A DNA stretch of 64,000 nucleotides from Clostridium sp. DSM 17811 (lineage in GTDB: Bacteria; Bacillota; Clostridia; Clostridiales; Clostridiaceae): NCBI RefSeq assembly GCF_018861905.1, contig NZ_JAHLDU010000019.1, positions 1-64,000 of the forward strand, written 5' to 3'. Made by a program: the position numbers and the translations under genes. A model generated the notes under the pieces. The model did not search any database. It was not told the origin of the DNA and saw nothing but the letters and a program-made list of their open reading frames with translations. Within the stretch, counting starts at the first letter, position 1; each line of letters starts with the position of its first letter. This document shows positions 1 through 64,000 of this stretch, in pieces.

Positions 1-46
1 CATTTATAGCACCGACAGAAAGACAAAAGTAATACATAAGGAGTGA
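1..46 (+). CDS. 3' end of an upstream gene, possibly accD; reading frame uncertain
   Basis: Two frames are open from the window edge. One ends at TAA 30-32 and reads FIAPTERQK; the other ends at TGA 44-46 and reads IYSTDRKTKVIHKE. Either could be the C-terminus of the gene before accA. In clostridial fatty-acid operons that gene is normally accD, the beta carboxyltransferase subunit, but too little sequence remains to prove it. Confidence 0.3.
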   Translation, partial: IYSTDRKTKVIHKE

Positions 47-52
47 AATTTT

Positions 53-1006
53 ATGGTAACTTTACCTTTTGAAAAGAACATGTATGAACTTAAAAGTAAA
101 ATAGATGAGCTGAAAAATTTAGCAAAAGATCAAAATATGGATTTAGATAAAGAAATAAGACAGATGGAAATAAAGCTCTATAATGTGCAAAAGGAAGCCT
201 ATAAAAATTTAACTGCTTGGGATAAAGTAAGTATTGCAAGGCTAGTGGAACGTCCGACTGCTCTTGATTATATAAATAGAATTTTTGATTCATTTATTGA
301 GTTACATGGCGATAGATATTATGGAGACGATGCCGCAATTGTAGGTGGAATCGCAGAGTTTAATGGTATACCTGTAACTGTTATAGCGCAGCAAAAGGGA
401 AATAACACAAAAGAAAACATAAAGAGAAATTTTGGTATGCCAAATCCTGAAGGATATAGAAAAGCTTTAAGACTTATGAAACAGGCAGAAAAATTTAAAA
501 GACCTGTTATTTGTTTTGTTGATACTCCAGGAGCATATTGTGGATTAGGGGCAGAAGAAAGAGGTCAAGGTGAAGCAATAGCTAGAAATCTTATGTATAT
601 GTCAACTTTAAAAACACCAATAATTTCAATAGTCATTGGTGAAGGTGGAAGTGGTGGAGCTTTAGCAATGGCGGTAGCGGATGAAGTTTGGATGCTCGAA
701 CATGCAATTTACTCTATTTTATCCCCGGAAGGTTTTGCTAGTATATTATATAAAGATGCAAGTCTTGCGAGTGAAGCAGCGAGTGCAATGAAAATAACAG
801 CTCAGGATTTGATAAATTACGAAATAATAGATAGAATTATAAAAGAACCTCTAGGTGGCGCACATACTAATGTAAATGAGATGTCAATTAGTATTAAACG
901 CAACTTAGAGGAAGCAATTGGTAGATTAATACAGGAGCCTGTAGAATCCCTACTTACCAAAAGATATTATAAATTTAGAAAAATTGGCAAGGTTGTAGAA
1001 TATTAA
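53..1006 (+). CDS. accA: Acetyl-CoA carboxylase carboxyltransferase subunit alpha
   Basis: With AccD this subunit transfers the carboxyl group from carboxybiotin to acetyl-CoA to give malonyl-CoA, the first committed step of fatty-acid synthesis in the cytoplasm. The 317-residue length is typical of AccA. An N-terminal coiled-coil-like segment (about residues 8-55) is followed by a crotonase-type carboxyltransferase domain with the family motifs [10 protein letters not shown] (about 166-175) and [10 protein letters not shown] (about 196-205). The family's usual AYPG before the first motif is AYCG here. AAGGAG sits 10 bases before the ATG. It is probably the last gene of a fab/acc operon, since the next genes are on the opposite strand. 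Confidence 0.97.
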
Positions 1007-1067
1007 AAAGGTGATTACTTTATTGCATAATTAAGATATATACCTGGCTGTTTTAGAAGTTATGATT

Positions 1068-2849
1068 TTAATTTGCTACCTGATTCCCAAATTGACTATT
1101 ATAGAGTTTTTCATAGAAACCATTTTTTTTCATTAATTCATTATGGGTTCCTTGCTCTATAATATTTCCTTGATCTATAACCAATATTAAATCTGCGTTA
1201 CGAATAGTTGAAAGTCTATGTGCAATAACAAAGCTAGTTCGTCCTTTCATTATATTCCTCATAGCTTTTTGAAGTAATATTTCTAATCTAGTGTCAACTG
1301 AACTAGTTGCTTCATCTAATATTAATATTGCTGGATTTGATATTATAGCTCTTGCTATAGTCAAAAGTTGTTTTTCTCCCTGGGATATGTTAGAAGCCTC
1401 TTCATTCAGGTACATGTCGTATCCATCTGGAAGGGTTTTAATAAAGTGATGTACGTTAGCTATTTTAGCTGCTTCAATAATTTCATTATTGCTAGCTCCA
1501 AATCTACCATACTCAATATTATCATGAATTGTTCCATTATATAACCAAGTATCCTGAAGAACCATACCGAATATAGAACGTAAATCCTCACGTTTCATAT
1601 CTCTAGTATCAACTCCATCTATTTTTATAGATCCACCTTGAATATCGTAAAATCTCATTAATAAATTCACTAATGTGGTTTTACCTGCTCCTGTTGGACC
1701 AACTATAGCAACCATCTGACCACTTTTTATCTCTGCATTTAAGTCCTCAATTAGAACCTCATCTTTATTATATCCAAATTTCACATGTTCAAAAGTTACA
1801 TTGCCACGTGGATTCTCAAGTTTTATAAAATTCACTTTATCTGGAATCTCTTCCTTTTCATCTAATATTTCAAATACACGTTCAATTGCTGCAAAGGCTG
1901 ATTGTATTGCAGAAGATAATTGCGTCACCTCAGAAATTGGTTGATTTATTTGCCAAATATAACGCATAAAAGCTTGAAGATTACCAACTGTCATTATTCC
2001 ACTTATAACATATATCGCACCAAGAATTCCAATGACTGCAACTGCCAAATAAGTTACTAATGAAACTAGGGGAGACATTATACTTGATATGAATTGTGCT
2101 TTGAATCCAGTATTAAAAAGTTCTTCATTAATATTTTCAAAATCTTTTATAGCATCTTCTTGCTTTCCATATAATTTTATTTCATTAAAACCAGTATATA
2201 TTTCTTGCACCTTACCGTTCAATTTCCCCAAAACATTTTGCTGTTTATTAAATAGGTTTTGAGATTTACTAACTATAAATTTTGATATTAAATAGCTTAT
2301 TGGCACTATAAGTATAACTAACAATGCAAGTTTTATGTTAATTGTAAACATCATAACACTGGCTAAAGTTAGTGCCAATATTGTATTTATAACTTGACTA
2401 AAACTCTGTTGCAGTGCATTAGAAATAGTATCTACATCATTTGTTATACGGCTCAGTACATTACCATAGCTATTTTTATCAAAATAACTTATAGGTAATT
2501 TTCTGATTTTACCTTGAACGGCATTTCTTAAATCTTTCATAGTATTTTGAATAGCATTAGCTAATAATAGACTTGCTAAATAAGTGGATAATGCTCCAAA
2601 TACATAGATAAAAGCTAATATTACTAAGACCCTTAAAATATAATTAAAATTAACGAAAGTTCCATTTGTACCTTTCGCTATATTCATAACATCCTTGGCA
2701 AGACTAGTTGTAATTAATCCTTCTATTCTTGGAGCAATAGTAGTAAAAATTGCAGCGATTACTATAAATAAAATTGCGGCAATAAATGGTTTCCTATATG
2801 GCTTTAAGAAGGGCGAAATTTTTCTTATAGAATACTTTAACTTTTTCAT
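1068..2849 (-). CDS. ABC exporter half-transporter, canonical ATPase subunit (permease + ATPase)
   Basis: 593 residues: six predicted membrane helices (about 20-330) fused to a nucleotide-binding domain. Walker A is GPTGAGKTT (384-392), Walker B ends LILDEATSSVD with the catalytic Glu, and the switch His is in IAHRLST. The signature loop is degenerate (NISQGEKQ instead of LSGGQ). It overlaps the upstream ABC gene by 4 bp, so the two are translationally coupled. Together they look like a heterodimeric multidrug or peptide exporter of the LmrCD/BmrCD type, in which one subunit keeps the catalytic Glu and carries the weak signature loop, as seen here. The substrate is not predictable. The neighbouring MerR regulator suggests control by a toxic compound. 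Confidence 0.93.
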   Translation of the reverse strand: MKKLKYSIRKISPFLKPYRKPFIAAILFIVIAAIFTTIAPRIEGLITTSLAKDVMNIAKGTNGTFVNFNYILRVLVILAFIYVFGALSTYLASLLLANAIQNTMKDLRNAVQGKIRKLPISYFDKNSYGNVLSRITNDVDTISNALQQSFSQVINTILALTLASVMMFTINIKLALLVILIVPISYLISKFIVSKSQNLFNKQQNVLGKLNGKVQEIYTGFNEIKLYGKQEDAIKDFENINEELFNTGFKAQFISSIMSPLVSLVTYLAVAVIGILGAIYVISGIMTVGNLQAFMRYIWQINQPISEVTQLSSAIQSAFAAIERVFEILDEKEEIPDKVNFIKLENPRGNVTFEHVKFGYNKDEVLIEDLNAEIKSGQMVAIVGPTGAGKTTLVNLLMRFYDIQGGSIKIDGVDTRDMKREDLRSIFGMVLQDTWLYNGTIHDNIEYGRFGASNNEIIEAAKIANVHHFIKTLPDGYDMYLNEEASNISQGEKQLLTIARAIISNPAILILDEATSSVDTRLEILLQKAMRNIMKGRTSFVIAHRLSTIRNADLILVIDQGNIIEQGTHNELMKKNGFYEKLYNSQFGNQVAN

Positions 2850-4576
2850 TGTGCCAGTTCCTCCTTTGTAAGTTGAGATGATGCAATTTCATGGTAGATT
2901 TCACAGGTTTTTAGTAATTCTTTATGAGTCCCGATTCCTACTATTTCTCCTTCATTTAATACTATTATTTTATTAGCATCAAGTATAGATCCCATCCTCT
3001 GTGCAACTATTAAAACTATGGAATCTCTAGTTTCGTCCTTTAATCTTTTTCTAAGCATTGCATCTGTTTTAAAATCTAGGGCGGAAAAACTATCATCAAA
3101 AATATAAATTTCAGGTTTTCTAACTAATGCTCTTGCAATAGATAACCTTTGTTTTTGACCTCCCGACACATTAGATCCGCTTTCGCTTATTAGTTCCTCA
3201 AATTTTTTAGGTTTACTATTAATAAAATCATAAGCCTGAGCTACCTTTGCAGAATGTTCAACTTCTTCTTTATCTGCATCATTTTTGCCAAATTTAATGT
3301 TAGTGCCTATACTGCCAGCAAATAGCAATGTCTTTTGAGGTATAAATCCCATTTTTCCACGTAATGCCTTTAAATCATAAGCTCTCACATCTACTCCATC
3401 TATTTTTATGCTACCTTTTGTAACATCATAAAATCTTGGAATTAAATTAATTAAAGTACTTTTACCGCTGCCTGTACTTCCTATAAATGCTACTGTTTCT
3501 CCTTTTACTGCTGTAAATGATATGTCCCTTAACACTGGAATTTCTCCATCTGGATATGTAAAGGTAACATTATTAAATTCTATAGTACCTTTAATATCTG
3601 TATCTTTAATACCATCTATGGGATTTTTAATAATAGGTTCTTCATTTAATATCTCTTGAATTCTATTGGCTGAAATTTGTGCTTTGGGATACATGATAAA
3701 CACCATTGAAAAAAGAATAATAGAGAACATTGCATGGAATAAATATTCTATAAATGCTACCAATTGTCCAACTTGCAATGTTCCTAAATTTATCATTTTG
3801 CTAGAAACCCAAAAAATAACTAACACAGCGAAATTCAACAAGATAAAGAAAGCTGGTTGAGGAATTGACATAAGTTTATATAACTTTTTAGATACACTGG
3901 CATAATCATTATTTATCTTTTCAAATCTTTGGTGTTCATGATCATCGTTACCAAATGCTCTGATTACTCTAGTTCCAGTTAAATTTTCTCTTGAAATTCT
4001 ATTTAATCCATCTAATTTTTTCTGCTGCTTTTCTGAAATCGGATAAGATTTTTTAGCTATAATAACTACTCCACCCACAATGAATGGTACAGTTATTGCT
4101 AATACTGCGGATAACTGTAAGCTGGTTCTAAGAATCATCACTAAACTTACAATAAACATAACAGGTGTAAGTAATGCTGTTCTTAACAGGGTATTTGTAA
4201 ACTGTTGCAATTGAAAAACATCATTGGTTGTTCGAGTTATCATTGATGATATTCCAAACTTATCATATTCACTATGTGAAAATTCCTGAGATTTTCTAAA
4301 AATATCATTTCTTATATCTCTAATCATACTAGTAGAAATTTTTGAAGAACTGTACCCTAATAATATTGAACCCATAGACCCAACTATAGATATTACAACA
4401 ATTACAATCCCCATATGTCTGATATATGCTATATCCTTATTAGCTATCCCTATGTCAATAACTTTAGCCATTATTGTTGGAATTCCGAGTTCCACTAATG
4501 CAAATCCAAAAATTGATATTATATTCAGCACTAGAAGTAGTTTATATTTTCTTATGTATTTTAATATTAGTTTCAT
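2846..4576 (-). CDS. ABC exporter half-transporter, degenerate ATPase subunit
   Basis: 576 residues with a membrane domain (about 10-310) and an ATPase domain. Walker A is GSTGSGKST (366-374) and the signature NVSGGQKQR is intact. The catalytic Glu after Walker B is Asp (YIFDDSFSALD) and the switch His is Gln (IVAQRMG). This is the expected non-catalytic partner of the downstream gene: its good signature loop completes the consensus ATP site of the other subunit. It is the first gene of a two-gene operon transcribed from the MerR-type promoter at 4630-4660. GAAGG precedes the ATG. Confidence 0.93.
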   Translation of the reverse strand: MKLILKYIRKYKLLLVLNIISIFGFALVELGIPTIMAKVIDIGIANKDIAYIRHMGIVIVVISIVGSMGSILLGYSSSKISTSMIRDIRNDIFRKSQEFSHSEYDKFGISSMITRTTNDVFQLQQFTNTLLRTALLTPVMFIVSLVMILRTSLQLSAVLAITVPFIVGGVVIIAKKSYPISEKQQKKLDGLNRISRENLTGTRVIRAFGNDDHEHQRFEKINNDYASVSKKLYKLMSIPQPAFFILLNFAVLVIFWVSSKMINLGTLQVGQLVAFIEYLFHAMFSIILFSMVFIMYPKAQISANRIQEILNEEPIIKNPIDGIKDTDIKGTIEFNNVTFTYPDGEIPVLRDISFTAVKGETVAFIGSTGSGKSTLINLIPRFYDVTKGSIKIDGVDVRAYDLKALRGKMGFIPQKTLLFAGSIGTNIKFGKNDADKEEVEHSAKVAQAYDFINSKPKKFEELISESGSNVSGGQKQRLSIARALVRKPEIYIFDDSFSALDFKTDAMLRKRLKDETRDSIVLIVAQRMGSILDANKIIVLNEGEIVGIGTHKELLKTCEIYHEIASSQLTKEELAQ

Positions 4577-4629
4577 TCCTTCTGTTCACTCCTTTTTAAG
4601 TACCCTTGAATTATTATTGCAATAATATT

Positions 4630-4660
4630 ATAATAAAGTATATGGTTACCGTATAGTCAA
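4630..4660 (-). promoter_or_regulatory. MerR-type promoter with 19-bp spacer and operator for the ABC exporter operon
   Basis: On the minus strand TTGACT (4655-4660) is separated by exactly 19 bp from TATTAT (4630-4635). An over-long 19-bp spacer is the hallmark of promoters that MerR-family activators untwist. The spacer contains an inverted repeat, TATATGGT-T-ACCGTATA on the plus strand (4639-4655, 7 of 8 arm positions paired). The adjacent divergent gene is a MerR regulator, so it probably activates the exporter from here. Confidence 0.7.
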
Positions 4661-4675
4661 GAGGAGAAACAATCT

Positions 4676-5530
4676 ATGAATGAAAAGTTTAATAAATATT
4701 TCACTACTGGAGATTTTGCGAAGTTATGTAATGTAAAGAAACAAACTCTTTTTCATTACGATGATATAGGCATTTTTTCACCAGAAATAAGAGATGATAA
4801 TGGATATAGATATTATTCTCAACAACAATTTGATCTTTTTGATGTTATTACTAATTTAAAAGAGATAAATATGCCTTTGAAGGAGATTAAATCTTATCTC
4901 GACAATAGGAGCCCAAATGCATTAGTTAAGTTATTTAAAAATAAAATACTAGATATTGATATTGAGATAGAAAACCTAAAAAGAATACGTAAACTCATGG
5001 AAACAAAAATTTCTATAACAGAATATGCGTGTAAAATAGATTATTCTAAAATCCATTTAGAATTTTTTGATGAGGAGTATCTTCTTCTAAGCAATTCAAT
5101 AGAAAATGTGAGCGATAATGAATATTTTAAAACACTGTCCGAGCATATGAACTATTGCACTTTAAACCATATTAACTCTGGATATTCTAGTTGCATCATG
5201 ATAAGTAAGGATAATATATTAAAGGGAGTAGCTAAAAATTATTCATATTTATATACAAAGTTAAATTCTAAAGATGATGTTCCATTTACTTTTACTAAAC
5301 CAAAGGGTATCTATTGTATAGCGTATCATAAAGGGGACTATAACAATATCGACAAAACATATAATAAAATACTTCAATTTTTAAAAACCTCTAATTTTGA
5401 TATAAAAAAATATTCTTATGAAGAATTTCTTTTAGATGAAATAACAGTAAAAGGATATGAAAATTATTTAACTCAAATTTCAGTTGAGGTTGAAAGTTTA
5501 ATAGAAGGGGAGAACAGTATAAATATTTGA
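4676..5530 (+). CDS. MerR-family transcriptional regulator with GyrI-like effector domain
   Basis: 284 residues. The N-terminal winged helix-turn-helix (about 9-75) contains the MerR landmarks TTGDFAKLCNVKKQTLFHYD and NGYRYYSQQQFD. A coiled-coil dimer helix (about 80-110) and a C-terminal domain (about 120-280) resembling the GyrI/BmrR drug-binding fold follow. AGGAG lies 9 bases before the ATG. It is divergent from the ABC exporter genes, and a classic 19-bp-spacer promoter lies between them, so it is most likely a drug-responsive activator of that exporter. The ligand is unknown. Confidence 0.9.
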   Translation: MNEKFNKYFTTGDFAKLCNVKKQTLFHYDDIGIFSPEIRDDNGYRYYSQQQFDLFDVITNLKEINMPLKEIKSYLDNRSPNALVKLFKNKILDIDIEIENLKRIRKLMETKISITEYACKIDYSKIHLEFFDEEYLLLSNSIENVSDNEYFKTLSEHMNYCTLNHINSGYSSCIMISKDNILKGVAKNYSYLYTKLNSKDDVPFTFTKPKGIYCIAYHKGDYNNIDKTYNKILQFLKTSNFDIKKYSYEEFLLDEITVKGYENYLTQISVEVESLIEGENSINI

Positions 5531-5543
5531 CTAAAACAATAAA

Positions 5544-5576
5544 AAATACTCCATAATAGCTATGGAGTATTTTTAC
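5544..5576 (+). terminator. Rho-independent terminator after the merR gene
   Basis: A 12-bp perfect hairpin (AAATACTCCATA paired with TATGGAGTATTT, 5-base loop) runs into TTTTT. It lies between two convergent genes and has an A-run on the left, so it can serve both. Confidence 0.85.
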
Positions 5577-5587
5577 TACCAATAATA

Positions 5588-5797
5588 TTAGTATGTTTTT
5601 TTATTTCTGAATATAAACACGATAATATTAACAGCAGATAGTCCTACTAAGATGTATATAAATCTAGCAAGAAATGGAATAGCTCCAAAGATGGCGCTAA
5701 CTAGATTAAAATTTAATAACCCCAAAAGTCCCCAGTTTAATGCACCGATCAATACTAATATAAATGAAAGTTTGTCTATATTATTAAGCTTATACAT
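5588..5797 (-). CDS. DUF378 family small membrane protein
   Basis: 69 residues with two hydrophobic helices (about 10-30 and 40-62). The motif LVLIGALNWGLLGL is typical of the DUF378 (YuzA-like) family, whose function is unknown. The start is the ATG at 5797, because GGAGG lies 6 bases before it. An in-frame GTG further upstream would place the ribosome binding site inside the coding sequence. Monocistronic. Confidence 0.85.
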   Translation of the reverse strand: MYKLNNIDKLSFILVLIGALNWGLLGLLNFNLVSAIFGAIPFLARFIYILVGLSAVNIIVFIFRNKKTY

Positions 5798-5950
5798 AAT
5801 TACCTCCACACTATTATAATTATTTCTAGTTGTTTAAATTATATTAGAAATATAATATTTTAGAACTATTTAATGACTTCTTTAGAGTATTATTAATATG
5901 AGGGGAGATGAATTTATAATTTCAAACTTTATTTAGATTTTATAGTTAGT

Positions 5951-5963
5951 ATATACGAACATT
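5951..5963 (+). promoter_or_regulatory. Candidate PurBox upstream of purB
   Basis: ATATACGAACATT matches the PurR box consensus AWWWCCGAACWWT of Bacillus-type PurR at 12 of 13 positions. It lies about 83 bases before the purB start, in the promoter region. I see only one clear box, whereas strong PurR sites usually come as inverted pairs. Confidence 0.4.
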
Positions 5964-6045
5964 TACATTACTTTTTATAATATTGTATGTTATAATATGA
6001 ATGATAATCGTTTTATATCTTAATACGTACGTGTGGAGGCAAAAT

Positions 6046-7476
6046 ATGAGAAATACTTATAATACACCATTAAATAGTAGATACGCATCAAAAGAAATGA
6101 GTTTTTTATTCTCAGATGATATGAAATTTAAAACTTGGAGAAAGCTTTGGGTAGCATTAGCTGAAGGTGAAAAATTATTAGGACTTAATATAACACAGGA
6201 TCAAATTGATGAGCTTAAAGCCAATGTTGATAATGTAAATTATGAAGTGGCTGAGGAAAAAGAAAAAGAAATAAGACATGATGTAATGAGCCATGTATAT
6301 GCATATGGTGTACAATGTCCAACTGCAAAGGGGATAATCCATTTAGGAGCTACTAGCTGTTATGTAGGTGATAACACAGACCTTATCATCATGAAAAAGG
6401 CTTTATTATTAATTAAGAAGAAATTAGTTAATGTAATTAGTAAATCTTCAACATTTGCATTAAAATATAAAGATATTCCTACTTTAGGTTACACACATTT
6501 ACAACCAGCACAATTAACTACAGTAGGTAAAAGAGCAACACTATGGATTCAAGATTTAGTAATGGATCTAGAAAATTTGGACTTCGTAATTGATAATATT
6601 AAGTTACTTGGAGTAAAGGGAACTACCGGAACTCAAGCTAGCTTTATGAACTTATTTGAAAATGATGAGAAGAAGGTTAAAGACTTAGACAAATATGTAG
6701 CAAACAAAATGGGATTTGATGATACATATCCAGTTACTGGTCAAACTTATTCTAGAAAAGTAGATTCTATAATACTAAATACACTTTCAGAAATAGCTCA
6801 AAGTGCTTATAAATTTAGTAATGATTTAAGAATACTTCAAAGTATGAAAGAAGTAGAAGAACCATTTGAGAAAAAACAAATTGGATCTTCTGCAATGGCA
6901 TACAAAAGAAATCCTATGCGTTCTGAGCGAATCAGTTCTTTAGCTAGATATATTATAGTAGATTCATTAAATCCTGCTATAACAGCTGCAACACAATGGT
7001 TTGAGAGAACACTTGATGATTCAGCTAATAAGAGAATATCTGTGGCTGAAGCTTTTCTTGCACTTGATGGAGTATTAAATTTATATATGAATATAGCAGG
7101 GAACATGGTTGTATATGAAAAGGTAATTACTTCTCATGTAAACCACGAGCTACCATTTATGGCTACAGAAAATATCCTTATGGAAGCAGTTAAAAAGGGC
7201 GGAGACAGACAAGATCTTCATGAACACATTAGAGTTCATTCTATGGATGCAGCAAAACGTGTTAAAGAAGAAGGTCTAAATAATGATCTTATAGAGAGAA
7301 TTATAAATGATCCAATCTTTAAGATGTCAAAAGAAGAGATTATAGCTGTAATTGATCCAATTAAATTTGTTGGAAGAGCTCCAAGTCAAGTAGTAGACTT
7401 TATAGCTGAATATGTAACTCCAATACTCGCAGCTAATAAAGATGCAATTGGCGTTGAAACTTCAATAAACGTATAA
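6046..7476 (+). CDS. purB: Adenylosuccinate lyase
   Basis: Cleaves SAICAR to AICAR plus fumarate, and adenylosuccinate to AMP plus fumarate, in purine synthesis. The 476-residue form belongs to the fumarase/aspartase superfamily. The signature GSSAMAYKRNPMRSE is at about 280-294, the catalytic-His region GYTHLQPAQ at about 148-156, and GATSCYVGDN at about 101-110. The ATG at 6046 is chosen because TGTGGAGGC precedes it by 6 bases; an in-frame ATG at 6001 has no ribosome binding site. A single gene with its own terminator, away from other pur genes, possibly under PurR control. Confidence 0.96.
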   Translation: MRNTYNTPLNSRYASKEMSFLFSDDMKFKTWRKLWVALAEGEKLLGLNITQDQIDELKANVDNVNYEVAEEKEKEIRHDVMSHVYAYGVQCPTAKGIIHLGATSCYVGDNTDLIIMKKALLLIKKKLVNVISKSSTFALKYKDIPTLGYTHLQPAQLTTVGKRATLWIQDLVMDLENLDFVIDNIKLLGVKGTTGTQASFMNLFENDEKKVKDLDKYVANKMGFDDTYPVTGQTYSRKVDSIILNTLSEIAQSAYKFSNDLRILQSMKEVEEPFEKKQIGSSAMAYKRNPMRSERISSLARYIIVDSLNPAITAATQWFERTLDDSANKRISVAEAFLALDGVLNLYMNIAGNMVVYEKVITSHVNHELPFMATENILMEAVKKGGDRQDLHEHIRVHSMDAAKRVKEEGLNNDLIERIINDPIFKMSKEEIIAVIDPIKFVGRAPSQVVDFIAEYVTPILAANKDAIGVETSINV

Positions 7477-7495
7477 GAATATAGAGTTTAATTGT

Positions 7496-7533
7496 AAAAA
7501 GCTATCAGGAATATAAAACTGATAGCTTTTTAA
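7496..7533 (+). terminator. Terminator after purB
   Basis: AAAAAGCTATCAG pairs perfectly with CTGATAGCTTTTT across an 11-base loop, and the T-run forms the 3' arm. Confidence 0.88.
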
Positions 7534-7646
7534 TTTTATAAAATTAAAAGTAAATCACTATTAATACAATAGTAAAAACCATAGATAAAAAAATAAATTT
7601 AATTATATTTCAAAATAAACATGATTTTACCCCCTCTTTTGTAGTA

Positions 7647-7684
7647 TAATAATGTCGTGAAATGTAAGTTTCACGACATTATTA
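7647..7684. promoter_or_regulatory. 16-bp perfect inverted repeat upstream of the tyrosine recombinase gene
   Basis: The arm TAATAATGTCGTGAAA is followed by six bases (TGTAAG) and its exact reverse complement. The repeat overlaps a TATAAT (7645-7650) and ends 19 bases before the gene's ATG. It could be an operator covering the transcription start, a 5' mRNA hairpin, or a binding or crossover site of the encoded recombinase. The arm-6-arm geometry is that of Xer/tyrosine recombinase core sites. Confidence 0.7.
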
Positions 7685-7702
7685 CGTATTTTGGAGGTTA
7701 CT

Positions 7703-8701
7703 ATGAAATCAGATATAAATGGTATTTATAACAATGAACTACCATCGTTTCTAAATGATTATTTTAATTATTTATCTACTATTAAAGGCTGTTCTATTAA
7801 TACTATAGTTGCGTATACTGCCGATTTGTCCTTACTTTTAAAGTTTCTAAAAATGTATAAAGGTTTAATTCCTTCAGATAAAAATCTAAAGCTTGAAGAC
7901 ATTGTAATTAGCGATTTAACCTTAGATACATTAAAAACTCTTACATTACAGGATTTATACGCCTTTATCTCTTATCTTGGTAAATATAGGGCTAATGGCA
8001 ATTATGCTAAGGCTAGAAAAATTGCATCCATAAAGTCCCTATTTAAATATTTAACTACTAAGGCTAAAGTACTAACTGTAGACCCAACAATAGATTTAGA
8101 GTCCCCTAAGATTGGAAAAAGAAGCCCGGTTTTTTTAACATTAAATGAAAGTAAGGACTTACTCGAGGCTACAATCTCTCGAGATAAACATTCTATTCGG
8201 GATCATAGTATTATTACATTATTCTTAAATTGTGGTCTCAGATTGTCAGAACTTTGTAGTATAAATTTATCCGATATGAAAGAAGATACATTATCTGTAA
8301 TTGGAAAAGGAAATAAAGAGCGAACAATTTATTTAAATAAAGCATCACTTAGAGCAATCTATAAATATTTACCTATTAGAAATATGAACATAGATAAAAT
8401 TCATGCTGAGGATAAGGATGCCCTCTTTATCAGTGGAAAGTTTGGAAGAATTAATAAAAGAACTGTAGAAAGAATTGTTAAAAAGCATATAGGAGATGCT
8501 GGGCTCAATAAAAATAAATATACTCCTCATAAATTAAGACATACTTCAGCCACTCTCATGTATAAATATGGAAACGTAGATATTAGAAGTTTGCAAGACA
8601 TATTAGGACATGAAAATATTTCTACCACTCAGATATATACTCATGCTGACGATGAAAAACTAAGAAATGCTGTTAAGTCGAATCCCCTTTCTGATGAATA
8701 A
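7703..8701 (+). CDS. Xer-like tyrosine recombinase
   Basis: 332-residue site-specific DNA recombinase. The N-terminal SAM-like core-binding domain (about 12-120) is followed by the catalytic domain (about 140-325) with the full set R180 (NCGLRLSEL), K202 (GKGNKER), H276-x-x-R279 (HKLRH), H303 (LGHENISTTQ) and nucleophile Y312 (IYTH). The ATG at 7703 is set by GGAGG 6 bases upstream; a TTG at 7691 overlaps that site. It stands alone, without phage genes, next to lexA, and has a perfect inverted repeat in front. It could be a housekeeping XerC/D relative or a dedicated invertase. The many Clostridium paralogues make the exact role uncertain. Confidence 0.88.
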   Translation: MKSDINGIYNNELPSFLNDYFNYLSTIKGCSINTIVAYTADLSLLLKFLKMYKGLIPSDKNLKLEDIVISDLTLDTLKTLTLQDLYAFISYLGKYRANGNYAKARKIASIKSLFKYLTTKAKVLTVDPTIDLESPKIGKRSPVFLTLNESKDLLEATISRDKHSIRDHSIITLFLNCGLRLSELCSINLSDMKEDTLSVIGKGNKERTIYLNKASLRAIYKYLPIRNMNIDKIHAEDKDALFISGKFGRINKRTVERIVKKHIGDAGLNKNKYTPHKLRHTSATLMYKYGNVDIRSLQDILGHENISTTQIYTHADDEKLRNAVKSNPLSDE

Positions 8702-8703
8702 TA

Positions 8704-8747
8704 AAAGGAGTATGTACTATCACATCCGTGATAATATATACTCCTTT
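8704..8747 (+). terminator. Bidirectional terminator between the recombinase and the Cys-rich gene
   Basis: A hairpin with AAAGGAGTAT pairing with ATACTCCTTT plus an inner TCAC/GTGA pairing. It lies between convergent genes. Confidence 0.75.
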
Positions 8748-8767
8748 GACTTCTTACTCTATACTTC

Positions 8768-9253
8768 TTATACCTTCTTTAGTCTTATAAGCCCTGGAAA
8801 TTCCTCTTGAAGAAATTCTGAGTTATCTTCTTCATCCTCAAGTAACTCCTTTGCCCCATCTATATCATCTATAAATTCCCAAACTTCATTATTTTCAGGT
8901 ATGTATTTATCTTTATTCAGTTTAGCTTTCTCTTCCTCAGCCAAAAACGCTTCATAAGTTTCAATTTTTGATGCTTCATCTTCTTTAGAGACTTCCTCAT
9001 TATTATTTTCTATAGTCTCTTCCTCTAAATCAGATTCATCAATTTTATCCACATTATAAATATCATCATCTAACTTTCCAGTTCCAGCATCCTCAAAGAC
9101 CTCGTCAATTTTTATAGCTTTAACATCAAAACCTTCAAGTTCTAAACATTTTCCGCAATTGTCACATTTCTTATTTGAATTTAATTCGCAGACTTCACAA
9201 TCACCACAGTCATTACAAATTTTCTTATTATTAAATATACAGTTTTTAGACAT
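8768..9253 (-). CDS. Conserved-looking Cys-rich, acidic protein of unknown function
   Basis: 161 residues. Eight cysteines fall within the first 36 residues, arranged as C5, then C13-x2-C16-x2-C19-x2-C22, then C30-x2-C33-x2-C36. This suggests a zinc or iron-sulfur binding head. Residues about 50-150 are highly acidic and lysine-poor, with long Glu/Asp runs, and are probably extended. There is no signal peptide or membrane segment. GGGGTG precedes the ATG. It is divergent from lexA, so the SOS box between them might control both. I do not recognise a named family. Confidence 0.75.
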   Translation of the reverse strand: MSKNCIFNNKKICNDCGDCEVCELNSNKKCDNCGKCLELEGFDVKAIKIDEVFEDAGTGKLDDDIYNVDKIDESDLEEETIENNNEEVSKEDEASKIETYEAFLAEEEKAKLNKDKYIPENNEVWEFIDDIDGAKELLEDEEDNSEFLQEEFPGLIRLKKV

Positions 9254-9361
9254 ACAACACCCCGCTACATTTATTTCTAATACTATTATAATAGACTATT
9301 ATAACAAATAAGGTATCATTAATCAAATACTTATAAATTTTTATACTTATGTCCCAAAATA

Positions 9362-9400
9362 GAACATTCGTTTGATGTTTTTGAACTTATATGGTATAAT
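9362..9400 (+). promoter_or_regulatory. lexA promoter with SOS (LexA) box
   Basis: GAACATTCGTTT (9362-9373) matches the Gram-positive SOS box core GAAC-N4-GTTC except for the last base. It overlaps the -35 of a promoter reading TTGATG (9372-9377), 17 bp, TATAAT (9395-9400). Autoregulation of lexA from such a site is standard. The box also lies upstream of the divergent Cys-rich gene. Confidence 0.72.
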
Positions 9401-9425
9401 TCTACCATGAATGAGAGGTGTTTAC

Positions 9426-10034
9426 ATGTTAACTCCAAAAAAAGATAAACAGAGTGAAATATATAACTTTATAAAAGATCAAGTTCAATTAAAAGGATAT
9501 CCACCCTCAGTGAGAGAAATATGTGTAGCTGTAGGATTGAAATCCACCTCAACTGTTCATGGTCATTTAGAAAGATTAGAAAAAAAAGGATATATACGTA
9601 GGGACCCTGCTAAACCTCGTGCAATAGAATTATTAAAGGATGCTGTTATAAGAAAAGAACTTATAGATATACCTATTATAGGAAAAATTACAGCTGGGGT
9701 ACCAATCCTTGCGGTTGAGAATGTTGAAGATACATTTACTATACCTTTAAATTTTACAAAAACTAATAATGAGTTATTTATGCTTAAAGTTTCTGGTAGT
9801 AGCATGATTGAAGCCGGAATATTAGATGGTGATCTTGCTATAATCGAGAAAGTTAATTCAGCTAAAAACGGCGATATAGTTGTAGCACTTATTGATAATG
9901 AAGCAACTATTAAAAGATTTTTTAGGGAAAAAGGACATATAAGGCTTCAGCCTGAGAATTCATCCATGTCCCCTATCATATTAGATGACTGTTCAATTTT
10001 AGGTATACTCGTCGGCATTTATAGAAAGTATTAA
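9426..10034 (+). CDS. lexA: LexA repressor, SOS regulator
   Basis: 202 residues. The N-terminal winged helix (about 1-70) has the DNA-binding stretch [20 protein letters not shown]. The C-terminal S24 autoprotease domain has the scissile Ala90-Gly91 (ITAGVP), catalytic Ser126 (SGSSM) and Lys163 (ATIKRFF). RecA-stimulated self-cleavage relieves repression of DNA repair genes. The ATG at 9426 is chosen because GAGAGGTG lies just before it; the upstream in-frame ATG at 9411 has no site. An SOS box lies in its promoter. Confidence 0.96.
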
Positions 10035-10053
10035 TTATCCCTTTAAAGGAAAT

Positions 10054-10092
10054 AAAAGATACTGTAATGATATAATCATTACAGTATCTTTT
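10054..10092 (+). terminator. Terminator after lexA
   Basis: A perfect 17-bp hairpin, AAAAGATACTGTAATGA pairing with its complement across a 5-base loop and ending in TTTT. It serves lexA and probably the convergent PLP-enzyme gene. Confidence 0.9.
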
Positions 10093-10158
10093 GTTTTCTA
10101 CTAAATTAACTAAAATAAATATACTTATAAAATAATTACAAGTATATTTATTCCAAAT

Positions 10159-11436
10159 TTATATAACTTTTGAAAGAGCTATTAATATTCCAATTTTAGC
10201 ATGATCAAATGTTAATCCGCCCTGTAAATATGCTATATAAGGCTCTCTTATTGGAGCATCTGCAGATAATTCTATAGATGACCCTTGAATAAAGGCCCCT
10301 GCTGCCATTATAACCTTATCTTCATATCCTGGCATATCCCATGGCTCACACTGAGCAAATGAATCAATTGGAGAGCCTGCTTGTATACCCTTAATAAAAT
10401 TAATTAGCATTTCCTTATTTCCAAATTTAATAGCTTGAATTATATCACTTCTTTTATCAGTATATTTAGGAAGAACATCAAACCCTGCAAGTTCCATAAT
10501 CCTTGCACAGAAAATAGCACCCTTCAACGCTTCCATAGTTACGTGTGGAGCTAAAAACAATCCTTGAAATAAAGAACGCATTACTCCAAATGTAGAACCA
10601 CATTCTCCACCTATGCCTGGAATTGTTAGTCTATATGAAGCTTGCACTACATATTCTTCTTTACCTGCAATGTATCCACCCGTTGGTGCAATTCCGCCAC
10701 CAATATTTTTTATTAGAGAACCCGCAACTAAGTCTGCGCCAACATCTGTAGGCTCTGTAGTTTCAATAAATTCTCCATAACAATTGTCTACAAAACAAAT
10801 TACATTTGGATTTATAGATTTTGCTGCTTTTATAATTTCTTCTATCTCACAAATTAATAAAGCTTTTCTCCATCCATATCCAGTAGATCTTTGAATATGA
10901 ACGAGTCTTATTGATTTATCTTCAATCATTGTTTTTTTCATTAGCTCTATATCAACCTTAGAATTATTTAATTCTAATTGTTTATACTTTACGCCAAAAT
11001 CTTTTAATGATCCTATATCTTTCTTATTAGTTATACCAATTATGTTATGTAGTGTATCATAAGGCGTTCCACATACAGAGAGCATTGTATCATTAGGTCT
11101 TAAATTACCAAACAATGCCGCCCCAATTGCGTGTGTTCCATTAACGAAATGTGGTCTAACTAGTGCACTCTCGCAATTAAAAATTCTTGCATATACTTTA
11201 TCTAATGAATCTCGTCCTATATCACCATAACCGTACCCAGAAGAGTTTGTAAAATGAGATTCGCTAATTCTCTCATCTTGAAGTGCAGTCAAAACCTTAA
11301 GCTGGTTATATTCCCTTACTTCATCAAGCTTCTTAAACTCCCCTTGCACATCTTTTATTGCTATATCATAGAGTCCTATCGTTTTTGAATTTATTTTATA
11401 CTTCTTTTGAAGATATTTTTTTGTTATGTCTAACAT
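10159..11436 (-). CDS. Methionine gamma-lyase family PLP enzyme (YnbB / aluminium-resistance protein family)
   Basis: 425 residues, the usual length of this conserved Firmicute family. It is a fold-type I PLP enzyme: the cofactor Lys is probably K243 in GSLIKNIGGG, preceded by the Asp of CFVDNCYGEF (about 214-223). Family motifs ESHFTNSSGYGYGDIGRD and RPHFVNGTHAIG are present. Members are annotated as methionine gamma-lyase-like or aluminium-resistance proteins. The substrate has not been settled, and the assignment here is by family only. Monocistronic or cotranscribed with the upstream NAD-binding gene across a 72-base gap. Confidence 0.88.
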   Translation of the reverse strand: MLDITKKYLQKKYKINSKTIGLYDIAIKDVQGEFKKLDEVREYNQLKVLTALQDERISESHFTNSSGYGYGDIGRDSLDKVYARIFNCESALVRPHFVNGTHAIGAALFGNLRPNDTMLSVCGTPYDTLHNIIGITNKKDIGSLKDFGVKYKQLELNNSKVDIELMKKTMIEDKSIRLVHIQRSTGYGWRKALLICEIEEIIKAAKSINPNVICFVDNCYGEFIETTEPTDVGADLVAGSLIKNIGGGIAPTGGYIAGKEEYVVQASYRLTIPGIGGECGSTFGVMRSLFQGLFLAPHVTMEALKGAIFCARIMELAGFDVLPKYTDKRSDIIQAIKFGNKEMLINFIKGIQAGSPIDSFAQCEPWDMPGYEDKVIMAAGAFIQGSSIELSADAPIREPYIAYLQGGLTFDHAKIGILIALSKVI

Positions 11437-11508
11437 GATCCATGTCCCCTTTGTATTATGTATTTTAATTTACCTCATTAATAATAACATACATCTACAC
11501 TATTTTAT

Positions 11509-12174
11509 TCATATTGCGCCCTTTATTTGAATTATCTCAGAATTAAAAGCTTCTATTCCTGATTTTTCTTCTAGTGCAACTTTATACATAGCTTTTGCCA
11601 CAGTATTTCCGTATACAGGCTTATATTTTTTAAAAGCACCGTTAAATATAAATGGCATACATTTTGAAACAACTTCTGCTGCTTTTTCACCAAATCTAAA
11701 TTCTGTTCTATCTCCTAAAAGTAAAGACGGTCTAAAAATTTTAAGGCCTCTTAAACCTAAGTTACTAAGTGCAGCTTCCATTTGACCTTTAACTTTATTA
11801 TAGAAAACAGTGGACTTTATATCAGATCCCATTGCTGAAATTACAAGAAATTGGGATACATCATTTTCCTTCACTTTCAGTGCTAAAGAAACTATATATT
11901 CCAAATCAACTTTTTTAAAAGCTTCCTTACTCTTAGCCTTTTTTATCGTTGTTCCAAGGCAGCAAAATATATGATTAACCGTGTCTTCAAGCTTATAGGT
12001 GTCAAGCAATTCGAAATTGATTATTTTTTCTTCAAGCTTTTTATTATTTATTCCCGTAGATTTTCTAACCCAAACTATTACCTTTTCATACTCAGGGGCT
12101 TCTAATAACACATTAACTAAACTACCCCCAACAAGTCCTGTAGCTCCAACTACCAAAGCGGTTTTCTTTTCCAT
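11509..12174 (-). CDS. NAD(P)-binding Rossmann-fold protein (TIP30/HIM1-like)
   Basis: 221 residues. The dinucleotide-binding glycine motif VVGATGLVGGSL lies at about 8-19, followed by an atypical short-chain dehydrogenase fold. The IFCCLGTT segment and the later VISAMGSD and IFRPSLLLGDR motifs match the TIP30/HIM1-like group of the NmrA/epimerase superfamily. The substrate is unknown. It follows the two-ATPase operon by 22 bases on the same strand, so it may be cotranscribed with it. GGAG precedes the ATG. Confidence 0.8.
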   Translation of the reverse strand: MEKKTALVVGATGLVGGSLVNVLLEAPEYEKVIVWVRKSTGINNKKLEEKIINFELLDTYKLEDTVNHIFCCLGTTIKKAKSKEAFKKVDLEYIVSLALKVKENDVSQFLVISAMGSDIKSTVFYNKVKGQMEAALSNLGLRGLKIFRPSLLLGDRTEFRFGEKAAEVVSKCMPFIFNGAFKKYKPVYGNTVAKAMYKVALEEKSGIEAFNSEIIQIKGAI

Positions 12175-12196
12175 ACTTATTCTCCTTATTTAGTTT

Positions 12197-13801
12197 TTAT
12201 TCTTCATTATTCTTAACTTCTTCAATAATTTCTTCAACAGTTTCTTTTAATTCCTCCCCTACTTTTTTATACTCAATATCAAATTTTTCATTTTGATTTT
12301 TTATAAAGTACATTAAAGCATAATAAGTAGGCTTATACTTATCCTTTAGCATAAATTCCTTTTCATTAAATAGATTTAATAATGAGTTATATTGTTTTTT
12401 AGCCATTAGTAATATAAAATACTCATTAATAAACTTATTATATTTATCTGTATTATTAGCTACTTGTAAAAACAAAGGAGCCTTTTTAATGGATTCTTCG
12501 ATTTTATCCTTCAAAAGTAAGGTTTTTGATGATTCATAGATACTGCTAAAATCGTTACAATCTCTATCTAAGTCCTTTTTATCAAAATTTAAATCTTGTT
12601 CTTTGTTTTTACTTTTATTAATTAAAAGTTCTCTACTACACCAGATTTCTAAAAAATCTACAAGCCATAACACCTGCTGTTTTTCTTTTTCTCCTCCAAA
12701 TCTTATTAGATACCATATGTTAAAGAATCGATCCTTAATTTGATACATATAATTTTTCTTATTTACAGGTATTTTATTTATTACACCATTCTTTTCTAAT
12801 TGATTTAGCTGAGCTGACACTTCTTTGCTTTGCATTCTTATTTTGTCTGCAATTTCTTTTGTAGTTATGGCCTCCCAGCTTAACGCTATAACATCAACAA
12901 TTTCTTGCTGCACTGGAGATAAATTATCCATTACGTGTTTATAAAGAGGTGTTACTTTATCCGATAATGTAGCTATGTCTTTAAAGGCTAGTCCCCTATC
13001 ACAACATACATTACTGAAAAGTAATGACATTATTCTAGGAACCCCACCAGTTAAACGCCTTAAGGCTTCTATTTTACCTTTATTACTTTTGATTAGTTCC
13101 TTCATATCTTTCTTATTAAATATTTCTCCTAATTTTTCAAAAAGTTCGTTAGTTTCTTCTGAAGTTAATCCTTTTAATTTTATTAACTTAAAGAAGTCAT
13201 AAAAAGGTTTTTCATAATCAAAGGTGAATTCTAAAACATCTGCGGATGCTCCAATAAAACGAATTTCAGCAGACGTTAATAAAATTTCTCTAAGTTTTTG
13301 CTGCTCAATAAGTTTAAACTTCTTCAAAATACCCTCAGTATTATCTATTAAAAGTATTAACTTTTTATTTTTTTCCTTAAGTCTTTGCTCTATTAGTTTA
13401 AAACATATATCTTCGTAGTTTTCTTCCTTTGCATGTTTATCCATTTGCTCATGAAGGCCTATAAATTCATAACTTTCTAGTTCAAGATCTTGTGCTACGA
13501 CCTCCCAAAGCTTAAATAATCTACGTACATTATATTGCTCCTCTGGTAATATAACAGGAATAAGCCTTTTTTTTAATTCTGTATCCCTTTTGATTTCAAA
13601 GTATATCCTTTTAAGTAAAGTTGTTTTACCATACCCTCTTTGAGCCTCTATCATATAATGCTGCTCTGGATATTTCATATCTGAACCTTTTATATCATTT
13701 ATGATTTTTTGAAATTCTTTTTTTCTTATTACAAAACTATCAATTAGGTCTTTCTCTGTTAAATTATTGGGGTTATAAAAACTTACATTACTAGTTTGCA
13801 T
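12197..13801 (-). CDS. P-loop ATPase with winged-helix domain, second gene of a two-ATPase operon
   Basis: 534 residues. Walker A is AQRGYGKTT (about 53-61) and Walker B is LILLIDNTE (about 148-156), where the usual catalytic Glu position is shifted or replaced. Sensor-like IRFIGAS follows. Residues about 300-370 form a winged-helix domain (STAND/archaeal-ATPase style, with KEIADKIRMQSKEVSAQL as the recognition part). The last 150 residues are lysine-rich and helical. The gene overlaps the upstream ATPase gene by 11 bp, so translation is coupled. It resembles the large archaeal ATPase/AAA_16-type group; no specific role can be assigned. A stress, defence or transport regulator is possible. 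Confidence 0.75.
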   Translation of the reverse strand: MQTSNVSFYNPNNLTEKDLIDSFVIRKKEFQKIINDIKGSDMKYPEQHYMIEAQRGYGKTTLLKRIYFEIKRDTELKKRLIPVILPEEQYNVRRLFKLWEVVAQDLELESYEFIGLHEQMDKHAKEENYEDICFKLIEQRLKEKNKKLILLIDNTEGILKKFKLIEQQKLREILLTSAEIRFIGASADVLEFTFDYEKPFYDFFKLIKLKGLTSEETNELFEKLGEIFNKKDMKELIKSNKGKIEALRRLTGGVPRIMSLLFSNVCCDRGLAFKDIATLSDKVTPLYKHVMDNLSPVQQEIVDVIALSWEAITTKEIADKIRMQSKEVSAQLNQLEKNGVINKIPVNKKNYMYQIKDRFFNIWYLIRFGGEKEKQQVLWLVDFLEIWCSRELLINKSKNKEQDLNFDKKDLDRDCNDFSSIYESSKTLLLKDKIEESIKKAPLFLQVANNTDKYNKFINEYFILLMAKKQYNSLLNLFNEKEFMLKDKYKPTYYALMYFIKNQNEKFDIEYKKVGEELKETVEEIIEEVKNNEE

Positions 13802-14966
13802 TTTTTTTACACCACCACATTCTTAATATTGGAGAAGTAAATGTATAAAATTTCTCCTCATCATCATTATTTATATATCCATCATCTATAAGAGTATTTA
13901 AGAGATCTTTATATGTTTCACAAAGATTATATTTTACAGCTAAATTGTGTGTTTCATTATAAGTTATCTTTTTAGCCTCTGATATAGATATTAGATCTAA
14001 TGTTTCCATAATGAACTTATAATCATTGTTTTTGTACACCACAAGCCTCTCATGCCAACTACTAAATTTATTATTTTCTTCTATCATACGTTTTATTGCA
14101 ATATCTACTGATTTATTATGTATGACGCATAAATTATCTTCATCGTAGATATCCTGGATTTTATCCATAGCAAGTTGAATATAAAAAGGAATTAACCACT
14201 TAATCTCATTAAGCATATGATTTATAGTATCCTCGTCCATAGTAAAATCCAGTCCTTTAAGTAACTCAGTTATAAGATTTTTACCCTCTGATTTACTTAG
14301 TGGAGTGACTTTTACTATATCTAGGTCATTTATAAACTTTGAAGAATCCATTCGTCTTGCAATACCCTCAAGGCTTATGGAACCTGTATATATAAATTGA
14401 AATTTATTATTTATATCACTATTTTGTCTTAAAACTCTATTACTCTGAAGGAGATGAACTGCATATGCGGTGCCTTCTTTTTGTTGAATGTTTTCTATTG
14501 TTTGAGCAAATTCATCTATCATTATAATCAATTTGTGCCCTTCTAAATCAATGGTTCTCATTATTTCTATAAATTTATCATAATAATTATCTTCAATATT
14601 TTTGCTAAATTTAACGGAGTCTATACCAACTTCATCTATACTTTTAAAAATGTTTTTAGCTATGTCCTTTATTGAATTTATTACCTTATCTCTTTTTCTT
14701 ATTGAATCACAATTTAAAATTGCTTTTACAATTTCCTTATAATACTTATTCTCGTCATACACTGACTCCGTAATTACATAAACTACATAGTACTTCTCCT
14801 TTGGGTTATCTTCTATATACCTCATTAAAGATGTCTTTCCTACTCTTCTTGGAGCTGAAATTATAATGCTGCTATCTGAATCAATTTTTCTCCATAATTT
14901 ATTTATTAAAATAGGCCTTTTAAAAAAGTTGTCCCCTCGAGCAGCTTGCCCAGTTGTAATTTTCAT
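13791..14966 (-). CDS. Archaeal-type AAA+ ATPase, first gene of a two-ATPase operon
   Basis: 391 residues. Walker A is APRRVGKTS (about 38-46), Walker B is LIIMIDEFAQ (about 146-155), and the sensor-1 strand is FQFIYTGSI (about 190-198). A C-terminal winged helix ends in FTSPILRMWWCKKN, a tail typical of the archaeal ATPase (PF01637-like) family. GGAGG lies before the ATG at 14966. Transcription starts from a near-perfect promoter inside a palindrome at 15000-15057. The protein and its overlapping partner probably work as one complex. The biological role is unknown, and no nuclease or other obvious effector is encoded beside them. Confidence 0.78.
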   Translation of the reverse strand: MKITTGQAARGDNFFKRPILINKLWRKIDSDSSIIISAPRRVGKTSLMRYIEDNPKEKYYVVYVITESVYDENKYYKEIVKAILNCDSIRKRDKVINSIKDIAKNIFKSIDEVGIDSVKFSKNIEDNYYDKFIEIMRTIDLEGHKLIIMIDEFAQTIENIQQKEGTAYAVHLLQSNRVLRQNSDINNKFQFIYTGSISLEGIARRMDSSKFINDLDIVKVTPLSKSEGKNLITELLKGLDFTMDEDTINHMLNEIKWLIPFYIQLAMDKIQDIYDEDNLCVIHNKSVDIAIKRMIEENNKFSSWHERLVVYKNNDYKFIMETLDLISISEAKKITYNETHNLAVKYNLCETYKDLLNTLIDDGYINNDDEEKFYTFTSPILRMWWCKKNAN

Positions 14967-14999
14967 AATTAACGCCTCCTATGTATCCTTATATTTACA

Positions 15000-15057
15000 A
15001 TTATACTTAACAAAAAATATCTTGTCAAGTATTTTGACAAGATATTTTTTGTTAAGT
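15000..15057 (-). promoter_or_regulatory. Consensus promoter embedded in a 24-bp-arm palindrome, upstream of the two-ATPase operon
   Basis: Minus strand: TTGACA (15023-15028), 17-bp spacer, TATAAT (15000-15005), a perfect sigma-A match. The -35 and spacer lie in one arm of a perfect inverted repeat, arms 15005-15028 and 15034-15057 with a 5-base centre. The palindrome looks like an operator. It may also terminate the permease gene upstream, because its arm holds a T-run. Confidence 0.8.
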
Positions 15058-15086
15058 TAACCAAGGATGTAAACAATAAATACTTC

Positions 15087-15848
15087 TTATATAAGCTTAT
15101 TCATTTTTTTATACCCAAAGCAATAAAATAAGAAACTACCTATTGAAAATAATATTAAGTCATACAATATAATCCCTGTGCCTGTAATTTTACTGTATAT
15201 ATCAATTTGAAATAATGTCATAACATTTAATTGCTCAACTAAACCAGTGTTTGGTAATATAACCGCTGTAACTACAACATAAAACAAAGGTAATAATAGT
15301 ATCAAAAATTTACTTTTTGTTAACGTTGATATTCCTAAAATAAATGTTGAAAATGAAGCTGCACTAACAAAGGTTATAAGGAGTGAAATAATAATATAAG
15401 CAATTTTAGACTTATTATAAATAGGACTAAATGCCCCTGTTACATCTGTATGAATATTGTTAATGCCATAAGCACTGATTAAGAATATAAGTAATATAGT
15501 TTTAGTTATTAAAAATACAAACCCACTAACTAAGGCATTTACTATCAAACGACTAGTGAAATACACTTTTGGTTCTATTATTGTAAAAAGTTTGCTAAAA
15601 ATATCCTTTTTCTTATCTATAATATAAGAATTAGTAAATGGAATACTAGCAAGTAATGGAGCAATAAAAGGAAGATAACTAAACCAACCAATTCTTATAA
15701 AAAAATTAATACCATCCACACTAGATGCGTGAAACTTAATCTCACTATAACATGGTATTAATAGTAATGCTAAAACTATTAGACTTGATATTAAAGTTTT
15801 CTTAGAAAAAAATGCTCTTTTAAAATCAAATATTAAAAAGGTTTTCAT
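15087..15848 (-). CDS. ABC-2 type membrane permease
   Basis: 253 residues with about six hydrophobic helices (about 18-33, 55-70, 98-125, 148-170, 180-200, 225-243). The organisation, with an N-terminal MKTFLIFDFKRAFFSKKT and a long first loop, is that of ABC-2 permeases. No ATPase gene is adjacent. The gene follows an ECF sigma/anti-sigma pair on the same strand by about 50 bases, so it may be cotranscribed and act in the envelope stress response. The substrate is unknown. Confidence 0.75.
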   Translation of the reverse strand: MKTFLIFDFKRAFFSKKTLISSLIVLALLLIPCYSEIKFHASSVDGINFFIRIGWFSYLPFIAPLLASIPFTNSYIIDKKKDIFSKLFTIIEPKVYFTSRLIVNALVSGFVFLITKTILLIFLISAYGINNIHTDVTGAFSPIYNKSKIAYIIISLLITFVSAASFSTFILGISTLTKSKFLILLLPLFYVVVTAVILPNTGLVEQLNVMTLFQIDIYSKITGTGIILYDLILFSIGSFLFYCFGYKKMNKLI

Positions 15849-15897
15849 TTTTTAACTCCTCTCAATTATAAATTATACAAGCAGTTGACATCGATAA

Positions 15898-16959
15898 TTA
15901 GTATTTATCCCCCACTGCTCCAAGGCTGGAAGCCTTAATAAAAGTTTTATTTTTAAGAAGTTTTAAAGAATCTTTATCACCTGTAACTACAACTCCTAAA
16001 ATTTTTATATTATCTTTCGTAATTTTAACTTTATCTTTACTTAACTTACTAAATAACGTTTCATAGAGTTGCTGATTTTTTCCTTTCTTTGTTTTTCCAT
16101 AAGAAATTGTATCAATAAAGTCTTTTTCAGGTGTTTCTTTATTTTTTCCTGCCTCATCTATTGATTTAATACCATATACATCATCCTCATATAGTATAAT
16201 ATTAGGACTTATGTGTTTTTCTCTTTTATTTACTGGTATCTCCTCTTCATTTGATATTTTTTCAATATGAGAACTCAATTCAGTAACTTCACTTTTCGTA
16301 TACGTATCCACCCAATACCAATTCAATGTTATGTTTTGTGGTATCATCCTTTTCACCTCAGAAATACTATAAGATTTATCAAATGATAACGATATTTCCA
16401 TAATTTTATCTTCTTCAATTTTATTAATCATTGCTAAATCATCTCTATATTTAGTATATTTTACATTAGGATGGTAAAATTGCATTACATTTTTGCCAAC
16501 CTTGTTATATCTTTTAGATTCATATAAGGATTGTTCTGAATCTCCACTAGCCTCATATAGCAGTCCACTAATATCACCATAAAGACCATTTATTAGCGGT
16601 AGATAAGTATAAGATTCTTTGTTGTTACCATCAACAATAGGTTTGTTCCCTAAAAATCTATAAGTAACATAATCAAGTTCACCAGTCAATAAGCCATCAT
16701 CCATTTGGTCACTTCCAATATATGAATTAGGGTGGGCTATTCTGTAATAATTTTCTAGCTCAGCCTTTTTATCATTTCCTAATTTGTTTAAAGTTGTAGC
16801 ATTAAAGACTAAACCGACGAAACTTACTACTGTAAATACTAATATACTTGTTATAATCCCTCTTATGATAGAGAAAAATTTTGCCTTTTTTATAACCTTA
16901 TCAAAATTAGACGGACCTTTATCTTCAAATAACTCTTTTAATTTTTCTTCATCATTCAT
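15898..16959 (-). CDS. Membrane-anchored anti-sigma factor (sigma regulator family)
   Basis: 353 residues: a cytoplasmic N-terminus (about 1-27) starting MNDEEKLKELFED, one membrane helix (about 29-50, GIITSILVFTVVSFVGLVF) and a large outside domain matching the sigma-factor-regulator family. The ATG at 16959 overlaps the end of the sigma gene by 8 bp (ATGAATGA), so the two are coupled. An alternative start 12 bases upstream lacks support. It probably holds the ECF sigma factor inactive until an envelope signal is sensed. Confidence 0.82.
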   Translation of the reverse strand: MNDEEKLKELFEDKGPSNFDKVIKKAKFFSIIRGIITSILVFTVVSFVGLVFNATTLNKLGNDKKAELENYYRIAHPNSYIGSDQMDDGLLTGELDYVTYRFLGNKPIVDGNNKESYTYLPLINGLYGDISGLLYEASGDSEQSLYESKRYNKVGKNVMQFYHPNVKYTKYRDDLAMINKIEEDKIMEISLSFDKSYSISEVKRMIPQNITLNWYWVDTYTKSEVTELSSHIEKISNEEEIPVNKREKHISPNIILYEDDVYGIKSIDEAGKNKETPEKDFIDTISYGKTKKGKNQQLYETLFSKLSKDKVKITKDNIKILGVVVTGDKDSLKLLKNKTFIKASSLGAVGDKY

Positions 16960-17452
16960 TATACATAACACCCCACTTGTTTTTAAATTGCTCTCTTGCT
17001 CTAAATAAATATGTTTTCACTGTACTTTCATTTATATCTAAGACATTAGATATTTCTTTATAGGATAAGTCCATATTATATTTTAGAATTAATAAATTTT
17101 TTTGAATATTATTTAATGAATTAAGTATTTTTAGTACATCCCCTTTTCTCTCCAGATCTATAATATAGTCTTCACATAAATTGTTATCTGATTTAAATAT
17201 TTCTTCATCTATAATTACATGTACATGTCTTTTTTTGGCTCTACATAGATCATAATATCTATTAATTGCAACTCTAAAAAGCCATGATGATATTTGGGAA
17301 ACATCTATTCCATCAATATATTTTAATGCTTTATAAAAAGTATCTTGTGTTATATCCTCTGCATCCTCCTGATTGCAACCTAGCTTTATTAAATAACAAT
17401 GTATAATATTCATCTTATCCATAAATATTTTGCTTATTAAATCATTTTTCAT
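16952..17452 (-). CDS. ECF-type RNA polymerase sigma factor
   Basis: 166 residues. The region 2 core is AEDITQDTFYKALKYI (about 31-46) with WLFRVAINRYYDL. Region 4 holds the helix-turn-helix LSYKEISNVLDINESTVKTYLFRAR (about 128-152, cited by position). Length and layout fit an extracytoplasmic-function sigma factor. It is followed by its overlapping anti-sigma gene and an ABC-2 permease, a standard autoregulated envelope-stress unit. A TGAAAT/ATTTCA inverted repeat about 30 bases upstream may belong to its promoter. Confidence 0.92.
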   Translation of the reverse strand: MKNDLISKIFMDKMNIIHCYLIKLGCNQEDAEDITQDTFYKALKYIDGIDVSQISSWLFRVAINRYYDLCRAKKRHVHVIIDEEIFKSDNNLCEDYIIDLERKGDVLKILNSLNNIQKNLLILKYNMDLSYKEISNVLDINESTVKTYLFRAREQFKNKWGVMYNE

Positions 17453-17599
17453 TTTATCCCCCTAACCTAAAGCAAAATACATGTTGAAATAACCATTTCA
17501 GAAGCCCCTCTATTACTAAAACGATTATAGGGCTAAAAAGTATACAATTAATTCATATATTGTTTTAATAATGTAATTTAGATGTTTTTTAGAACAATT

Positions 17600-17639
17600 A
17601 AAAAACTATAAGAATTTATTATAAACTCTTATAGTTTTT
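17600..17639. terminator. Hairpin terminator upstream of the sigma gene, after the relic at 17677
   Basis: AAAAACTATAAGAATTTA pairs with TAAACTCTTATAGTTTTT with one mismatch. T-runs flank both sides, so it can act in either direction. Confidence 0.75.
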
Positions 17640-17676
17640 ATGGGTAGGAAGTATAAATTACTTATTAAAATTTAAT

Positions 17677-18070
17677 TCATATTCTTGAGAGAGCTATGTT
17701 AAGTTGAGTAGCAAAATCATCACGCTTGCCTATAACAGCCGTTATTGAACTATCAGCTAGGACACCACATGCTAATGGTGATGTTCCATCTGCATATCTA
17801 GTCAATGCTTTTCTTGTTGTTTTTCTTGTTGCATTTCCAACATAAAATACCCCTTCATATGGAGTATAATCACCTGCATTTCTCCACTTAATAAAGTTAT
17901 TCATTATATCATTATATTTAAGCCCTTTAGAAAGGCTATACATAAGATATAACGTCATACTTGTATCAATATGACTATGTCCCAGCTTTCTGGTTATAGG
18001 CGCCAAATGAGCGCATATCAATTACAGAATTTTGTCTAAGCGTTTCTCTGTTTTCAAATTCAACTGGCAT
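17677..18070 (-). pseudogene. ADP-ribosylglycohydrolase (DraG family) relic, frameshifted and truncated
   Basis: Reading the minus strand from 18070 gives GMPVEFENRETLRQNSVIDM and then RSFGAYNQKAGT followed by TAG. The other frame continues with DTSMTLYLMYSLSKGL, FIKWRNAGDY and VGNATRKTTRKAL up to ADGTSPLACG. These pieces match consecutive DraG motifs (the metal-site DDTSMT, then W-Y/W-R, then GNTTRKAL). The break at the expected TWSDDT looks like a 2-base loss. The next DraG motif (GNGSLMR) is missing and the last 28 residues are unrelated. This is a decayed gene, not a working enzyme. Confidence 0.65.
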
Positions 18071-18408
18071 ACCATATAGTATCTTCACCTATCCATTGAA
18101 CCACAAGAAGGACATCTTTTCTTGGTCAGCTATTTCAAGCTTTCTACCTTGTTTATAAAGCTCTAATAGATTTATTTTTTATTACTTGATTTTGCTTCTG
18201 TTAAGTTCTAATTATAAGAATAATGGGAAGTTGACTAATAGCTTTTATATTTCTTTTTTTAATATTTGGTGCGTTACAATATTTGAATAATGGGAATTAA
18301 GTAACAGTCAAATTAGATTACTTCAAAGGTGTAAGTCATTTTTATAATTATTTGTCACTTATTTTATATAACGGGGCGAAGATTAAATTCTTTTGGTGAA
18401 TCTTAAAG
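18071..18408. other. Non-coding or degraded stretch beyond the DraG relic
   Basis: On the minus strand 18072-18172 has an open piece (reading LELYKQGRKLEIADQEKMSF, then a stop) that could belong to the same decayed gene or to a neighbour. The rest is AT-rich, with stops in all frames. No hairpin, promoter or RNA gene stands out. Confidence 0.4.
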
Positions 18409-19113
18409 CTATCTCAGCTTGAATGCGTCTAGTATTCCATTAGTGGCAACATCTGTATTATCATCAAAGATAATTTTAAATTCATTTTCTAATGGGGTTA
18501 ATTCTTGGTCTATAACTTTTGTTAATTTGATACCTCTGGCTTTTTCTTTCCATACGATACGTTTTAATGGGATTTCTACTTCAGCGTAACGATCAAATAT
18601 ATTGTTTGTTTCATAAAAACTATCCGGCATTGAATCCTTATATCTATCATTTAATATTATGTTTTCATCTTTCGTAACAACTGCTGCATATAATTTATTG
18701 TACATTACCTCTTTAACAAACTCTTCATCCGGCAAATATGGACCGAAAGTATCGAAAAACTTCACACATGATTTAACTGGCAAAATATGCTCATGTATAA
18801 CGTGTTTCTTAAGCTCTTCAATGATTGCATCAAGAGCACCACCTTTCTCCTTTGCTATCTCTTCATACTTAGCAAAGGCATTTTCTGACCAAAGAGGTAT
18901 ATTTCTGGATTTACCATTTACTGCACGTAGTGAAGTCCAATCACGAACTAACTCGCTAACTAATTTATATCGAGTTTCATTTGAGAAATTTTCATCATGT
19001 AGGATATGGTAAATCTCATATACGATTGTTGATTGACGTTCTAAAATATTTTTTTATTTGGCAATATTCCCGTTCTCATCAAACTTGATGCCATATGTAC
19101 TATTCTTTTTCAT
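18409..19113 (-). pseudogene. Unknown gene interrupted by one in-frame stop at codon 20
   Basis: GAGGAG followed 9 bases later by ATG (19113) opens a 235-codon frame that runs cleanly to TAG at 18409, except for a TAA at codon 20 next to an A-run. The remaining 215 residues read as normal protein: helical and charged, with segments such as LVSELVRDWTSLRAVNGKS and SCVKFFDTFGPYLPDEEF. I do not recognise a family. No start codon lies near the break, so only a TTG at 18783 could restart translation and give 124 residues. Probably a recently inactivated accessory gene. Confidence 0.6.
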
Positions 19114-19532
19114 CCATTTAATCTCCTCTTGACTATATTTTAGTAGTAAATTTTCTCTAAAAATTTTCTTTCTACCCATTTGCTTGTTTCTACTTCGTTA
19201 TATTAGTAAGTACATACGTTACATATCATACTATTGTCTGATCTAACTTCACTTTACTTCATCAAAACATAGGCTTAATTGCTTTTATAGTGATTAGAAG
19301 CTTGTAGAACCAGATATTTCCGGAAACATAAACAAGTGTATATACTACATTATATCACGAGGTCAATTTAACATAAATATACCTAGACCTGTTTATAACA
19401 GTATACTGCATACTACCTGTTCGGAATTACAGTGGTATTCCTAAACACGTGATTTCGGCTGATGGTAATACATAATATTTTACAGTTGTTTAGCAATGCA
19501 AGTTAAGACTACATTAATATAATTATGATAAC
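19114..19532. other. Intergenic stretch with no recognisable gene
   Basis: About 420 bases with frequent stops in all frames. The RBS of the broken gene lies at its left edge. I see no convincing promoter, hairpin terminator, RNA gene or repeat. Confidence 0.5.
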
Positions 19533-19658
19533 TTAAATTAATGCTATGCCTAACGGAATAATTGAAATTAACATTAACCATTTCCATTTAAAAACACCTC
19601 CAATAATCAGCATTAAAATACCAATAATTAGGGTGATTATCATACCTAAAAATGTCAT
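19533..19658 (-). CDS. Small hydrophobic membrane protein (41 aa)
   Basis: The frame starts at ATG 19658 after GAGGGGAAAG (5-base gap) and encodes two hydrophobic stretches, MIITLIIGILMLIIGGVF and WLMLISIIPLGIALI, joined by KWKW. It lies immediately after the 3' end of a group II intron remnant. It could be a single small membrane protein or the 3' end of a gene split by the intron. No family recognised. Confidence 0.45.
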   Translation of the reverse strand: MTFLGMIITLIIGILMLIIGGVFKWKWLMLISIIPLGIALI

Positions 19659-19679
19659 ATAGTCTTTCCCCTCACTAAA

Positions 19680-19760
19680 TGTCGAGTAGGTAGGGAGCCT
19701 TACGGCTCCTTTCCCATCTAAGAACCGTAATTGTGTGTCACCACACATACGGCCATTATC
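19680..19760 (-). mobile_element. 3' end of a group II intron (domains V and VI), remnant
   Basis: On the minus strand 19755-19721 reads GGCCGTATGTGTGG, a TGAC loop, then ACACAATTACGGTTC. This has the size and paired layout of the about 34-nt catalytic domain V, including the conserved 3' ACGGTTC. It is followed by a GGAGCC-GTAA-GGCTCC hairpin (domain VI-like) and a CTACCTACTCGAC 3' end typical of bacterial group II introns. No reverse transcriptase gene lies upstream, and the catalytic triad looks altered (GGC for AGC), so it is probably a dead fragment. Confidence 0.6.
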
Positions 19761-19808
19761 TCTTGTGATGCATTTAATGCAGTTCAGGCGCAGCAATCTC
19801 TGAGGAGC

Positions 19809-19931
19809 AACGTTATCGTCAATCCCCATGGTACAACAACTCGTAGATCCACGAAATACAGCGGCAAGAAAGTCACGAAGGAAACCGTGAATATCGAGGA
19901 GCTGATGTACGATTTAGGATTTGATATATAA
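19809..19931 (+). pseudogene. Gene fragment of unknown origin
   Basis: A 40-codon tail reading NVIVNPHGTTTRRSTKY and ending EELMYDLGFDI. It is richer in G and C than its surroundings and looks like real coding sequence. Its frame runs back into the antisense of the intron remnant, so the original 5' part is lost. No family assigned. Confidence 0.3.
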
Positions 19932-20122
19932 TTTAGGATTCGATGAGAAAATACGATATATCAACCTGTATAATCACGCCGAACTGGAATTTGACTTTAA
20001 ACTGATTTACTTTGAATCCACTTTATTAAAACGTCAAGTTATATTGATGTCTATTAGAATACTATCAAAAAATGGTAGTAAAAAAATAAGTTCAAAAATT
20101 CAAACGAATCTATGACCTTTTT

Positions 20123-20665
20123 TTATAATAAATCTTTTAGCAGTTGAGGCATACAGTAATAACAAGTAATGGCAATTTCATCAGTAGACTCATTCATGTC
20201 ATTATCAATCCACTGTTTAACAAGATGGACAATCCCATATGAATAAAAGGTAATGGCATTAAGTATATCTTTTGTCAAATAATCTTCTCCATGTTTTTGA
20301 AGTACATAGTTTTTATAGAAAGTTTCGGTTTTTTCTATAAAGTTTTTCATAATACTATTTTGTGTTTCATAATTTGATGCGACTTTATAATAGAATTTGT
20401 TTAAAAACATTTTATAGTAGAAATTAGAAATAATGGTCACAAAATTATCTTTAGTAATATCAAAGAATAATGGATCTAATGCGATTAAGTCAAATAAATA
20501 ATTCAATACATCATCTTTGTCTTTGAAATAATGATAAAATGTTTGTTTTGAAATATCAGCAGCTTTTGCGATTTCTGTCACGGTAATTTTCTTTATCGGT
20601 TTTGTTTGGCAAAGCACAAAAAACTCATTTGCAATAGCTTTCTTGATTAGTTGTTTCATAGACAA
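20123..20665 (-). CDS. TetR/AcrR-family transcriptional regulator
   Basis: 180 residues. The N-terminal TetR helix-turn-helix (about 10-56) contains ITVTEIAKAADISKQTFYHY and FKDKDDVL. The C-terminal ligand/dimer domain is all-helical. It is divergent from a flavoprotein oxidoreductase gene with 131 bases between starts, so it probably represses that gene. A candidate operator lies at 20682-20699. Confidence 0.9.
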   Translation of the reverse strand: MSMKQLIKKAIANEFFVLCQTKPIKKITVTEIAKAADISKQTFYHYFKDKDDVLNYLFDLIALDPLFFDITKDNFVTIISNFYYKMFLNKFYYKVASNYETQNSIMKNFIEKTETFYKNYVLQKHGEDYLTKDILNAITFYSYGIVHLVKQWIDNDMNESTDEIAITCYYCMPQLLKDLL

Positions 20666-20681
20666 TCTCCCATAGAAGTTT

Positions 20682-20699
20682 ACGATTTAATGAAATCGT
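20682..20699. promoter_or_regulatory. Candidate TetR operator
   Basis: ACGATTT-AATG-AAATCGT is a perfect 7-bp-arm inverted repeat, 17 bases upstream of the tetR start and in the divergent intergenic region. Size and place fit a TetR operator; binding is inferred. Confidence 0.5.
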
Positions 20700-20796
20700 C
20701 CAAAATTGGAACGGTCACAATAAATTGTAAATTTTATTTTAAACTATTGATTGTTATTATTATAACATAACAAATAAAGTAATGGGGGTATAAATT

Positions 20797-22836
20797 ATGG
20801 CTAGAAACGATTTAATTATGAAACCTATCAAGGTTGGTAAAAGAACTCTAAGAAATAGAGTATTTTTAGCACCAATGGGAGAAGGTATGGCAAATCCAGA
20901 TGGAACGATTGGTGAACAATTTATTGATTACTATGCTGAGTATGCAAAAGGAGGAACAGCAGTTGTTACACCAGGTGTTATCTGTGTTGACTATCCAGTT
21001 GGTAAACCAGAAAAGTTGATTGCGAGAATGGACCAGCAAGTCAATGTTAAGGATTGGGGTCGATTAGCCGAAAAAATACACCGCTATGGTGGATTATTAA
21101 TCCCTCAATTACACCACGCAGGGGCGCAAACAGATGCATCTATTACTGGTGTAACACCTAAATGTGTATCAGATGTAGATGTAAATCACCAATTAATCAT
21201 GAGTCACCGCTTATTAGGGCCTCAAGAAGAATTAACAACAGAAGAAGTAAAGGCAATTGTATTAAAATTTGTGAATGCTTCCTTATATGCTCAATTAGCG
21301 GGATGCGATGGAGTTGCTCTACATGGTGCACATGGTTATTTAATTAACCAATTCTTATCACCAGCAACAAATAAAAGAACAGATGAATATGGTGGAAATT
21401 TCGAAAATCGATTACGTTTTGCTCGTGAAATTGTAGAAGAAATTCGTAGAGTATGTGGACCAAATTTTATCATCGGTGCTCGTATTCCAGGTCATGAATG
21501 GATTGACGGAGCTTTAACAGATAATGATATTGATGAAATCGCACGTAGACTTGAAGCGGCTGGTTGTGATTATTTTGATGTTAGTGGTGGATTAACAGAT
21601 AATACAACATTAATAATGGAAACATCAAATTACGTAGAAGGAGCCCGTGTACCTTTTGCTGCTAGAATCAAAAAAGCAGTTAATGTCCCAGTGGGAGCTG
21701 TTGGTAAAATTCGTCATCCGGAATTCGCTAATAAAGTATTAGAAGATGGAAACGCAGACTTTATTATTATGGGTCGTACACTTATTTGTGATCCAGAATG
21801 GGCAAACAAAGTTAAAAATAATACACCTGAAGAAATTAGACCGTGTTTATCATGTTTTGATGGATGTACTGGACGATTATTTAGGGGAGTAGGAGTCAGT
21901 TGTGTATTAAATCCAAGAAGAAGTAGAGAACACGATATTGGTTATGTACCAAAAGTAGAAGTACCAAAGAATATCGTTGTCGTTGGTGCTGGTCCTGGAG
22001 GAATGGAAGCAGCTTGTGCAGCTGCATCTGTCAATCATAATGTTACATTAATTGAAAAATCATCTGTATTAGGCGGTCAATTTAATTTAGCATGCGTACC
22101 TCCACACAAAGACGCGATAAAAGAAGCACGTGATTGGTATGTTGGTGAGTTAGAAAGAAAAAATGTTACTGTTAAACTAAATACAGAAGCAACTTTGGAA
22201 AGTATTTCTGCACTTAATCCAGATAAAGTTATCTTAGCAACAGGATCAGAAGCTATTAAATCTGTACCTATTCCAGGTGTTGAAAACACTGTAAGTAGCT
22301 GGGATATTTTAAAGAATGTAGAAAATGTACCAGAAGGTAAAAATGTCACTATCATTGGTGGTGGTATTGTAGGATGTGAAGTAGCTGAACTGTTAGCTGA
22401 AAATAACAACAATGTCACTATTTTAGAAATGCAAAGTCAAATTGCTCAAGGTTTAGAGCCATTCCACACTATGGAAATGTATATTGATTTTGCTAAGAAA
22501 CAAGTAAATGTTATAACAGACGTTACAGTTCAATCAATTACCGATGGAAAAGTAGCTTACTTACGTAAAATAAAAGATGAAGTAGATCGTGCATCTGATG
22601 TATTGGGACAAAGTCACTCTGCATCCATTGCTATTGAAGAAAATTATGAAGTACGTGAAGAATCTGTTGATGCTGATTTAATCGTATTAGCAGTAGGTCA
22701 AAAATCAGTTGGTAAAGACTTAGCTGATGCATTATATGAAGCTGGATATGATGTGGTTGTTGTAGGTGACGCTAGCAAACCTCGTAAATTCATTGATGCT
22801 GTAACTGAAGGATATTTTGCTGGTATTGATGCATAA
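20797..22836 (+). CDS. Old yellow enzyme-type NADH:flavin oxidoreductase with 4Fe-4S and FAD/NAD domains
   Basis: 679 residues in the three-part layout of 2,4-dienoyl-CoA reductase, 2-enoate reductase and BaiCD. First is an FMN-binding TIM barrel (about 1-340; HHAGAQ and HGAHGYLINQFLSP with the active-site region). Next is a 4Fe-4S site C-x2-C-x3-C-x11-C (CLSCFDGCTG... about 350-368). Last is an FAD/NAD(P) half with two dinucleotide motifs, VVGAGPGGMEAA (about 395) and IIGGGIVGCEVAE (about 523). It probably reduces C=C bonds of enoates or other unsaturated compounds; the substrate is unknown. GGGGGT precedes the ATG. The gene looks less AT-rich than its neighbours, which hints at transfer. 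Confidence 0.9.
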   Translation: MARNDLIMKPIKVGKRTLRNRVFLAPMGEGMANPDGTIGEQFIDYYAEYAKGGTAVVTPGVICVDYPVGKPEKLIARMDQQVNVKDWGRLAEKIHRYGGLLIPQLHHAGAQTDASITGVTPKCVSDVDVNHQLIMSHRLLGPQEELTTEEVKAIVLKFVNASLYAQLAGCDGVALHGAHGYLINQFLSPATNKRTDEYGGNFENRLRFAREIVEEIRRVCGPNFIIGARIPGHEWIDGALTDNDIDEIARRLEAAGCDYFDVSGGLTDNTTLIMETSNYVEGARVPFAARIKKAVNVPVGAVGKIRHPEFANKVLEDGNADFIIMGRTLICDPEWANKVKNNTPEEIRPCLSCFDGCTGRLFRGVGVSCVLNPRRSREHDIGYVPKVEVPKNIVVVGAGPGGMEAACAAASVNHNVTLIEKSSVLGGQFNLACVPPHKDAIKEARDWYVGELERKNVTVKLNTEATLESISALNPDKVILATGSEAIKSVPIPGVENTVSSWDILKNVENVPEGKNVTIIGGGIVGCEVAELLAENNNNVTILEMQSQIAQGLEPFHTMEMYIDFAKKQVNVITDVTVQSITDGKVAYLRKIKDEVDRASDVLGQSHSASIAIEENYEVREESVDADLIVLAVGQKSVGKDLADALYEAGYDVVVVGDASKPRKFIDAVTEGYFAGIDA

Positions 22837-22870
22837 TCTATAAAAATCTTACAATTACATATTAAATAAT

Positions 22871-22909
22871 AGCGATATTTAGGTATTAGACCAAGATATC
22901 GCTTTTTTT
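22871..22909 (+). terminator. Terminator after the old yellow enzyme gene
   Basis: AGCGATAT pairs with ATATCGCT across a 17-base loop and is followed by seven T. Confidence 0.8.
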
Positions 22910-22963
22910 GATAGTGTAAACTAGTGCGTAGTGCGCTATTTAATTATATGTGACAAATAAGGA

Positions 22964-23640
22964 TGGAAACAGAAGGAAATCGATTGATTGTTTCCTATTT
23001 AGTATGCCGGGTGTGGCATACTAAAAACATATGACAATAATTATTAAATTTGATCTTATGTTTTCTTAAATAACTATATTGTTTATACTTAAAAAATCTA
23101 TATCATCTAAATCTACAAACTGGAAGTTGTTAATCTTCAAGCCAAAAAGCAGGCCTGTAGCCTCGACTATGACATTTTCCAGTGGTCACCACTATTGTCA
23201 AAACTAATAAAAATGGATTCCGCTGGGAATGACTTATCGCGTCAAACCTTTCGGAATCCATTATTGTTTTTCTTATCATCGGGCTACTGAAGATCACATG
23301 CGAGTGTACAGAACTATTGTCACACACGATTTAATACCGTTTTTCAGCGGAAAACTAACACTTTTCCGCGTTATCAGTTCTGCAGAAAGCACTCTCCCTT
23401 TCCGTGGGAACATATCCACTTCCTATATTTTGTATCCCGGGGCAGCGTTCAATACTACATATATTGTTATTTGTGAGACATCAATACAACACACTCCACG
23501 TGGCTCGAGAGGATGGTATTGATGTCTGGTGCAAATTTTGACCCCTTCTGTTCGCGAAAACATATCAATGGGTTTTCAGGTGGTTTTTCAGAAATGACCG
23601 TTCGTGGGAACATGTCAATAATATGTTCTCTTAACCTTCC
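22964..23640. repeat. Hairpin- and repeat-rich segment of unknown identity
   Basis: No convincing gene before the GNAT tail. Perfect inverted repeats: 22964-22994 (GGAAACA), 22999-23024 (TTAGTATGCC, 6-base loop), 23181-23193 (AGTGGT-C-ACCACT), 23212-23262 (AATGGATTCCG), 23347-23369 (GCGGAAAA) and 23476-23527 (AGACATCAATAC). Direct repeats: ACTATTGTCA at 23191 and 23313. Three related copies of TTCGTGGGAACATATCAAT occur near 23400, 23550 and 23610, each with a small TTC..GAA palindrome at its core. The stretch is visibly GC-richer than the surroundings. It may be a degraded mobile element or structured RNA. Confidence 0.55.
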
Positions 23641-24096
23641 CTCTAATCTAAATTTATACTTCTCCAAAAGTCTTATTGAAGGAATATTATTTGAGGCTGT
23701 AGTAGCGTATAGTTTGTTTAAATTATAATCACTATCGGCAAATGAGAGGTCTATAAACTGTTCTAATATAATACTTTCTAACCCCTTGTTTCTATTATGG
23801 TTAGGTAAATAATAGCCGAATTCAGCACTATGATTTCTTGGCTTATAATCAAATAATTTAATTTTACCCAAAGGGACACTATTATTATCTCTTTTTACTA
23901 ATATATAAGTTTTTTCTTTTATACTATCAATCGAATCCATCATTTTATTAACGTATTCATTATATGATTTTTGTGATCTTAATGGTCGACATGTAAATTG
24001 TTCAAAATGTTTTTCTGCAATATTCCAGTTATATATTTCTCTCAAATATTCCTTTGACAATAAAAGCAGCTGATAATTTTCATGAAAATTATTCAT
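23467..24096 (-). CDS. GNAT acetyltransferase (RimJ/RimL-like) with a replaced C-terminus
   Basis: 209 residues. Residues about 1-158 read as a normal GNAT protein: SAEFGYYLPNHNRNKGLESI is the acetyl-CoA loop region and NIPSIRLLEKYKFRLEGRLREH is the usual late helix-strand. In the family the chain then ends with a further strand (GxxxDxxxYxxL). Here it continues for about 50 residues translated from the repeat-rich segment (IDMFPRT, LICFREQ and so on). The 3' end was therefore probably lost by an insertion or rearrangement near 23625. Function is doubtful. The substrate is unknown. GGAGGG precedes the ATG. Confidence 0.65.
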   Translation of the reverse strand: MNNFHENYQLLLLSKEYLREIYNWNIAEKHFEQFTCRPLRSQKSYNEYVNKMMDSIDSIKEKTYILVKRDNNSVPLGKIKLFDYKPRNHSAEFGYYLPNHNRNKGLESIILEQFIDLSFADSDYNLNKLYATTASNNIPSIRLLEKYKFRLEGRLREHIIDMFPRTVISEKPPENPLICFREQKGSKFAPDINTILSSHVECVVLMSHK

Positions 24097-24207
24097 TTAA
24101 CACCCTCCGGTACTTATAATATCCTATTAAACCATTAATATATTTACTTAATTAAACTATTGTCTTAATATTAACCTTTCATTTATTAATGTTTCCATAG
24201 TTTCACC

Positions 24208-24777
24208 TTATAGAGTCTTAATTTCTTTAATCTGATATTCTCCATTTCGTAAATCTAATTTAAATAGTCCGCCTGGGACAGATTTTACTACGTTGATGTC
24301 CGCTCCACAGTAAGTTGGTTGATTATCTACTAATGTCTTTAACACAGCACCATGTGTTACAATTAATATATTTACATCAGAGTATATGCTATCGTAGTAA
24401 TTTAAGCCTTGTATTGCTCTTGAAAAAACATTCTTTTCGGGTTCCATTTCAGGGACGTCTAAATTGGGAAACTTAAATTTAATCTCTTCTCCTAACAAAC
24501 CTTCCGCTAAACCAAAAAATCTCTCGATAAATAATTCATCAATTATTATTGCTCCCTTGTAACCAATACTATTTGAAAAAATCAATGCACTCTCACTGGC
24601 ACGAGATAGAGGGCTAGATACAATATAATTAATATCACCGATACTTCTTTTGAACATAAAAGCAACTTGTTCAATCTTCTTTTTCCCTGTTTCATTTAGT
24701 GGGATATCTGTGTGTCCTTGACACCTATCTATAGTATTCCAATCTGTTTCTCCATGTCTTAGTAAAAAAATACTCAC
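24208..24777 (-). CDS. Histidine phosphatase family protein (phosphoglycerate mutase-like)
   Basis: 189 residues. The N-terminal catalytic motif LLRHGETDWN (about 5-14, phospho-accepting His in RHG) and the second His in VTHGAVLKTL (about 140) define the branch. SSPLSRASESA supplies the phosphate-pocket Arg. It starts at a GTG placed 5 bases after GAGGAGATG. Substrates in this family range from phosphosugars to nucleotide derivatives, so none is assigned. Monocistronic. Confidence 0.9.
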   Translation of the reverse strand: MSIFLLRHGETDWNTIDRCQGHTDIPLNETGKKKIEQVAFMFKRSIGDINYIVSSPLSRASESALIFSNSIGYKGAIIIDELFIERFFGLAEGLLGEEIKFKFPNLDVPEMEPEKNVFSRAIQGLNYYDSIYSDVNILIVTHGAVLKTLVDNQPTYCGADINVVKSVPGGLFKLDLRNGEYQIKEIKTL

Positions 24778-24940
24778 AAAATCATCTCCTCATTTTGGTC
24801 TGGAAATAATATTTGCACAAACCATTATATTTCTCCCCTTTTAGAATTCTTTACTGATAGTTTTAACATCTCACCTTTCTTAAATCAACAATATTTTATT
24901 ATTGCAACAGGATTAAGTACTATATAGATTATTTCTGTTT

Positions 24941-25714
24941 TCATGGATTATAAATTTTTAATGCTTCCAGCCTTTTTGCTCGCTCAAATGCTTTATGTGA
25001 AAATTCTTTAGCAGGTAAATCCTCATAATCCCAATTCATAGGCTCTATTGCAGTCGCACCAGAATAACACGTTTTCGCGATTTTTTTCATGGCTGTGGAC
25101 CAATCAATCGTGCCGTCAAAGGGTAAACCGTGTTGGGCATGACTTCAGTTATTATCATGTAAATGTAGTGCCATCACCCGGGAACCGTACATGGATAATA
25201 AATCATAGCCGGGATAGTAGTGGTAGTGATGTCCGCAGTCATAACAGAATCCGATACGCAGGGAATCCACTTGCTCCAGCACATATGCCAAATTGGCAAG
25301 GTTGCGTAAATTCTCCAGTGCAACATTGACACCAAGCTGTTCAGCTTTTTCAGTGATTCTTTTGATTCTATCCAGTCCCAATGCGTTATATGGATTGTCT
25401 TCATTAGGCAGGTGCACCACCATTGTCGGAATTTCAAATTCGGCGCAATCTGCAACACATTGCAAATGGCAATCAGTCAAGGCTTCACCGTCAAGATTGT
25501 CAAGCCAGAGGTTGTTCTCATTTTGGACTGGTGTGTGGATATTTTCTATAAAAAGACCTGCTTCCATTGCAATTTGTGGCCCGTTGCGGTAATCATTCCG
25601 ACCAAAGTCATTACTCCACCATAATAAAACGCCATCAAATCCAGCTTCTTTTATTAGCCGATAACGTTCATTTATCGGCAATTCATAGCCAAACCAATCA
25701 TAAATGTTAATCAT
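24941..25714 (-). pseudogene. Sugar phosphate isomerase/epimerase interrupted by one TGA codon
   Basis: The frame is open from ATG 25714 (GGAAG upstream) to TGA 24941, 258 codons, except for a TGA at codon 190 (LHLHDNN, stop, SHAQHGLPFDGTIDWS). The xylose-isomerase-like TIM barrel is otherwise complete, with metal-site residues in ENLRN, GFCYDCGHH and LHLHDN. DNNGxxDxH is the family norm, so the stop replaces Gly (GGA to TGA). The 189-residue product would lack the last strands, and its catalytic competence is doubtful. Probably a recent pseudogene. Confidence 0.75.
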
Positions 25715-25927
25715 AATGCACTTCCTTTCTTGCTTTTTTCGTCATAGCTTTTATATTCAACATTATTTGCCATGAGGTGTTGTTTTTTGTACATTTATCT
25801 AGAATAACTATAGTTATAAGTATTGGAATAATTATAATAACAATTAATAATCCCATAAGAACCACACTTTTCGAAAGAAAGATGTAAATTTGTCACGTCT
25901 AATATGAAAGGTGTATATTAATACAAG

Positions 25928-26308
25928 CTAAAGGTTATGCCCATTTTCCATGTCGTTTAACTTTCTACTTTTAATTATGCCTACAAGCACTACCTGTAGA
26001 ATTATGATTGCTATACTAACGAATATCAGCAATCCAACAGATGTAAAAGGCTTAAAATAATAACTCCACTTTTCATCTGTTGAATAAATTACCATTAAAT
26101 AGGATGCTATAAATGATATAATGTTCCCCAATGCACCTACAGGCAAATTATGTGTTTTCTTACAAATAAAAATTAAAAAAATTAAAACTACTATCATTAA
26201 GCCATAGCCAATCATTGAACTATTTATTAAATCCTGATACATTGAAAAGTATACATAAGGAAAAGAAAACAACACCAATAGTAATAATCTAATAATCCAT
26301 TTTTTCAC
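25928..26308 (-). CDS. Hypothetical four-helix membrane protein
   Basis: About 126 residues with hydrophobic helices near 3-22, 33-52, 60-80 and 92-115. The GTG at 26308 is chosen because GGAGG lies 9 bases upstream; longer frames lack a site. No family recognised. It stands alone in a gene-poor accessory stretch. Confidence 0.6.
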   Translation of the reverse strand: MKKWIIRLLLLVLFSFPYVYFSMYQDLINSSMIGYGLMIVVLIFLIFICKKTHNLPVGALGNIISFIASYLMVIYSTDEKWSYYFKPFTSVGLLIFVSIAIIILQVVLVGIIKSRKLNDMENGHNL

Positions 26309-26533
26309 ACCCGCATTCCTCCATTTAAAAGATATCAATAACCCTGAGTTCATTAAGGACATCAAAATAGGTTAATATTAAATCTTCATCAGTTATTCTA
26401 TATGATATTCCGTTAATTTTTTTAAAGATTATATACTAAAGTTTGTATCAAGATTAGCATAAATATTTACTTTTATAATCCTTCGACATGTTGTATGAAT
26501 TTACACACTTCTTACACTTTTACCTAATATTCC

Positions 26534-26626
26534 TCATTTTTTGAGTATGTGTACCTTCTTACTAATAGCTAAGCATATAATGCTAATTATTAGTATTGCT
26601 AAGACAAATATTGTTATAAATAACAC
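26534..26626 (-). CDS. Possible 30-aa hydrophobic peptide
   Basis: GTG start preceded by AAAGGTGG at 8 bases. It encodes VLFITIFVLAILIISIICLA, followed by a basic tail (SKKVHILKK): one membrane helix and positive C-terminus. This layout is common among small toxins and regulatory membrane peptides, but could occur by chance in AT-rich DNA. Confidence 0.35.
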   Translation of the reverse strand: MLFITIFVLAILIISIICLAISKKVHILKK

Positions 26627-26761
26627 CGTTTAAGCCACCTTTAGTCGATAATTTTGGTAATTAATAACTTGATTTTCTTTATATTTATATCATGTCATTA
26701 AACTAATAGCCTAAATTCCCAATTAATTCAAATATTGAACTAAAATGTGCTCACTATATAA

Positions 26762-26908
26762 CTATTTAATTGAGATAAATAAACTGCATTCTTTTTGAAT
26801 ATTGATTGCACCATGTTTTTTTCTTATATCTTCAAAATAATCAAATAATTTATAAAGGTCATTTTCTGAATAACTTGCTATAGATACATTGGTAATTTTG
26901 ATAACCAT
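26762..26908 (-). CDS. Possible 48-aa protein or gene remnant
   Basis: The frame from ATG 26908 reads MVIKITNVSIASYSENDLYK and then a charged helix (LFDYFEDIRKKHG). Amino-acid use looks protein-like. An overlapping frame just upstream (ending INSIRRADGYVVKN, TAA overlapping the ATG) also looks coding, so this may be the decayed end of a larger gene. No clear ribosome binding site. Confidence 0.35.
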   Translation of the reverse strand: MVIKITNVSIASYSENDLYKLFDYFEDIRKKHGAINIQKECSLFISIK

Positions 26909-27388
26909 TTAATTCTTGACGACATATCCATCTGCTCTTCTGATGGAATTTATAATTCCATTGGCACTCATACTGTGTTCATTATATATGGGTAGAGTTT
27001 ATTCTTGCCATCAAAATATAGGAACTCATTGTTTCAATATATTGTACATATTCTATTATTGTGAGCTATTTATAAAACCTATATTCCCTAGACTACTCAA
27101 TTACTTATTATATGACAATTTATTTACATAATTCAACAAATATTCATAAATTTCTTTTATATTTTGCAAAAAAAAACTAACCCTAGATTACTAAAAAAAT
27201 TTTGCTAATTTACGTAGCTAATTATTGTTTTATACATAATTTTTATAGTGAATATATTAATGCTAATTTATAATACATTAAATTTAACAAATCAATATGA
27301 AATTTTAACGAATATATAATAGACCCAAAGTGAATATAACTCATTACATTGGGTTTTCACGATATTTAACTGTTAGTAGAGTTAATAC
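26909..27388. other. AT-rich intergenic stretch
   Basis: Apart from the coding-like remnant near 26915-26990 on the minus strand and the dispersed repeat at 27126-27213, I see no gene. A weak hairpin at about 27320-27356 (ACCCAA and TTGGGT) lies after the GrpB gene. Confidence 0.45.
27126..27213. repeat. Dispersed intergenic repeat, copy 1
   Basis: Starts ACATAATTCAACAAATATTC and ends CTAATTTAC. About 80% of the first 52 bases match the copy at 33854-33950, with looser similarity over the rest. Confidence 0.55.
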
Positions 27389-27901
27389 TCATAAGCCACA
27401 TTTCTTATAAATTTCAGCAATACAAGGACTTTTAGTTTCGCAATAATTATCAATATCTGTAGGATACCTTAGTGCTGATTGTAATTTAATTGCACTATAT
27501 TTTTCCCTGTCTTCCTTGTGTGTTCTCAAATAATTTCTAAAAGTAATGTGCCTTTTTAACTCCACTGAATTTCGTGGGCAAACATATAAATGATGAGTCA
27601 TAAACTCATGCTTTTCGGTATAAGAAAATGCTTCTCTATTTTTTATTCCTAAATCGCCTTCATGATAATATCCTAATTTTTTAAGACAAGATTTAACATC
27701 ATCAAATTTATCATAGTTTTCAATAATAACATCAATATCTATAACTGGTTTAGCGAATAACCCTTCTACCGAAGTGCTTCCTACATGCTCAATTGCAATA
27801 ATATTGTTTTCAAGTGTTTTTTCTAAATACAACTTTATTTTTATAAATTCATTATTCCAATTAGAATCATATGGAACAACAATCACTTTTAGTGTTTTCA
27901 T
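27389..27901 (-). CDS. GrpB family nucleotidyltransferase-like protein (UPF0157)
   Basis: 170 residues. Family motifs are VVPYDSNW at the N-terminus, IEHVGSTSVEGLFAKPVIDI (about 37-56, with the GS and paired Asp of a nucleotidyltransferase core) and HHLYVCPRNS...HITFRNYLR. GrpB proteins are sometimes linked to dephospho-CoA kinase, but no defined role is established for this stand-alone form. Confidence 0.9.
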   Translation of the reverse strand: MKTLKVIVVPYDSNWNNEFIKIKLYLEKTLENNIIAIEHVGSTSVEGLFAKPVIDIDVIIENYDKFDDVKSCLKKLGYYHEGDLGIKNREAFSYTEKHEFMTHHLYVCPRNSVELKRHITFRNYLRTHKEDREKYSAIKLQSALRYPTDIDNYCETKSPCIAEIYKKCGL

Positions 27902-27954
27902 TTTGTTACCCCCAAATAGATATTAGTGATGCATACATCCTTCTCTATAAAATT

Positions 27955-27994
27955 AAAATTCTACAAAGGGATATAAATACCTTTGTAGAATTTT
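27955..27994 (-). terminator. Terminator after the Rrf2 regulator gene
   Basis: AAAATTCTACAAAGG pairs perfectly with CCTTTGTAGAATTTT across 10 bases, with a T-run on the minus strand. Confidence 0.85.
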
Positions 27995-28040
27995 ACAGAT
28001 CACATCCATATAAGCAGAGTTCGTTTTTTGAATAGGTACT

Positions 28041-28544
28041 TTACCTTGATTTAAGTTTATTAAACCATTCAACTGTTTCTCTTTTGTGCTCTGGTGGTAT
28101 TTTATTGCTCACTTGATTATGTAACCAACCTAAAGTCTTATTGTTTAAATACATTCTCATCTGTTCTTCCGCTTCTAGCATGACAACTTTTATCAAGCAA
28201 GGACATTTTGTATATGCATCAGGCAAATTTTTTTTATCTAGCAAAACCTCGTTTTGCCTAATTTCTGCACACTGAAATAACGGACTGTTTCCTTCTACTG
28301 CCTGAACTATGTCCCAAAATGTTATACTTTCAGGATCACGTACTAACTCATATCCACCATTAACACCTATAATTGATCTTACAATACCTGCTTTTCTTAA
28401 TTTCGTATATACCTTTGATAAATAAGTTTCTGATACTCCTTGAAATGCTGCTAAGTCTTTAATTCCAACTGCTGTCCCTGCTGGAATATCTATCATATAT
28501 AATAAACAATGTAATGCATACTCTACGCCTATGGAAAATTGCAT
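28041..28544 (-). CDS. Rrf2-family transcriptional regulator
   Basis: 167 residues from ATG 28544 (TAGGAGGCGGG upstream; a longer frame would place that site inside the gene). The N-terminal winged helix includes AVGIKDLAAFQGVSETYLSK. Three cysteines, C92, C114 and C116 (CAEIRQ, KCPCLI), lie in the region that binds an Fe-S cluster or senses redox and NO in IscR, NsrR and RsrR, although the spacing differs. It is divergent from a flavin-binding protein gene and probably regulates it. Confidence 0.88.
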   Translation of the reverse strand: MQFSIGVEYALHCLLYMIDIPAGTAVGIKDLAAFQGVSETYLSKVYTKLRKAGIVRSIIGVNGGYELVRDPESITFWDIVQAVEGNSPLFQCAEIRQNEVLLDKKNLPDAYTKCPCLIKVVMLEAEEQMRMYLNNKTLGWLHNQVSNKIPPEHKRETVEWFNKLKSR

Positions 28545-28630
28545 TGTAATCCCGCCTCCTAAATAAAAAGATAATCGTCTCATATTACTTTATTATTTTT
28601 TAGTAGTCAATAAACTTTATTTAATTATTG

Positions 28631-28659
28631 TTGACTTTTAAAATTTGTCACTATATAAT
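28631..28659 (+). promoter_or_regulatory. Promoter of the PNPOx-like gene
   Basis: TTGACT (28631-28636), 17 bp, TATAAT (28654-28659). The flanking AGTCAATAA/TTATTGTTGACT imperfect inverted repeat could be the Rrf2 operator. Confidence 0.7.
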
Positions 28660-28730
28660 AAAGGTAGACAATACGTATCTGTATTATCTATATTATGCAT
28701 CACTTAGTAAAATTAAAGGAGGAAAAATTA

Positions 28731-29102
28731 ATGTTGAATGAAAAATTGCTTGATGTTATTTCCCATGAGGGAGTTGTATCTCTCGTTACTTGTAGTAACA
28801 ATGAATCACACGTAGCCAATACTTGGAATTCTTATATTAATGCTACTGAAGATGGTAGGTTATTAATACCTGCTGCTGGAATGATAAAAACTCAAAAAAA
28901 CATAGAAGAAAATGATAAAATTAAAGTTACAATAGGCAGTAAAGAAGTTATGGGATATAGGTCATTAGGAACTGGTTTCTTAATCGAAGGATCTGCAAAA
29001 TTTGTTAAATCAGGTGCGGACTTTGATATGATGAAAGAAAAATTTTCTTTTCTAAATAGAGTTTTAGAAATAACAGTTACATCTGCAAAACAAACAATTT
29101 AG
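28731..29102 (+). CDS. Pyridoxamine 5'-phosphate oxidase-like FMN-binding protein
   Basis: 123 residues, an FMN-binding split-barrel fold. ISHEGVVSLVTCSNNESHVANTWNSY (about 11-36, given by position) and the later GTGFLIEGSAKFV match the small PNPOx-like group. It is probably a flavin reductase or redox sensor-linked enzyme, not pyridoxal synthesis. The ATG at 28731 follows AAAGGAGG by 8 bases. It is divergent from an Rrf2 regulator, suggesting redox- or NO-responsive expression. Confidence 0.82.
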   Translation: MLNEKLLDVISHEGVVSLVTCSNNESHVANTWNSYINATEDGRLLIPAAGMIKTQKNIEENDKIKVTIGSKEVMGYRSLGTGFLIEGSAKFVKSGADFDMMKEKFSFLNRVLEITVTSAKQTI

Positions 29103-29217
29103 AAAATATATTTTTAATAAATGGTTCTTTCATAAAGGATCTAATAATGTTTATTGACTTAAATTTAAATTAGTTAAAAAATAAAATACAAAACCACTTA
29201 AAATTAAACTTAACAAA

Positions 29218-29250
29218 AAAGGAGCCGTTATCTAAAAGATCGGTTCCTTT
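29218..29250 (-). terminator. Terminator after the BclA-like gene
   Basis: On the minus strand AAAGGAACCG pairs with CGGCTCCTTT (one mismatch) and is followed by more T. Confidence 0.8.
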
Positions 29251-29264
29251 ACATTACGTTTCTA

Positions 29265-29759
29265 TTATCCTACTTTTACAACAGTTACTGTTGTGTCTAT
29301 GAATCCCATAATTCGAGAGCTTGTACTTATTAAAGTTAATGATGAGTTTCTAGCAGTTACGGGAACAAGAACTGTCTTAGCTAAATTTGATTTTTGGTTT
29401 TCCACAGGCTGTGGTGTTAACACTTGAACTCTAGTTTCTGAACCATCTAATAGCGTTTGATTGAGTTTTAATTGGATTATCGCCTCATTGGTTCCATAGG
29501 GAAGCGTGGTCCATACTGCAGATGTGCTATACGTTACTAAATATAGACCTGGTACACTGAAAACTAAACTATTTCCTTTCAATTGTATACTCCTGCCTGT
29601 TTTTGTTCTATCAACTGTTGAACCTAATAATATTGGATTATTTGAAACTATATTCTGTAGACCTGGATATGAGGTTTCTATTGTAGCTATTGATCTATCA
29701 GGTCTATCGTTGCAGTGGTTATCACAATCTAAACATTTATAAGAATTTGTAGTACACAT
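29265..29759 (-). CDS. BclA C-terminal-like (C1q/TNF-like jelly-roll) protein, probable spore or cell-surface protein
   Basis: 164 residues. A short Cys-rich head (MCTTNSYKCLDCDNHCNDRP) has four cysteines in 16 residues. The rest is strand-rich with VFSVPGLYLVTYSTSAVW (about 66-83), typical of the jelly-roll tip of exosporium glycoprotein BclA and related collagen-like proteins. The collagen-like GXX repeats are absent. Surface location is inferred from the family. There is no signal peptide, as expected for spore-coat or exosporium proteins. Monocistronic. Confidence 0.7.
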   Translation of the reverse strand: MCTTNSYKCLDCDNHCNDRPDRSIATIETSYPGLQNIVSNNPILLGSTVDRTKTGRSIQLKGNSLVFSVPGLYLVTYSTSAVWTTLPYGTNEAIIQLKLNQTLLDGSETRVQVLTPQPVENQKSNLAKTVLVPVTARNSSLTLISTSSRIMGFIDTTVTVVKVG

Positions 29760-29922
29760 TTATTTAATCACCCCCTTAAATTCAGAAGATTTATTAATCA
29801 CTATAAGGTATGCCACATTGCTAATATTGTTTACATAATTATATATATTTTTTTCGGTATATTGAATTTTTGTTAACCAATAAAATGTATGTTTTTCACA
29901 TATTTGCTTTTACAAAAATAGA

Positions 29923-29969
29923 GCTTATTTATATAATAAGCATTATAAATGTCTATTATATAAATAAGC
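29923..29969 (-). terminator. Terminator after the zinc-ribbon gene
   Basis: GCTTATTTATATAATA pairs perfectly with its complement (16-bp arms, 15-base loop). On the minus strand a T-rich tail (CTCTATTTTT) follows. Confidence 0.75.
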
Positions 29970-29990
29970 CCATGGGACTAGTAATAAATC

Positions 29991-30155
29991 CTATACTATT
30001 TTCTGCTTACTTCTTTGTACTTTTCTTGCTTTTCTGCAATCAGGACATCTTTTAGGTTCATTTTCGAATCCTTTTTCTTTGTAAAATTCTTGTTCACCTT
30101 CGGTAAATATGAATTCTTTACCACAATTACTACAAACTAAAGTCTTATCTTCCAT
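29991..30155 (-). CDS. Small zinc-ribbon protein (54 aa)
   Basis: The frame from ATG 30155 (TTGGAGGC 8 bases upstream) encodes MEDKTLVCSNCGKEFIFTEG, a Glu/Lys-rich middle and RCPDCRKARK. The cysteine pairs C8-x2-C11 and C37-x2-C40 form a treble-clef or ribbon zinc site. It matches the small CxxC..ftxgEqefYxekGf..P.rC..Cr family common in Firmicutes, of unknown function (possibly nucleic-acid binding). The hairpin at 29923-29969 ends the transcript. Confidence 0.85.
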   Translation of the reverse strand: MEDKTLVCSNCGKEFIFTEGEQEFYKEKGFENEPKRCPDCRKARKVQRSKQKIV

Positions 30156-30253
30156 TATAAAATTGCCTCCAATTTAATTATGTTAACACTGTTATATATT
30201 ATGTCGTATGGCAATATTTTGTACCATAAATAATAAAAAAAGTAATTAACATT

Positions 30254-30946
30254 CTATACCTCTTTTTTAGAAATAATCCTAGTACCATCTTTACCAACAA
30301 TTATGACTTTAGTAACTACATTAGTAAATAGAGAGGTATCAATTACTCCACAAATATTTTTTAAACTATTTTCAAGATTGTAAATATCCTTAACATTTTC
30401 AAAAAATACATCCATTAACAAGTTTCCATTATCACTTATTGTAAATCCATCTTTTGCAGAACTATTTCTAATAGTTGGCTTTCCGCCTAATTCCTTAACA
30501 ACTTTTTCAACATATTTTAATGAGTCTTGCAGAATTTCAAGTACAACAGGATGTTTAAATGTTAATGTATTTACAATTTTAGTATCATCTACAAGAAGTA
30601 TATAGTCCTGAGACATACTAGCAATTAACTTTTCTTTAGTATGTATTCCTCCACCACTTTTCAATGCATTTAATTCTTCATCAACTTCGTCACATCCATC
30701 AAAAGCCACAGCTATTTTATCCACACAGCAAGTATGTAGAACCTCTAGACCATTTTTTATGCATAACATTTTTGTTTTGACAGACGGTGTAACCACCTTA
30801 ACCTTGAGTCCTTTATCTTCTCTTATATAATCTATCAAGTAAGAGATAGTACTTCCTCCACCTAGGCCTATTATTGTGTTACTTTTTATATATTTCAGAG
30901 CTTCTTTAGCACAGTCTTTCTTTAAATCGTCATTAATCAATTTCAT
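30254..30946 (-). CDS. rpiA: Ribose-5-phosphate isomerase A
   Basis: Interconverts ribose 5-phosphate and ribulose 5-phosphate in the pentose phosphate pathway. 230 residues with the RpiA motifs GLGGGSTISYLID (about 27-39), VAFDGCDEVDEELNALKSGGG (about 80-100, with the catalytic Asp and Glu; given by position) and KEKLIASMS. AAAAGGAG precedes the ATG. A single gene near an RpiR/MurR-family regulator at 31308, though the strands differ and that regulator is followed by its own target. Confidence 0.95.
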   Translation of the reverse strand: MKLINDDLKKDCAKEALKYIKSNTIIGLGGGSTISYLIDYIREDKGLKVKVVTPSVKTKMLCIKNGLEVLHTCCVDKIAVAFDGCDEVDEELNALKSGGGIHTKEKLIASMSQDYILLVDDTKIVNTLTFKHPVVLEILQDSLKYVEKVVKELGGKPTIRNSSAKDGFTISDNGNLLMDVFFENVKDIYNLENSLKNICGVIDTSLFTNVVTKVIIVGKDGTRIISKKEV

Positions 30947-31201
30947 TTTTCTCCTTTTTCAGTTATAAAATATAATTTGACGCTTTATTTTTATAAGAAA
31001 TTTTATTTCTTGGATTGTATTATTATATTAATATAATCTTATCTCTTTGTCAATACTATTGGATACGGTGGATTTGAATCATATCTATAAAGTATTTTCC
31101 TACTGCCATAATCAAATTGAACAATAATAATGCCTAATTACCCTTAAACTAACTAGTATCTAAATCGATATTCCAAGGAATATAGTTTCTTGATAATATT
31201 A

Positions 31202-31230
31202 TTGACAAAATTAAATCGTCACAGTATAGT
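31202..31230 (+). promoter_or_regulatory. Promoter of the rpiR-like operon
   Basis: TTGACA (31202-31207), 17 bp, TATAGT (31225-31230), 78 bases before the regulator's start. The 360-base gap around it shows nothing else clear. Confidence 0.7.
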
Positions 31231-31307
31231 GAGTGTAGAAATAGAAAATTAAATCATGTAGGATAAGTAGCACTAATATTTTACTTAATATTGCAAAGGA
31301 GATAAAT

Positions 31308-32162
31308 ATGGAGAATAAAAAAACGGCGCTAGATATAATTTTTTCTGGATACGACAATTTTTTCGAAGCAGAAAAAAAGATTGCAAATTATATTATGAAC
31401 AACCAAGAAAAAGTTATAGAAATGACCATCGCAGAGTTAGCGGCAGCAAGTGGTGCCAGCGAAGCTACTATCTCTAGATTTTGTAAAAAATGCAATATGA
31501 AAGGGTTTCATCATTTGAAAATAAGTCTTGCAAAAGAGATTGTTGAATCAAAAGAGGGAGCTATCCCGGTATCCAATGATATTGACGAACATAATATTAG
31601 CCAGTCTTTGCAGAATATCTTAGCTAATAAGATTGAAGAACTTAGGCAGACCATTTCTATGATAAATGAGAAAAAATTCAAAGAAATATTAGATTTACTC
31701 AAAAATGCAAAATCTGTTCAATTCGTAGCAGTTGGTAATACTATTCCGGTTGCTCTAGATGGAACTTTCAAGTTTAACCAAATTGGAATTTTGGCAGTAT
31801 CAAATACTATCTGGGAAACTCAATTGGCATATACTTATAATTTAACAAAAAATGATATAGTAATTGTAATATCTAATTCTGGAGCTTCTAAAAGGCTAAT
31901 GACTATAATTGATGTAGCTAATCAGCAGGGAGCAACTACAATCGCTATTACTAATAATGATTTGTCACCAATTGCCAAGGCTAGCGACTATCATATTACA
32001 ACAGCAACAAGAGAAAAATTATTTATGGATGAGTATTGTTTTTCTAGAGTATCTGCCTCTATGGTTATTGAAATCTTGTATTTATTCTTAACAGTAGGTA
32101 AAGATCACGTATATCAAAACATCAGTAGGTACGAACTGTCTACTGCTGATGATAAAATATAG
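31308..32162 (+). CDS. MurR/RpiR-family regulator with SIS domain
   Basis: 284 residues. The N-terminal HTH_6 (about 1-80) has MTIAELAAASGASEATISRF and CKKCNMKGFHHLK. The C-terminal SIS phosphosugar-binding domain (about 125-255) has FVAVGNTIPVALDG and VIVISNSGASKR. It senses a phosphosugar and controls its neighbour, most likely the oxidoreductase gene 15 bases downstream. AAAGGAGAT precedes the ATG. Confidence 0.93.
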   Translation: MENKKTALDIIFSGYDNFFEAEKKIANYIMNNQEKVIEMTIAELAAASGASEATISRFCKKCNMKGFHHLKISLAKEIVESKEGAIPVSNDIDEHNISQSLQNILANKIEELRQTISMINEKKFKEILDLLKNAKSVQFVAVGNTIPVALDGTFKFNQIGILAVSNTIWETQLAYTYNLTKNDIVIVISNSGASKRLMTIIDVANQQGATTIAITNNDLSPIAKASDYHITTATREKLFMDEYCFSRVSASMVIEILYLFLTVGKDHVYQNISRYELSTADDKI

Positions 32163-32177
32163 AAAGAAGGAAATAAA

Positions 32178-33149
32178 ATGAAAAAATATAATTGGGCTAT
32201 TTTAGGAACAGGTAATATCGCTAGAGAAATGGCAACTGCTTTAAATGAAGTAAATGGCGAGATTTATGGAGTATGTAACCCTAACGTAGAAAAATTAAAG
32301 GCATTTGCAGATGAATTTCATATAGCAAATATTTATAATGACTATGACGAGATGATTAAGGATCCCAAAATTGATATCGTATATATTGCTACACCACATA
32401 ATCTACATTATGAATACATATTAAAATCAATAAAAAATGGGAAACATGTTTTTTGCGAAAAAGCAATTACAGTAAATGCAAAACAGTTAGATGAAGTCGT
32501 TGCTATTGCTAAAGAAAAAAACTTGGTAATCATAGAAGGCATGACCATGTTCCATATGCCATTGTACAAAAAACTAAGAGAAATTGTTAAATCAGGAGCT
32601 ATTGGTAAAGTAAAAATGGTGCAGGTTAACTTCGGAAGCTGTAAAGAATATGATGTAAACAATCGTTTTTTCAGTAAGGAATTAGCAGGTGGAGCATTAT
32701 TAGATATTGGTGTTTATGCAACCTCATTTGCAAGATACTTTATGGAGAGCAAACCAAATGTAATTCTTACTACAGCAAAATATTTTGAAACCGGAGTAGA
32801 TGAGCAATCTGGTATTATTATGAAAAATGATTGCGATCAAATGGCAGTTATGGCTTTAACTATGAGAGCGAAACAACCCAAAAGAGGTGTAGTCGCAGGT
32901 GAATTAGGATATATTGAAGTAAACAATTATCCAAGGGCTGATAAAGCTACCATTTTTTACTCGGAAGATGGTAGAACAGAAGAACTTAATTTAGGAGAAA
33001 CAACAAAAGCTCTTAACTATGAAGTAATAGATATGCAAGAATATATTACAAATAATACTGGTGATGATCAACTTGCGTTAACAGTTGACGTTACTCACTT
33101 ACTAAGTGAAATAAGAAATCAATGGGGGTTCGTATATCCTTTCGAATAG
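32178..33149 (+). CDS. Gfo/Idh/MocA-family sugar oxidoreductase
   Basis: 323 residues. The N-terminal Rossmann fold has ILGTGNIAREMATAL (about 8-22). The family EKP motif appears as CEKAITVN (about 93-100), with Ala in place of Pro. The C-terminal alpha/beta domain has GGALLDIGVYA, with the catalytic-type Asp and His-equivalent region. It probably oxidises or reduces an inositol, sugar or sugar-acid with NAD(P). In an operon with the RpiR regulator (15-base gap, AAGAAGG site). Confidence 0.9.
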   Translation: MKKYNWAILGTGNIAREMATALNEVNGEIYGVCNPNVEKLKAFADEFHIANIYNDYDEMIKDPKIDIVYIATPHNLHYEYILKSIKNGKHVFCEKAITVNAKQLDEVVAIAKEKNLVIIEGMTMFHMPLYKKLREIVKSGAIGKVKMVQVNFGSCKEYDVNNRFFSKELAGGALLDIGVYATSFARYFMESKPNVILTTAKYFETGVDEQSGIIMKNDCDQMAVMALTMRAKQPKRGVVAGELGYIEVNNYPRADKATIFYSEDGRTEELNLGETTKALNYEVIDMQEYITNNTGDDQLALTVDVTHLLSEIRNQWGFVYPFE

Positions 33150-33203
33150 AATTTTATTTATTTTTAGTGAACCCCAAGTAAATCATAAATTATTATCAAA
33201 AGA

Positions 33204-33237
33204 ATCTCCCTACTCTCTATTTTAAGAGTAGGGAGAT
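33204..33237. terminator. Bidirectional terminator between convergent genes
   Basis: ATCTCCCTACTCT pairs perfectly with AGAGTAGGGAGAT across 8 bases. Confidence 0.8.
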
Positions 33238-33329
33238 CATAATTCTGCTGCAAGTTGAAAACATTTGATTCAATCAATGTCCGCTAAATGAAAATCTGAA
33301 CAGTGCAATTGTATATTTATTAAGTAATA

Positions 33330-33806
33330 TCATTGAACCCATTTCATAAAGCCTACTGTGAAAGGTAAATGCTTATACTTTCTTTTACCTGTATGTATAA
33401 ATCCTAAACTACTGTACCAATTCCTTAATTTTGTATTTTCTTCAATTAATCCAATAGTAATTTTATTACTTCCAATTTCTCTGACTTTATCTATTGCAAA
33501 AATAATCATTTCTCTGCCATAACCTTTATGACGGTATTCTACCAATACAGCAAGATTATTCAGTTCAAAATTCCCAGCATCATTTTTGATAAGCGAAAAA
33601 TAACCTACAATTATACCATTATCCAGATAAGCAAACATTAATCGACCTTCATCATACTGTTTATATAATTTTTCAGCCTTCATAAAACTTGCATTTCCAG
33701 GGCAATTCTCTTTTGTAAGATTAAATTGTTGTGCTATCGTTTCAAAACTTTTTCTAATTACTTCTACACACACTTTAATCTCATCTCTTTCTATCTGCCT
33801 TATCAT
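33330..33806 (-). CDS. GNAT family N-acetyltransferase
   Basis: 158 residues from ATG 33806 (AAGGAG upstream; an earlier in-frame start would place that site inside the gene). The core acetyl-CoA-binding motif is LAVLVEYRHKGYGREMIIFA (about 88-107), with the R-x-x-G-x-G/A pattern. Late NTKLRNWYSSLGFIHTGKRK is the typical C-terminal half. The substrate is unknown. Monocistronic. Confidence 0.9.
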   Translation of the reverse strand: MIRQIERDEIKVCVEVIRKSFETIAQQFNLTKENCPGNASFMKAEKLYKQYDEGRLMFAYLDNGIIVGYFSLIKNDAGNFELNNLAVLVEYRHKGYGREMIIFAIDKVREIGSNKITIGLIEENTKLRNWYSSLGFIHTGKRKYKHLPFTVGFMKWVQ

Positions 33807-33853
33807 TTTTATCGGCTCCTTAACACACATTACTTGTTATAAAACGTATCTCT

Positions 33854-33950
33854 ACATAATTCAACAAACATTCACAATTTTCCTTTATATTTTATAGAAA
33901 AAAAGTAGAAACCCCCTATACATTACCAAGAGATTTCTACACTAATTTAC
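33854..33950. repeat. Dispersed intergenic repeat, copy 2
   Basis: Begins ACATAATTCAACAAACATTC and ends CTAATTTAC, paired with 27126-27213. This copy contains a hairpin, GTAGAAA (33905-33911) with TTTCTAC (33934-33940), after the membrane-protein gene, so it may act as a terminator. Confidence 0.55.
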
Positions 33951-33958
33951 AAAAGTAA

Positions 33959-34591
33959 TTAGCTCTTCGTTCCCGTTTTCCAATACCACTTTGGAAATGA
34001 TATAGAAAATGCTATTAGTAAAGGTCCTGAAATATTGGAATATGCCATGCTTATTGCATAGTATGAACTCATAGATATGGAATGTAATAGTATCATCCTT
34101 AAAACTGCTTGACTTATATTTAAAATTCCCCAAGCACAAGTAAGTATCCTCCAAGCTGATTTATATTTCGGCTTTCTTCGAAACTCCTCAGATACATTTT
34201 TTAAAAAGCTTTGTTCCACTATTATCTGAATTAATGATCTTTCGAAAAATAAAGAAACAAAGAAGATTAAAGCATATAGCCAATCCTGAACTATAGGAGC
34301 TACTAAATAAAATGTAGGATTTTTTGAAACTACAGTACCTATCAATCCAATTGCTGAAAAGATTCCAGCCATGGCTGCAAGAGCATTAATTTTATGCTCT
34401 TTAATAAAATCAATTAAAACTACACCTATACACCACAATCCAGATAGTATTACCCCCGTAAGAGTCATTTTAAATTTATCAAAAGCTGAGAATATTATAA
34501 CTGGAATAATAGCACTTACGACAAATTCCTTATTAAATATATTTTTTAATATTGACTGATTTTTATTTGTATTATTAGATGATTGTTTCAT
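33959..34591 (-). CDS. VC0807-like multi-helix membrane protein
   Basis: 210 residues with about six hydrophobic segments (about 26-60, 70-90, 96-115, 148-170 and 175-200). It resembles the VC0807 family of uncharacterised membrane proteins (AWRILTCAWGILNISQAVLR is a typical late segment). It is third in the minus-strand run padR, flavoprotein, this gene, with gaps of about 23 bases, so it is probably in one operon under PadR control. Function unknown. Confidence 0.72.
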   Translation of the reverse strand: MKQSSNNTNKNQSILKNIFNKEFVVSAIIPVIIFSAFDKFKMTLTGVILSGLWCIGVVLIDFIKEHKINALAAMAGIFSAIGLIGTVVSKNPTFYLVAPIVQDWLYALIFFVSLFFERSLIQIIVEQSFLKNVSEEFRRKPKYKSAWRILTCAWGILNISQAVLRMILLHSISMSSYYAISMAYSNISGPLLIAFSISFPKWYWKTGTKS

Positions 34592-34614
34592 GATTAAACC
34601 TCCTTTTCATTATT

Positions 34615-35310
34615 TCAGCCTCTATTTGCGGCTTTTACATAAGTCTCAGGATCAAGTACATTTTTATCTAATATAATTTGTGTCTCAGTTTTTATATACC
34701 CCTGTTGAACTATTTCTTCTCCTGCATTCTCTAATGCTGAGAAAAATGGCATATACAAATTCTTTAGCATGTCATTAGTATTAATAGCTTTAAGCACTCC
34801 ACCTTGTGCACATAGAATACTCCCTGCTAGATTTCCTTTTGTCATAACCTTGAAAGTCTCAACTAAACCTGAAAAATTAGTACTGTTAGGAAACCCGCAA
34901 TTTGAAATTAAAATAGATTTGGTAGGGATTTCTCTTTTAACACGTTTTGGATGGGAGTAATTTTCACCAATCTTAACTATTTCACTATTATTTAATGGCA
35001 GCATACGATCCATAAAATCTTTCATGATTCCTGTAACGGTGAAGTAGTATAACGGAGTAGCATATACGATTATGTCTGCTTCTGATACTTTAACTAACAA
35101 ACCTTCCATATCATCTTTATATATGCATATTCCAGGAGTTTTAGTCCAGCATGAAAAACATCCACTGCAATGTTTTATATTTTTATCTTTAAGATAAACT
35201 GTTTCTATCTCTGCACCAGCTTTTTTGCAGCCTTTAAGAAATTGTTTTAAAATAACCTCAGTATTTCCTTTCTCCCCTCGTGGGCTTCCATTTAAAGCTA
35301 AAATTTTCAT
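34615..35310 (-). CDS. Flavodoxin-like NAD(P)H-dependent oxidoreductase with Cys cluster
   Basis: 231 residues from ATG 35310 (AGGATC upstream). The flavodoxin fold phosphate loop is LALNGSPRGEKGNTEVIL (about 3-20). HCSGCFSCWTKTPGIC (about 49-64) gives C-x2-C-x2-C-x6-C, close to the compact cluster of iron-sulfur flavoproteins. ATPLYYFTVTGIMKDFMDR is the FMN-isoalloxazine region. It may reduce quinones, nitro compounds or other xenobiotics. In an operon behind a PadR regulator. Confidence 0.85.
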   Translation of the reverse strand: MKILALNGSPRGEKGNTEVILKQFLKGCKKAGAEIETVYLKDKNIKHCSGCFSCWTKTPGICIYKDDMEGLLVKVSEADIIVYATPLYYFTVTGIMKDFMDRMLPLNNSEIVKIGENYSHPKRVKREIPTKSILISNCGFPNSTNFSGLVETFKVMTKGNLAGSILCAQGGVLKAINTNDMLKNLYMPFFSALENAGEEIVQQGYIKTETQIILDKNVLDPETYVKAANRG

Positions 35311-35333
35311 AAAGATCCTCCTATCATACAATT

Positions 35334-35894
35334 TTATAAATCCTTTGTTTCTTCTAAAATTTTCAAGGTTTCTTCACACCACTTTATATTTGCTTCAGCG
35401 CCATATCTCCCATAGCTAAGTGTAGTAATCCATAATAGTAGATTTTTTTTATCTATTTTATGCTTGTTAGACTTTAATTCATTCTCAACTTCTGAATATT
35501 TAATAAGTTCTTTTTCACTTTCCTCTTTTATTTGTTGAAGTTTTTTAATAATATTTTCTACCGGTATGTCCCTAGCCAAAAATATCTTTAACAACAGTTC
35601 AGATCTACCCGGTGCGCGCTCTACTGGAAGCATCAGCCATATTTTCAATTCTTTCCTACCTTTTTCAGTAATAGAATATACATTTTTGGCTGGTCTTCCT
35701 TCTGTTTGCTCTACTTGCTTTGTTATCACTTCATCCTGTTCCATTGTTTTTAACACAGGGTATATATGTCCATAATTTTCATTCCAAAAATAACTTATTG
35801 AAGAATCGCAAAACTTTTTAATATCATATCCTGAACCTGACATTAAACTAAGCACTCCAAGAAGAGCATATTTAGTTTTATTTGTTTTTGCCAA
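35334..35894 (-). CDS. PadR-family transcriptional regulator
   Basis: 186 residues: an N-terminal PadR winged helix (about 1-85) with KYALLGVLSLMSGSGYDIKK, the beta-wing EGRPAKNVYSITEKGRKEL and a C-terminal helical dimer domain. First gene of an operon with the flavoprotein and a membrane protein. Its promoter carries two palindromic sites, suggesting autorepression relieved by a small molecule. Confidence 0.93.
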   Translation of the reverse strand: MAKTNKTKYALLGVLSLMSGSGYDIKKFCDSSISYFWNENYGHIYPVLKTMEQDEVITKQVEQTEGRPAKNVYSITEKGRKELKIWLMLPVERAPGRSELLLKIFLARDIPVENIIKKLQQIKEESEKELIKYSEVENELKSNKHKIDKKNLLLWITTLSYGRYGAEANIKWCEETLKILEETKDL

Positions 35895-35919
35895 TTTAAT
35901 CTCGCCTCTTTCCTTTATA

Positions 35920-35972
35920 TATCACTGTGATATATTATATTCATATTATATCAGTGTGATACATAAAGTCAA
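35920..35972 (-). promoter_or_regulatory. padR operon promoter with two tandem palindromic operators
   Basis: Minus strand: TTGACT (35967-35972), 16 bp, TATAAT (35945-35950). Two near-identical palindromes, TATCACTGTGATA (35920-35932) and TATCAGTGTGATA (35949-35961), lie 29 bp apart. One sits between -35 and -10 and the other just after the start site. This is the expected layout for autorepression by a dimeric regulator. Confidence 0.72.
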
Positions 35973-36272
35973 TATAATTTTACAGTTTTTTTAAATATTA
36001 ACTTTTTTAAAATAATACCATATTGGTATAGTGCGAAGCGAAAACTTTATTAACATATTATTATTGTTTAGGGGAGGGTGAAATATCAAAATTGCAAGCA
36101 CAGCAGCTCCAATTTCTCCAAAGCCTTCCTTGTTTTCAATGGAATGTTAGGCAATCAATAACTCAATTTAAAATAGCCTATAGAATACAAGGTTAAGGCT
36201 ACACATTATTTTAATATTATAGGTCATAGCAATATACATATTCATATATTAATCATGAAGGGGTGGTATTAT
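35973..36272. other. Intergenic region between padR and the patatin gene
   Basis: Holds GGGGAGG at about 36070 followed by short frames of under 35 codons that do not look convincingly coding. No hairpin terminator or other element stands out. Confidence 0.4.
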
Positions 36273-37334
36273 ATGAATATTTATAGCAGTATAAAATTTG
36301 CTGATATTGTATTTGAGGGCGGTGGTGTAAAGGGTATTGGTCTTGTCGGTGCATTAAAACCATTTGAGCAAAAGGGATATCAGTGGAAAAATATTTGTGG
36401 GAATTCTGCGGGGTCCATTGTAGCGGCACTAGTTGCAGTTGGTTACTCAAGTGATGAGATAAAAAAATTAATGATAGATCTAGATTATACAAAAATTGCC
36501 GATAAAAATTATTCTATCATGCCATTTTTCTCTAATGCTAACAATTTACTTTTTAAAAAGGGTCTTTTTAAAGGTGATTATATAAAAAACTGGATTGATG
36601 ATGCTCTTTCAAATAAACTTAAACTACGTAGTAAAAAGAAAGTAACTTTTGGAGATTTGATAATTCCAGATGAACAAGGTATTCTTTTAAATAATAAAAA
36701 GTATAAAAGAAAATATAAACTGCACATTATAGCAACGGACATAAGCCGTGGAAAGATGATAATACTACCTGAAGATATTGCTGAATACGGCATAAATCCT
36801 GATGAGTTCGAGGTAAGTTTGGCAATTAGAATGAGCATATCTATTCCATACTTTTTTCAACCTGTAAAGTTATTAAAAAAAAATTCCAATAGAAAATCTC
36901 TAATTGTTGATGGTGGTGTTTTAAGCAATTACCCAGTTTGGATTTTTGATGTAAATGCTATACCAGACTGGCCAACCATTGGTTTTAAACTTGGAGGGAA
37001 TAAAGAAATACGAGAACATAAAATTACAAATATTTTAAACTTCACTAGCTCAATAATTGAGACTATGCTAGAAGCACAAGATGATATTCATATAAGCGAG
37101 ATGAATTTTTTACGAACAGTAAAAATCGATACTCTTGATATTAAAACTACAGATTTTAATATAGAAAGCAAAAAAATAATTGATTTATATAATTCAGGGG
37201 AAGCTTGTGCTAGGAGTTTTCTCCAAACCTTCGAAAGCGACTTTAAAAAGCATAGGATTCTGAGAGTTAATTCTCTTAATAATAGAACTTTTAAACGTAT
37301 TTGTGATAGTTTTACATCAAATGGTATTTGTTAA
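36273..37334 (+). CDS. Patatin-like phospholipase
   Basis: 353 residues from ATG 36273 (GGGGTGG upstream). The patatin lipase fold has the oxyanion loop EGGGVKGIGLVGAL (about 15-28), nucleophile Ser in GNSAGS (about 47-52) and the Asp of the dyad in VDGGVLSNYPVW (about 215-226). It is a predicted cytoplasmic or membrane-surface acyl hydrolase. There is no signal peptide or cyclic-nucleotide domain, and no nucleotide-cyclase neighbour to suggest a CBASS system. Monocistronic with its own terminator. Confidence 0.92.
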   Translation: MNIYSSIKFADIVFEGGGVKGIGLVGALKPFEQKGYQWKNICGNSAGSIVAALVAVGYSSDEIKKLMIDLDYTKIADKNYSIMPFFSNANNLLFKKGLFKGDYIKNWIDDALSNKLKLRSKKKVTFGDLIIPDEQGILLNNKKYKRKYKLHIIATDISRGKMIILPEDIAEYGINPDEFEVSLAIRMSISIPYFFQPVKLLKKNSNRKSLIVDGGVLSNYPVWIFDVNAIPDWPTIGFKLGGNKEIREHKITNILNFTSSIIETMLEAQDDIHISEMNFLRTVKIDTLDIKTTDFNIESKKIIDLYNSGEACARSFLQTFESDFKKHRILRVNSLNNRTFKRICDSFTSNGIC

Positions 37335-37401
37335 ATTTCGCCCTTAAGATTTTTAGAATTTAATTTATAACAAAAACCATTTACTTTTGAAAATATCATA
37401 A

Positions 37402-37443
37402 AAAAAACGTAACAAGCAGAAATTCACTTGGTACGTTTTTTAT
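37402..37443. terminator. Terminator between the patatin gene and argH
   Basis: An imperfect hairpin of AAAAACGTA...TACGTTTTTT with runs of A and T on the two sides. It can serve both converging genes. Confidence 0.75.
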
Positions 37444-37478
37444 TTTAAATCCATAATGGTACATGTATAAAGCAGGTT

Positions 37479-38792
37479 TTACATTTCTTTTTTTATACCG
37501 CGACTTATTGTGTTTTCATAATCTATAAATTCATATACGTCTTTCTCAAATAAATCACTAAAACTTTTAAGTTCATCTAAATTTAATTCTTCAATTGCCT
37601 TATTTTTTTTCTCACATGTAATAACAATATTTCCTATAACGGAGTGAGCATCTCTAAATGCCATTCCCTTATTAACAAGATAATCTGCAGCTTCCGTAGC
37701 ATTTAAAAAACCTCTTTTAACTGCATTATGCATATTATCTTTTTTGATTTTTAAAGTTCCTAACATTTCATTCATAATTTTTATGCATTTTAATACTGTA
37801 TCAACAGCATCAAAGAAAGGTTCTTTATCTTCTTGCATATCTTTATTATAGGCAAGTGGGATTCCCTTCATAGTTGTAAGGAGACTCATTAAATCTCCGT
37901 ACACTCTTCCAGTTTTTCCTCTTATTAATTCTGCTGCATCTGGGTTTCTTTTTTGAGGCATTATACTACTACCTGTGGAGAACTCATCACTAATTTCAAT
38001 GAAATTAAATTCTTTAGTACTCCATAAAATTAATTCCTCACTAAGTCTACTAAAATGCATCATTATTATAGAGAATGCAGATAGAAGTTCTAATAAATAA
38101 TCTCTATCACTTACTCCATCCATAAAATTATCTACAGGCTTTTTAAACTCTAACTCTTTTGTTGTAAATTTTCTGTCAGTATCATACGTTGTTCCAGCAA
38201 GAGCACAACATCCAAGAGGATTTTCATCCATAATTTCAATAGCACTAGTAAGCCTTTTTTTATCTCGACTAAGCATACTGTAATATGCCATTATATGTTG
38301 CTTAAATGTCACTACCTGAGCTCTTTGCATATGTGTATAACCTGGCATTATAACAGCATTTTCATTCCCTAATATTTTAATTGTTTCTAAAATTATATCT
38401 AAATTATCAATAACATCCAAGGCCTTATATTTTGAATATAATCTCATATCTACTGCAACTTGATCATTTCTGCTTCTTGCTGTATGGAGTTTTTTGCCTA
38501 CCTCACCTATGGTTTTAATAAGGTTTATTTCCATAAAGCTATGAATATCCTCATAATCGCCTTCGATTTTTAATTTACCTTCTTTGATGTCAGACATTAT
38601 AGAATTTAAACCGTCAACTATAGTTTTACTTTCCTCATTTGTTAGAATGTTGCATTTTGCAAGCATTTTAACATGAGCAATACTTCCAATAATATCTTCA
38701 TAATACAATTTTTTATCAAAGCTAAGAGAACTATTAAAGTCCTCCATAAGCTTACTTTCTTTACTCAAAAATCTTCCGCCCCAAAGTTTCAT
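37479..38792 (-). CDS. argH: Argininosuccinate lyase
   Basis: Cleaves argininosuccinate to arginine and fumarate, the last step of arginine synthesis. 437 residues from ATG 38792 (GTGGGTGAC upstream), starting MKLWGGRF as is standard. Fumarase superfamily signature GSSIMPQKRNPD (about 275-286); HTARSRNDQVA (about 102-112) and GYTHMQRAQ (about 151-159) hold substrate and catalytic residues. It follows argG by 38 bases in the same operon. Confidence 0.97.
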   Translation of the reverse strand: MKLWGGRFLSKESKLMEDFNSSLSFDKKLYYEDIIGSIAHVKMLAKCNILTNEESKTIVDGLNSIMSDIKEGKLKIEGDYEDIHSFMEINLIKTIGEVGKKLHTARSRNDQVAVDMRLYSKYKALDVIDNLDIILETIKILGNENAVIMPGYTHMQRAQVVTFKQHIMAYYSMLSRDKKRLTSAIEIMDENPLGCCALAGTTYDTDRKFTTKELEFKKPVDNFMDGVSDRDYLLELLSAFSIIMMHFSRLSEELILWSTKEFNFIEISDEFSTGSSIMPQKRNPDAAELIRGKTGRVYGDLMSLLTTMKGIPLAYNKDMQEDKEPFFDAVDTVLKCIKIMNEMLGTLKIKKDNMHNAVKRGFLNATEAADYLVNKGMAFRDAHSVIGNIVITCEKKNKAIEELNLDELKSFSDLFEKDVYEFIDYENTISRGIKKEM

Positions 38793-38830
38793 ATTGTCAC
38801 CCACTTTACCTTTTGTATATTTTGTAATTT

Positions 38831-40036
38831 TTATTTAAAATTATTTAAATGTTTATATGCTTTTATTTTACTTGGTAATGCGAACAAGTTAATAAATCCT
38901 TCTGCATCTTTATGATCATATAATACGCTAGCTCCAAATGAAGATATACTTGCATCGTATAGTGCATTAGGCGATTCTTTACTTGCTACCATAATATTTC
39001 CTTTATAAAGTTTCAATGTAACAGATCCTGTTACAGTTTCTTGAGTTTTATCTACAAATGCATCAAGAGCTTCTCTCATTGTAGTAAACCAAAGTCCATC
39101 ATAAACAAGTTCTCCGTATTTTTGTGATACTTGGTATTTATAGTGAAGAGTATCTTTATCTATAGTTATTTCCTCTAGTTCTTTATGAGCTGCATAAAGA
39201 ACAGTACCACCTGGTGTTTCATATATTCCTCTTGATTTCATTCCAACAAGTCTATTCTCTACTAAATCTACAACACCTATTCCATTTTCTCCACCAATTT
39301 TATTTAATATCTTAACGATATCTATTGGTTCAAGTTTGACGCCGTTAACTTTTGTAGCAATTCCCTTTTCAAAATATATTTCTACAAGAGTAGGTTCATC
39401 TGGAGCTTGTTCTGGAGGTGTAACCATAAGGTACATTTCTCTTTTGTGATCATTTTTAAAATCTTCAATATCTCCGCCTTCGTGACTTGCATGCCATAAG
39501 TTTTGATCAACTGAATATATTTTTTCCTTACTAACATTTATTTCTATACCTCTAGCATTAGCATAATCGATAGCATCTTCTCTTGACGTTATATCCCAAA
39601 TTCTCCAAGGAGCAATAATCTTAATAGACGGATCTATAGCTGCTATTGCAACTTCAAATCTAACTTGATCATTTCCCTTACCAGTACATCCGTGACATAT
39701 ATATTTTGCCCCTTCTTTATGTGCAATTTCTACAAGTTTTTTAGCTATTAATGGTCTTGCATAAGCTGTACCTAATAAATACTTTCCTTCATAAGTAGCA
39801 TTTGCTTTAACACCTTTAAACACGTACTCTTTGATGAACTGAGCTGTTAAGTTCTCAATATATATTTTCACAGCTCCTGAACTCATAGCTTTTTTCTCAA
39901 TTGCTTTCATATCATCCTCTTGTCCAACATTAATACATGCTGCTACAACATCCATATCATAGTTTTCCTTGAGCCAAGCTATTATTATAGAAGTATCTAA
40001 TCCCCCTGAATATGCTAAAACTACTTTTTCTTTCAT
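38831..40036 (-). CDS. argG: Argininosuccinate synthase
   Basis: Joins citrulline and aspartate with ATP to give argininosuccinate. 401 residues from ATG 40036 (AAGGGGAAA upstream). The N-terminal PP-loop is AYSGGLDTS (about 8-16), with [13 protein letters not shown] and [14 protein letters not shown] further on, all diagnostic. First gene of argG-argH. The 115 bases upstream contain TGAATAATCATG-like sequences that weakly resemble ArgR boxes. Confidence 0.97.
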
Positions 40037-40151
40037 TTTAATTTCCCCTTTCAATTTTGTTTATTTTGTACTAATATCAACCTATTAATTATTTTGGTGA
40101 ATAATCATGTTTACTAACTTGTAATTAATTTTATGAATAATAAGCGTTACC

Positions 40152-40883
40152 CTAAAGTACTTTATTTAAAAACTCTCTAGTTCGCCGCTCTTTAGGAGCC
40201 ATAAACAATTCTTCTGGCGTTCCCTCTTCTACTATTTTTCCTCCGTCCATGAAAATTACTCTGTCTGCAACATCTTTTGCAAATCCCATTTCGTGGGTTA
40301 CAACAACCATTGTCATGCCTTCTTTTGCAAGATCTTTCATTACGCCTAGAACCTCTCCAACTAGTTCTGGGTCTAATGAAGATGTTGGTTCATCAAATAA
40401 CATTATGTCAGGTCTCATAGCGAGTGACCTTGCTATAGCTACTCTTTGTTTTTGACCTCCTGATAACTTGGATGGGTATTCATCTACCTTTTCTTTAAGG
40501 CCAACCTTTTCAATAATTATTTTTGCTCTTTTTAGCACTTCTTCTCTCTCTTCATGTTTAACTGTAATTGGAGCTTCGATTACATTTTGCATTACAGTCA
40601 TATGATGAAATAAGTTAAAGTTTTGAAATACCATACCTACTTTTTCAATGGTATTTCTCATATGCTTTTTATTTTTAACATCTAACTTTTCTCCCTCAAT
40701 AAAAACCTCGCCATCATTGGGTACTTCAAGATGATTTAAACACCTTAAAAATGTGCTTTTTCCTGAACCAGAAGGACCTATTATAACTAACACTTCTCCT
40801 TTTTCAACAGTTACATTTAGACCTTCAAACACTGTTAGTTTACCAAATTTTTTAGTTAAGTTTTTAGTCTCAATCATATACAT
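40152..40883 (-). CDS. Polar amino-acid ABC transporter, ATP-binding protein
   Basis: 243 residues of the HisP/GlnQ type. Walker [11 protein letters not shown]-loop [15 protein letters not shown], signature KLSGGQKQR, Walker [14 protein letters not shown] and switch His THEMGF are all intact. Third gene of a binding protein-permease-ATPase operon just upstream of argGH. Together with a candidate ArgR site at 42421-42456, this points to arginine (or a related basic amino acid) as substrate, by inference. AGAGGTG precedes the ATG. Confidence 0.93.
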
Positions 40884-40898
40884 CCTATATCACCTCTG

Positions 40899-41546
40899 CT
40901 AATATACTGACAGTTTTTTTTCGTAATGTGAAAATACTGTAGTAAAAATTGTTGTCATTAAAAGATACAAACATCCTGCTATAAAGAAAGATTCCATTGG
41001 TCTAAATGTTGATGCAGATAAAATCTGTGCTTTTCTCATAACTTCCGACATAGTAATGGTTGACACCAATGACGTATCTTTAAGCATTGTTATAAACTCA
41101 TTACCAACTGATGGAATAATTATCTTGAAAGTTTGTGGTAATACCACTCTTTTCATAGTATCTATATAAGTGAATCCTAAGGATCTGCAAGCTTCAAATT
41201 GCCCCTTATCTACCGATAGTATTCCACCTCTTATTATTTCTGCCATATATGCTCCTGAATTTAAACTAAGTCCTATTATTGCCGTTTGAAAGGGTGAAAG
41301 CTGAACACCTACAAATGGTAATACATAATAAAAAGCAAATAATTGAAGAAGCATAGGCGTTCCCCTGAATATCCAGGTGTAAAACCCTGCTACACAAGCC
41401 AGCAATTTATTTTTAGATAGTTTCATTAATGCTGTAACTATCCCTATTAAAGTTCCGATTACTACTGATATTATAGTTAGTTCTATTGTAAGCAAACTTC
41501 CTTGTAATAACACAGGAAACATTTCTTTTAAAATACTTATATCCAT
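40899..41546 (-). CDS. Polar amino-acid ABC transporter, permease
   Basis: 215 residues, HisM/GlnP family, with about five membrane helices. The cytoplasmic EAA-type loop is GGILSVDKGQFEACRSLGFT (about 106-125), which docks to the ATPase. One permease gene suggests a homodimeric channel. Lies 47 bases after the binding-protein gene and 15 bases before the ATPase gene. Confidence 0.93.
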   Translation of the reverse strand: MDISILKEMFPVLLQGSLLTIELTIISVVIGTLIGIVTALMKLSKNKLLACVAGFYTWIFRGTPMLLQLFAFYYVLPFVGVQLSPFQTAIIGLSLNSGAYMAEIIRGGILSVDKGQFEACRSLGFTYIDTMKRVVLPQTFKIIIPSVGNEFITMLKDTSLVSTITMSEVMRKAQILSASTFRPMESFFIAGCLYLLMTTIFTTVFSHYEKKLSVY

Positions 41547-41593
41547 TCTTGACCTCCCAATATTTCCCTAAAGCAAATAACAATTATTAATAT

Positions 41594-42385
41594 CTATTTC
41601 TTATATGCGTCAAATCCGAACCATTTTTGAGAAATCTTAGAAAGGGTCCCATCGGCTTTTAGTTCATTAAGTGCTTTTTGCACAGCTGCTTGTAATTCCT
41701 TATCTTGTTTTTTAAATCCAATTCCAATAGGTTCTTTACTAATTTGTTCATTTAGAACTTTGAATTGGCCGGGCTTCTTGGCTACATAATATTGGCCAAC
41801 TTGAGCATCCATAACTACTGCATCTACTCTTCCAATTGATAAGTCTTGGTATGCATCCGTAATTTTGTCATACCTTTTAACTTCCTTAAGTCCCTTCATC
41901 GCTGTTGCTGCGGTATCGCCTGTAGAACCTAACTGACAAGATACTATTTTACCTTTTAAATCATCTATTTTTGTTATTTTCGTATTTCCTTGTTTTACAA
42001 TAGCAACTTGACCACCCATCACATAAGAGTCTGAGAAGTTTATACTCTTTTTTCTAGCATCTGTAATACTCATAGCTGAAATTATAACATTAAATTTTGA
42101 TGATCCAAGAGCTAAAACCATTCCATTAAAATCATTAGTAATATATTCTGTCTTTACTCCTAACTTCTTTCCTACTGCATCTCCTAAATCCACATCAAAA
42201 CCAACTAACTTATTTTTAGAATCTCTAAATTCCATTGGAGGATAAGAATCATCTAGTCCTACTGTAAGTTTACCTGATGCCTTAACTGCTTCTAACGAAT
42301 TAACCTTTGCTTGTTTCTGCCCACAACCGACAAGTAATACACTCGCCATAGTAACTATTAATATTATCGACATGAATTTTTTCAA
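41594..42385 (-). CDS. Amino-acid ABC transporter substrate-binding lipoprotein
   Basis: 263 residues. The lipoprotein signal ends in LLVGC (Cys about 21), so the protein should be tethered outside the membrane. The mature part is a type 2 periplasmic-binding fold (SBP_bac_3): GKLTVGLDDSYPPMEF, GFDVDLGDAVGKKLG and SAMSITDARKKSINFSDSY form the amino-acid pocket. First gene of the transporter operon, probably for arginine. Confidence 0.93.
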   Translation of the reverse strand: MKKFMSIILIVTMASVLLVGCGQKQAKVNSLEAVKASGKLTVGLDDSYPPMEFRDSKNKLVGFDVDLGDAVGKKLGVKTEYITNDFNGMVLALGSSKFNVIISAMSITDARKKSINFSDSYVMGGQVAIVKQGNTKITKIDDLKGKIVSCQLGSTGDTAATAMKGLKEVKRYDKITDAYQDLSIGRVDAVVMDAQVGQYYVAKKPGQFKVLNEQISKEPIGIGFKKQDKELQAAVQKALNELKADGTLSKISQKWFGFDAYKK

Positions 42386-42420
42386 TTTAGCATTCCCCCA
42401 TTTATTATATAATAACGTTG

Positions 42421-42456
42421 TGAATATTTATACATTTAATTGTATATTGAATATTC
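42421..42456 (-). promoter_or_regulatory. Candidate ArgR (ARG box) pair upstream of the transporter operon
   Basis: TGAATATTTATACA (42421-42434) and TGTATATTGAATATTC (42441-42456) resemble the imperfect palindrome TGAATA-N2-TATTCA bound by ArgR, and occur as two neighbouring boxes, the usual arrangement. AT-richness makes chance matches possible. Confidence 0.4.
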
Positions 42457-42652
42457 TATTTATATTTTCTTTGATTACTGACAGCCGACTTATTTTATTG
42501 GTTTAACTGGCTTTCTTTTATTTATTATATATTACTTTTAATAATAATGCAATGTATTTTACTAATATTTATTCATTATATGTGATAATTATGCATGATA
42601 TATCATGAAAACTTTTTCAAACTAGCCCATTTAATGATTTTGACAAAAAAAT

Positions 42653-42700
42653 AAAAATGCCATTAGCTTTATAATAAGCCAATGGCATTTTTATTTTTTT
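42653..42700. terminator. Bidirectional terminator downstream of carB
   Basis: AAAAATGCCATTAGCTT pairs with AAGCCAATGGCATTTTT (one mismatch) and runs into ATTTTTTT. Confidence 0.88.
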
Positions 42701-42709
42701 ATAAAACAG

Positions 42710-45700
42710 TTAATCAGCCATATTGAATACTTCTAAATCTTCACTTCTAATATTTTTCTTCATAATCTCTACTAATGCTTTTGCAGTGTCCAGAGATGTT
42801 AATATACCTAAAGAACTTTCAATTGCTGTTCTTCTAATTCTAAATCCATCTGTTTTTGAATCATTTCCTTTTGTAGGGGTATTTATAACTAAATCAACAT
42901 GCCTGCCTTTAATTACATCAATTATATTAGGCGTTCCATCTGAAATCTTTTTAACCTCTATGGTATCAATTCCATTATCTCTTAATAGCTTAGCTGTACC
43001 CTTCGTCGCTATAAATTTATAATTAAGTTCACTAAATCCCTTAGCTATATACAAGAATTCATCATAATCTAGTGGGTTTATTGTTGCAAGTATAACACCG
43101 TTTTCTTTTTTTACATTCATCCCAGAAGCAATAAAACCTTTATATAAAGCCTCATCAAAAGTTCTTCCTATTCCTAAAACCTCTCCAGTTGATCTCATTT
43201 CCGGTCCAAGACATACCTCAACCTCTGGAAGTTTTTGAGTCGAAAATACAGGTACCTTAACCGACACTAATTTAGGCTCCTTGTAAATTCCGAATCCATA
43301 TCCCAAATCCTTTAATTTTTCTCCTAGCATTACTCTTGTAGCAAGATCTACTATTGGAACCTTACTAACCTTACTTATATATGGAACTGTACGGCTAGCC
43401 CTTGGATTAACCTCTATGATATAAAGTTCATCTTTGAATTCTATAAATTGAATATTAACCATACCTATAACTTCAAGGCCTATTGCTATTTTTTTTGTAT
43501 ATTCTAATATTTTATCTTTTATATCATCTGATATATTTTGGCTTGGATATATTGTAATACTATCTCCAGAATGAACCCCTGCTCTCTCTAGATGTTCCAT
43601 AATTCCTGGGATTAATATTTCTTCACCATCACAGATAGCATCAACTTCTATTTCTCTACCTAATAAATACCTATCAATAAGAACAGGATTTTTCTTATCC
43701 TTTTCAAATGCATTTTTTAAATAATGTCTTAGTTCCTTTTCCTCATAAGTTATTTCCATTCCTTGTCCACCTAATACATAAGACGGCCTAACTAAAACAG
43801 GGTATCCTATATTTTCAGCCTCACATAATCCATCTTTTATATTCCAAACTGCTTTTCCTTTGGGTCTGTTTATATTTAATTTTTCTAGTAATGCATCAAA
43901 TTTCTCTCTGTCCTCTGCTGCATCTATTTGATCAGGTTTAGTTCCGTATATAGGTATCTTTTTTTCACTTAAGAACTGAGCAAGTTTAATAGCTGTTTGA
44001 CCTCCAAATTGAAGTATAACTCCATCTGGTTTTTCTTTTTCAACAATATTAAATACTTCTTCCTCTGTTAGTGGTTCGAAATATAATTTATCTGAAATAT
44101 TAAAATCCGTGCTTACAGTTTCTGGGTTATTATTTACTATAATCGTTTCAATTCCCAGTTTTTTGAGGGCAATTACACTATGAACAGATGCATAATCGAA
44201 CTCAATGCCCTGGCCTATCCTTATAGGACCTGATCCTATTACCATAACCTTTTTCCTACTACTCACTTCAACCTCATCATATTCATCATAAGTTGAAAAA
44301 TAATATGGTGATAAGGCTTCAAATTCTCCACCGCATGTATCTACCATCTTATATACAGGTTTAATATCCAATGTGTTTCTAAGTTCATAAATTTCATTTG
44401 GGCATGTGCCTAATAAATCTGCTATTCCTTTATCAGAAAATCCCTTTTTCTTTAGTAGGTATAACCATTCTTTATTCATATCCTTTAGTGTAGATTTTTT
44501 TATCTTTTCTTCTTCATCTACTATCCATTTGATTTTATTTACAAAGAAATTATCTATTCCTGTAATTTCCGAAAGTTTTTCGGCTCTATAATCACGACGG
44601 AGCATCTCAGCTAAATAGAATATTCGTTCATCATCAGCAGCCATTACTCTTTTCTTTAATTCTTTTAAGCTTTTCTCTTCTAATGAATCATATTGCATTG
44701 AATATTGCCCAATTTCTAGAGATCTAATCCCTTTTAATAGTGCGGCTTCAAAGTTACTCCCAATTGCCATTATTTCGCCAGTTGCCATCATCTTTGTACC
44801 AAGCACCCTATTTGCCTCATCAAATTTATCAAAAGGCCACCTAGGAATTTTAACAACTACATAATCGAGTGATGGCTCAAAACATGCGTAAGTTTTTTGT
44901 GTTACCGCATTTTTAATTTCATCTAGTGCATATCCTAACGCTATTTTGGTTGCTACTTTTGCAATGGGATATCCTGTAGCCTTTGAAGCTAGTGCTGAAG
45001 ATCTACTTACCCTTGGATTAATTTCTATGACCGCATACTCAAAGCTTTTTGGATCAAGTGCAAGTTGAACATTACAACCGCCTTCAATACCTACACTATT
45101 TATAATATCTATAGATGCACTTCTAAGCATTTGGTACTCTTTATCAGAAAGTGTTTGACTTGGTGCTACAACAATACTATCTCCAGTATGTATTCCAACA
45201 GGATCTATATTTTCCATATTACATATGGTAATACAATTACCTAAGCTATCCCTCATAACTTCATACTCTATTTCTTTCCAGCCTTTAATACTTTTTTCTA
45301 AAAGGACTTGCCCTATAGAACTTAATTGTAATCCTAACTCTAGAATTTCAATTAGTTCCTCCTCAGTTTCAGCAATTCCGCCTCCACTACCGCCCATAGT
45401 ATATGCAGGTCTTACAATTACAGGATAACCTATTTCGCTTGCAAACTTTACTCCAGTGGCTACATCTGTAGCAATTTCACTTTCTACAACCGGCTGATTA
45501 ATTTCTTGCATCAAATCTCTAAAAAGTTCTCTATCTTCACCTTTTTTTATTGCTTCTATAGAGGTTCCAATTACTTTTACATTATATTTATCCAAAATCC
45601 CTTTATCTGCTAATTCTACAGCTAAATTTAATCCTGTTTGACCTCCCATACCAGCAAGTAAGCTATCTGGTCTTTCCTTTGCAATAACCTTTTCTAAAAA

Positions 45701-45916
45701 TTCTATAGTTAAAGGCTCTATATAAACAATGCCAGCAATTTCTTTATCTGTCATTATTGTTGCTGGATTACTGTTTACAAGTACAACTTCTACGCCTTCC
45801 TCTTCTAATGCTTGACAAGCCTGTGTTCCAGAGTAATCGAACTCCGCAGCTTGACCTATTATTATTGGACCTGATCCAACTACTAATACTTTTTTAATAT
45901 TCTTATCTAATGGCAT
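42710..45916 (-). CDS. carB: Carbamoyl-phosphate synthase large subunit
   Basis: Makes carbamoyl phosphate from bicarbonate, ATP and ammonia supplied by CarA, for pyrimidine and arginine synthesis. 1068 residues, full length. It has two homologous ATP-grasp halves: [20 protein letters not shown] near residue 10 and [20 protein letters not shown] near 555 open each half, with ATP-grasp loops GGSGGGIAE (about 173) and GGQGMEIT. The C-terminal MGS-like regulatory domain is at about 930-1068. GGGAGG precedes the ATG. It follows carA by 77 bases. Confidence 0.97.
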
Positions 45917-45993
45917 ATGAATTCCTCCCGTATAATCTGTTATTCTCTTTTTTTTATGTATTTTATCTTATAAAAATGGCTGTTTAAATTATT

Positions 45994-47040
45994 CTATATA
46001 AATGTAAGAAATTTATCAAAAATCACATCTATATCCCTTGGTCCAGGGCAGGCTTCTGGATGAAACTGAACGCTAAATATTGGAAGGGTTTTATGTCTCA
46101 TTCCCTCTATGGTTCCATCATTTACACTAACGTGTGTAACTTTCATATTTTCAGGAAGTTTGCTTACATAATAACCATGGTTCTGTGATGTAATATAAAC
46201 CTTATTCTCTTCTATGTCTTTAACTGGATGATTGCATCCTCTATGACCAAATTTAAGTTTCCCCGTTTCCCCACCAAGGGCTAATGCTAGAAGTTGATGT
46301 CCTAGACATATTCCAACTATGGGCTTTTTACCTATAATTTCTTTTATCATTTTAATAACATCTTGTAAATCTTTTGGGTCGCCAGGTCCATTTGATAAAA
46401 ACACCAAATCCGGGTTAACGTTTAATATTTGCTCTGCCATAGTATCTGCTGGAAAAATTGTTAGTTTACAATTTCTTTTTTTAAACGACCTAAGTATGTT
46501 CTCTTTTATTCCAAAATCTACAATAGCTACATGTTGACCACTGCCCTCAATTGTATAACACTTCTTTGTTGTAACCGTCATTACTGCATTACTATTGCTA
46601 AAATTCATAAGTTTTTGATCTATTTCATCTTTTGTAAGTTCTGTAGTTGCTATGATTCCTTTCATAGTTCCATTTTCTCTAAGTATTTTTGTTAATGCTC
46701 TTGTATCAATACCTTCAAGTCCTATTATTTTATTTTGTTTAAAATATCCTTCAAGATCCATTTCGCATCTCCAGTTACTAGGATAATCGCATTTTTCTCT
46801 GACAATGAACCCTTTCACCTTAGGAGATTTTGACTCTACATCTTCTAAATTAATTCCGTAATTCCCGATAAGTGGATAAGTCATAGTTACTATTTGGCCA
46901 TAATAAGATGGATCCGTTAAAATTTCTTCATATCCAGTCATACCTGTATTAAAAACCACTTCTCCAACACTTTCCTCTAAATATCCAAACAAATTACCTT
47001 CAAAGATTATTCCGTTTTCTAAAATCAACTTACCTTTCAT
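45994..47040 (-). CDS. carA: Carbamoyl-phosphate synthase small (glutaminase) subunit
   Basis: 348 residues. The N-terminal CPSase small-chain domain contains TGMTGYEEILTDPSY. The C-terminal class I glutamine amidotransferase has nucleophile Cys in GICLGHQLLALA (about 242-253) and the His/Glu pair in QFHPEACPGP (about 323-332). It hydrolyses glutamine and passes ammonia to CarB. AAGGAGG lies 8 bases before the ATG but inside a small upstream frame, so translation may be coupled to the leader (47042-47300). Confidence 0.97.
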   Translation of the reverse strand: MKGKLILENGIIFEGNLFGYLEESVGEVVFNTGMTGYEEILTDPSYYGQIVTMTYPLIGNYGINLEDVESKSPKVKGFIVREKCDYPSNWRCEMDLEGYFKQNKIIGLEGIDTRALTKILRENGTMKGIIATTELTKDEIDQKLMNFSNSNAVMTVTTKKCYTIEGSGQHVAIVDFGIKENILRSFKKRNCKLTIFPADTMAEQILNVNPDLVFLSNGPGDPKDLQDVIKMIKEIIGKKPIVGICLGHQLLALALGGETGKLKFGHRGCNHPVKDIEENKVYITSQNHGYYVSKLPENMKVTHVSVNDGTIEGMRHKTLPIFSVQFHPEACPGPRDIDVIFDKFLTFI

Positions 47041-47041
47041 A

Positions 47042-47125
47042 TTAAATCCTCCTTAAATTGCATAAAAGTACATATTCTTCCAAGTATACTAATAAAGATA
47101 ACAAAGCAACTATTAAAATAATCAC
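47042..47125 (-). CDS. Possible carA leader peptide 2 (27 aa)
   Basis: GTG start overlapping the stop of leader frame 1 (GAGTGA). It reads VIILIVALLSLLVYLEEYVL (one hydrophobic helix) and stops 1 base before carA, with carA's AGGAGG inside its last codons. The overlap chain suggests translational coupling. No independent evidence that it is translated. Confidence 0.35.
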   Translation of the reverse strand: MIILIVALLSLLVYLEEYVLLCNLRRI

Positions 47126-47135
47126 TCTGTTATCT
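47096..47135 (-). promoter_or_regulatory. Hairpin in the carA leader
   Basis: On the minus strand AGATAACAGAG pairs with CTTTGTTATCT (10 of 11) across 18 bases and is followed by TTATTAG. It could be a weak attenuator or a structure controlling leader frame 2. Confidence 0.45.
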
Positions 47136-47265
47136 CTCCTAATATGGTAACCGCATTTATTAATGAAATAAAAAATATACTTACAGTTTTATTGCACAAA
47201 GCAGCAGCTGCATTATATTTAATAATATTAAATTTAAAATTGACAGAATAAATAACACATGCCAT
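47122..47265 (-). CDS. Possible carA leader peptide 1 (47 aa)
   Basis: ATG 47265 is preceded by AAGGAG (11 bases) placed immediately 3' of the PyrR-like hairpin. It reads MACVIYSVNFKFNIIKYNAA and ends in TILGEITE. The stop overlaps leader frame 2. It may exist to carry ribosomes toward carA when the hairpin is unbound. Product function unknown. Confidence 0.4.
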   Translation of the reverse strand: MACVIYSVNFKFNIIKYNAAAALCNKTVSIFFISLINAVTILGEITE

Positions 47266-47282
47266 AATTATCTATACTCCTT

Positions 47283-47300
47283 CCTAGCCTCACAGGGCTA
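47283..47300 (-). promoter_or_regulatory. PyrR-type RNA binding hairpin in the carA leader
   Basis: Minus strand TTAGCCCTGTGAGGCTAG matches the PyrR binding loop consensus ARUCCNGNGAGGYU at 13 of 14 positions and forms a TAGCC/GGCTA stem. AAGGAG of leader frame 1 begins 2 bases after it, so PyrR binding could block that ribosome binding site. Confidence 0.65.
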
Positions 47301-47340
47301 ACTTAAAAGTGTACCTTTGTTTGATTTGTAATTTCTTCTT

Positions 47341-47369
47341 ATTTTAATGTAAATTTTACGATTTGTCAA
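47341..47369 (-). promoter_or_regulatory. carAB promoter
   Basis: Minus strand TTGACA (47364-47369), 17 bp, TAAAAT (47341-47346). Predicts a leader RNA of about 290 bases before carA. The remaining gap up to 47514 shows nothing else clear. Confidence 0.65.
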
Positions 47370-47514
47370 TGTATAATTATAAAATTTAATTGCAACTTTA
47401 TTCAATATCAACAATACATAGCTATAATTATTATTATTTATAGATCACTTCAATGCACTTTGATCATAGAATAAATAAGGATTTAGCACGTTTTTTTAAA
47501 AATAAAAATGCGAA

Positions 47515-47547
47515 ATAGAAAAACCGTGATTTAGGTTTTTCTATGTA
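47515..47547 (-). terminator. Terminator after the DegV gene
   Basis: ATAGAAAAACC pairs perfectly with GGTTTTTCTAT across an 8-base loop. Confidence 0.7.
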
Positions 47548-47640
47548 TAATTATACTAAGAGTTTTACGTAACTCTTCTCCATTTTATGCATGTTTAGAT
47601 GTTATAATTATAATGTATTTTTAATTTAAAGTAATTAATT

Positions 47641-48498
47641 TTATAAATCAGACTCAGTATAGTATACAATACCCAACGCACCAGGTCCAACGTGAGTTCC
47701 GATTACTGGTCCGATAGGAGCTATATCCACTTTTTTTCCTATACATTTTTCAACTATTTTTGCAAATTCAATTGCTCCTTCAACATCATTTATGTGATGG
47801 ATAATTACCTCTCCTAGTCCATGTTTTGTTATATCCTCAATAAATTTATCAACCATAGTTTGAATCGCACGTTTTTTAGTCCTTACTTTATCAAATAGTT
47901 CTGTTTTCCCATTTATTACAGTAAGAATAGGCTTTATTTGAAAGATAGTTCCAAGTAATGCACTTGCACCTCCTATTCTACCTCCTTTTTTTAAATATTC
48001 TAAAGTGTCAGGGATAAACATGAATTTACTTCTTTTGATGTTATCTTGCGTTATATTAATTACTTCCTCTATTGACTTTTCCTCATAGACTGCCCTCGCA
48101 GCTGTCAATACTGCAAATCCAAGTTGCATTGAGTTGGATCTCGAATCTATAATTTTTATCACTGCATTTGGGTACTTTTCAAGAATCATGCTCTTTGCAA
48201 GGCATGCATTTGAATAAGTTCCACTCATATCCGATGACATAAAAATACAAACCACTTCATTATTATCACTTATTTGGCTTTCTAAAATATTATACATCTC
48301 AGCAAGTGGTGGTTGCGATGAAGTTGGAATACTTAAGTTTTTACCTAGTTTTTCATAAAAAGTTTCATTTTCAATATTTATCTCTTTAAATTCCTCGTTT
48401 TTAAAAATAACACTTAACGAAACTATAGAAATATCATATTTTTCTTTTAGGTCAGCATTTATATATGAAGTGCTATCTGTTATTATTTTTATAGGCAT
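47641..48498 (-). CDS. DegV family fatty-acid-binding protein
   Basis: 285 residues from ATG 48498 (GAGGG 7 bases upstream). DegV fold motifs: KIITDSTSYI (about 3-12), TSSQPP (about 61-66), IKIIDSRSNSMQLG (with the fatty-acid-carboxylate Ser) and LEYLKKGGRIGG. DegV (FakB-type) proteins present a fatty acid to the kinase FakA for entry into phospholipid synthesis. No kinase gene is nearby. Confidence 0.93.
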   Translation of the reverse strand: MPIKIITDSTSYINADLKEKYDISIVSLSVIFKNEEFKEINIENETFYEKLGKNLSIPTSSQPPLAEMYNILESQISDNNEVVCIFMSSDMSGTYSNACLAKSMILEKYPNAVIKIIDSRSNSMQLGFAVLTAARAVYEEKSIEEVINITQDNIKRSKFMFIPDTLEYLKKGGRIGGASALLGTIFQIKPILTVINGKTELFDKVRTKKRAIQTMVDKFIEDITKHGLGEVIIHHINDVEGAIEFAKIVEKCIGKKVDIAPIGPVIGTHVGPGALGIVYYTESDL

Positions 48499-48504
48499 AA
48501 TCAA

Positions 48505-48852
48505 TCCCTCGCTTATTAAATATTAAGTATATTATACTACAAATACATCTTTCAAAATGCATATAAAAAAATTAAACCACACTAATATTACATAAATGGA
48601 TAACAAAATGTAATATATTACATAAATTATTAAATTATTTTGAACTTTTACAAATAGCACCCAAATACCTCGCCATATGTTATACTTATAGTGTTAAAAG
48701 TGGGTGGTATAAATAATATGATATATTAGATCAATTAAAATGAATAATATTTATAGTTAAGGCTTTAATATAATTAATATAATACAAAGGGAGGTGCTGC
48801 AAAAATATAGGTTAACACTAAGATTTCTACCTATATTTCTGAGCAGAAAAAT
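48505..48852 (+). other. Leader region with a distant ribosome-binding-like site and a hairpin
   Basis: AAAGGGAGGTG lies at 48786-48796, but the gene's ATG is at 48853. Between them AAATATAGGT (48803-48812) pairs perfectly with ACCTATATTT (48829-48838). The ATG itself has no nearby site. A likely -10 (TATACT/TATAGT) is near 48683. The rest is AT-rich. Confidence 0.5.
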
Positions 48853-49665
48853 ATGAATAAAGATGACGTAAAAAATGAAGAAAATAAGGATAATAGTGAA
48901 AGTATAAATAAATTGTATTCGAATGATGACAAATCCGAAAATTATAACTCTAAAACTGGGTATGGTGCATCAAACAAGTTGAAAGATGATACGGAAAGTA
49001 AAAGATACATGAAAGAAATGCATGATATTGCAGACAAAAATGAGTTTAAAAATAACGTAGTAGTTATAGGGCTAGGAATAGTTATAGTGTCTATAATTAT
49101 ATTTTCTATTTTAATGAACACTTCATTTATGAAACCCAAAGCAGATGTAGTTGTAAATAAACCAGTTACAAAAAGTTCTGATACTACTGCTGCGGCTGAC
49201 TCCACTAAACCTATTATTGCCCCTACTAATGTTTATGAATATTTAAATGTCGAAGCTAACAGAACCTCGCTTTTAAAAAAAGCAATTACGTTAAATCACG
49301 GAAGCAAAAAGGGAATCAACGTATACCTCTTATCTGAAATTTTAAGATCTAATACCTATGCTATTTCCGCAGAAACAACAACTGTTAAACAATTGATGGC
49401 ATCCTTAATATCTATGGATTGGAAAAAGAATCGCGACGTATCGCAGTTGAAAAAGGGTGATATATGTTTCACTACAGATATGCCAGACAAAGTCGGTACA
49501 CCTTCTCATGCGTACATATTTATGGGTTGGGTAAAAGAAGGCAAGACTGATTATGCTAACATATGTGATGGACAAGTCGAAGAATTTGGTAATATACTTC
49601 ATAAAAGGAATTTATCTATTGATACTACAGATAAAGATAAATTTAGCTTTTTCCTTAGAAAATAA
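48853..49665 (+). CDS. Single-pass membrane protein with extracellular domain, unknown function
   Basis: 270 residues. A very hydrophilic N-terminus (about 1-65, Asn/Asp/Lys/Ser-rich) precedes one membrane helix (about 68-92, VVVIGLGIVIVSIIIFSILM). A low-complexity linker and a folded C-terminal domain (about 125-270) with LKKGDICFTTD and PSHAYIFMGWVKEGKT follow. The last part resembles NlpC/P60 or CHAP-like folds (a C then an H in the right order), but this is only a motif impression. It has its own terminator. The start is unusual: the nearest strong ribosome site is 57 bases upstream, beyond a hairpin. Confidence 0.6.
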   Translation: MNKDDVKNEENKDNSESINKLYSNDDKSENYNSKTGYGASNKLKDDTESKRYMKEMHDIADKNEFKNNVVVIGLGIVIVSIIIFSILMNTSFMKPKADVVVNKPVTKSSDTTAAADSTKPIIAPTNVYEYLNVEANRTSLLKKAITLNHGSKKGINVYLLSEILRSNTYAISAETTTVKQLMASLISMDWKKNRDVSQLKKGDICFTTDMPDKVGTPSHAYIFMGWVKEGKTDYANICDGQVEEFGNILHKRNLSIDTTDKDKFSFFLRK

Positions 49666-49689
49666 AATGTTTTTAACAAACCTAATGAA

Positions 49690-49726
49690 AATAATACCCT
49701 AGGATATCCTTGGGTATTATTTTTAT
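49690..49726 (+). terminator. Terminator after the membrane protein gene
   Basis: AATAATACCC pairs perfectly with GGGTATTATT, with an inner AGGATATCCT, followed by TTT. Confidence 0.85.
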
Positions 49727-49808
49727 TGCCTTTTTTAAATAAAACAAAGAGCCGTGTATATCTGAAACAAAAAATGTCTTCACTTAAAAAAACTCCCTTT
49801 CGAAGATA

Positions 49809-51308
49809 TTAATTCTTATGTTTTATAATTCCTATAGCTGTACCTATAATATATGTATCTTCACTATCAATAACAATAGGTTTATATTTTTCATTTTCAG
49901 GCATTAGTAATATTCTATCACGACCTATGGAAAGTCTCTTTAGAGTAGCATTTCCACCTATATCTACTGCCACAATATCCTTATTGTTTGCTGCTTGTTC
50001 CTGCCTTATAACAACATAATCCCCATCATCTATGTTAGCTCCAATCATACTATCACCTTTAACTTTTAAAATAAAAGGATTCTTAATTCCCTTTAACCAA
50101 TACTTCGGGATGTAGAAATTGCCTTCTATTTCGGAATTAATCTGTATAGGTTCCCCTGCTGCTATATCACTGTATACAGGAAGTTCCACTAATTCCTCAT
50201 TTATGTACTCATAGTCACCTTTTTCATCATTTACTATAATATCAGATATTCTACTGTAATCCCTCATAAAGTCATATGCTCTGCCATGTCTTATATCACA
50301 ATATTGAAAATTCTCTAGATCATCAACATTCAAATTGTTAACTATTATATCCTCATGGGTTTCCATAGGTTTTTCTTGAGATTCGTAATTATTTTTAAAT
50401 ATATATGATTTTACTTTTTCGTCTAGAGGCCTAATATTAACTCTTTTGCCTTTTACCATCCATGAATTAGCATTATATTCCCCATCTATATCAACAAGAA
50501 ATGTCATAGTAGAATAAGATTTTTGTTTATAAAGAGCATTAATAAACTCCAATTGCACCTTAGTTAAATTATCACTTTTGTCAATTATAATATGAGTATA
50601 CTTGCCCATTGAAACAGACTGTAACATTTTCAGTGCATATATATTAACATCTTCGTCATCAACGAAGTTTTCCAAATTAAGCTTTTCATTATACATAATC
50701 ATAAGTTCATATATCGCTTTTCTAGCAGTAGAATTTTTATTAATTCTTTGTGGACCTTGGCCTTTTTCACATTTTCTACCTGTTCTATTTACTTGTAGAT
50801 ACAAATCGGCTTTCAAGTAATTACAACTTTTAACCCACTTTACCTCATCTATAAAAAACTGAGTATAATCGATCTGTAGTATTCTTAATCTTGGATAATT
50901 ATCCTTAACTTTCAATATACAATCTTTCATAATATTTTTCTTATCATTCTCTATAATTATTTCTTTTTTTAATTTATATCTATCTTCGTATTTCAAAAAA
51001 TATTTGTACATAATACTTTCTAATGTAAGCACTTGGGGTTTTATTTTCTCATTAGAAAATATACTTAAATACTCGAATCTAGTTTCTTCCTGTGCTACTA
51101 TGTATGTATTTTTAATAGAATTTATATCCTCTTCATTAGATGTAAGCATTAATACTTTATCATCATCGTATAAACAATAGTTATTTTTTAAATAGAGGCT
51201 TCTATAAATGGCTGCAGTTGTTTTACCTGTTCCTTTAGCACCTCTAATTAAACTATATCTTGAGGGTTTGCTATGAATCATTCTATGTTGTTTTAAACCT
51301 AGTTCCAT
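49809..51308 (-). CDS. UvrD-like P-loop domain fused to a LexA-type S24 autoprotease domain
   Basis: 499 residues in two parts. Residues 1-300 look like the 1A/1B part of UvrD/Rep helicases: Walker A IRGAKGTGKTT (21-31) and a 1B-like DEVKWVKSCNY...NRTGRK. But the DExQ motif II is IIDKSD (241-246, Glu replaced by Lys) and motif III lacks its Gln (DIDGEY), so helicase activity is doubtful; the 2A/2B half is absent. Residues 375-499 form an S24 domain with scissile Ala384-Gly385 (IAAGEP), Ser420 (GDSM) and Lys457 (ATLKRL). I infer RecA-triggered self-cleavage separating the halves. No HTH is seen. No clear SOS box upstream. Confidence 0.82.
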   Translation of the reverse strand: MELGLKQHRMIHSKPSRYSLIRGAKGTGKTTAAIYRSLYLKNNYCLYDDDKVLMLTSNEEDINSIKNTYIVAQEETRFEYLSIFSNEKIKPQVLTLESIMYKYFLKYEDRYKLKKEIIIENDKKNIMKDCILKVKDNYPRLRILQIDYTQFFIDEVKWVKSCNYLKADLYLQVNRTGRKCEKGQGPQRINKNSTARKAIYELMIMYNEKLNLENFVDDEDVNIYALKMLQSVSMGKYTHIIIDKSDNLTKVQLEFINALYKQKSYSTMTFLVDIDGEYNANSWMVKGKRVNIRPLDEKVKSYIFKNNYESQEKPMETHEDIIVNNLNVDDLENFQYCDIRHGRAYDFMRDYSRISDIIVNDEKGDYEYINEELVELPVYSDIAAGEPIQINSEIEGNFYIPKYWLKGIKNPFILKVKGDSMIGANIDDGDYVVIRQEQAANNKDIVAVDIGGNATLKRLSIGRDRILLMPENEKYKPIVIDSEDTYIIGTAIGIIKHKN

Positions 51309-51482
51309 TTAATCACCTCCACTGTCGCTATAATGATATTATACAATAATATCCCCCTTAAAGTAAAATTTATTGATTCATTTATAAAATTTTGCAATTT
51401 TACTTCTTTATATATAAAATATAACTTCAAATAAATTAGTCAAAAAATTTGAAAAATTACCAATATAACAACATTGGATTTA

Positions 51483-51514
51483 TGAATATCTTTACGCATT
51501 TACTGAGCATAATA
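51483..51514 (+). promoter_or_regulatory. Candidate sigma-G-type promoter of the deacetylase gene
   Basis: TGAATA (51483-51488), 19 bp, CATAATA (51508-51514). The hexamers fit forespore sigma-G promoters (TGAATA and CATnnTA), although the usual spacing is 17-18 bp. Confidence 0.35.
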
Positions 51515-51569
51515 AGTAATATATTAAATTATTAACTTATCTAAATATAATAAATTAGAGGTGATTTAT

Positions 51570-52484
51570 ATGAATGGAAAAATGATGAGTCTTATTATTT
51601 CTTCAACTATTGTAGCTAATAGTTTTACAGGCGTTTGTTATAGTAAAGGTCTTAAAAAAATTTCAAGTGAAAATGCAAAAAACGAATCCATTGGATATAA
51701 TAAATTTGTTGATACAAAAACACATGATATAGTAAATTTATTTAATAATGTCTTTAATAATACTGAAAACCATAATGGAGTAAGTACTAAAGAATATAGT
51801 TGGTATTTTCAGCCTAAAAACGATAATACTCCACCAGACGGTCCTAAAGAAACTAGTCAACTTATATCTAAATATGATTGTTTTCATTTAGGCGATACAT
51901 CAAAAAAAGTATTATATCTAACATTTGATGAAGGTTATGAAGCTGGATATACTGCTCCAATACTAGATGTTTTGAAAAAACATAATGTAAAAGCAGCATT
52001 TTTTGTAGTAAAGCCATATATCACTTCAAGTCCAGATCTAATCAAACGAATGGTAACCGAAGGGCACTTAGTATGTAACCATAGTAATCATCATCTTTCA
52101 ATGGCCTCTATAAAAGATGAAGAAAAATTTGATAAAGAATTAACTGATGTAGAAGATGCTTTTGAAAGTATTACTCACAAAAAAATGTCCAAGTATTTTA
52201 GACCTCCTATGGGTAAATATAGTGAATTATCCCTCCTATATACTAAAAACTATGGATATAAAACTATATTTTGGAGCTTTGCTTATATGGATTGGCTTGC
52301 AGGTAAACAGCCATCACATGAAGATGCAAAAAAACGTATAATGCAAAGAACCCACAATGGTGGAATTATGTTACTACATGCAGTATCAAAAACCAATGCT
52401 GAAATATTAGATGATGTGATAACGCAGTGGGAGAAGCAAGGTTACGTATTAAAAAGCTTAGATGAATTGCCTATTAAAAATTAA
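51570..52484 (+). CDS. pdaA: Polysaccharide deacetylase, PdaA-like (spore cortex muramic delta-lactam synthesis)
   Basis: 304 residues from ATG 51570 (AGAGGTG upstream). An N-terminal signal or anchor (about 1-22), a linker, and a NodB domain (about 108-300) with motif 1 LTFDEGYEAG, motif 2 HSNHHLSM (metal His pair), motif 3 YFRPPMGKYS, and late GGIMLLHAVS. The YxLTFDxGYE start and overall length are those of PdaA, which removes N-acetyl groups from muramic acid in the spore cortex; the assignment to PdaA rather than another deacetylase is by similarity. Confidence 0.8.
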   Translation: MNGKMMSLIISSTIVANSFTGVCYSKGLKKISSENAKNESIGYNKFVDTKTHDIVNLFNNVFNNTENHNGVSTKEYSWYFQPKNDNTPPDGPKETSQLISKYDCFHLGDTSKKVLYLTFDEGYEAGYTAPILDVLKKHNVKAAFFVVKPYITSSPDLIKRMVTEGHLVCNHSNHHLSMASIKDEEKFDKELTDVEDAFESITHKKMSKYFRPPMGKYSELSLLYTKNYGYKTIFWSFAYMDWLAGKQPSHEDAKKRIMQRTHNGGIMLLHAVSKTNAEILDDVITQWEKQGYVLKSLDELPIKN

Positions 52485-52517
52485 TTATCACATATGGTGA
52501 TATAATTAATTTTTTTA
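52481..52517 (+). terminator. Terminator overlapping the end of the deacetylase gene
   Basis: ATTAATTATCAC pairs imperfectly with GTGATATAATTAAT and is followed by seven T. Confidence 0.7.
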
Positions 52518-52547
52518 GTACTATAATGTATTTTTTTAAATGATTAT

Positions 52548-52583
52548 AAATACTACAATTTATTAAACTAAATTGTAGTATTT
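52548..52583 (-). terminator. Terminator after the TraX-like gene
   Basis: AAATACTACAATTTA pairs perfectly with its complement across a 6-base loop. Confidence 0.75.
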
Positions 52584-52605
52584 ATATTTAAACAATTTAT
52601 CAGTA

Positions 52606-53355
52606 TTATAGGCTTTTATTAAGATCAAGCATTATTTTTATTACACCTAATATTAATAAATGCATTGGATAAAATACATAAAAAGCATATTTTAAATCTT
52701 TACCCTTCTTACCATTATATTTAAATATAAAAATTAATGATAGAATTGATAATATTTGAATAAACCAACTAGGATTCATTGATTTACCTTGAATTTCAAA
52801 CACATATAGCAAAATTTCTGATGCGTTAAATACTAAGTATACAATAACTTGCGATATAAGTATTTTAACTTTGTTATCTCTAAAAATATAAAAAGATAAT
52901 ATAATAGCAACTCCATAAAATCCATAATCTGTATTAAAAGTTTCAGCTATTAGGCCTAATGCTAAAACACTTATTATTTTGAAAAACTTTGACTCCCCTT
53001 TGTCCCATATACGGATTGCAATTAGCCCAATCGCTAAAGTAAAGAAAATATTTAAATGCAGATATGGACTACCCGTGAGGAAGCTTAAAAAGTCAAAGAA
53101 ACTATTAATTTTAATTTGTTCACTAAAAGCTACCGAAAAAGGCAATTGAGATGCTGCTGCAAATATCAAAAGCCTATATAAATACCTATAAAAGGAGTTT
53201 GTTTTAGAATACCCTACAGCAATCAAATAAGCAAATATAGGAAATGATAATCTGCCTATCATTCTAAGGATTATAACCTTTGGGAAAATCACTGCCCCTA
53301 TATGATCAATTAGCATTAATATACATGCAATAAATTTTAACATGCTAGTTGTCAT
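52606..53355 (-). CDS. TraX family membrane protein
   Basis: 249 residues with about eight hydrophobic helices. The N-terminus (LKFIACILMLIDHIGAVIFP) and RMIGRLSFPIFAYLIAVGY are TraX family hallmarks; DH and R are conserved. In F plasmid TraX acetylates pilin. Chromosomal Firmicute members are thought to be envelope acyltransferases, but the substrate is unknown. The ATG at 53355 follows GGGGGCGG. It lies directly after a sigma-factor cluster on the same strand. Confidence 0.88.
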   Translation of the reverse strand: MTTSMLKFIACILMLIDHIGAVIFPKVIILRMIGRLSFPIFAYLIAVGYSKTNSFYRYLYRLLIFAAASQLPFSVAFSEQIKINSFFDFLSFLTGSPYLHLNIFFTLAIGLIAIRIWDKGESKFFKIISVLALGLIAETFNTDYGFYGVAIILSFYIFRDNKVKILISQVIVYLVFNASEILLYVFEIQGKSMNPSWFIQILSILSLIFIFKYNGKKGKDLKYAFYVFYPMHLLILGVIKIMLDLNKSL

Positions 53356-53403
53356 AAATACCGCCCCCAATAAATACATATTCATTTGATTATAGCATTT
53401 ATT

Positions 53404-53616
53404 TCATAGCTTTGCCTTATTATGTTTTAATATTACCCGTGTTATTAATAAATAAATAAAAAGATTACTTGTATTTAAAGATGCAAAAATTCCCCAAAAC
53501 CAATAGTATTTCTCTCCACGTTTTCTTGCATCACGAAATACCCAAGCCCCTTCCATTAATACAATAGGAATAGCTATCGTTAGTACTAAAATTAATTTCA
53601 TTTTTGAAATACCCAC
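53404..53616 (-). CDS. Small membrane protein, YxlD-like component of a sigma-Y type cluster
   Basis: 70 residues with two hydrophobic helices around GAWVFRDARKRGEKYYWFWG, the signature seen in YxlD/YxlE proteins of the Bacillus sigY operon. The likely GTG start overlaps the last base of the previous gene (TAGTG). An internal ATG 15 bases on is an alternative. Probably part of an anti-sigma complex. Confidence 0.65.
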   Translation of the reverse strand: MGISKMKLILVLTIAIPIVLMEGAWVFRDARKRGEKYYWFWGIFASLNTSNLFIYLLITRVILKHNKAKL

Positions 53617-54047
53617 TAAAATTCACTCTCTTTTCTTCTGGTAACTGAAATAGGTATTATTATACAAGGAGCAATGATTGCTATAAAAATTTGAGATATA
53701 ATTAATATCCTATAATCGATTTTAATTATTGCTATTGCATATAAAGAAACAATTATAAAAGATGATAATATAAACAAAATAAATTCTTTACTAGCCTTCC
53801 TGCTTTCTTTTATAGATTCTCCTTTCTCTATTATTCCTAATGTATCTATATTAAAATCAAATATATCTTCATTTAGAACATTCATTATTATAGCTGCAGA
53901 ATTTAGCTTGTTTTTAAACTCTAAAGCTTCATCGCTATACTTTATGTCTTTATCTACATTCTTCTGATCTTCATTGTACAATTCATTAATTAAAGAGTTT
54001 TTAATCTTATCAGATAAAGAATTTTTATTACCACCCGAATCCTTCAT
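53616..54047 (-). CDS. Membrane protein of the sigma cluster, YxlC-like candidate anti-sigma factor
   Basis: 143 residues: a charged cytoplasmic N-terminus (about 1-85) and two membrane helices (about 90-110 and 117-137). The ATG immediately follows the sigma gene's TAA, with AAGGAG 9 bases upstream inside that gene. Position, size and layout fit a YxlC-type anti-sigma factor; sequence similarity could not be tested. Confidence 0.6.
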   Translation of the reverse strand: MKDSGGNKNSLSDKIKNSLINELYNEDQKNVDKDIKYSDEALEFKNKLNSAAIIMNVLNEDIFDFNIDTLGIIEKGESIKESRKASKEFILFILSSFIIVSLYAIAIIKIDYRILIISQIFIAIIAPCIIIPISVTRRKESEF

Positions 54048-54578
54048 TTATATTATCTCCTTTCTCTCAATTTCTTTTATTATATATTTGACAGCATTAT
54101 GAAGTCTTGACCGAACTGTCCCAAGGGGACAGTTTATAATTTCTGATATTTCAACATACTTATAACCATAATAGTGTTTTAAAATAAATACAACTCTTTT
54201 CTCGTAGGGTAACTCTAAGATTATTTTCATTATCTCTTTATACTCATAATTTTGTATTACAATGTCCTCCAATTGCATGCCATTATCAACTAAAATCTCA
54301 TCTGATAACTTAAACCTTTTGTTTTTTCTTAAATAATCCCTGTAAACATTAGTAGCTATTTTTATTAACCAGGTAGAAAATTTAGCCTTAGGCTCAAACT
54401 TGTTTATATTAAGTACAGCTTTGAGCAATGCATCCTGAATAATATCTTGTGCTAAATAGGGGTCTCCTACCATTTTAATAACATATCCTTTTAAAATATT
54501 AAGATTATCTTCTAAAAGGGTATTTAATGCGCTCTTATTTCCATTCTTAGCTTTATTAATAAGTTCTACCTCACTCAA
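54048..54578 (-). CDS. ECF-type RNA polymerase sigma factor (SigY-like)
   Basis: 176 residues from TTG 54578, chosen because AGGGGTGAT lies just before it and ECF proteins of this group start (M)SEVELINKA. Region 2 is LAQDIIQDALLKAVLNINKF; the following FSTWLIKIATNVYRDYLRK is the usual continuation. Region 4 HTH is YVEISEIINCPLGTVRSRL. Followed by two small membrane proteins (candidate anti-sigma factors), as in the sigY operon. Confidence 0.9.
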   Translation of the reverse strand: MSEVELINKAKNGNKSALNTLLEDNLNILKGYVIKMVGDPYLAQDIIQDALLKAVLNINKFEPKAKFSTWLIKIATNVYRDYLRKNKRFKLSDEILVDNGMQLEDIVIQNYEYKEIMKIILELPYEKRVVFILKHYYGYKYVEISEIINCPLGTVRSRLHNAVKYIIKEIERKEII

Positions 54579-54706
54579 ATAATAATCACCCCTAACAATC
54601 ATTTAACGAAGAAATGCGCTAAAAAGTTCATTATATTTATAATTATTTGTTATTTTAAATTTCCTGCATTATTCCATATTAATACATAGGCTTTACTAAT
54701 GTAAGA

Positions 54707-54752
54707 AAAATAGTAGGGAAGACACCTCTTAGTGTCCTCCCTACTATTTTAT
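54707..54752 (-). terminator. Strong terminator after the small coiled-coil gene
   Basis: AAAATAGTAGGGAAGACAC pairs with GTGTCCTCCCTACTATTTT (one mismatch) across a 6-base loop. Confidence 0.9.
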
Positions 54753-54776
54753 TTATTGTTTTATGATTTACTATTT

Positions 54777-54977
54777 CTATTTATCAGAAGTCTTTTTCCC
54801 ATAAATTTTATGTAATATTAAATCATATTGTCCTAACTTATCTGCTAACATATGCCAATTTTTATGTTCAGCATTTGCCACATTTGCTTGATTATTTTCA
54901 ACATTTTTTAGCCTTAAGCTAATATCCTTAATATCCTTTTGCATTTCTATTAGCATTTCTTTTATTTCGTTATCCAT
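54777..54977 (-). CDS. Small coiled-coil protein, unknown function
   Basis: 66 residues from ATG 54977 (AAGGAG upstream; a longer frame places that site inside the gene). The helical stretch IKEMLIEMQKDIKDISLRLK has heptad spacing. Basic C-terminus KKTSDK. No family recognised. Lies before a strong terminator. Confidence 0.65.
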   Translation of the reverse strand: MDNEIKEMLIEMQKDIKDISLRLKNVENNQANVANAEHKNWHMLADKLGQYDLILHKIYGKKTSDK

Positions 54978-55054
54978 AATGTTCTCCTTATGACTTTCCA
55001 TCTTAGATGATGTTAACAAAGGTTCTACTATCATAACATTAACATCACTATAAT

Positions 55055-56176
55055 TTATTTTTTATAGAATTCCTTAATAGTTTGACAAACAAATTCTACT
55101 TCTTCCTCAGTTATTTCTGGATATATAGGAAGTGCAATGATGCTCTCACATGTTTTTTCAGCTATTGGGAAATCTCCTTTTTTGTATCCGAGGTACGCAA
55201 AACATTTTTGAAGATGAAGTGGGATTGGATAATAAATACTAGTTCCTATTTCATTTGCTTTCAAATATTCCGAAAGCTCATCTCGCTTGTCAGCTAATAT
55301 ATTAAATGCATAATAAACTGATTCCTGATTACCTATTATTTTAGGTATTTTAATAAACTCGCATTCTTGTAACCTTTTCATATATAATTTTGCAATATGA
55401 TCTCTTTTTTTAATTGCATCTTTTATATACTTAATTTTAACTTGTAATATAGATGCTTGAATTGCATCTAGTCTTGAATTATATCCAATAAAATCATAAT
55501 GATATTTTTTAGACGCTCCATGAACTCTATACATCTTAGCAAGGTTTGCTAAGTTTTCATCATTGGTTACTATCATCCCTGCATCGCCATATGCTCCTAA
55601 AGTCTTTGTTGGGAAAAATGAGAATACGCCAAAATCGCCTATTGTACCTGCATGTTTATAGTCAGCTCCATTACCTTTCCATCTCATACCAAAAGATTCT
55701 GCTGAGTCTTCAAGAACTCTTAACTTGTGCCTACTAGCTATATCCATAATTTTATCCATATCACTCATTTGTGAAAACAAATGGATTGGAAGAATTCCTA
55801 CAGTATCTTTTGTTATTTTTTCCTCGATTTTGCTGGCATCTATACCAAAAGTTTCTTCTTCAATATCAACAAATACAGGTTTTGCACCATTTTTTGCTAT
55901 GCAAGATGCAGAAGCTAAGAAAGTAAAAGGTGAAGTTATTACTTCCTTTCCCTCTTTAAAACCAAGTATGTCAGATGCCATTACCAAGGCATCTGTACCT
56001 GATGCAACACCAATTGCATATTTAGCTCCAGTAAATTCTTTAACTGATTCTTCAAAGTCAGTTACCTCTTTACCGAGCATTGATACTCCTCTTTCCATAA
56101 ATCCTAGAACAGCATTGTCGAATTCTGATTTTTTCTCTTGATATTCTCTTGTCGGTGTAAAAAATTTAACTTTCAT
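55055..56176 (-). CDS. DegT/DnrJ/EryC1/StrS aminotransferase 1
   Basis: 373 residues, PLP-dependent sugar aminotransferase fold. The cofactor Lys is K191 in FSFFPTKTLGAYGDAGM; EDSAESFG (about 156-163) provides the PLP-contacting Asp. Members convert nucleotide-linked keto-sugars to amino-sugars for surface polysaccharides or glycans. It follows a second DegT gene by 25 bases, so the two form one operon, but no epimerase, dehydratase or glycosyltransferase is adjacent. Confidence 0.92.
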   Translation of the reverse strand: MKVKFFTPTREYQEKKSEFDNAVLGFMERGVSMLGKEVTDFEESVKEFTGAKYAIGVASGTDALVMASDILGFKEGKEVITSPFTFLASASCIAKNGAKPVFVDIEEETFGIDASKIEEKITKDTVGILPIHLFSQMSDMDKIMDIASRHKLRVLEDSAESFGMRWKGNGADYKHAGTIGDFGVFSFFPTKTLGAYGDAGMIVTNDENLANLAKMYRVHGASKKYHYDFIGYNSRLDAIQASILQVKIKYIKDAIKKRDHIAKLYMKRLQECEFIKIPKIIGNQESVYYAFNILADKRDELSEYLKANEIGTSIYYPIPLHLQKCFAYLGYKKGDFPIAEKTCESIIALPIYPEITEEEVEFVCQTIKEFYKK

Positions 56177-56201
56177 AATATGGCCTCCATTTTAATCTTT
56201 A

Positions 56202-57386
56202 TTATTTAGCTATTATTGCTTCTGCGCATTTTATTACATTGTTTACCACGTACTCTGCATCCTCTAATTTAAGTGTTGAGTATACTGGAAGGGTTATTTC
56301 ATTCGCATACTGATTATATGCATTTGGATAATCCTCTATAGAATAACCAAGATTTTTATAAAGTGTAAACATTGGTAAAGGAGTAAAATGAACATTTGTA
56401 GCTATACCAATATCTGCAAGCTTTTGTATTAATTCATCTCTTTGTGCTTCTTTAAATCCTTTTAACCTTAATGTATATAAATGGTATGAAGTCTCTCTAA
56501 TTTCATCCTTTGTAAAAGGAATAATTGCCCAATCTTTAGTGCTAAGAGCTTTAGTATATATCGCAAAGATTTCTTTACGACGTGTAATCATTCCTTCATA
56601 TCTTCCAAGTTGTCCAAGACCTATAGCTGCATTTATATCTGTCATATTGCATTTCATACCATCTGTGATGATATCATATTTCCAAGCTCCTGCCTTCATC
56701 TTAGCCAAAGCATCTTTTGACTGACCTTGAAGTGAAGTTATTTTAAATTCTTTTACTAAATCTTTATTACCTTTAAATTTATTATCATTAAAAGTAATTG
56801 CCCCACCTTCTGCAGTTATTAAATTTTTTACTGCATGGAATGAAAAGACATTAAAATCAGCTTGTGCTCCAACTTTTTTACCCTTATATATTCCACCGAA
56901 AGAGTGAGCTGAATCTGATATAAATATAATATCTTCTCTATTTTTAGCCTTAAGAATTGCCCTTATAGCATCATAATCAACAGGAACTCCTGCGATATCT
57001 ACAGTTATTATTGCTTTCGTTTTAGGTGTAATTGCCATAGCTAATTTTTGCTCATCTATTAGAAAACTATCTTCTTTAACATCTACAAATGTTGGTTTAA
57101 CTCCTCTATGAAGTATTACATTTGATGTCGCTGTGTATGTGTAAGGTGTTGTAATAACCTCATCACCCTCGCAAATGTTATAAACCTTTAATATAAGTTC
57201 TAAACCTGCACTTGCACTTGCAAGCGCTACAGCATTATTTGCATCACAATAGTTAGCAATCTTATCTTCAAACTCTTTAGTCTTAGGTCCCGTTGTAATC
57301 CAACCTGAATCTAAAACCTCCATTACAAGTTTTTTCTCTACATCTGTTATGTCTGGTGGTGAGAAAGGAATATTCTTTATTTTCAT
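56202..57386 (-). CDS. DegT/DnrJ/EryC1/StrS aminotransferase 2
   Basis: 394 residues from ATG 57386. PPDITDVEKKLVMEVLDSGW at the start and the Lys of FHAVKNLITAEGGA (K187) are typical; SDSAHSFGG holds the PLP Asp. It resembles ArnB/PseC-type 4-aminotransferases more than its neighbour does. It is the first gene of a two-gene operon. The paired genes may form a heteromer or act on two sugars in one pathway. Confidence 0.92.
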   Translation of the reverse strand: MKIKNIPFSPPDITDVEKKLVMEVLDSGWITTGPKTKEFEDKIANYCDANNAVALASASAGLELILKVYNICEGDEVITTPYTYTATSNVILHRGVKPTFVDVKEDSFLIDEQKLAMAITPKTKAIITVDIAGVPVDYDAIRAILKAKNREDIIFISDSAHSFGGIYKGKKVGAQADFNVFSFHAVKNLITAEGGAITFNDNKFKGNKDLVKEFKITSLQGQSKDALAKMKAGAWKYDIITDGMKCNMTDINAAIGLGQLGRYEGMITRRKEIFAIYTKALSTKDWAIIPFTKDEIRETSYHLYTLRLKGFKEAQRDELIQKLADIGIATNVHFTPLPMFTLYKNLGYSIEDYPNAYNQYANEITLPVYSTLKLEDAEYVVNNVIKCAEAIIAK

Positions 57387-57508
57387 ATATATCCGACCTT
57401 TCATATTTAATTTTATTGTAAACCATAATTATTATCTTATTTATTTCTAGCTTTAATCTTACAATTAAGAAGCAAAAGAAAAAAGCTTAGTTTTTATAAA
57501 TTTTGAAA

Positions 57509-58711
57509 TTACAAACCCCTCTGACCCTTAAAAAAGCCAGTATCCTTAGTTATATAAATTCCACCTTCTGTAGCAATTCTCTCTTCTAAATATTTAGTAA
57601 GTTCATAAAGTCTTTCCTTGTTAAAACTTTGCTTTACATTACCAGGCATTGAAAAAATATAATCAATAATAGGTGTAGCTTCTGTTACAATTAAATTATC
57701 CTTATATCTTTTCATTTCTATATTATCAAACAATTTTTCTAGTTTTTCAACGCCATTTTCGAGTTTAAACCTTGAAGTAACATCAGAACTTCTAATATCC
57801 ATCGTTTCTGATTTAAATTTAATCATTATATCTCTAATTTCAATCATATGATTTTCTCCAACTGTTGAGAAATAAAAACATCCCCCAGGTTTTAATACTC
57901 TGTATATTTCAGACAATGCTTTACCTATATTCTCCACATGATAAAGCATATGGTTTGCAATTACAACGTCAAAACTACGATCGCCACAGGGTATATCCTC
58001 TGCATCTATAATTTGAAACTTGAAATTTTCAGACTCTTTGCCTAAGTTTATTTTAGCATCATTTAACATTCCTTTAGAAAAATCGCTCAATGTTATATCG
58101 AGTCCTTTAGGAAGGTTATCTTTATTTTTTTTCCATAAAGTGGCATCGCCACATCCAAGTTCAAGAATTGTGGACTTATTAGGTAAATTTAGTTTTTCAA
58201 AATACCATTTCATCCATCCATATTTGTTTACACTAAATCTCTCATGGATGTTCATTCTAGCCCTTAGATTTGAGGCATTTTCATACTGCTCAAGTAATTT
58301 TTTATCCGAATTTATAACATTTATAATGTTGGTAAACTTATCCCAACTTACATCTGCTTTATTCTCCATTTCAATTGCTTCATCAATTGCCTTAATTACC
58401 ATTAGAGTATGCTGAACTCTTTGCTTCATAATCTTTTTTTGTATTTCCAAAGATTTCACAAAGTTTTTATCCGTCACATCACTTTGCGCTATTTGCTTGA
58501 TATCATCTAGAGAAAATCCAATAAACTTCAAAGTCAAAATTTGTTGAAGTCTTGCAAAATCCTGATTACTATATAATCTGTGCCCCGCTTCACTATATGA
58601 ACTTGGTTTCATTAAAGCGATTTTGTCGTAATACCTAAGTGTTCTTAAGGTAACACCGGCTTTTTCTGCAAATACACCAATTGTAAAAAAATCGGGTTCA
58701 TTCTTTTCCAA
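57509..58711 (-). CDS. MerR-type regulator fused to a SAM-dependent methyltransferase
   Basis: About 400 residues in two parts. Residues 1-75: MerR winged helix (TIGVFAEKAGVTLRTLRYYD and GHRLYSNQDFARLQQI). Residues 75-135: linker helices. Residues about 170-300: class I methyltransferase with motif I ILELGCGDATLWKK (about 182-195), ANHMLYHVENIGKALSEIYR, and RVLKPGGCFYFSTVGE. The TTG start at 58711 fits AGGAG at 8 bases; a GTG at 58720 is too close to it. The fusion suggests a regulator whose output or input is a methylation. The substrate is unknown. Monocistronic. Confidence 0.88.
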   Translation of the reverse strand: MEKNEPDFFTIGVFAEKAGVTLRTLRYYDKIALMKPSSYSEAGHRLYSNQDFARLQQILTLKFIGFSLDDIKQIAQSDVTDKNFVKSLEIQKKIMKQRVQHTLMVIKAIDEAIEMENKADVSWDKFTNIINVINSDKKLLEQYENASNLRARMNIHERFSVNKYGWMKWYFEKLNLPNKSTILELGCGDATLWKKNKDNLPKGLDITLSDFSKGMLNDAKINLGKESENFKFQIIDAEDIPCGDRSFDVVIANHMLYHVENIGKALSEIYRVLKPGGCFYFSTVGENHMIEIRDIMIKFKSETMDIRSSDVTSRFKLENGVEKLEKLFDNIEMKRYKDNLIVTEATPIIDYIFSMPGNVKQSFNKERLYELTKYLEERIATEGGIYITKDTGFFKGQRGL

Positions 58712-58878
58712 TATGATCACTCCTAATTATGGACATTTGATCAATAACAATACTTGATTAATGGCTCTATAATTATATTAACACATTACGTTACGTCATA
58801 TGCAATAGTTTTTTTGAACATTTAAAGAACTTTTATAAAATCAACTTCTTGTTTTAAAATTTATAATTATATAAACAA

Positions 58879-58922
58879 AGGTATATACTATTATAATTAC
58901 TTAATTATAACAATATATACCT
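58879..58922 (-). terminator. Terminator after the gene at 58958
   Basis: AGGTATATA pairs with TATATACCT, with further inner pairing across AT-rich sequence. Confidence 0.6.
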
Positions 58923-58957
58923 CTATTATTAACATTCTTATTTGTAAAATATCACTA

Positions 58958-59284
58958 CTATCTAATACCGTTCATTTTGCCCTTCAAAGCTTTAACTCGC
59001 CCATTTACATAATTAGTAAGTTCTCGCATATTATCTTTTATTTCTGTTGGAGCACTAGTAACCATAGTAATTATATCTAATTTATTACCTTTTATTTCTT
59101 TGGCAACTTCATAAGCCAAGCACTGATTTTTCATTTTCCAATAGGTAACGTTAAATTGATCAGCTTGGCGTTTATTATAATATCCTTTTTCAATACCAAA
59201 CTGAAATAAATCTGCTGCCGATTCTAATTCTTCTAAATCTTGGACATCTAAAGTCTCTTTCACTAAATCTTGAAATGTTTTCAT
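58958..59284 (-). CDS. Hypothetical protein (108 aa)
   Basis: Helical and charged, beginning MKTFQDLVKETLDVQDLEEL, with no membrane segment or signal peptide. AAAAGGAGAG precedes the ATG. No family recognised. Lies alone between AT-rich gaps with its own hairpin. Confidence 0.7.
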   Translation of the reverse strand: MKTFQDLVKETLDVQDLEELESAADLFQFGIEKGYYNKRQADQFNVTYWKMKNQCLAYEVAKEIKGNKLDIITMVTSAPTEIKDNMRELTNYVNGRVKALKGKMNGIR

Positions 59285-59693
59285 TATAGCTCTCCTTTTT
59301 AACAGGTAATATTATTTATCATCTATATTACAATTAATATATTCTATAAATCCTAGTTGTTTATTTAAAAAAATCACCCTTTAACAAATCTTTTCCACAA
59401 CTTTAACATTTTAACACATATCAAAGAAAATTTGAATTATATTTATAAATAATATTATAACTCTATGTTTATTCTTTCAAATTAGAACGTATGTTGTCAT
59501 TTAAAATCTAAAAAATAAGAAAAGATATTTCCTTATATAAATATGTTTTTGTAAAATAATTCTAATCAAATATATACTTTACAAATTATTAAAAAATATT
59601 CATAAATGTAGTATTATATATAGTTCTGATAGCACATATTAATACGCTATGATATTCAAATACTTATTATTTATTTAAATTTTATCAAAATAA
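59285..59693. other. AT-rich intergenic stretch
   Basis: About 400 bases rich in A and T with no convincing gene, RNA or repeat. It probably contains the promoter of the gene at 58958. Confidence 0.5.
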
Positions 59694-59730
59694 AAATGAG
59701 ATAGATAATTAATTTATCTATCTCATTTAT
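59694..59730 (-). terminator. Terminator after dbpA
   Basis: AAATGAGATAGATA pairs perfectly with TATCTATCTCATTT across a 7-base loop. Confidence 0.85.
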
Positions 59731-59752
59731 ATTTTGGATTACACATTAAGTA

Positions 59753-61198
59753 CTATTTATTAGCCTTCTCGACCCTAATAGTTTTTCCTTTTATTGTACC
59801 ATTTTTAAGTGCCTTTAACACCAAGTCACCTTTTCCATTCATAATATCTACATGTGAAAAACTATCTTGAATATCTATAATACCTATGTCATCAGAACTA
59901 ACTCCTTCTATATTGCAAATAGTACCTACAATATCCAGAGTCCTTATTTTTTTCTTTTTTCCTGCGCTGATATACATTTTCATTATATCACTATTAAAAT
60001 TTGATAATTTAGTCTTTTTAATAATAGGTTTAGCATCATGTTTTTCATAAAATGCTATCCTAAATGGCTCTGAATCTTCCTTTGTTGGTATTGATCCTTT
60101 TGGTATATCCATACCAATATACTGTTCTATAGCTTGCAAGAATCTATTTTCATTATGGGTAACAAAAGTTATAGCTTTTCCTTTTTTTCCAGCACGCCCA
60201 GTTCTACCTATTCTATGTACGTAATTACCTCTTTCAAGTGGTAAATCATAATTTATAATATGTGTTATGTTTTCAACATCTATTCCTCTTGCGGCAACAT
60301 CTGTAGCCACCAAGAATCTAAATTCACCTTTTCTAAATCTCTCCATAGCATCTAATCTATCATTTTGAATCATACCTCCATGTATCTTAATACATGAATA
60401 ATGACGGTTCTTCATTTGAACAGTAATTTCGTCAACATTTTCTTTTGTTCTGCAAAATACAATACAAGAATCTGGATTCTCAATATAAAGTAATCTCTTA
60501 AGTAAGCTGAACTTTTTATCCTCATCTACCTCATAACATACTTGATCGATTTTCTCAACCGTTAACTTTTCAGGATTTATTTCTACTTTAACAGGGTTAA
60601 CCATATATTGCTTACAAATTGCTTCAATAGACTCCGGTATTGTTGCTGAAAATAACATAGTAACTCTGTTTTTAGGGACAGCTTTAATAACTTCTTCCAC
60701 TTGTTCTATAAAGCCCATGCTAAGCATTTCATCTGCTTCATCTAATATTAGGTATTTTATCTTTTCCAAATTAATAGTACCTCTTTCAATATGGTCTAGA
60801 GTTCTTCCTGGTGTACCTACTACTACATGTACTCTTTGCTTAAGTTGCTTCTTTTGCGTTTCTATTGGTTGCTTACCGAAAACAGCTATTGCCCTAATCT
60901 TTTTATATCTTCCTATGTTTGTTATGTCTTGACTTACCTGAAGTGCTAGTTCTCTAGTAGGTGTTAATACTAAAGCTTGTGGCTCAGTTTCCCCTACATC
61001 AGCACTTTCGCAAAGTGGTATAGCGAATGCAGCTGTTTTTCCACTACCAGTTTGTGATTTCACTATAATATCTCTTCCTTCAAGGGCTATAGGTATTACA
61101 GCTGCTTGTACATCTGAAGGTTTTTTATATTCTAAATTCTTAATTGCTTTTAATATTTCTTCACTGATTTTAAATTCCTCAAATTTCATGTTACTCAT
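59753..61198 (-). CDS. dbpA: DEAD-box ATP-dependent RNA helicase, DbpA/YxiN type
   Basis: 481 residues. RecA-like core with Q motif, Walker [12 protein letters not shown] (about 48-58), DEAD box LDEADEM (about 150), SATIPES (about 183) and [13 protein letters not shown] (about 325). The C-terminal 75 residues form the DbpA RNA-binding domain ([30 protein letters not shown]) that targets 23S rRNA hairpin 92 in DbpA/YxiN. It should act in large-subunit ribosome assembly. GAGAGGAAG precedes the ATG. Confidence 0.93.
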
Positions 61199-61477
61199 TT
61201 TAACTTCCTCTCTTGTTTTATATATAATTTTAAGTATACCTTAAATGAATTTTTAGCTCATAAGTCTATATTATACCATGATTAGGACTACAATTCATAT
61301 TATAATTTCAAAAACACTGTAATTTGTTTATTTAACATTGATATATTCTAATGCAATTCTAATCTTCTACTAATAATGCTTTAATTCTCAGGTCTTATAA
61401 TAAAGACATAGAAAACAAATAAACAGCTACAGTGACATAAAATTGTTATCTACTAAATTAAAAAGGGAGGAATAAAT

Positions 61478-61939
61478 ATGTCAATAAATTTAGAACAAAT
61501 TGATGAATTAAGAAAAAGAGCAAATGTAAGTTATGAGGATGCTAAAAATGCCTTGGAGCAAAACGAGGGTAATCTCATTGAATCCTTAATATACCTTGAA
61601 AAACAAAATAAAATTAGGCCTGATGAAAAACCTTGTACTGACAGTGCATTTTTTAAAAAGATAAAAATTCTTATTAAAAAGGGCAACGAAACAAAGTTAG
61701 TAATTAAAAAAAATGATAATGTGGTTTTAAATGTTTGCATTACTCTAGCCGTTATTCTAGCAATAGTCGCTGCCCCATTAGTAATTGTAGGATTAGTACT
61801 TGCTATTATAACTAATCACAAAATAAGAATTGTAAAAAAAAATAATGAGGATTGCGAGGTAAACAAAATTTTTGATAAAGTGTCTCTTGTTGTTAATAAG
61901 GTAACTACGAAAATTAACGAGGAACTGAAAACTGAATAA
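61478..61939 (+). CDS. DUF4342 family protein with N-terminal UBA-like domain
   Basis: 153 residues. Residues about 3-45 match the UBA-like fold of EF-Ts and NAC (LRKRANVSYEDAKNALEQNE). The rest has a charged stretch and one membrane helix (about 90-115, VCITLAVILAIVAAPLVIVG) and matches DUF4342. Function unknown. AAAGGGAGG precedes the ATG. Terminator follows. Confidence 0.85.
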   Translation: MSINLEQIDELRKRANVSYEDAKNALEQNEGNLIESLIYLEKQNKIRPDEKPCTDSAFFKKIKILIKKGNETKLVIKKNDNVVLNVCITLAVILAIVAAPLVIVGLVLAIITNHKIRIVKKNNEDCEVNKIFDKVSLVVNKVTTKINEELKTE

Positions 61940-61950
61940 AACTTATAAGT

Positions 61951-61983
61951 ACCTACATTTTACTAATGTAGGTTGTTTTTTTT
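61951..61983 (+). terminator. Terminator after the DUF4342 gene
   Basis: ACCTACATT pairs perfectly with AATGTAGGT across a 5-base loop, followed by TGTTTTTTTT. Confidence 0.9.
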
Positions 61984-62128
61984 AAGTAATAAGTTTTATT
62001 GCATAAGTCTGATTATCTGCAATTATATTCAAAATAATATATAATAATACTATTATTATAAAATTAATAATTTGATAAGAAAATTATAATGTAGATTAAT
62101 ATAATATGTTTTGGAGGTATAGGTATAT

Positions 62129-62812
62129 ATGAATGGACAAAAGATTTTAATAATTGAAGATGAGATAAAAATAGCACGATTTCTTGAGTTAGAGCTAAGG
62201 TATGAAGGTTATATAGTTTCACAAAGCCATGATGGGCGTGAAGGTTTAGATAAGGCTATAAATGAAGCCTTTGATCTAATACTTCTTGATATTATGTTGC
62301 CTTCTTTAAACGGTCTAGAAGTGTTAAGAAGACTAAGGCAAGTATCAGATATCCCCATCATAATGCTTACTGCGAAAGATGAGATAATGGACAAAGTTAC
62401 TGGTCTTGACATAGGGGCAAATGATTATATGACTAAACCTTTTGCAATTGAAGAATTACTTGCAAGAATAAGAACAGCATTAAAAAAGAACACACAAATA
62501 AATAAAAGTTCAAATATATTATCTGTTGGGGAATTAATCATAGACTTAGACCAACATATGGTCAGTTTTAATAACAACTCTATAGGTCTAACTAAGACAG
62601 AATTTGATTTGCTTAAATTACTAGTAGATAATAAAAATATTGTACTTACAAGAAACAAAATTATAGATGTTGTATGGGGATATGAGTATATGGGTGATAC
62701 TAATGTAGTAGATGTGTACATTAGATATTTAAGAAGTAAAATAGATGATAGATTTAGCAAGAAATTTATTTATACAGTGCGAGGGGTGGGATATCTTTTA
62801 AAAGATGAATAA
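62129..62812 (+). CDS. OmpR/PhoB-family response regulator
   Basis: 227 residues. The receiver domain (about 1-120) has acidic EDE (10-12), phospho-Asp D54 (LLDIMLPS) and the conserved Lys in YMTKPF. The winged helix DNA-binding domain (about 130-225) has LTKTEFDLLKLLVDN and YMGDTNVVDVYIRYLRSKI. GGAGG precedes the ATG. The stop overlaps the sensor kinase start by 8 bp, so they form a two-component pair. Confidence 0.95.
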   Translation: MNGQKILIIEDEIKIARFLELELRYEGYIVSQSHDGREGLDKAINEAFDLILLDIMLPSLNGLEVLRRLRQVSDIPIIMLTAKDEIMDKVTGLDIGANDYMTKPFAIEELLARIRTALKKNTQINKSSNILSVGELIIDLDQHMVSFNNNSIGLTKTEFDLLKLLVDNKNIVLTRNKIIDVVWGYEYMGDTNVVDVYIRYLRSKIDDRFSKKFIYTVRGVGYLLKDE

Positions 62813-64000
62813 TTTACGATTTATCTTTAAATTTATAATAAAATGCTTCAGATTACTCTTAAGAATTTTCGTAATAATATTAAACTTTACACCAAAATTA
62901 TTAAAAAAATTAGCATACACGATTAATAAGAGACTACGGTTTTCAATTAGTTTTAAAATGACAGCAGTGTATACTCTCATTTTTTCTATTACACTGTTTA
63001 TATTAAGTGTTAGTTTAGTTGTTGGATTTAGGTTTTTTTTAATTAATGAAGCACAAAGCGACCTTACTAAATATAGTACAGTAGCTATTAATTATGCAAA
63101 ATTAGATAAAGGTCTTAAAAGTTTTAATTATAATGCTTTTGGTAATATAAAATATGTTACCTTAAGTGTATTTGATGAGAATGAAACTCTTGTTTATTCC
63201 AGTCAAAACGATAAAAAGGATATATCTTTCCATAAGGATACCAAAGCTGCCCCAGTAATCAATAATCTCAACCAACAACTTATTTTCGTTACCACTAAAC
63301 TTGAACTTAATAATAAAATCTTTTTCCTTCAAACTTCTAAAGTTTTAAATAAAGAAAATGAATATTCAACTATTTTTGCAGCAATTATTTTTATTGTAAA
63401 TGTAATTTCTTTAATTATTACATTAGGTTTTGGTTCTAGAGCTAGTAAAAAAATGCTTTTACCTATAAAAAATATGACGAAAGCAACAAGAGCTATTTCA
63501 GTTAATGCTTTGGAAAAAAGGTTAAATGTTAGCACTTCTCATGATGAATTAAAACAACTAGCAGAAACTTTTAATGAGATGCTTAATCGAATTCAAAATT
63601 CCTATGAAATGCAAAATCAATTCGTATCAGATGCATCTCACGAACTTAGAACACCTATTGCAGTTATACAAGGTTATGCTAATATGTTATACCGTTGGGG
63701 AAAAGATGACAAAGCAGTACTCGACGAATCAATTACAGCTATTAAAAGTGAGGCTTACAATATGCAGCAACTAGTAGAAAAGCTTCTTTTCCTTGCAAGA
63801 AGTGATAAGAAAACACAAAAGGTTTATAAGGAGGATTTTTGTATAAACGAATTAATAACTGAAATCATAAAGGAGACTAAACTAATTGACGTAAGTCATG
63901 AAATTTCAAGCGAAATTAATGAAAATTTATCTGTTTATGCAGATAAAGATTTATTAAAACAAGCATTACGAATTTTCATTGATAATAGTATTAAGTATAC
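62805..64000 (+). CDS. Sensor histidine kinase, 5' part (runs off the window)
   Basis: 398 residues are visible, starting at ATG 62805 inside the end of the response regulator gene. A basic N-terminus with a hydrophobic stretch (about 8-28), a membrane helix (about 53-80), an extracellular sensor (about 81-188), a second helix (about 189-210), a HAMP domain (about 212-265), then the dimerisation/phosphorylation helix with His279 in SDASHELRTP. The beginning of the ATPase domain (LRIFIDNSIKYT) is at the window edge. The signal is unknown. Confidence 0.93.
   Translation, partial: MNNLRFIFKFIIKCFRLLLRIFVIILNFTPKLLKKLAYTINKRLRFSISFKMTAVYTLIFSITLFILSVSLVVGFRFFLINEAQSDLTKYSTVAINYAKLDKGLKSFNYNAFGNIKYVTLSVFDENETLVYSSQNDKKDISFHKDTKAAPVINNLNQQLIFVTTKLELNNKIFFLQTSKVLNKENEYSTIFAAIIFIVNVISLIITLGFGSRASKKMLLPIKNMTKATRAISVNALEKRLNVSTSHDELKQLAETFNEMLNRIQNSYEMQNQFVSDASHELRTPIAVIQGYANMLYRWGKDDKAVLDESITAIKSEAYNMQQLVEKLLFLARSDKKTQKVYKEDFCINELITEIIKETKLIDVSHEISSEINENLSVYADKDLLKQALRIFIDNSIKY

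Follow-up and report, generated by a model that had tools for sequence, protein, structure and literature searches.

A truncated UvrD-like module joined to a LexA-type autoprotease domain in Clostridiaceae, and its longer helicase-nuclease relatives

The repressors LexA and CI undergo RecA-driven self-cleavage, and so does UmuD, which is activated by cleavage through the same chemistry. The protein considered here, encoded in a 64-kb window (the whole stretch of DNA that was analysed), is like the LexA repressor in its S24 domain, AAGEP cleavage loop and Ser-Lys dyad, but LexA carries a winged-helix DNA-binding domain, whereas the window protein has a UvrD half and a bridge in that place, with no LexA box upstream of its gene. 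It is like UmuD in being a non-repressor with a LexA-type self-cleaving domain; UmuD, however, has a short cleavable arm and a umuC partner, whereas here the N-terminal part runs to ~370 residues and no umuC is adjacent (judged by eye). With the SF1A helicases UvrD, Rep and PcrA it has in common the 1A/1B region (by profile), Walker A and the Q motif, but it is without 2A/2B, motifs IV-VI and the motif III Gln, and its catalytic Glu is replaced. The best solved-structure profile match of its N-terminal half is HelD, a UvrD-like protein that recycles RNA polymerase and is not known to carry an S24 domain. The PADLOC models for Gabija GajB and NERD+UvrD match a longer relative of the window protein but not, at E 0.01, the window protein itself, and neither family is known to carry S24. 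No description of a UvrD/S24 architecture was found among PubMed Central open-licence titles and abstract openings, and the available part of PMC3765255 has no occurrence of 'UvrD' or 'S24'.

Gene and domain architecture

The gene (Table 1) starts with ATG behind a GGAGGTG ribosome site at 51315-51321. The initial annotation had described its product as a UvrD-like half and an S24 domain in one protein, and the two halves do match Pfam separately, UvrD-helicase (PF00580) over residues 7-268 (E 3.3e-9, 37.2 bits against a cut-off of 23) and Peptidase_S24 over residues 377-492 (E 1.4e-29). The Q motif is present in the UvrD half, and the residues singled out by that annotation lie where it had placed them: the Walker A loop is intact, DKSD stands in place of DExQ, the motif III Gln is missing, and the scissile pair A384-G385 is followed by S420 and K457. 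The UvrD C-terminal domain (2A/2B) has no Pfam match in the 499-aa protein, which is hence also without motifs IV-VI, so that the N-terminal half lacks residues and domains that a working helicase needs. Nor does the protein have a helix-turn-helix match in Pfam; residues 7-268, which match UvrD, hold no repressor-type DNA-binding domain, in line with the claim that it is not a repressor.

Comparison with curated protein models places the C-terminal part near LexA. The NCBIfam LexA model (TIGR00498) scores 107.9 bits, below its cut-off of 110.95, in an alignment that starts at model position 77 and so covers only the C-terminal part of LexA; the UmuD model (NF007621) scores 67.9 bits (cut-off 110) and the HelR model 16.8 bits (cut-off 750). 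LexA and UmuD are also the best solved relatives of this part. Among solved structures, a profile of the N-terminal half pooled from short and long forms (below) finds HelD at E 1.4e-8 and, more weakly, PcrA at E 3.5e-4; the single sequence gives only a marginal match (HelD, E 0.036). Four other proteins of the same short type were scanned with Pfam, of which two pass the UvrD cut-off, one falls below it at 18.1 bits and one has no UvrD match; some distant short forms, to judge from the last two, have drifted beneath the Pfam threshold.

As the initial annotation had noted, no partner gene is evident by eye (no helicase, nuclease, umuC or recA among the adjacent genes) and lexA lies ~40 kb away, at 9411-10034. 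Rfam gives no match within the 64-kb window. Elsewhere in the window, two adjacent ATPase-like genes, recognised by eye from their P-loops, occupy 12197-14966 on the minus strand.

Table 1. Coordinates of the gene, its protein modules and its upstream elements in the window
Feature	Position	Strand	Evidence
Whole gene, 499 aa, short form (pseudo-UvrD, bridge, S24)	49809..51308	-	
UvrD/Rep 1A-1B-like module, residues 1-300	50409..51308	-	Pfam PF00580, residues 7-268; short + long profile matches HelD and PcrA chains
Walker A GAKGTGKTT, residues 23-31	51216..51242	-	Lys in 60/60 short forms
Former DExQ, now DKSD, residues 243-246	50571..50582	-	D, E, Q in 44/44 long forms; catalytic Glu in 13/60 short forms
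Bridge, residues 329-372, common to both forms, without Pfam match	50193..50324	-	Alignment; dN/dS 0.107
LexA/UmuD-type S24 autoprotease, residues 373-499	49812..50192	-	Pfam, NCBIfam, solved structures; dN/dS 0.065
Predicted scissile bond A384-G385; upstream fragment would end -DIAA	50154..50159	-	IAA before scissile G in 60/60 short forms
Catalytic Ser420	50049..50051	-	60/60 short forms
Catalytic Lys457	49938..49940	-	58/58 short forms reaching the column
Promoter-like -35 TTTACT / -10 TATAAT, spacer 18 bp	51338..51367	-	-10 region similar in 10 group members aligned
Inverted repeat across the -10 element; possible operator	51329..51343	none	Arms differ in step between several species

A longer relative and the descent of the short form

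Relatives of ~815 aa occur in the same genus and well beyond it, and carry a complete UvrD helicase, a PD-(D/E)XK nuclease-like domain (HSDR_N_2) and the same S24 domain. In the three long forms scanned, Pfam E-values range from 2e-27 to 3e-22 for UvrD_C and from 3e-23 to 5e-19 for HSDR_N_2. The window protein is homologous to the long form over 1A/1B, bridge and S24, and is without 2A and the HSDR_N_2 nuclease; the junction of its two halves falls at the position that in long relatives holds the ~300 residues of 2A and nuclease. In 35 long forms D568 and K588 never vary and E586 hardly does, a pattern that fits a PD-(D/E)XK active site. The LexA model scores 113.5 bits against one long form (P0003), above its cut-off, and the only annotated long relative of nearly full length that was seen, from Ilyobacter, is named 'S24 family peptidase'.

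A scan of named genomes was read for the best 80 of 199 confirmed loci, 28 of them with the short form and 52 with the long form or parts of it. Within these 80 loci the long form comes from Clostridia, Bacilli (Gracilibacillus, Lederbergia, Aquibacillus) and Fusobacteriota (Propionigenium). In Heliophilum (L068, 401-2864) it is split into two overlapping ORFs, one with the helicase and part of the nuclease (609 aa) and one with the nuclease end and S24 (213 aa). The reverse loss is seen in five Clostridium loci of the long type, which have the helicase and no S24 match in any locus ORF of at least 100 aa.

PADLOC models for GajB and NERD+UvrD match the long form at E-values down to 1e-42, but PcrA, UvrD and Rep match it about equally well (1e-33 to 1e-39), so these matches reflect kinship to UvrD and are not proof of defence. 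Nine of the 52 long loci have, immediately beside the long form and on its strand, a gene for a protein of one cluster, whose two scanned members are NERD+HRDC proteins in Pfam; this gene and the long form make a candidate two-gene defence system. Ten neighbouring proteins were scanned as representatives of recurrent clusters, two of which are encoded next to the short form (clpS and clpA, below). The other eight are a NERD+HRDC protein, GmrSD, DUF2357+PDDEXK_7, an AAA_11/AAA_12 helicase with DUF2726, a Schlafen-group-3 helicase, a ResIII helicase, an HNH nuclease, and one protein without a Pfam match that has a PADLOC candidate match. Of the 52 long loci, 23 hold a member of at least one of these eight restriction- or defence-type clusters (22 among the 41 loci of at least 9 kb), and none of the 28 short loci does; this contrast leans towards the long form because the clusters were picked from long loci. 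The long form thus sits in a defence-like setting. Nearly identical long proteins are present in C. yunnanense, C. manihotivorum, C. zeae and C. folliculivorans, in all four behind the NERD cluster and otherwise in largely different surroundings, which suggests recent horizontal transfer among these species.

In trees of the N-terminal and S24 parts, from which most incomplete or S24-less rows and nine near relatives of the window's gene were dropped, most short forms lie beyond one well-supported branch. A second short lineage of eight rows (L129, L136, L139, L141, L142, L143, L145, L150) lies inside the long forms, beside those of C. beijerinckii and C. uliginosum. On 29 rows, selected so as to keep out long branches, a single origin of the short form is rejected: its log-likelihood is 99.4 lower, the p-AU is 9.6e-7, and it appears in 0% of 200 bootstrap trees. 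The two lineages have different gene surroundings in the loci read, and in one genus (g18) each of the 15 lineage-assignable genomes shows, among the matches listed, one short form, seven from the second lineage and eight from the first. These trees indicate that the short form is a truncated derivative of the long form that arose twice, 2A and nuclease being lost each time and the protease kept. The second lineage has lost the catalytic Glu in 7 of 8 rows and retains the scissile Ala-Gly and the Ser in 8 of 8. Descent from a long fusion also means that the fusion predates the damaged motifs; the initial annotation, which gave no strand, was correct in observing the fusion and had overlooked the long relative and this order of events. 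A still shorter form of 351 aa is encoded on the minus strand of L039 (5818-6873), with bridge and S24 kept and a P-loop half of ~180 residues in which no Walker A is visible.

Constraint and distribution

Conservation was scored, after duplicates had been discarded, in 60 short and 44 long proteins, each at least 400 aa long and with its two ends encoded in a single ORF. The residues of the predicted self-cleaving site are the most constant (Table 1 for the short forms). Among long forms the scissile Ala and Gly are found in 42 of 44, the other two, both fusobacterial (L112, L121), having no cleavage loop in the alignment, and the S24 Ser and Lys in all 44; two short rows end before the Lys column. 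The Walker A Lys is likewise kept in all 41 long rows that reach its column. Loss of the residues for hydrolysis is not uniform in the alignments: the catalytic Glu survives in the minority of short forms given in Table 1, and the motif III Gln, present in 44/44 long forms and in 0/41 short forms of the first set, occurs in two short rows, L141 and L145, out of the 51 in the second tree. A set of 1B residues is conserved in both forms.

For the short gene dN/dS is 0.18 overall. Within the window's group (15 proteins) the medians are 0.22 over residues 1-300 and 0.45 over the linker, with the lower values of Table 1 for bridge and S24, all of them approximate because synonymous distances are high. 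These ratios indicate that the protease is under the strictest constraint and that the P-loop half is also constrained, though no longer as a motor, for which nucleotide binding without hydrolysis would be the natural reading. Without 2A, however, the Walker A loop may bind nucleotide weakly or not at all.

Near full-length short forms are present in 15 of the 17 genomes of the genus, and were not found in G009 or in G013 (51% complete). Among the matches listed for 206 genomes, a family taken as Clostridiaceae from its named members, they are present in 112, about half; here 'short' means a match over most of the profile, and weak long or partial forms could be missed. This count leaves out fragments or genes with stops in four genomes (G469, G468, G574, G513) and includes two with one internal stop each (G442, G454) and three shortened ones (G517, G470, G032). 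That the gene is a functionless, decaying leftover could be argued from its damaged hydrolysis motifs and from the few relatives with stops or cut short (G442, G454, G513, G574), but it is contradicted by the selection test, by this distribution and by two independent origins, and we give it next to no credence; chance or a dead gene was rejected on the same dN/dS and genome counts.

The nearest named relatives of the window's genome are C. frigoris, C. lacusfryxellense, C. tagluense, C. bowmanii, C. psychrophilum and C. algoriphilum, the cold-loving C. estertheticum group. Near surroundings are stable in the window's group: one flank carries an unknown gene, then a DegV-like gene and carA/carB (all named by eye, and with one or two extra genes intervening in some members), and the other a polysaccharide deacetylase, not named by eye. 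The short forms are clostridial except in two metagenome bins named Bacillota or Bacilli. A survey of 391 genomes of the class was dominated by LexA and served as a source of extra loci only; it included an odd match in G277, a 575-aa frame with one TGA that belongs to another family. Not one of the 21 candidates from viral contigs could be confirmed, and a search of phage records with the long form P0003 as query had no match at E 1e-25; a phage origin was rejected on these results. The protein has no HTH match and no phage setting, unlike a phage CI-type repressor.

Regulation, proposed mechanism and alternatives

As LexA box we used the consensus GAACNNNNGTT[CT], which is perfect in all four lexA control genes (those of the window, L028, L029 and L030; L068 was left out because it is no lexA gene but a long-family fragment). 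The host lexA has a perfect box, GAACATTCGTTT, at 9362, 49 bp upstream of its ORF. Within 300 bp upstream no perfect box was found in 60 short and 42 long genes, against 4/4 controls; the best site upstream of the window's gene has two mismatches, and one-mismatch boxes (6/60 short, 4/42 long) are no more frequent than in shuffles (12.9%, 14.4%), which the best scores of the short and long genes also resemble. Membership in the LexA regulon was therefore rejected at the level of the canonical box, and any response of the protein to DNA damage would run through cleavage, not via LexA. The initial annotation had proposed an SOS-triggered switch; the best-preserved part of the protein is indeed the self-cleavage site, but the missing box speaks against a plain SOS gene.

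Promoter-like sites of the kind found upstream number 17 in the region, against 14.6 expected by chance. The inverted repeat across the -10 element has arms TATAAT/ATTATA in the window and ATACT/AGTAT in most other relatives aligned, and is a possible operator for an unnamed regulator. The version found in relatives recurs, with at most one mismatch, once or twice per genome in 12 of the 17 genomes of the genus. No shared operator or regulon emerged among the seven sites away from the gene, four of which lie in one aminotransferase-like gene (by eye), and this candidate was rejected.

We put at about even the chance that the protein is a post-translational, non-repressor self-cleavage switch whose cargo, a nucleotide-binding pseudo-helicase, is cleared after RecA-provoked cleavage, a reading in which self-cleavage, the RecA trigger, Clp clearance and a cargo that binds nucleotide and DNA or a partner are all inferred from sequence. 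The intact protein would probably be a dimer through its S24 domain, with the 1A/1B module binding nucleotide and DNA or a partner protein. When single-stranded DNA accumulates, a RecA filament would provoke cleavage at A384-G385, which would part the pseudo-helicase from the dimerisation domain and bare a C-terminal -IAA, and Clp proteases should then remove the fragment. DNA damage would in this way clear the pseudo-helicase without a transcription step. The switch of the initial annotation, which was to release or destroy the P-loop part, is plausible but incomplete.

The Clp step draws on the residues before the scissile Gly. The -VAA end of cleaved LexA is a ClpX signal; the corresponding residues are IAA in every short form and, among 44 long forms, IAA in 25, VAA in 14, another triplet in 3 and none in 2. 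The chemistry does not require the second Ala, since the host LexA has I-T-A at this place. The same residues bear on the opposite reading, that cleavage activates: S24 would hold the pseudo-helicase inactive and the freed N-terminal fragment would be the active, DNA- or RNA-polymerase-binding form. UmuD is a precedent, and the P-loop half is under selection, with its 1B residue set conserved in both forms, but a fragment ending in -IAA in 60 of 60 proteins would bear a LexA-type Clp mark, and we hold this alternative to be rather unlikely.

A clpS gene lies directly downstream of the short gene in 7/7 genomes of the C. carboxidivorans genus, followed by a clpA-like gene in the seven named loci read (e.g. 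L065, 9522-12043). Elsewhere clpS is farther away or not found, and in the window's genome it is on another contig. ClpS was found in 20 of the 60 relatives first searched, and among the matches listed for the 206 genomes 28 of 112 short-form genomes have no ClpS match while 35 genomes have ClpS without the short form (naive Fisher p 5e-8 for co-occurrence, relatedness ignored). A ClpS partnership was set aside as clade-bound, with direct adjacency in one genus only, and is kept as a lead.

Cleavage is itself a prediction, and S24 might serve as a dimerisation or partner-binding module whose self-cleavage is unused, as the fusobacterial long forms without the loop might suggest. Dimerisation alone, however, needs none of the scissile bond, Ser and Lys that are invariant in short forms of both lineages, and we regard this as improbable. 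More improbable still, in our estimate, is a decoy or brake on the long helicase-nuclease, for example through mixed dimers via the common S24. The two proteins belong to one family with the same S24 and bridge, and among the matches listed 23 of 112 short-form genomes also show the long form, but the other 89, including the window's genome, do not. An obligate partnership with the long form was rejected on that count.

Loss of the motor on two occasions with strict retention of the protease indicates a definite function, for a gene present, among the matches listed, in about half of the family's genomes. With a cargo derived from a helicase, RecA-driven self-cleavage would have a third type of output, immediate and outside the LexA regulon. 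The long form in turn raises the possibility of a nuclease in a defence setting that is gated by the host's DNA-damage signal. More tentatively, and with more doubt than confidence, we suggest that a mobile, probably anti-phage helicase-nuclease captured a LexA-type autoprotease and so became a RecA-controlled nuclease, and that Clostridia twice made from it a resident, ATPase-dead, self-destructing pseudo-helicase, which would form a transcription-free branch of the damage response that is neither a repressor nor a polymerase subunit.
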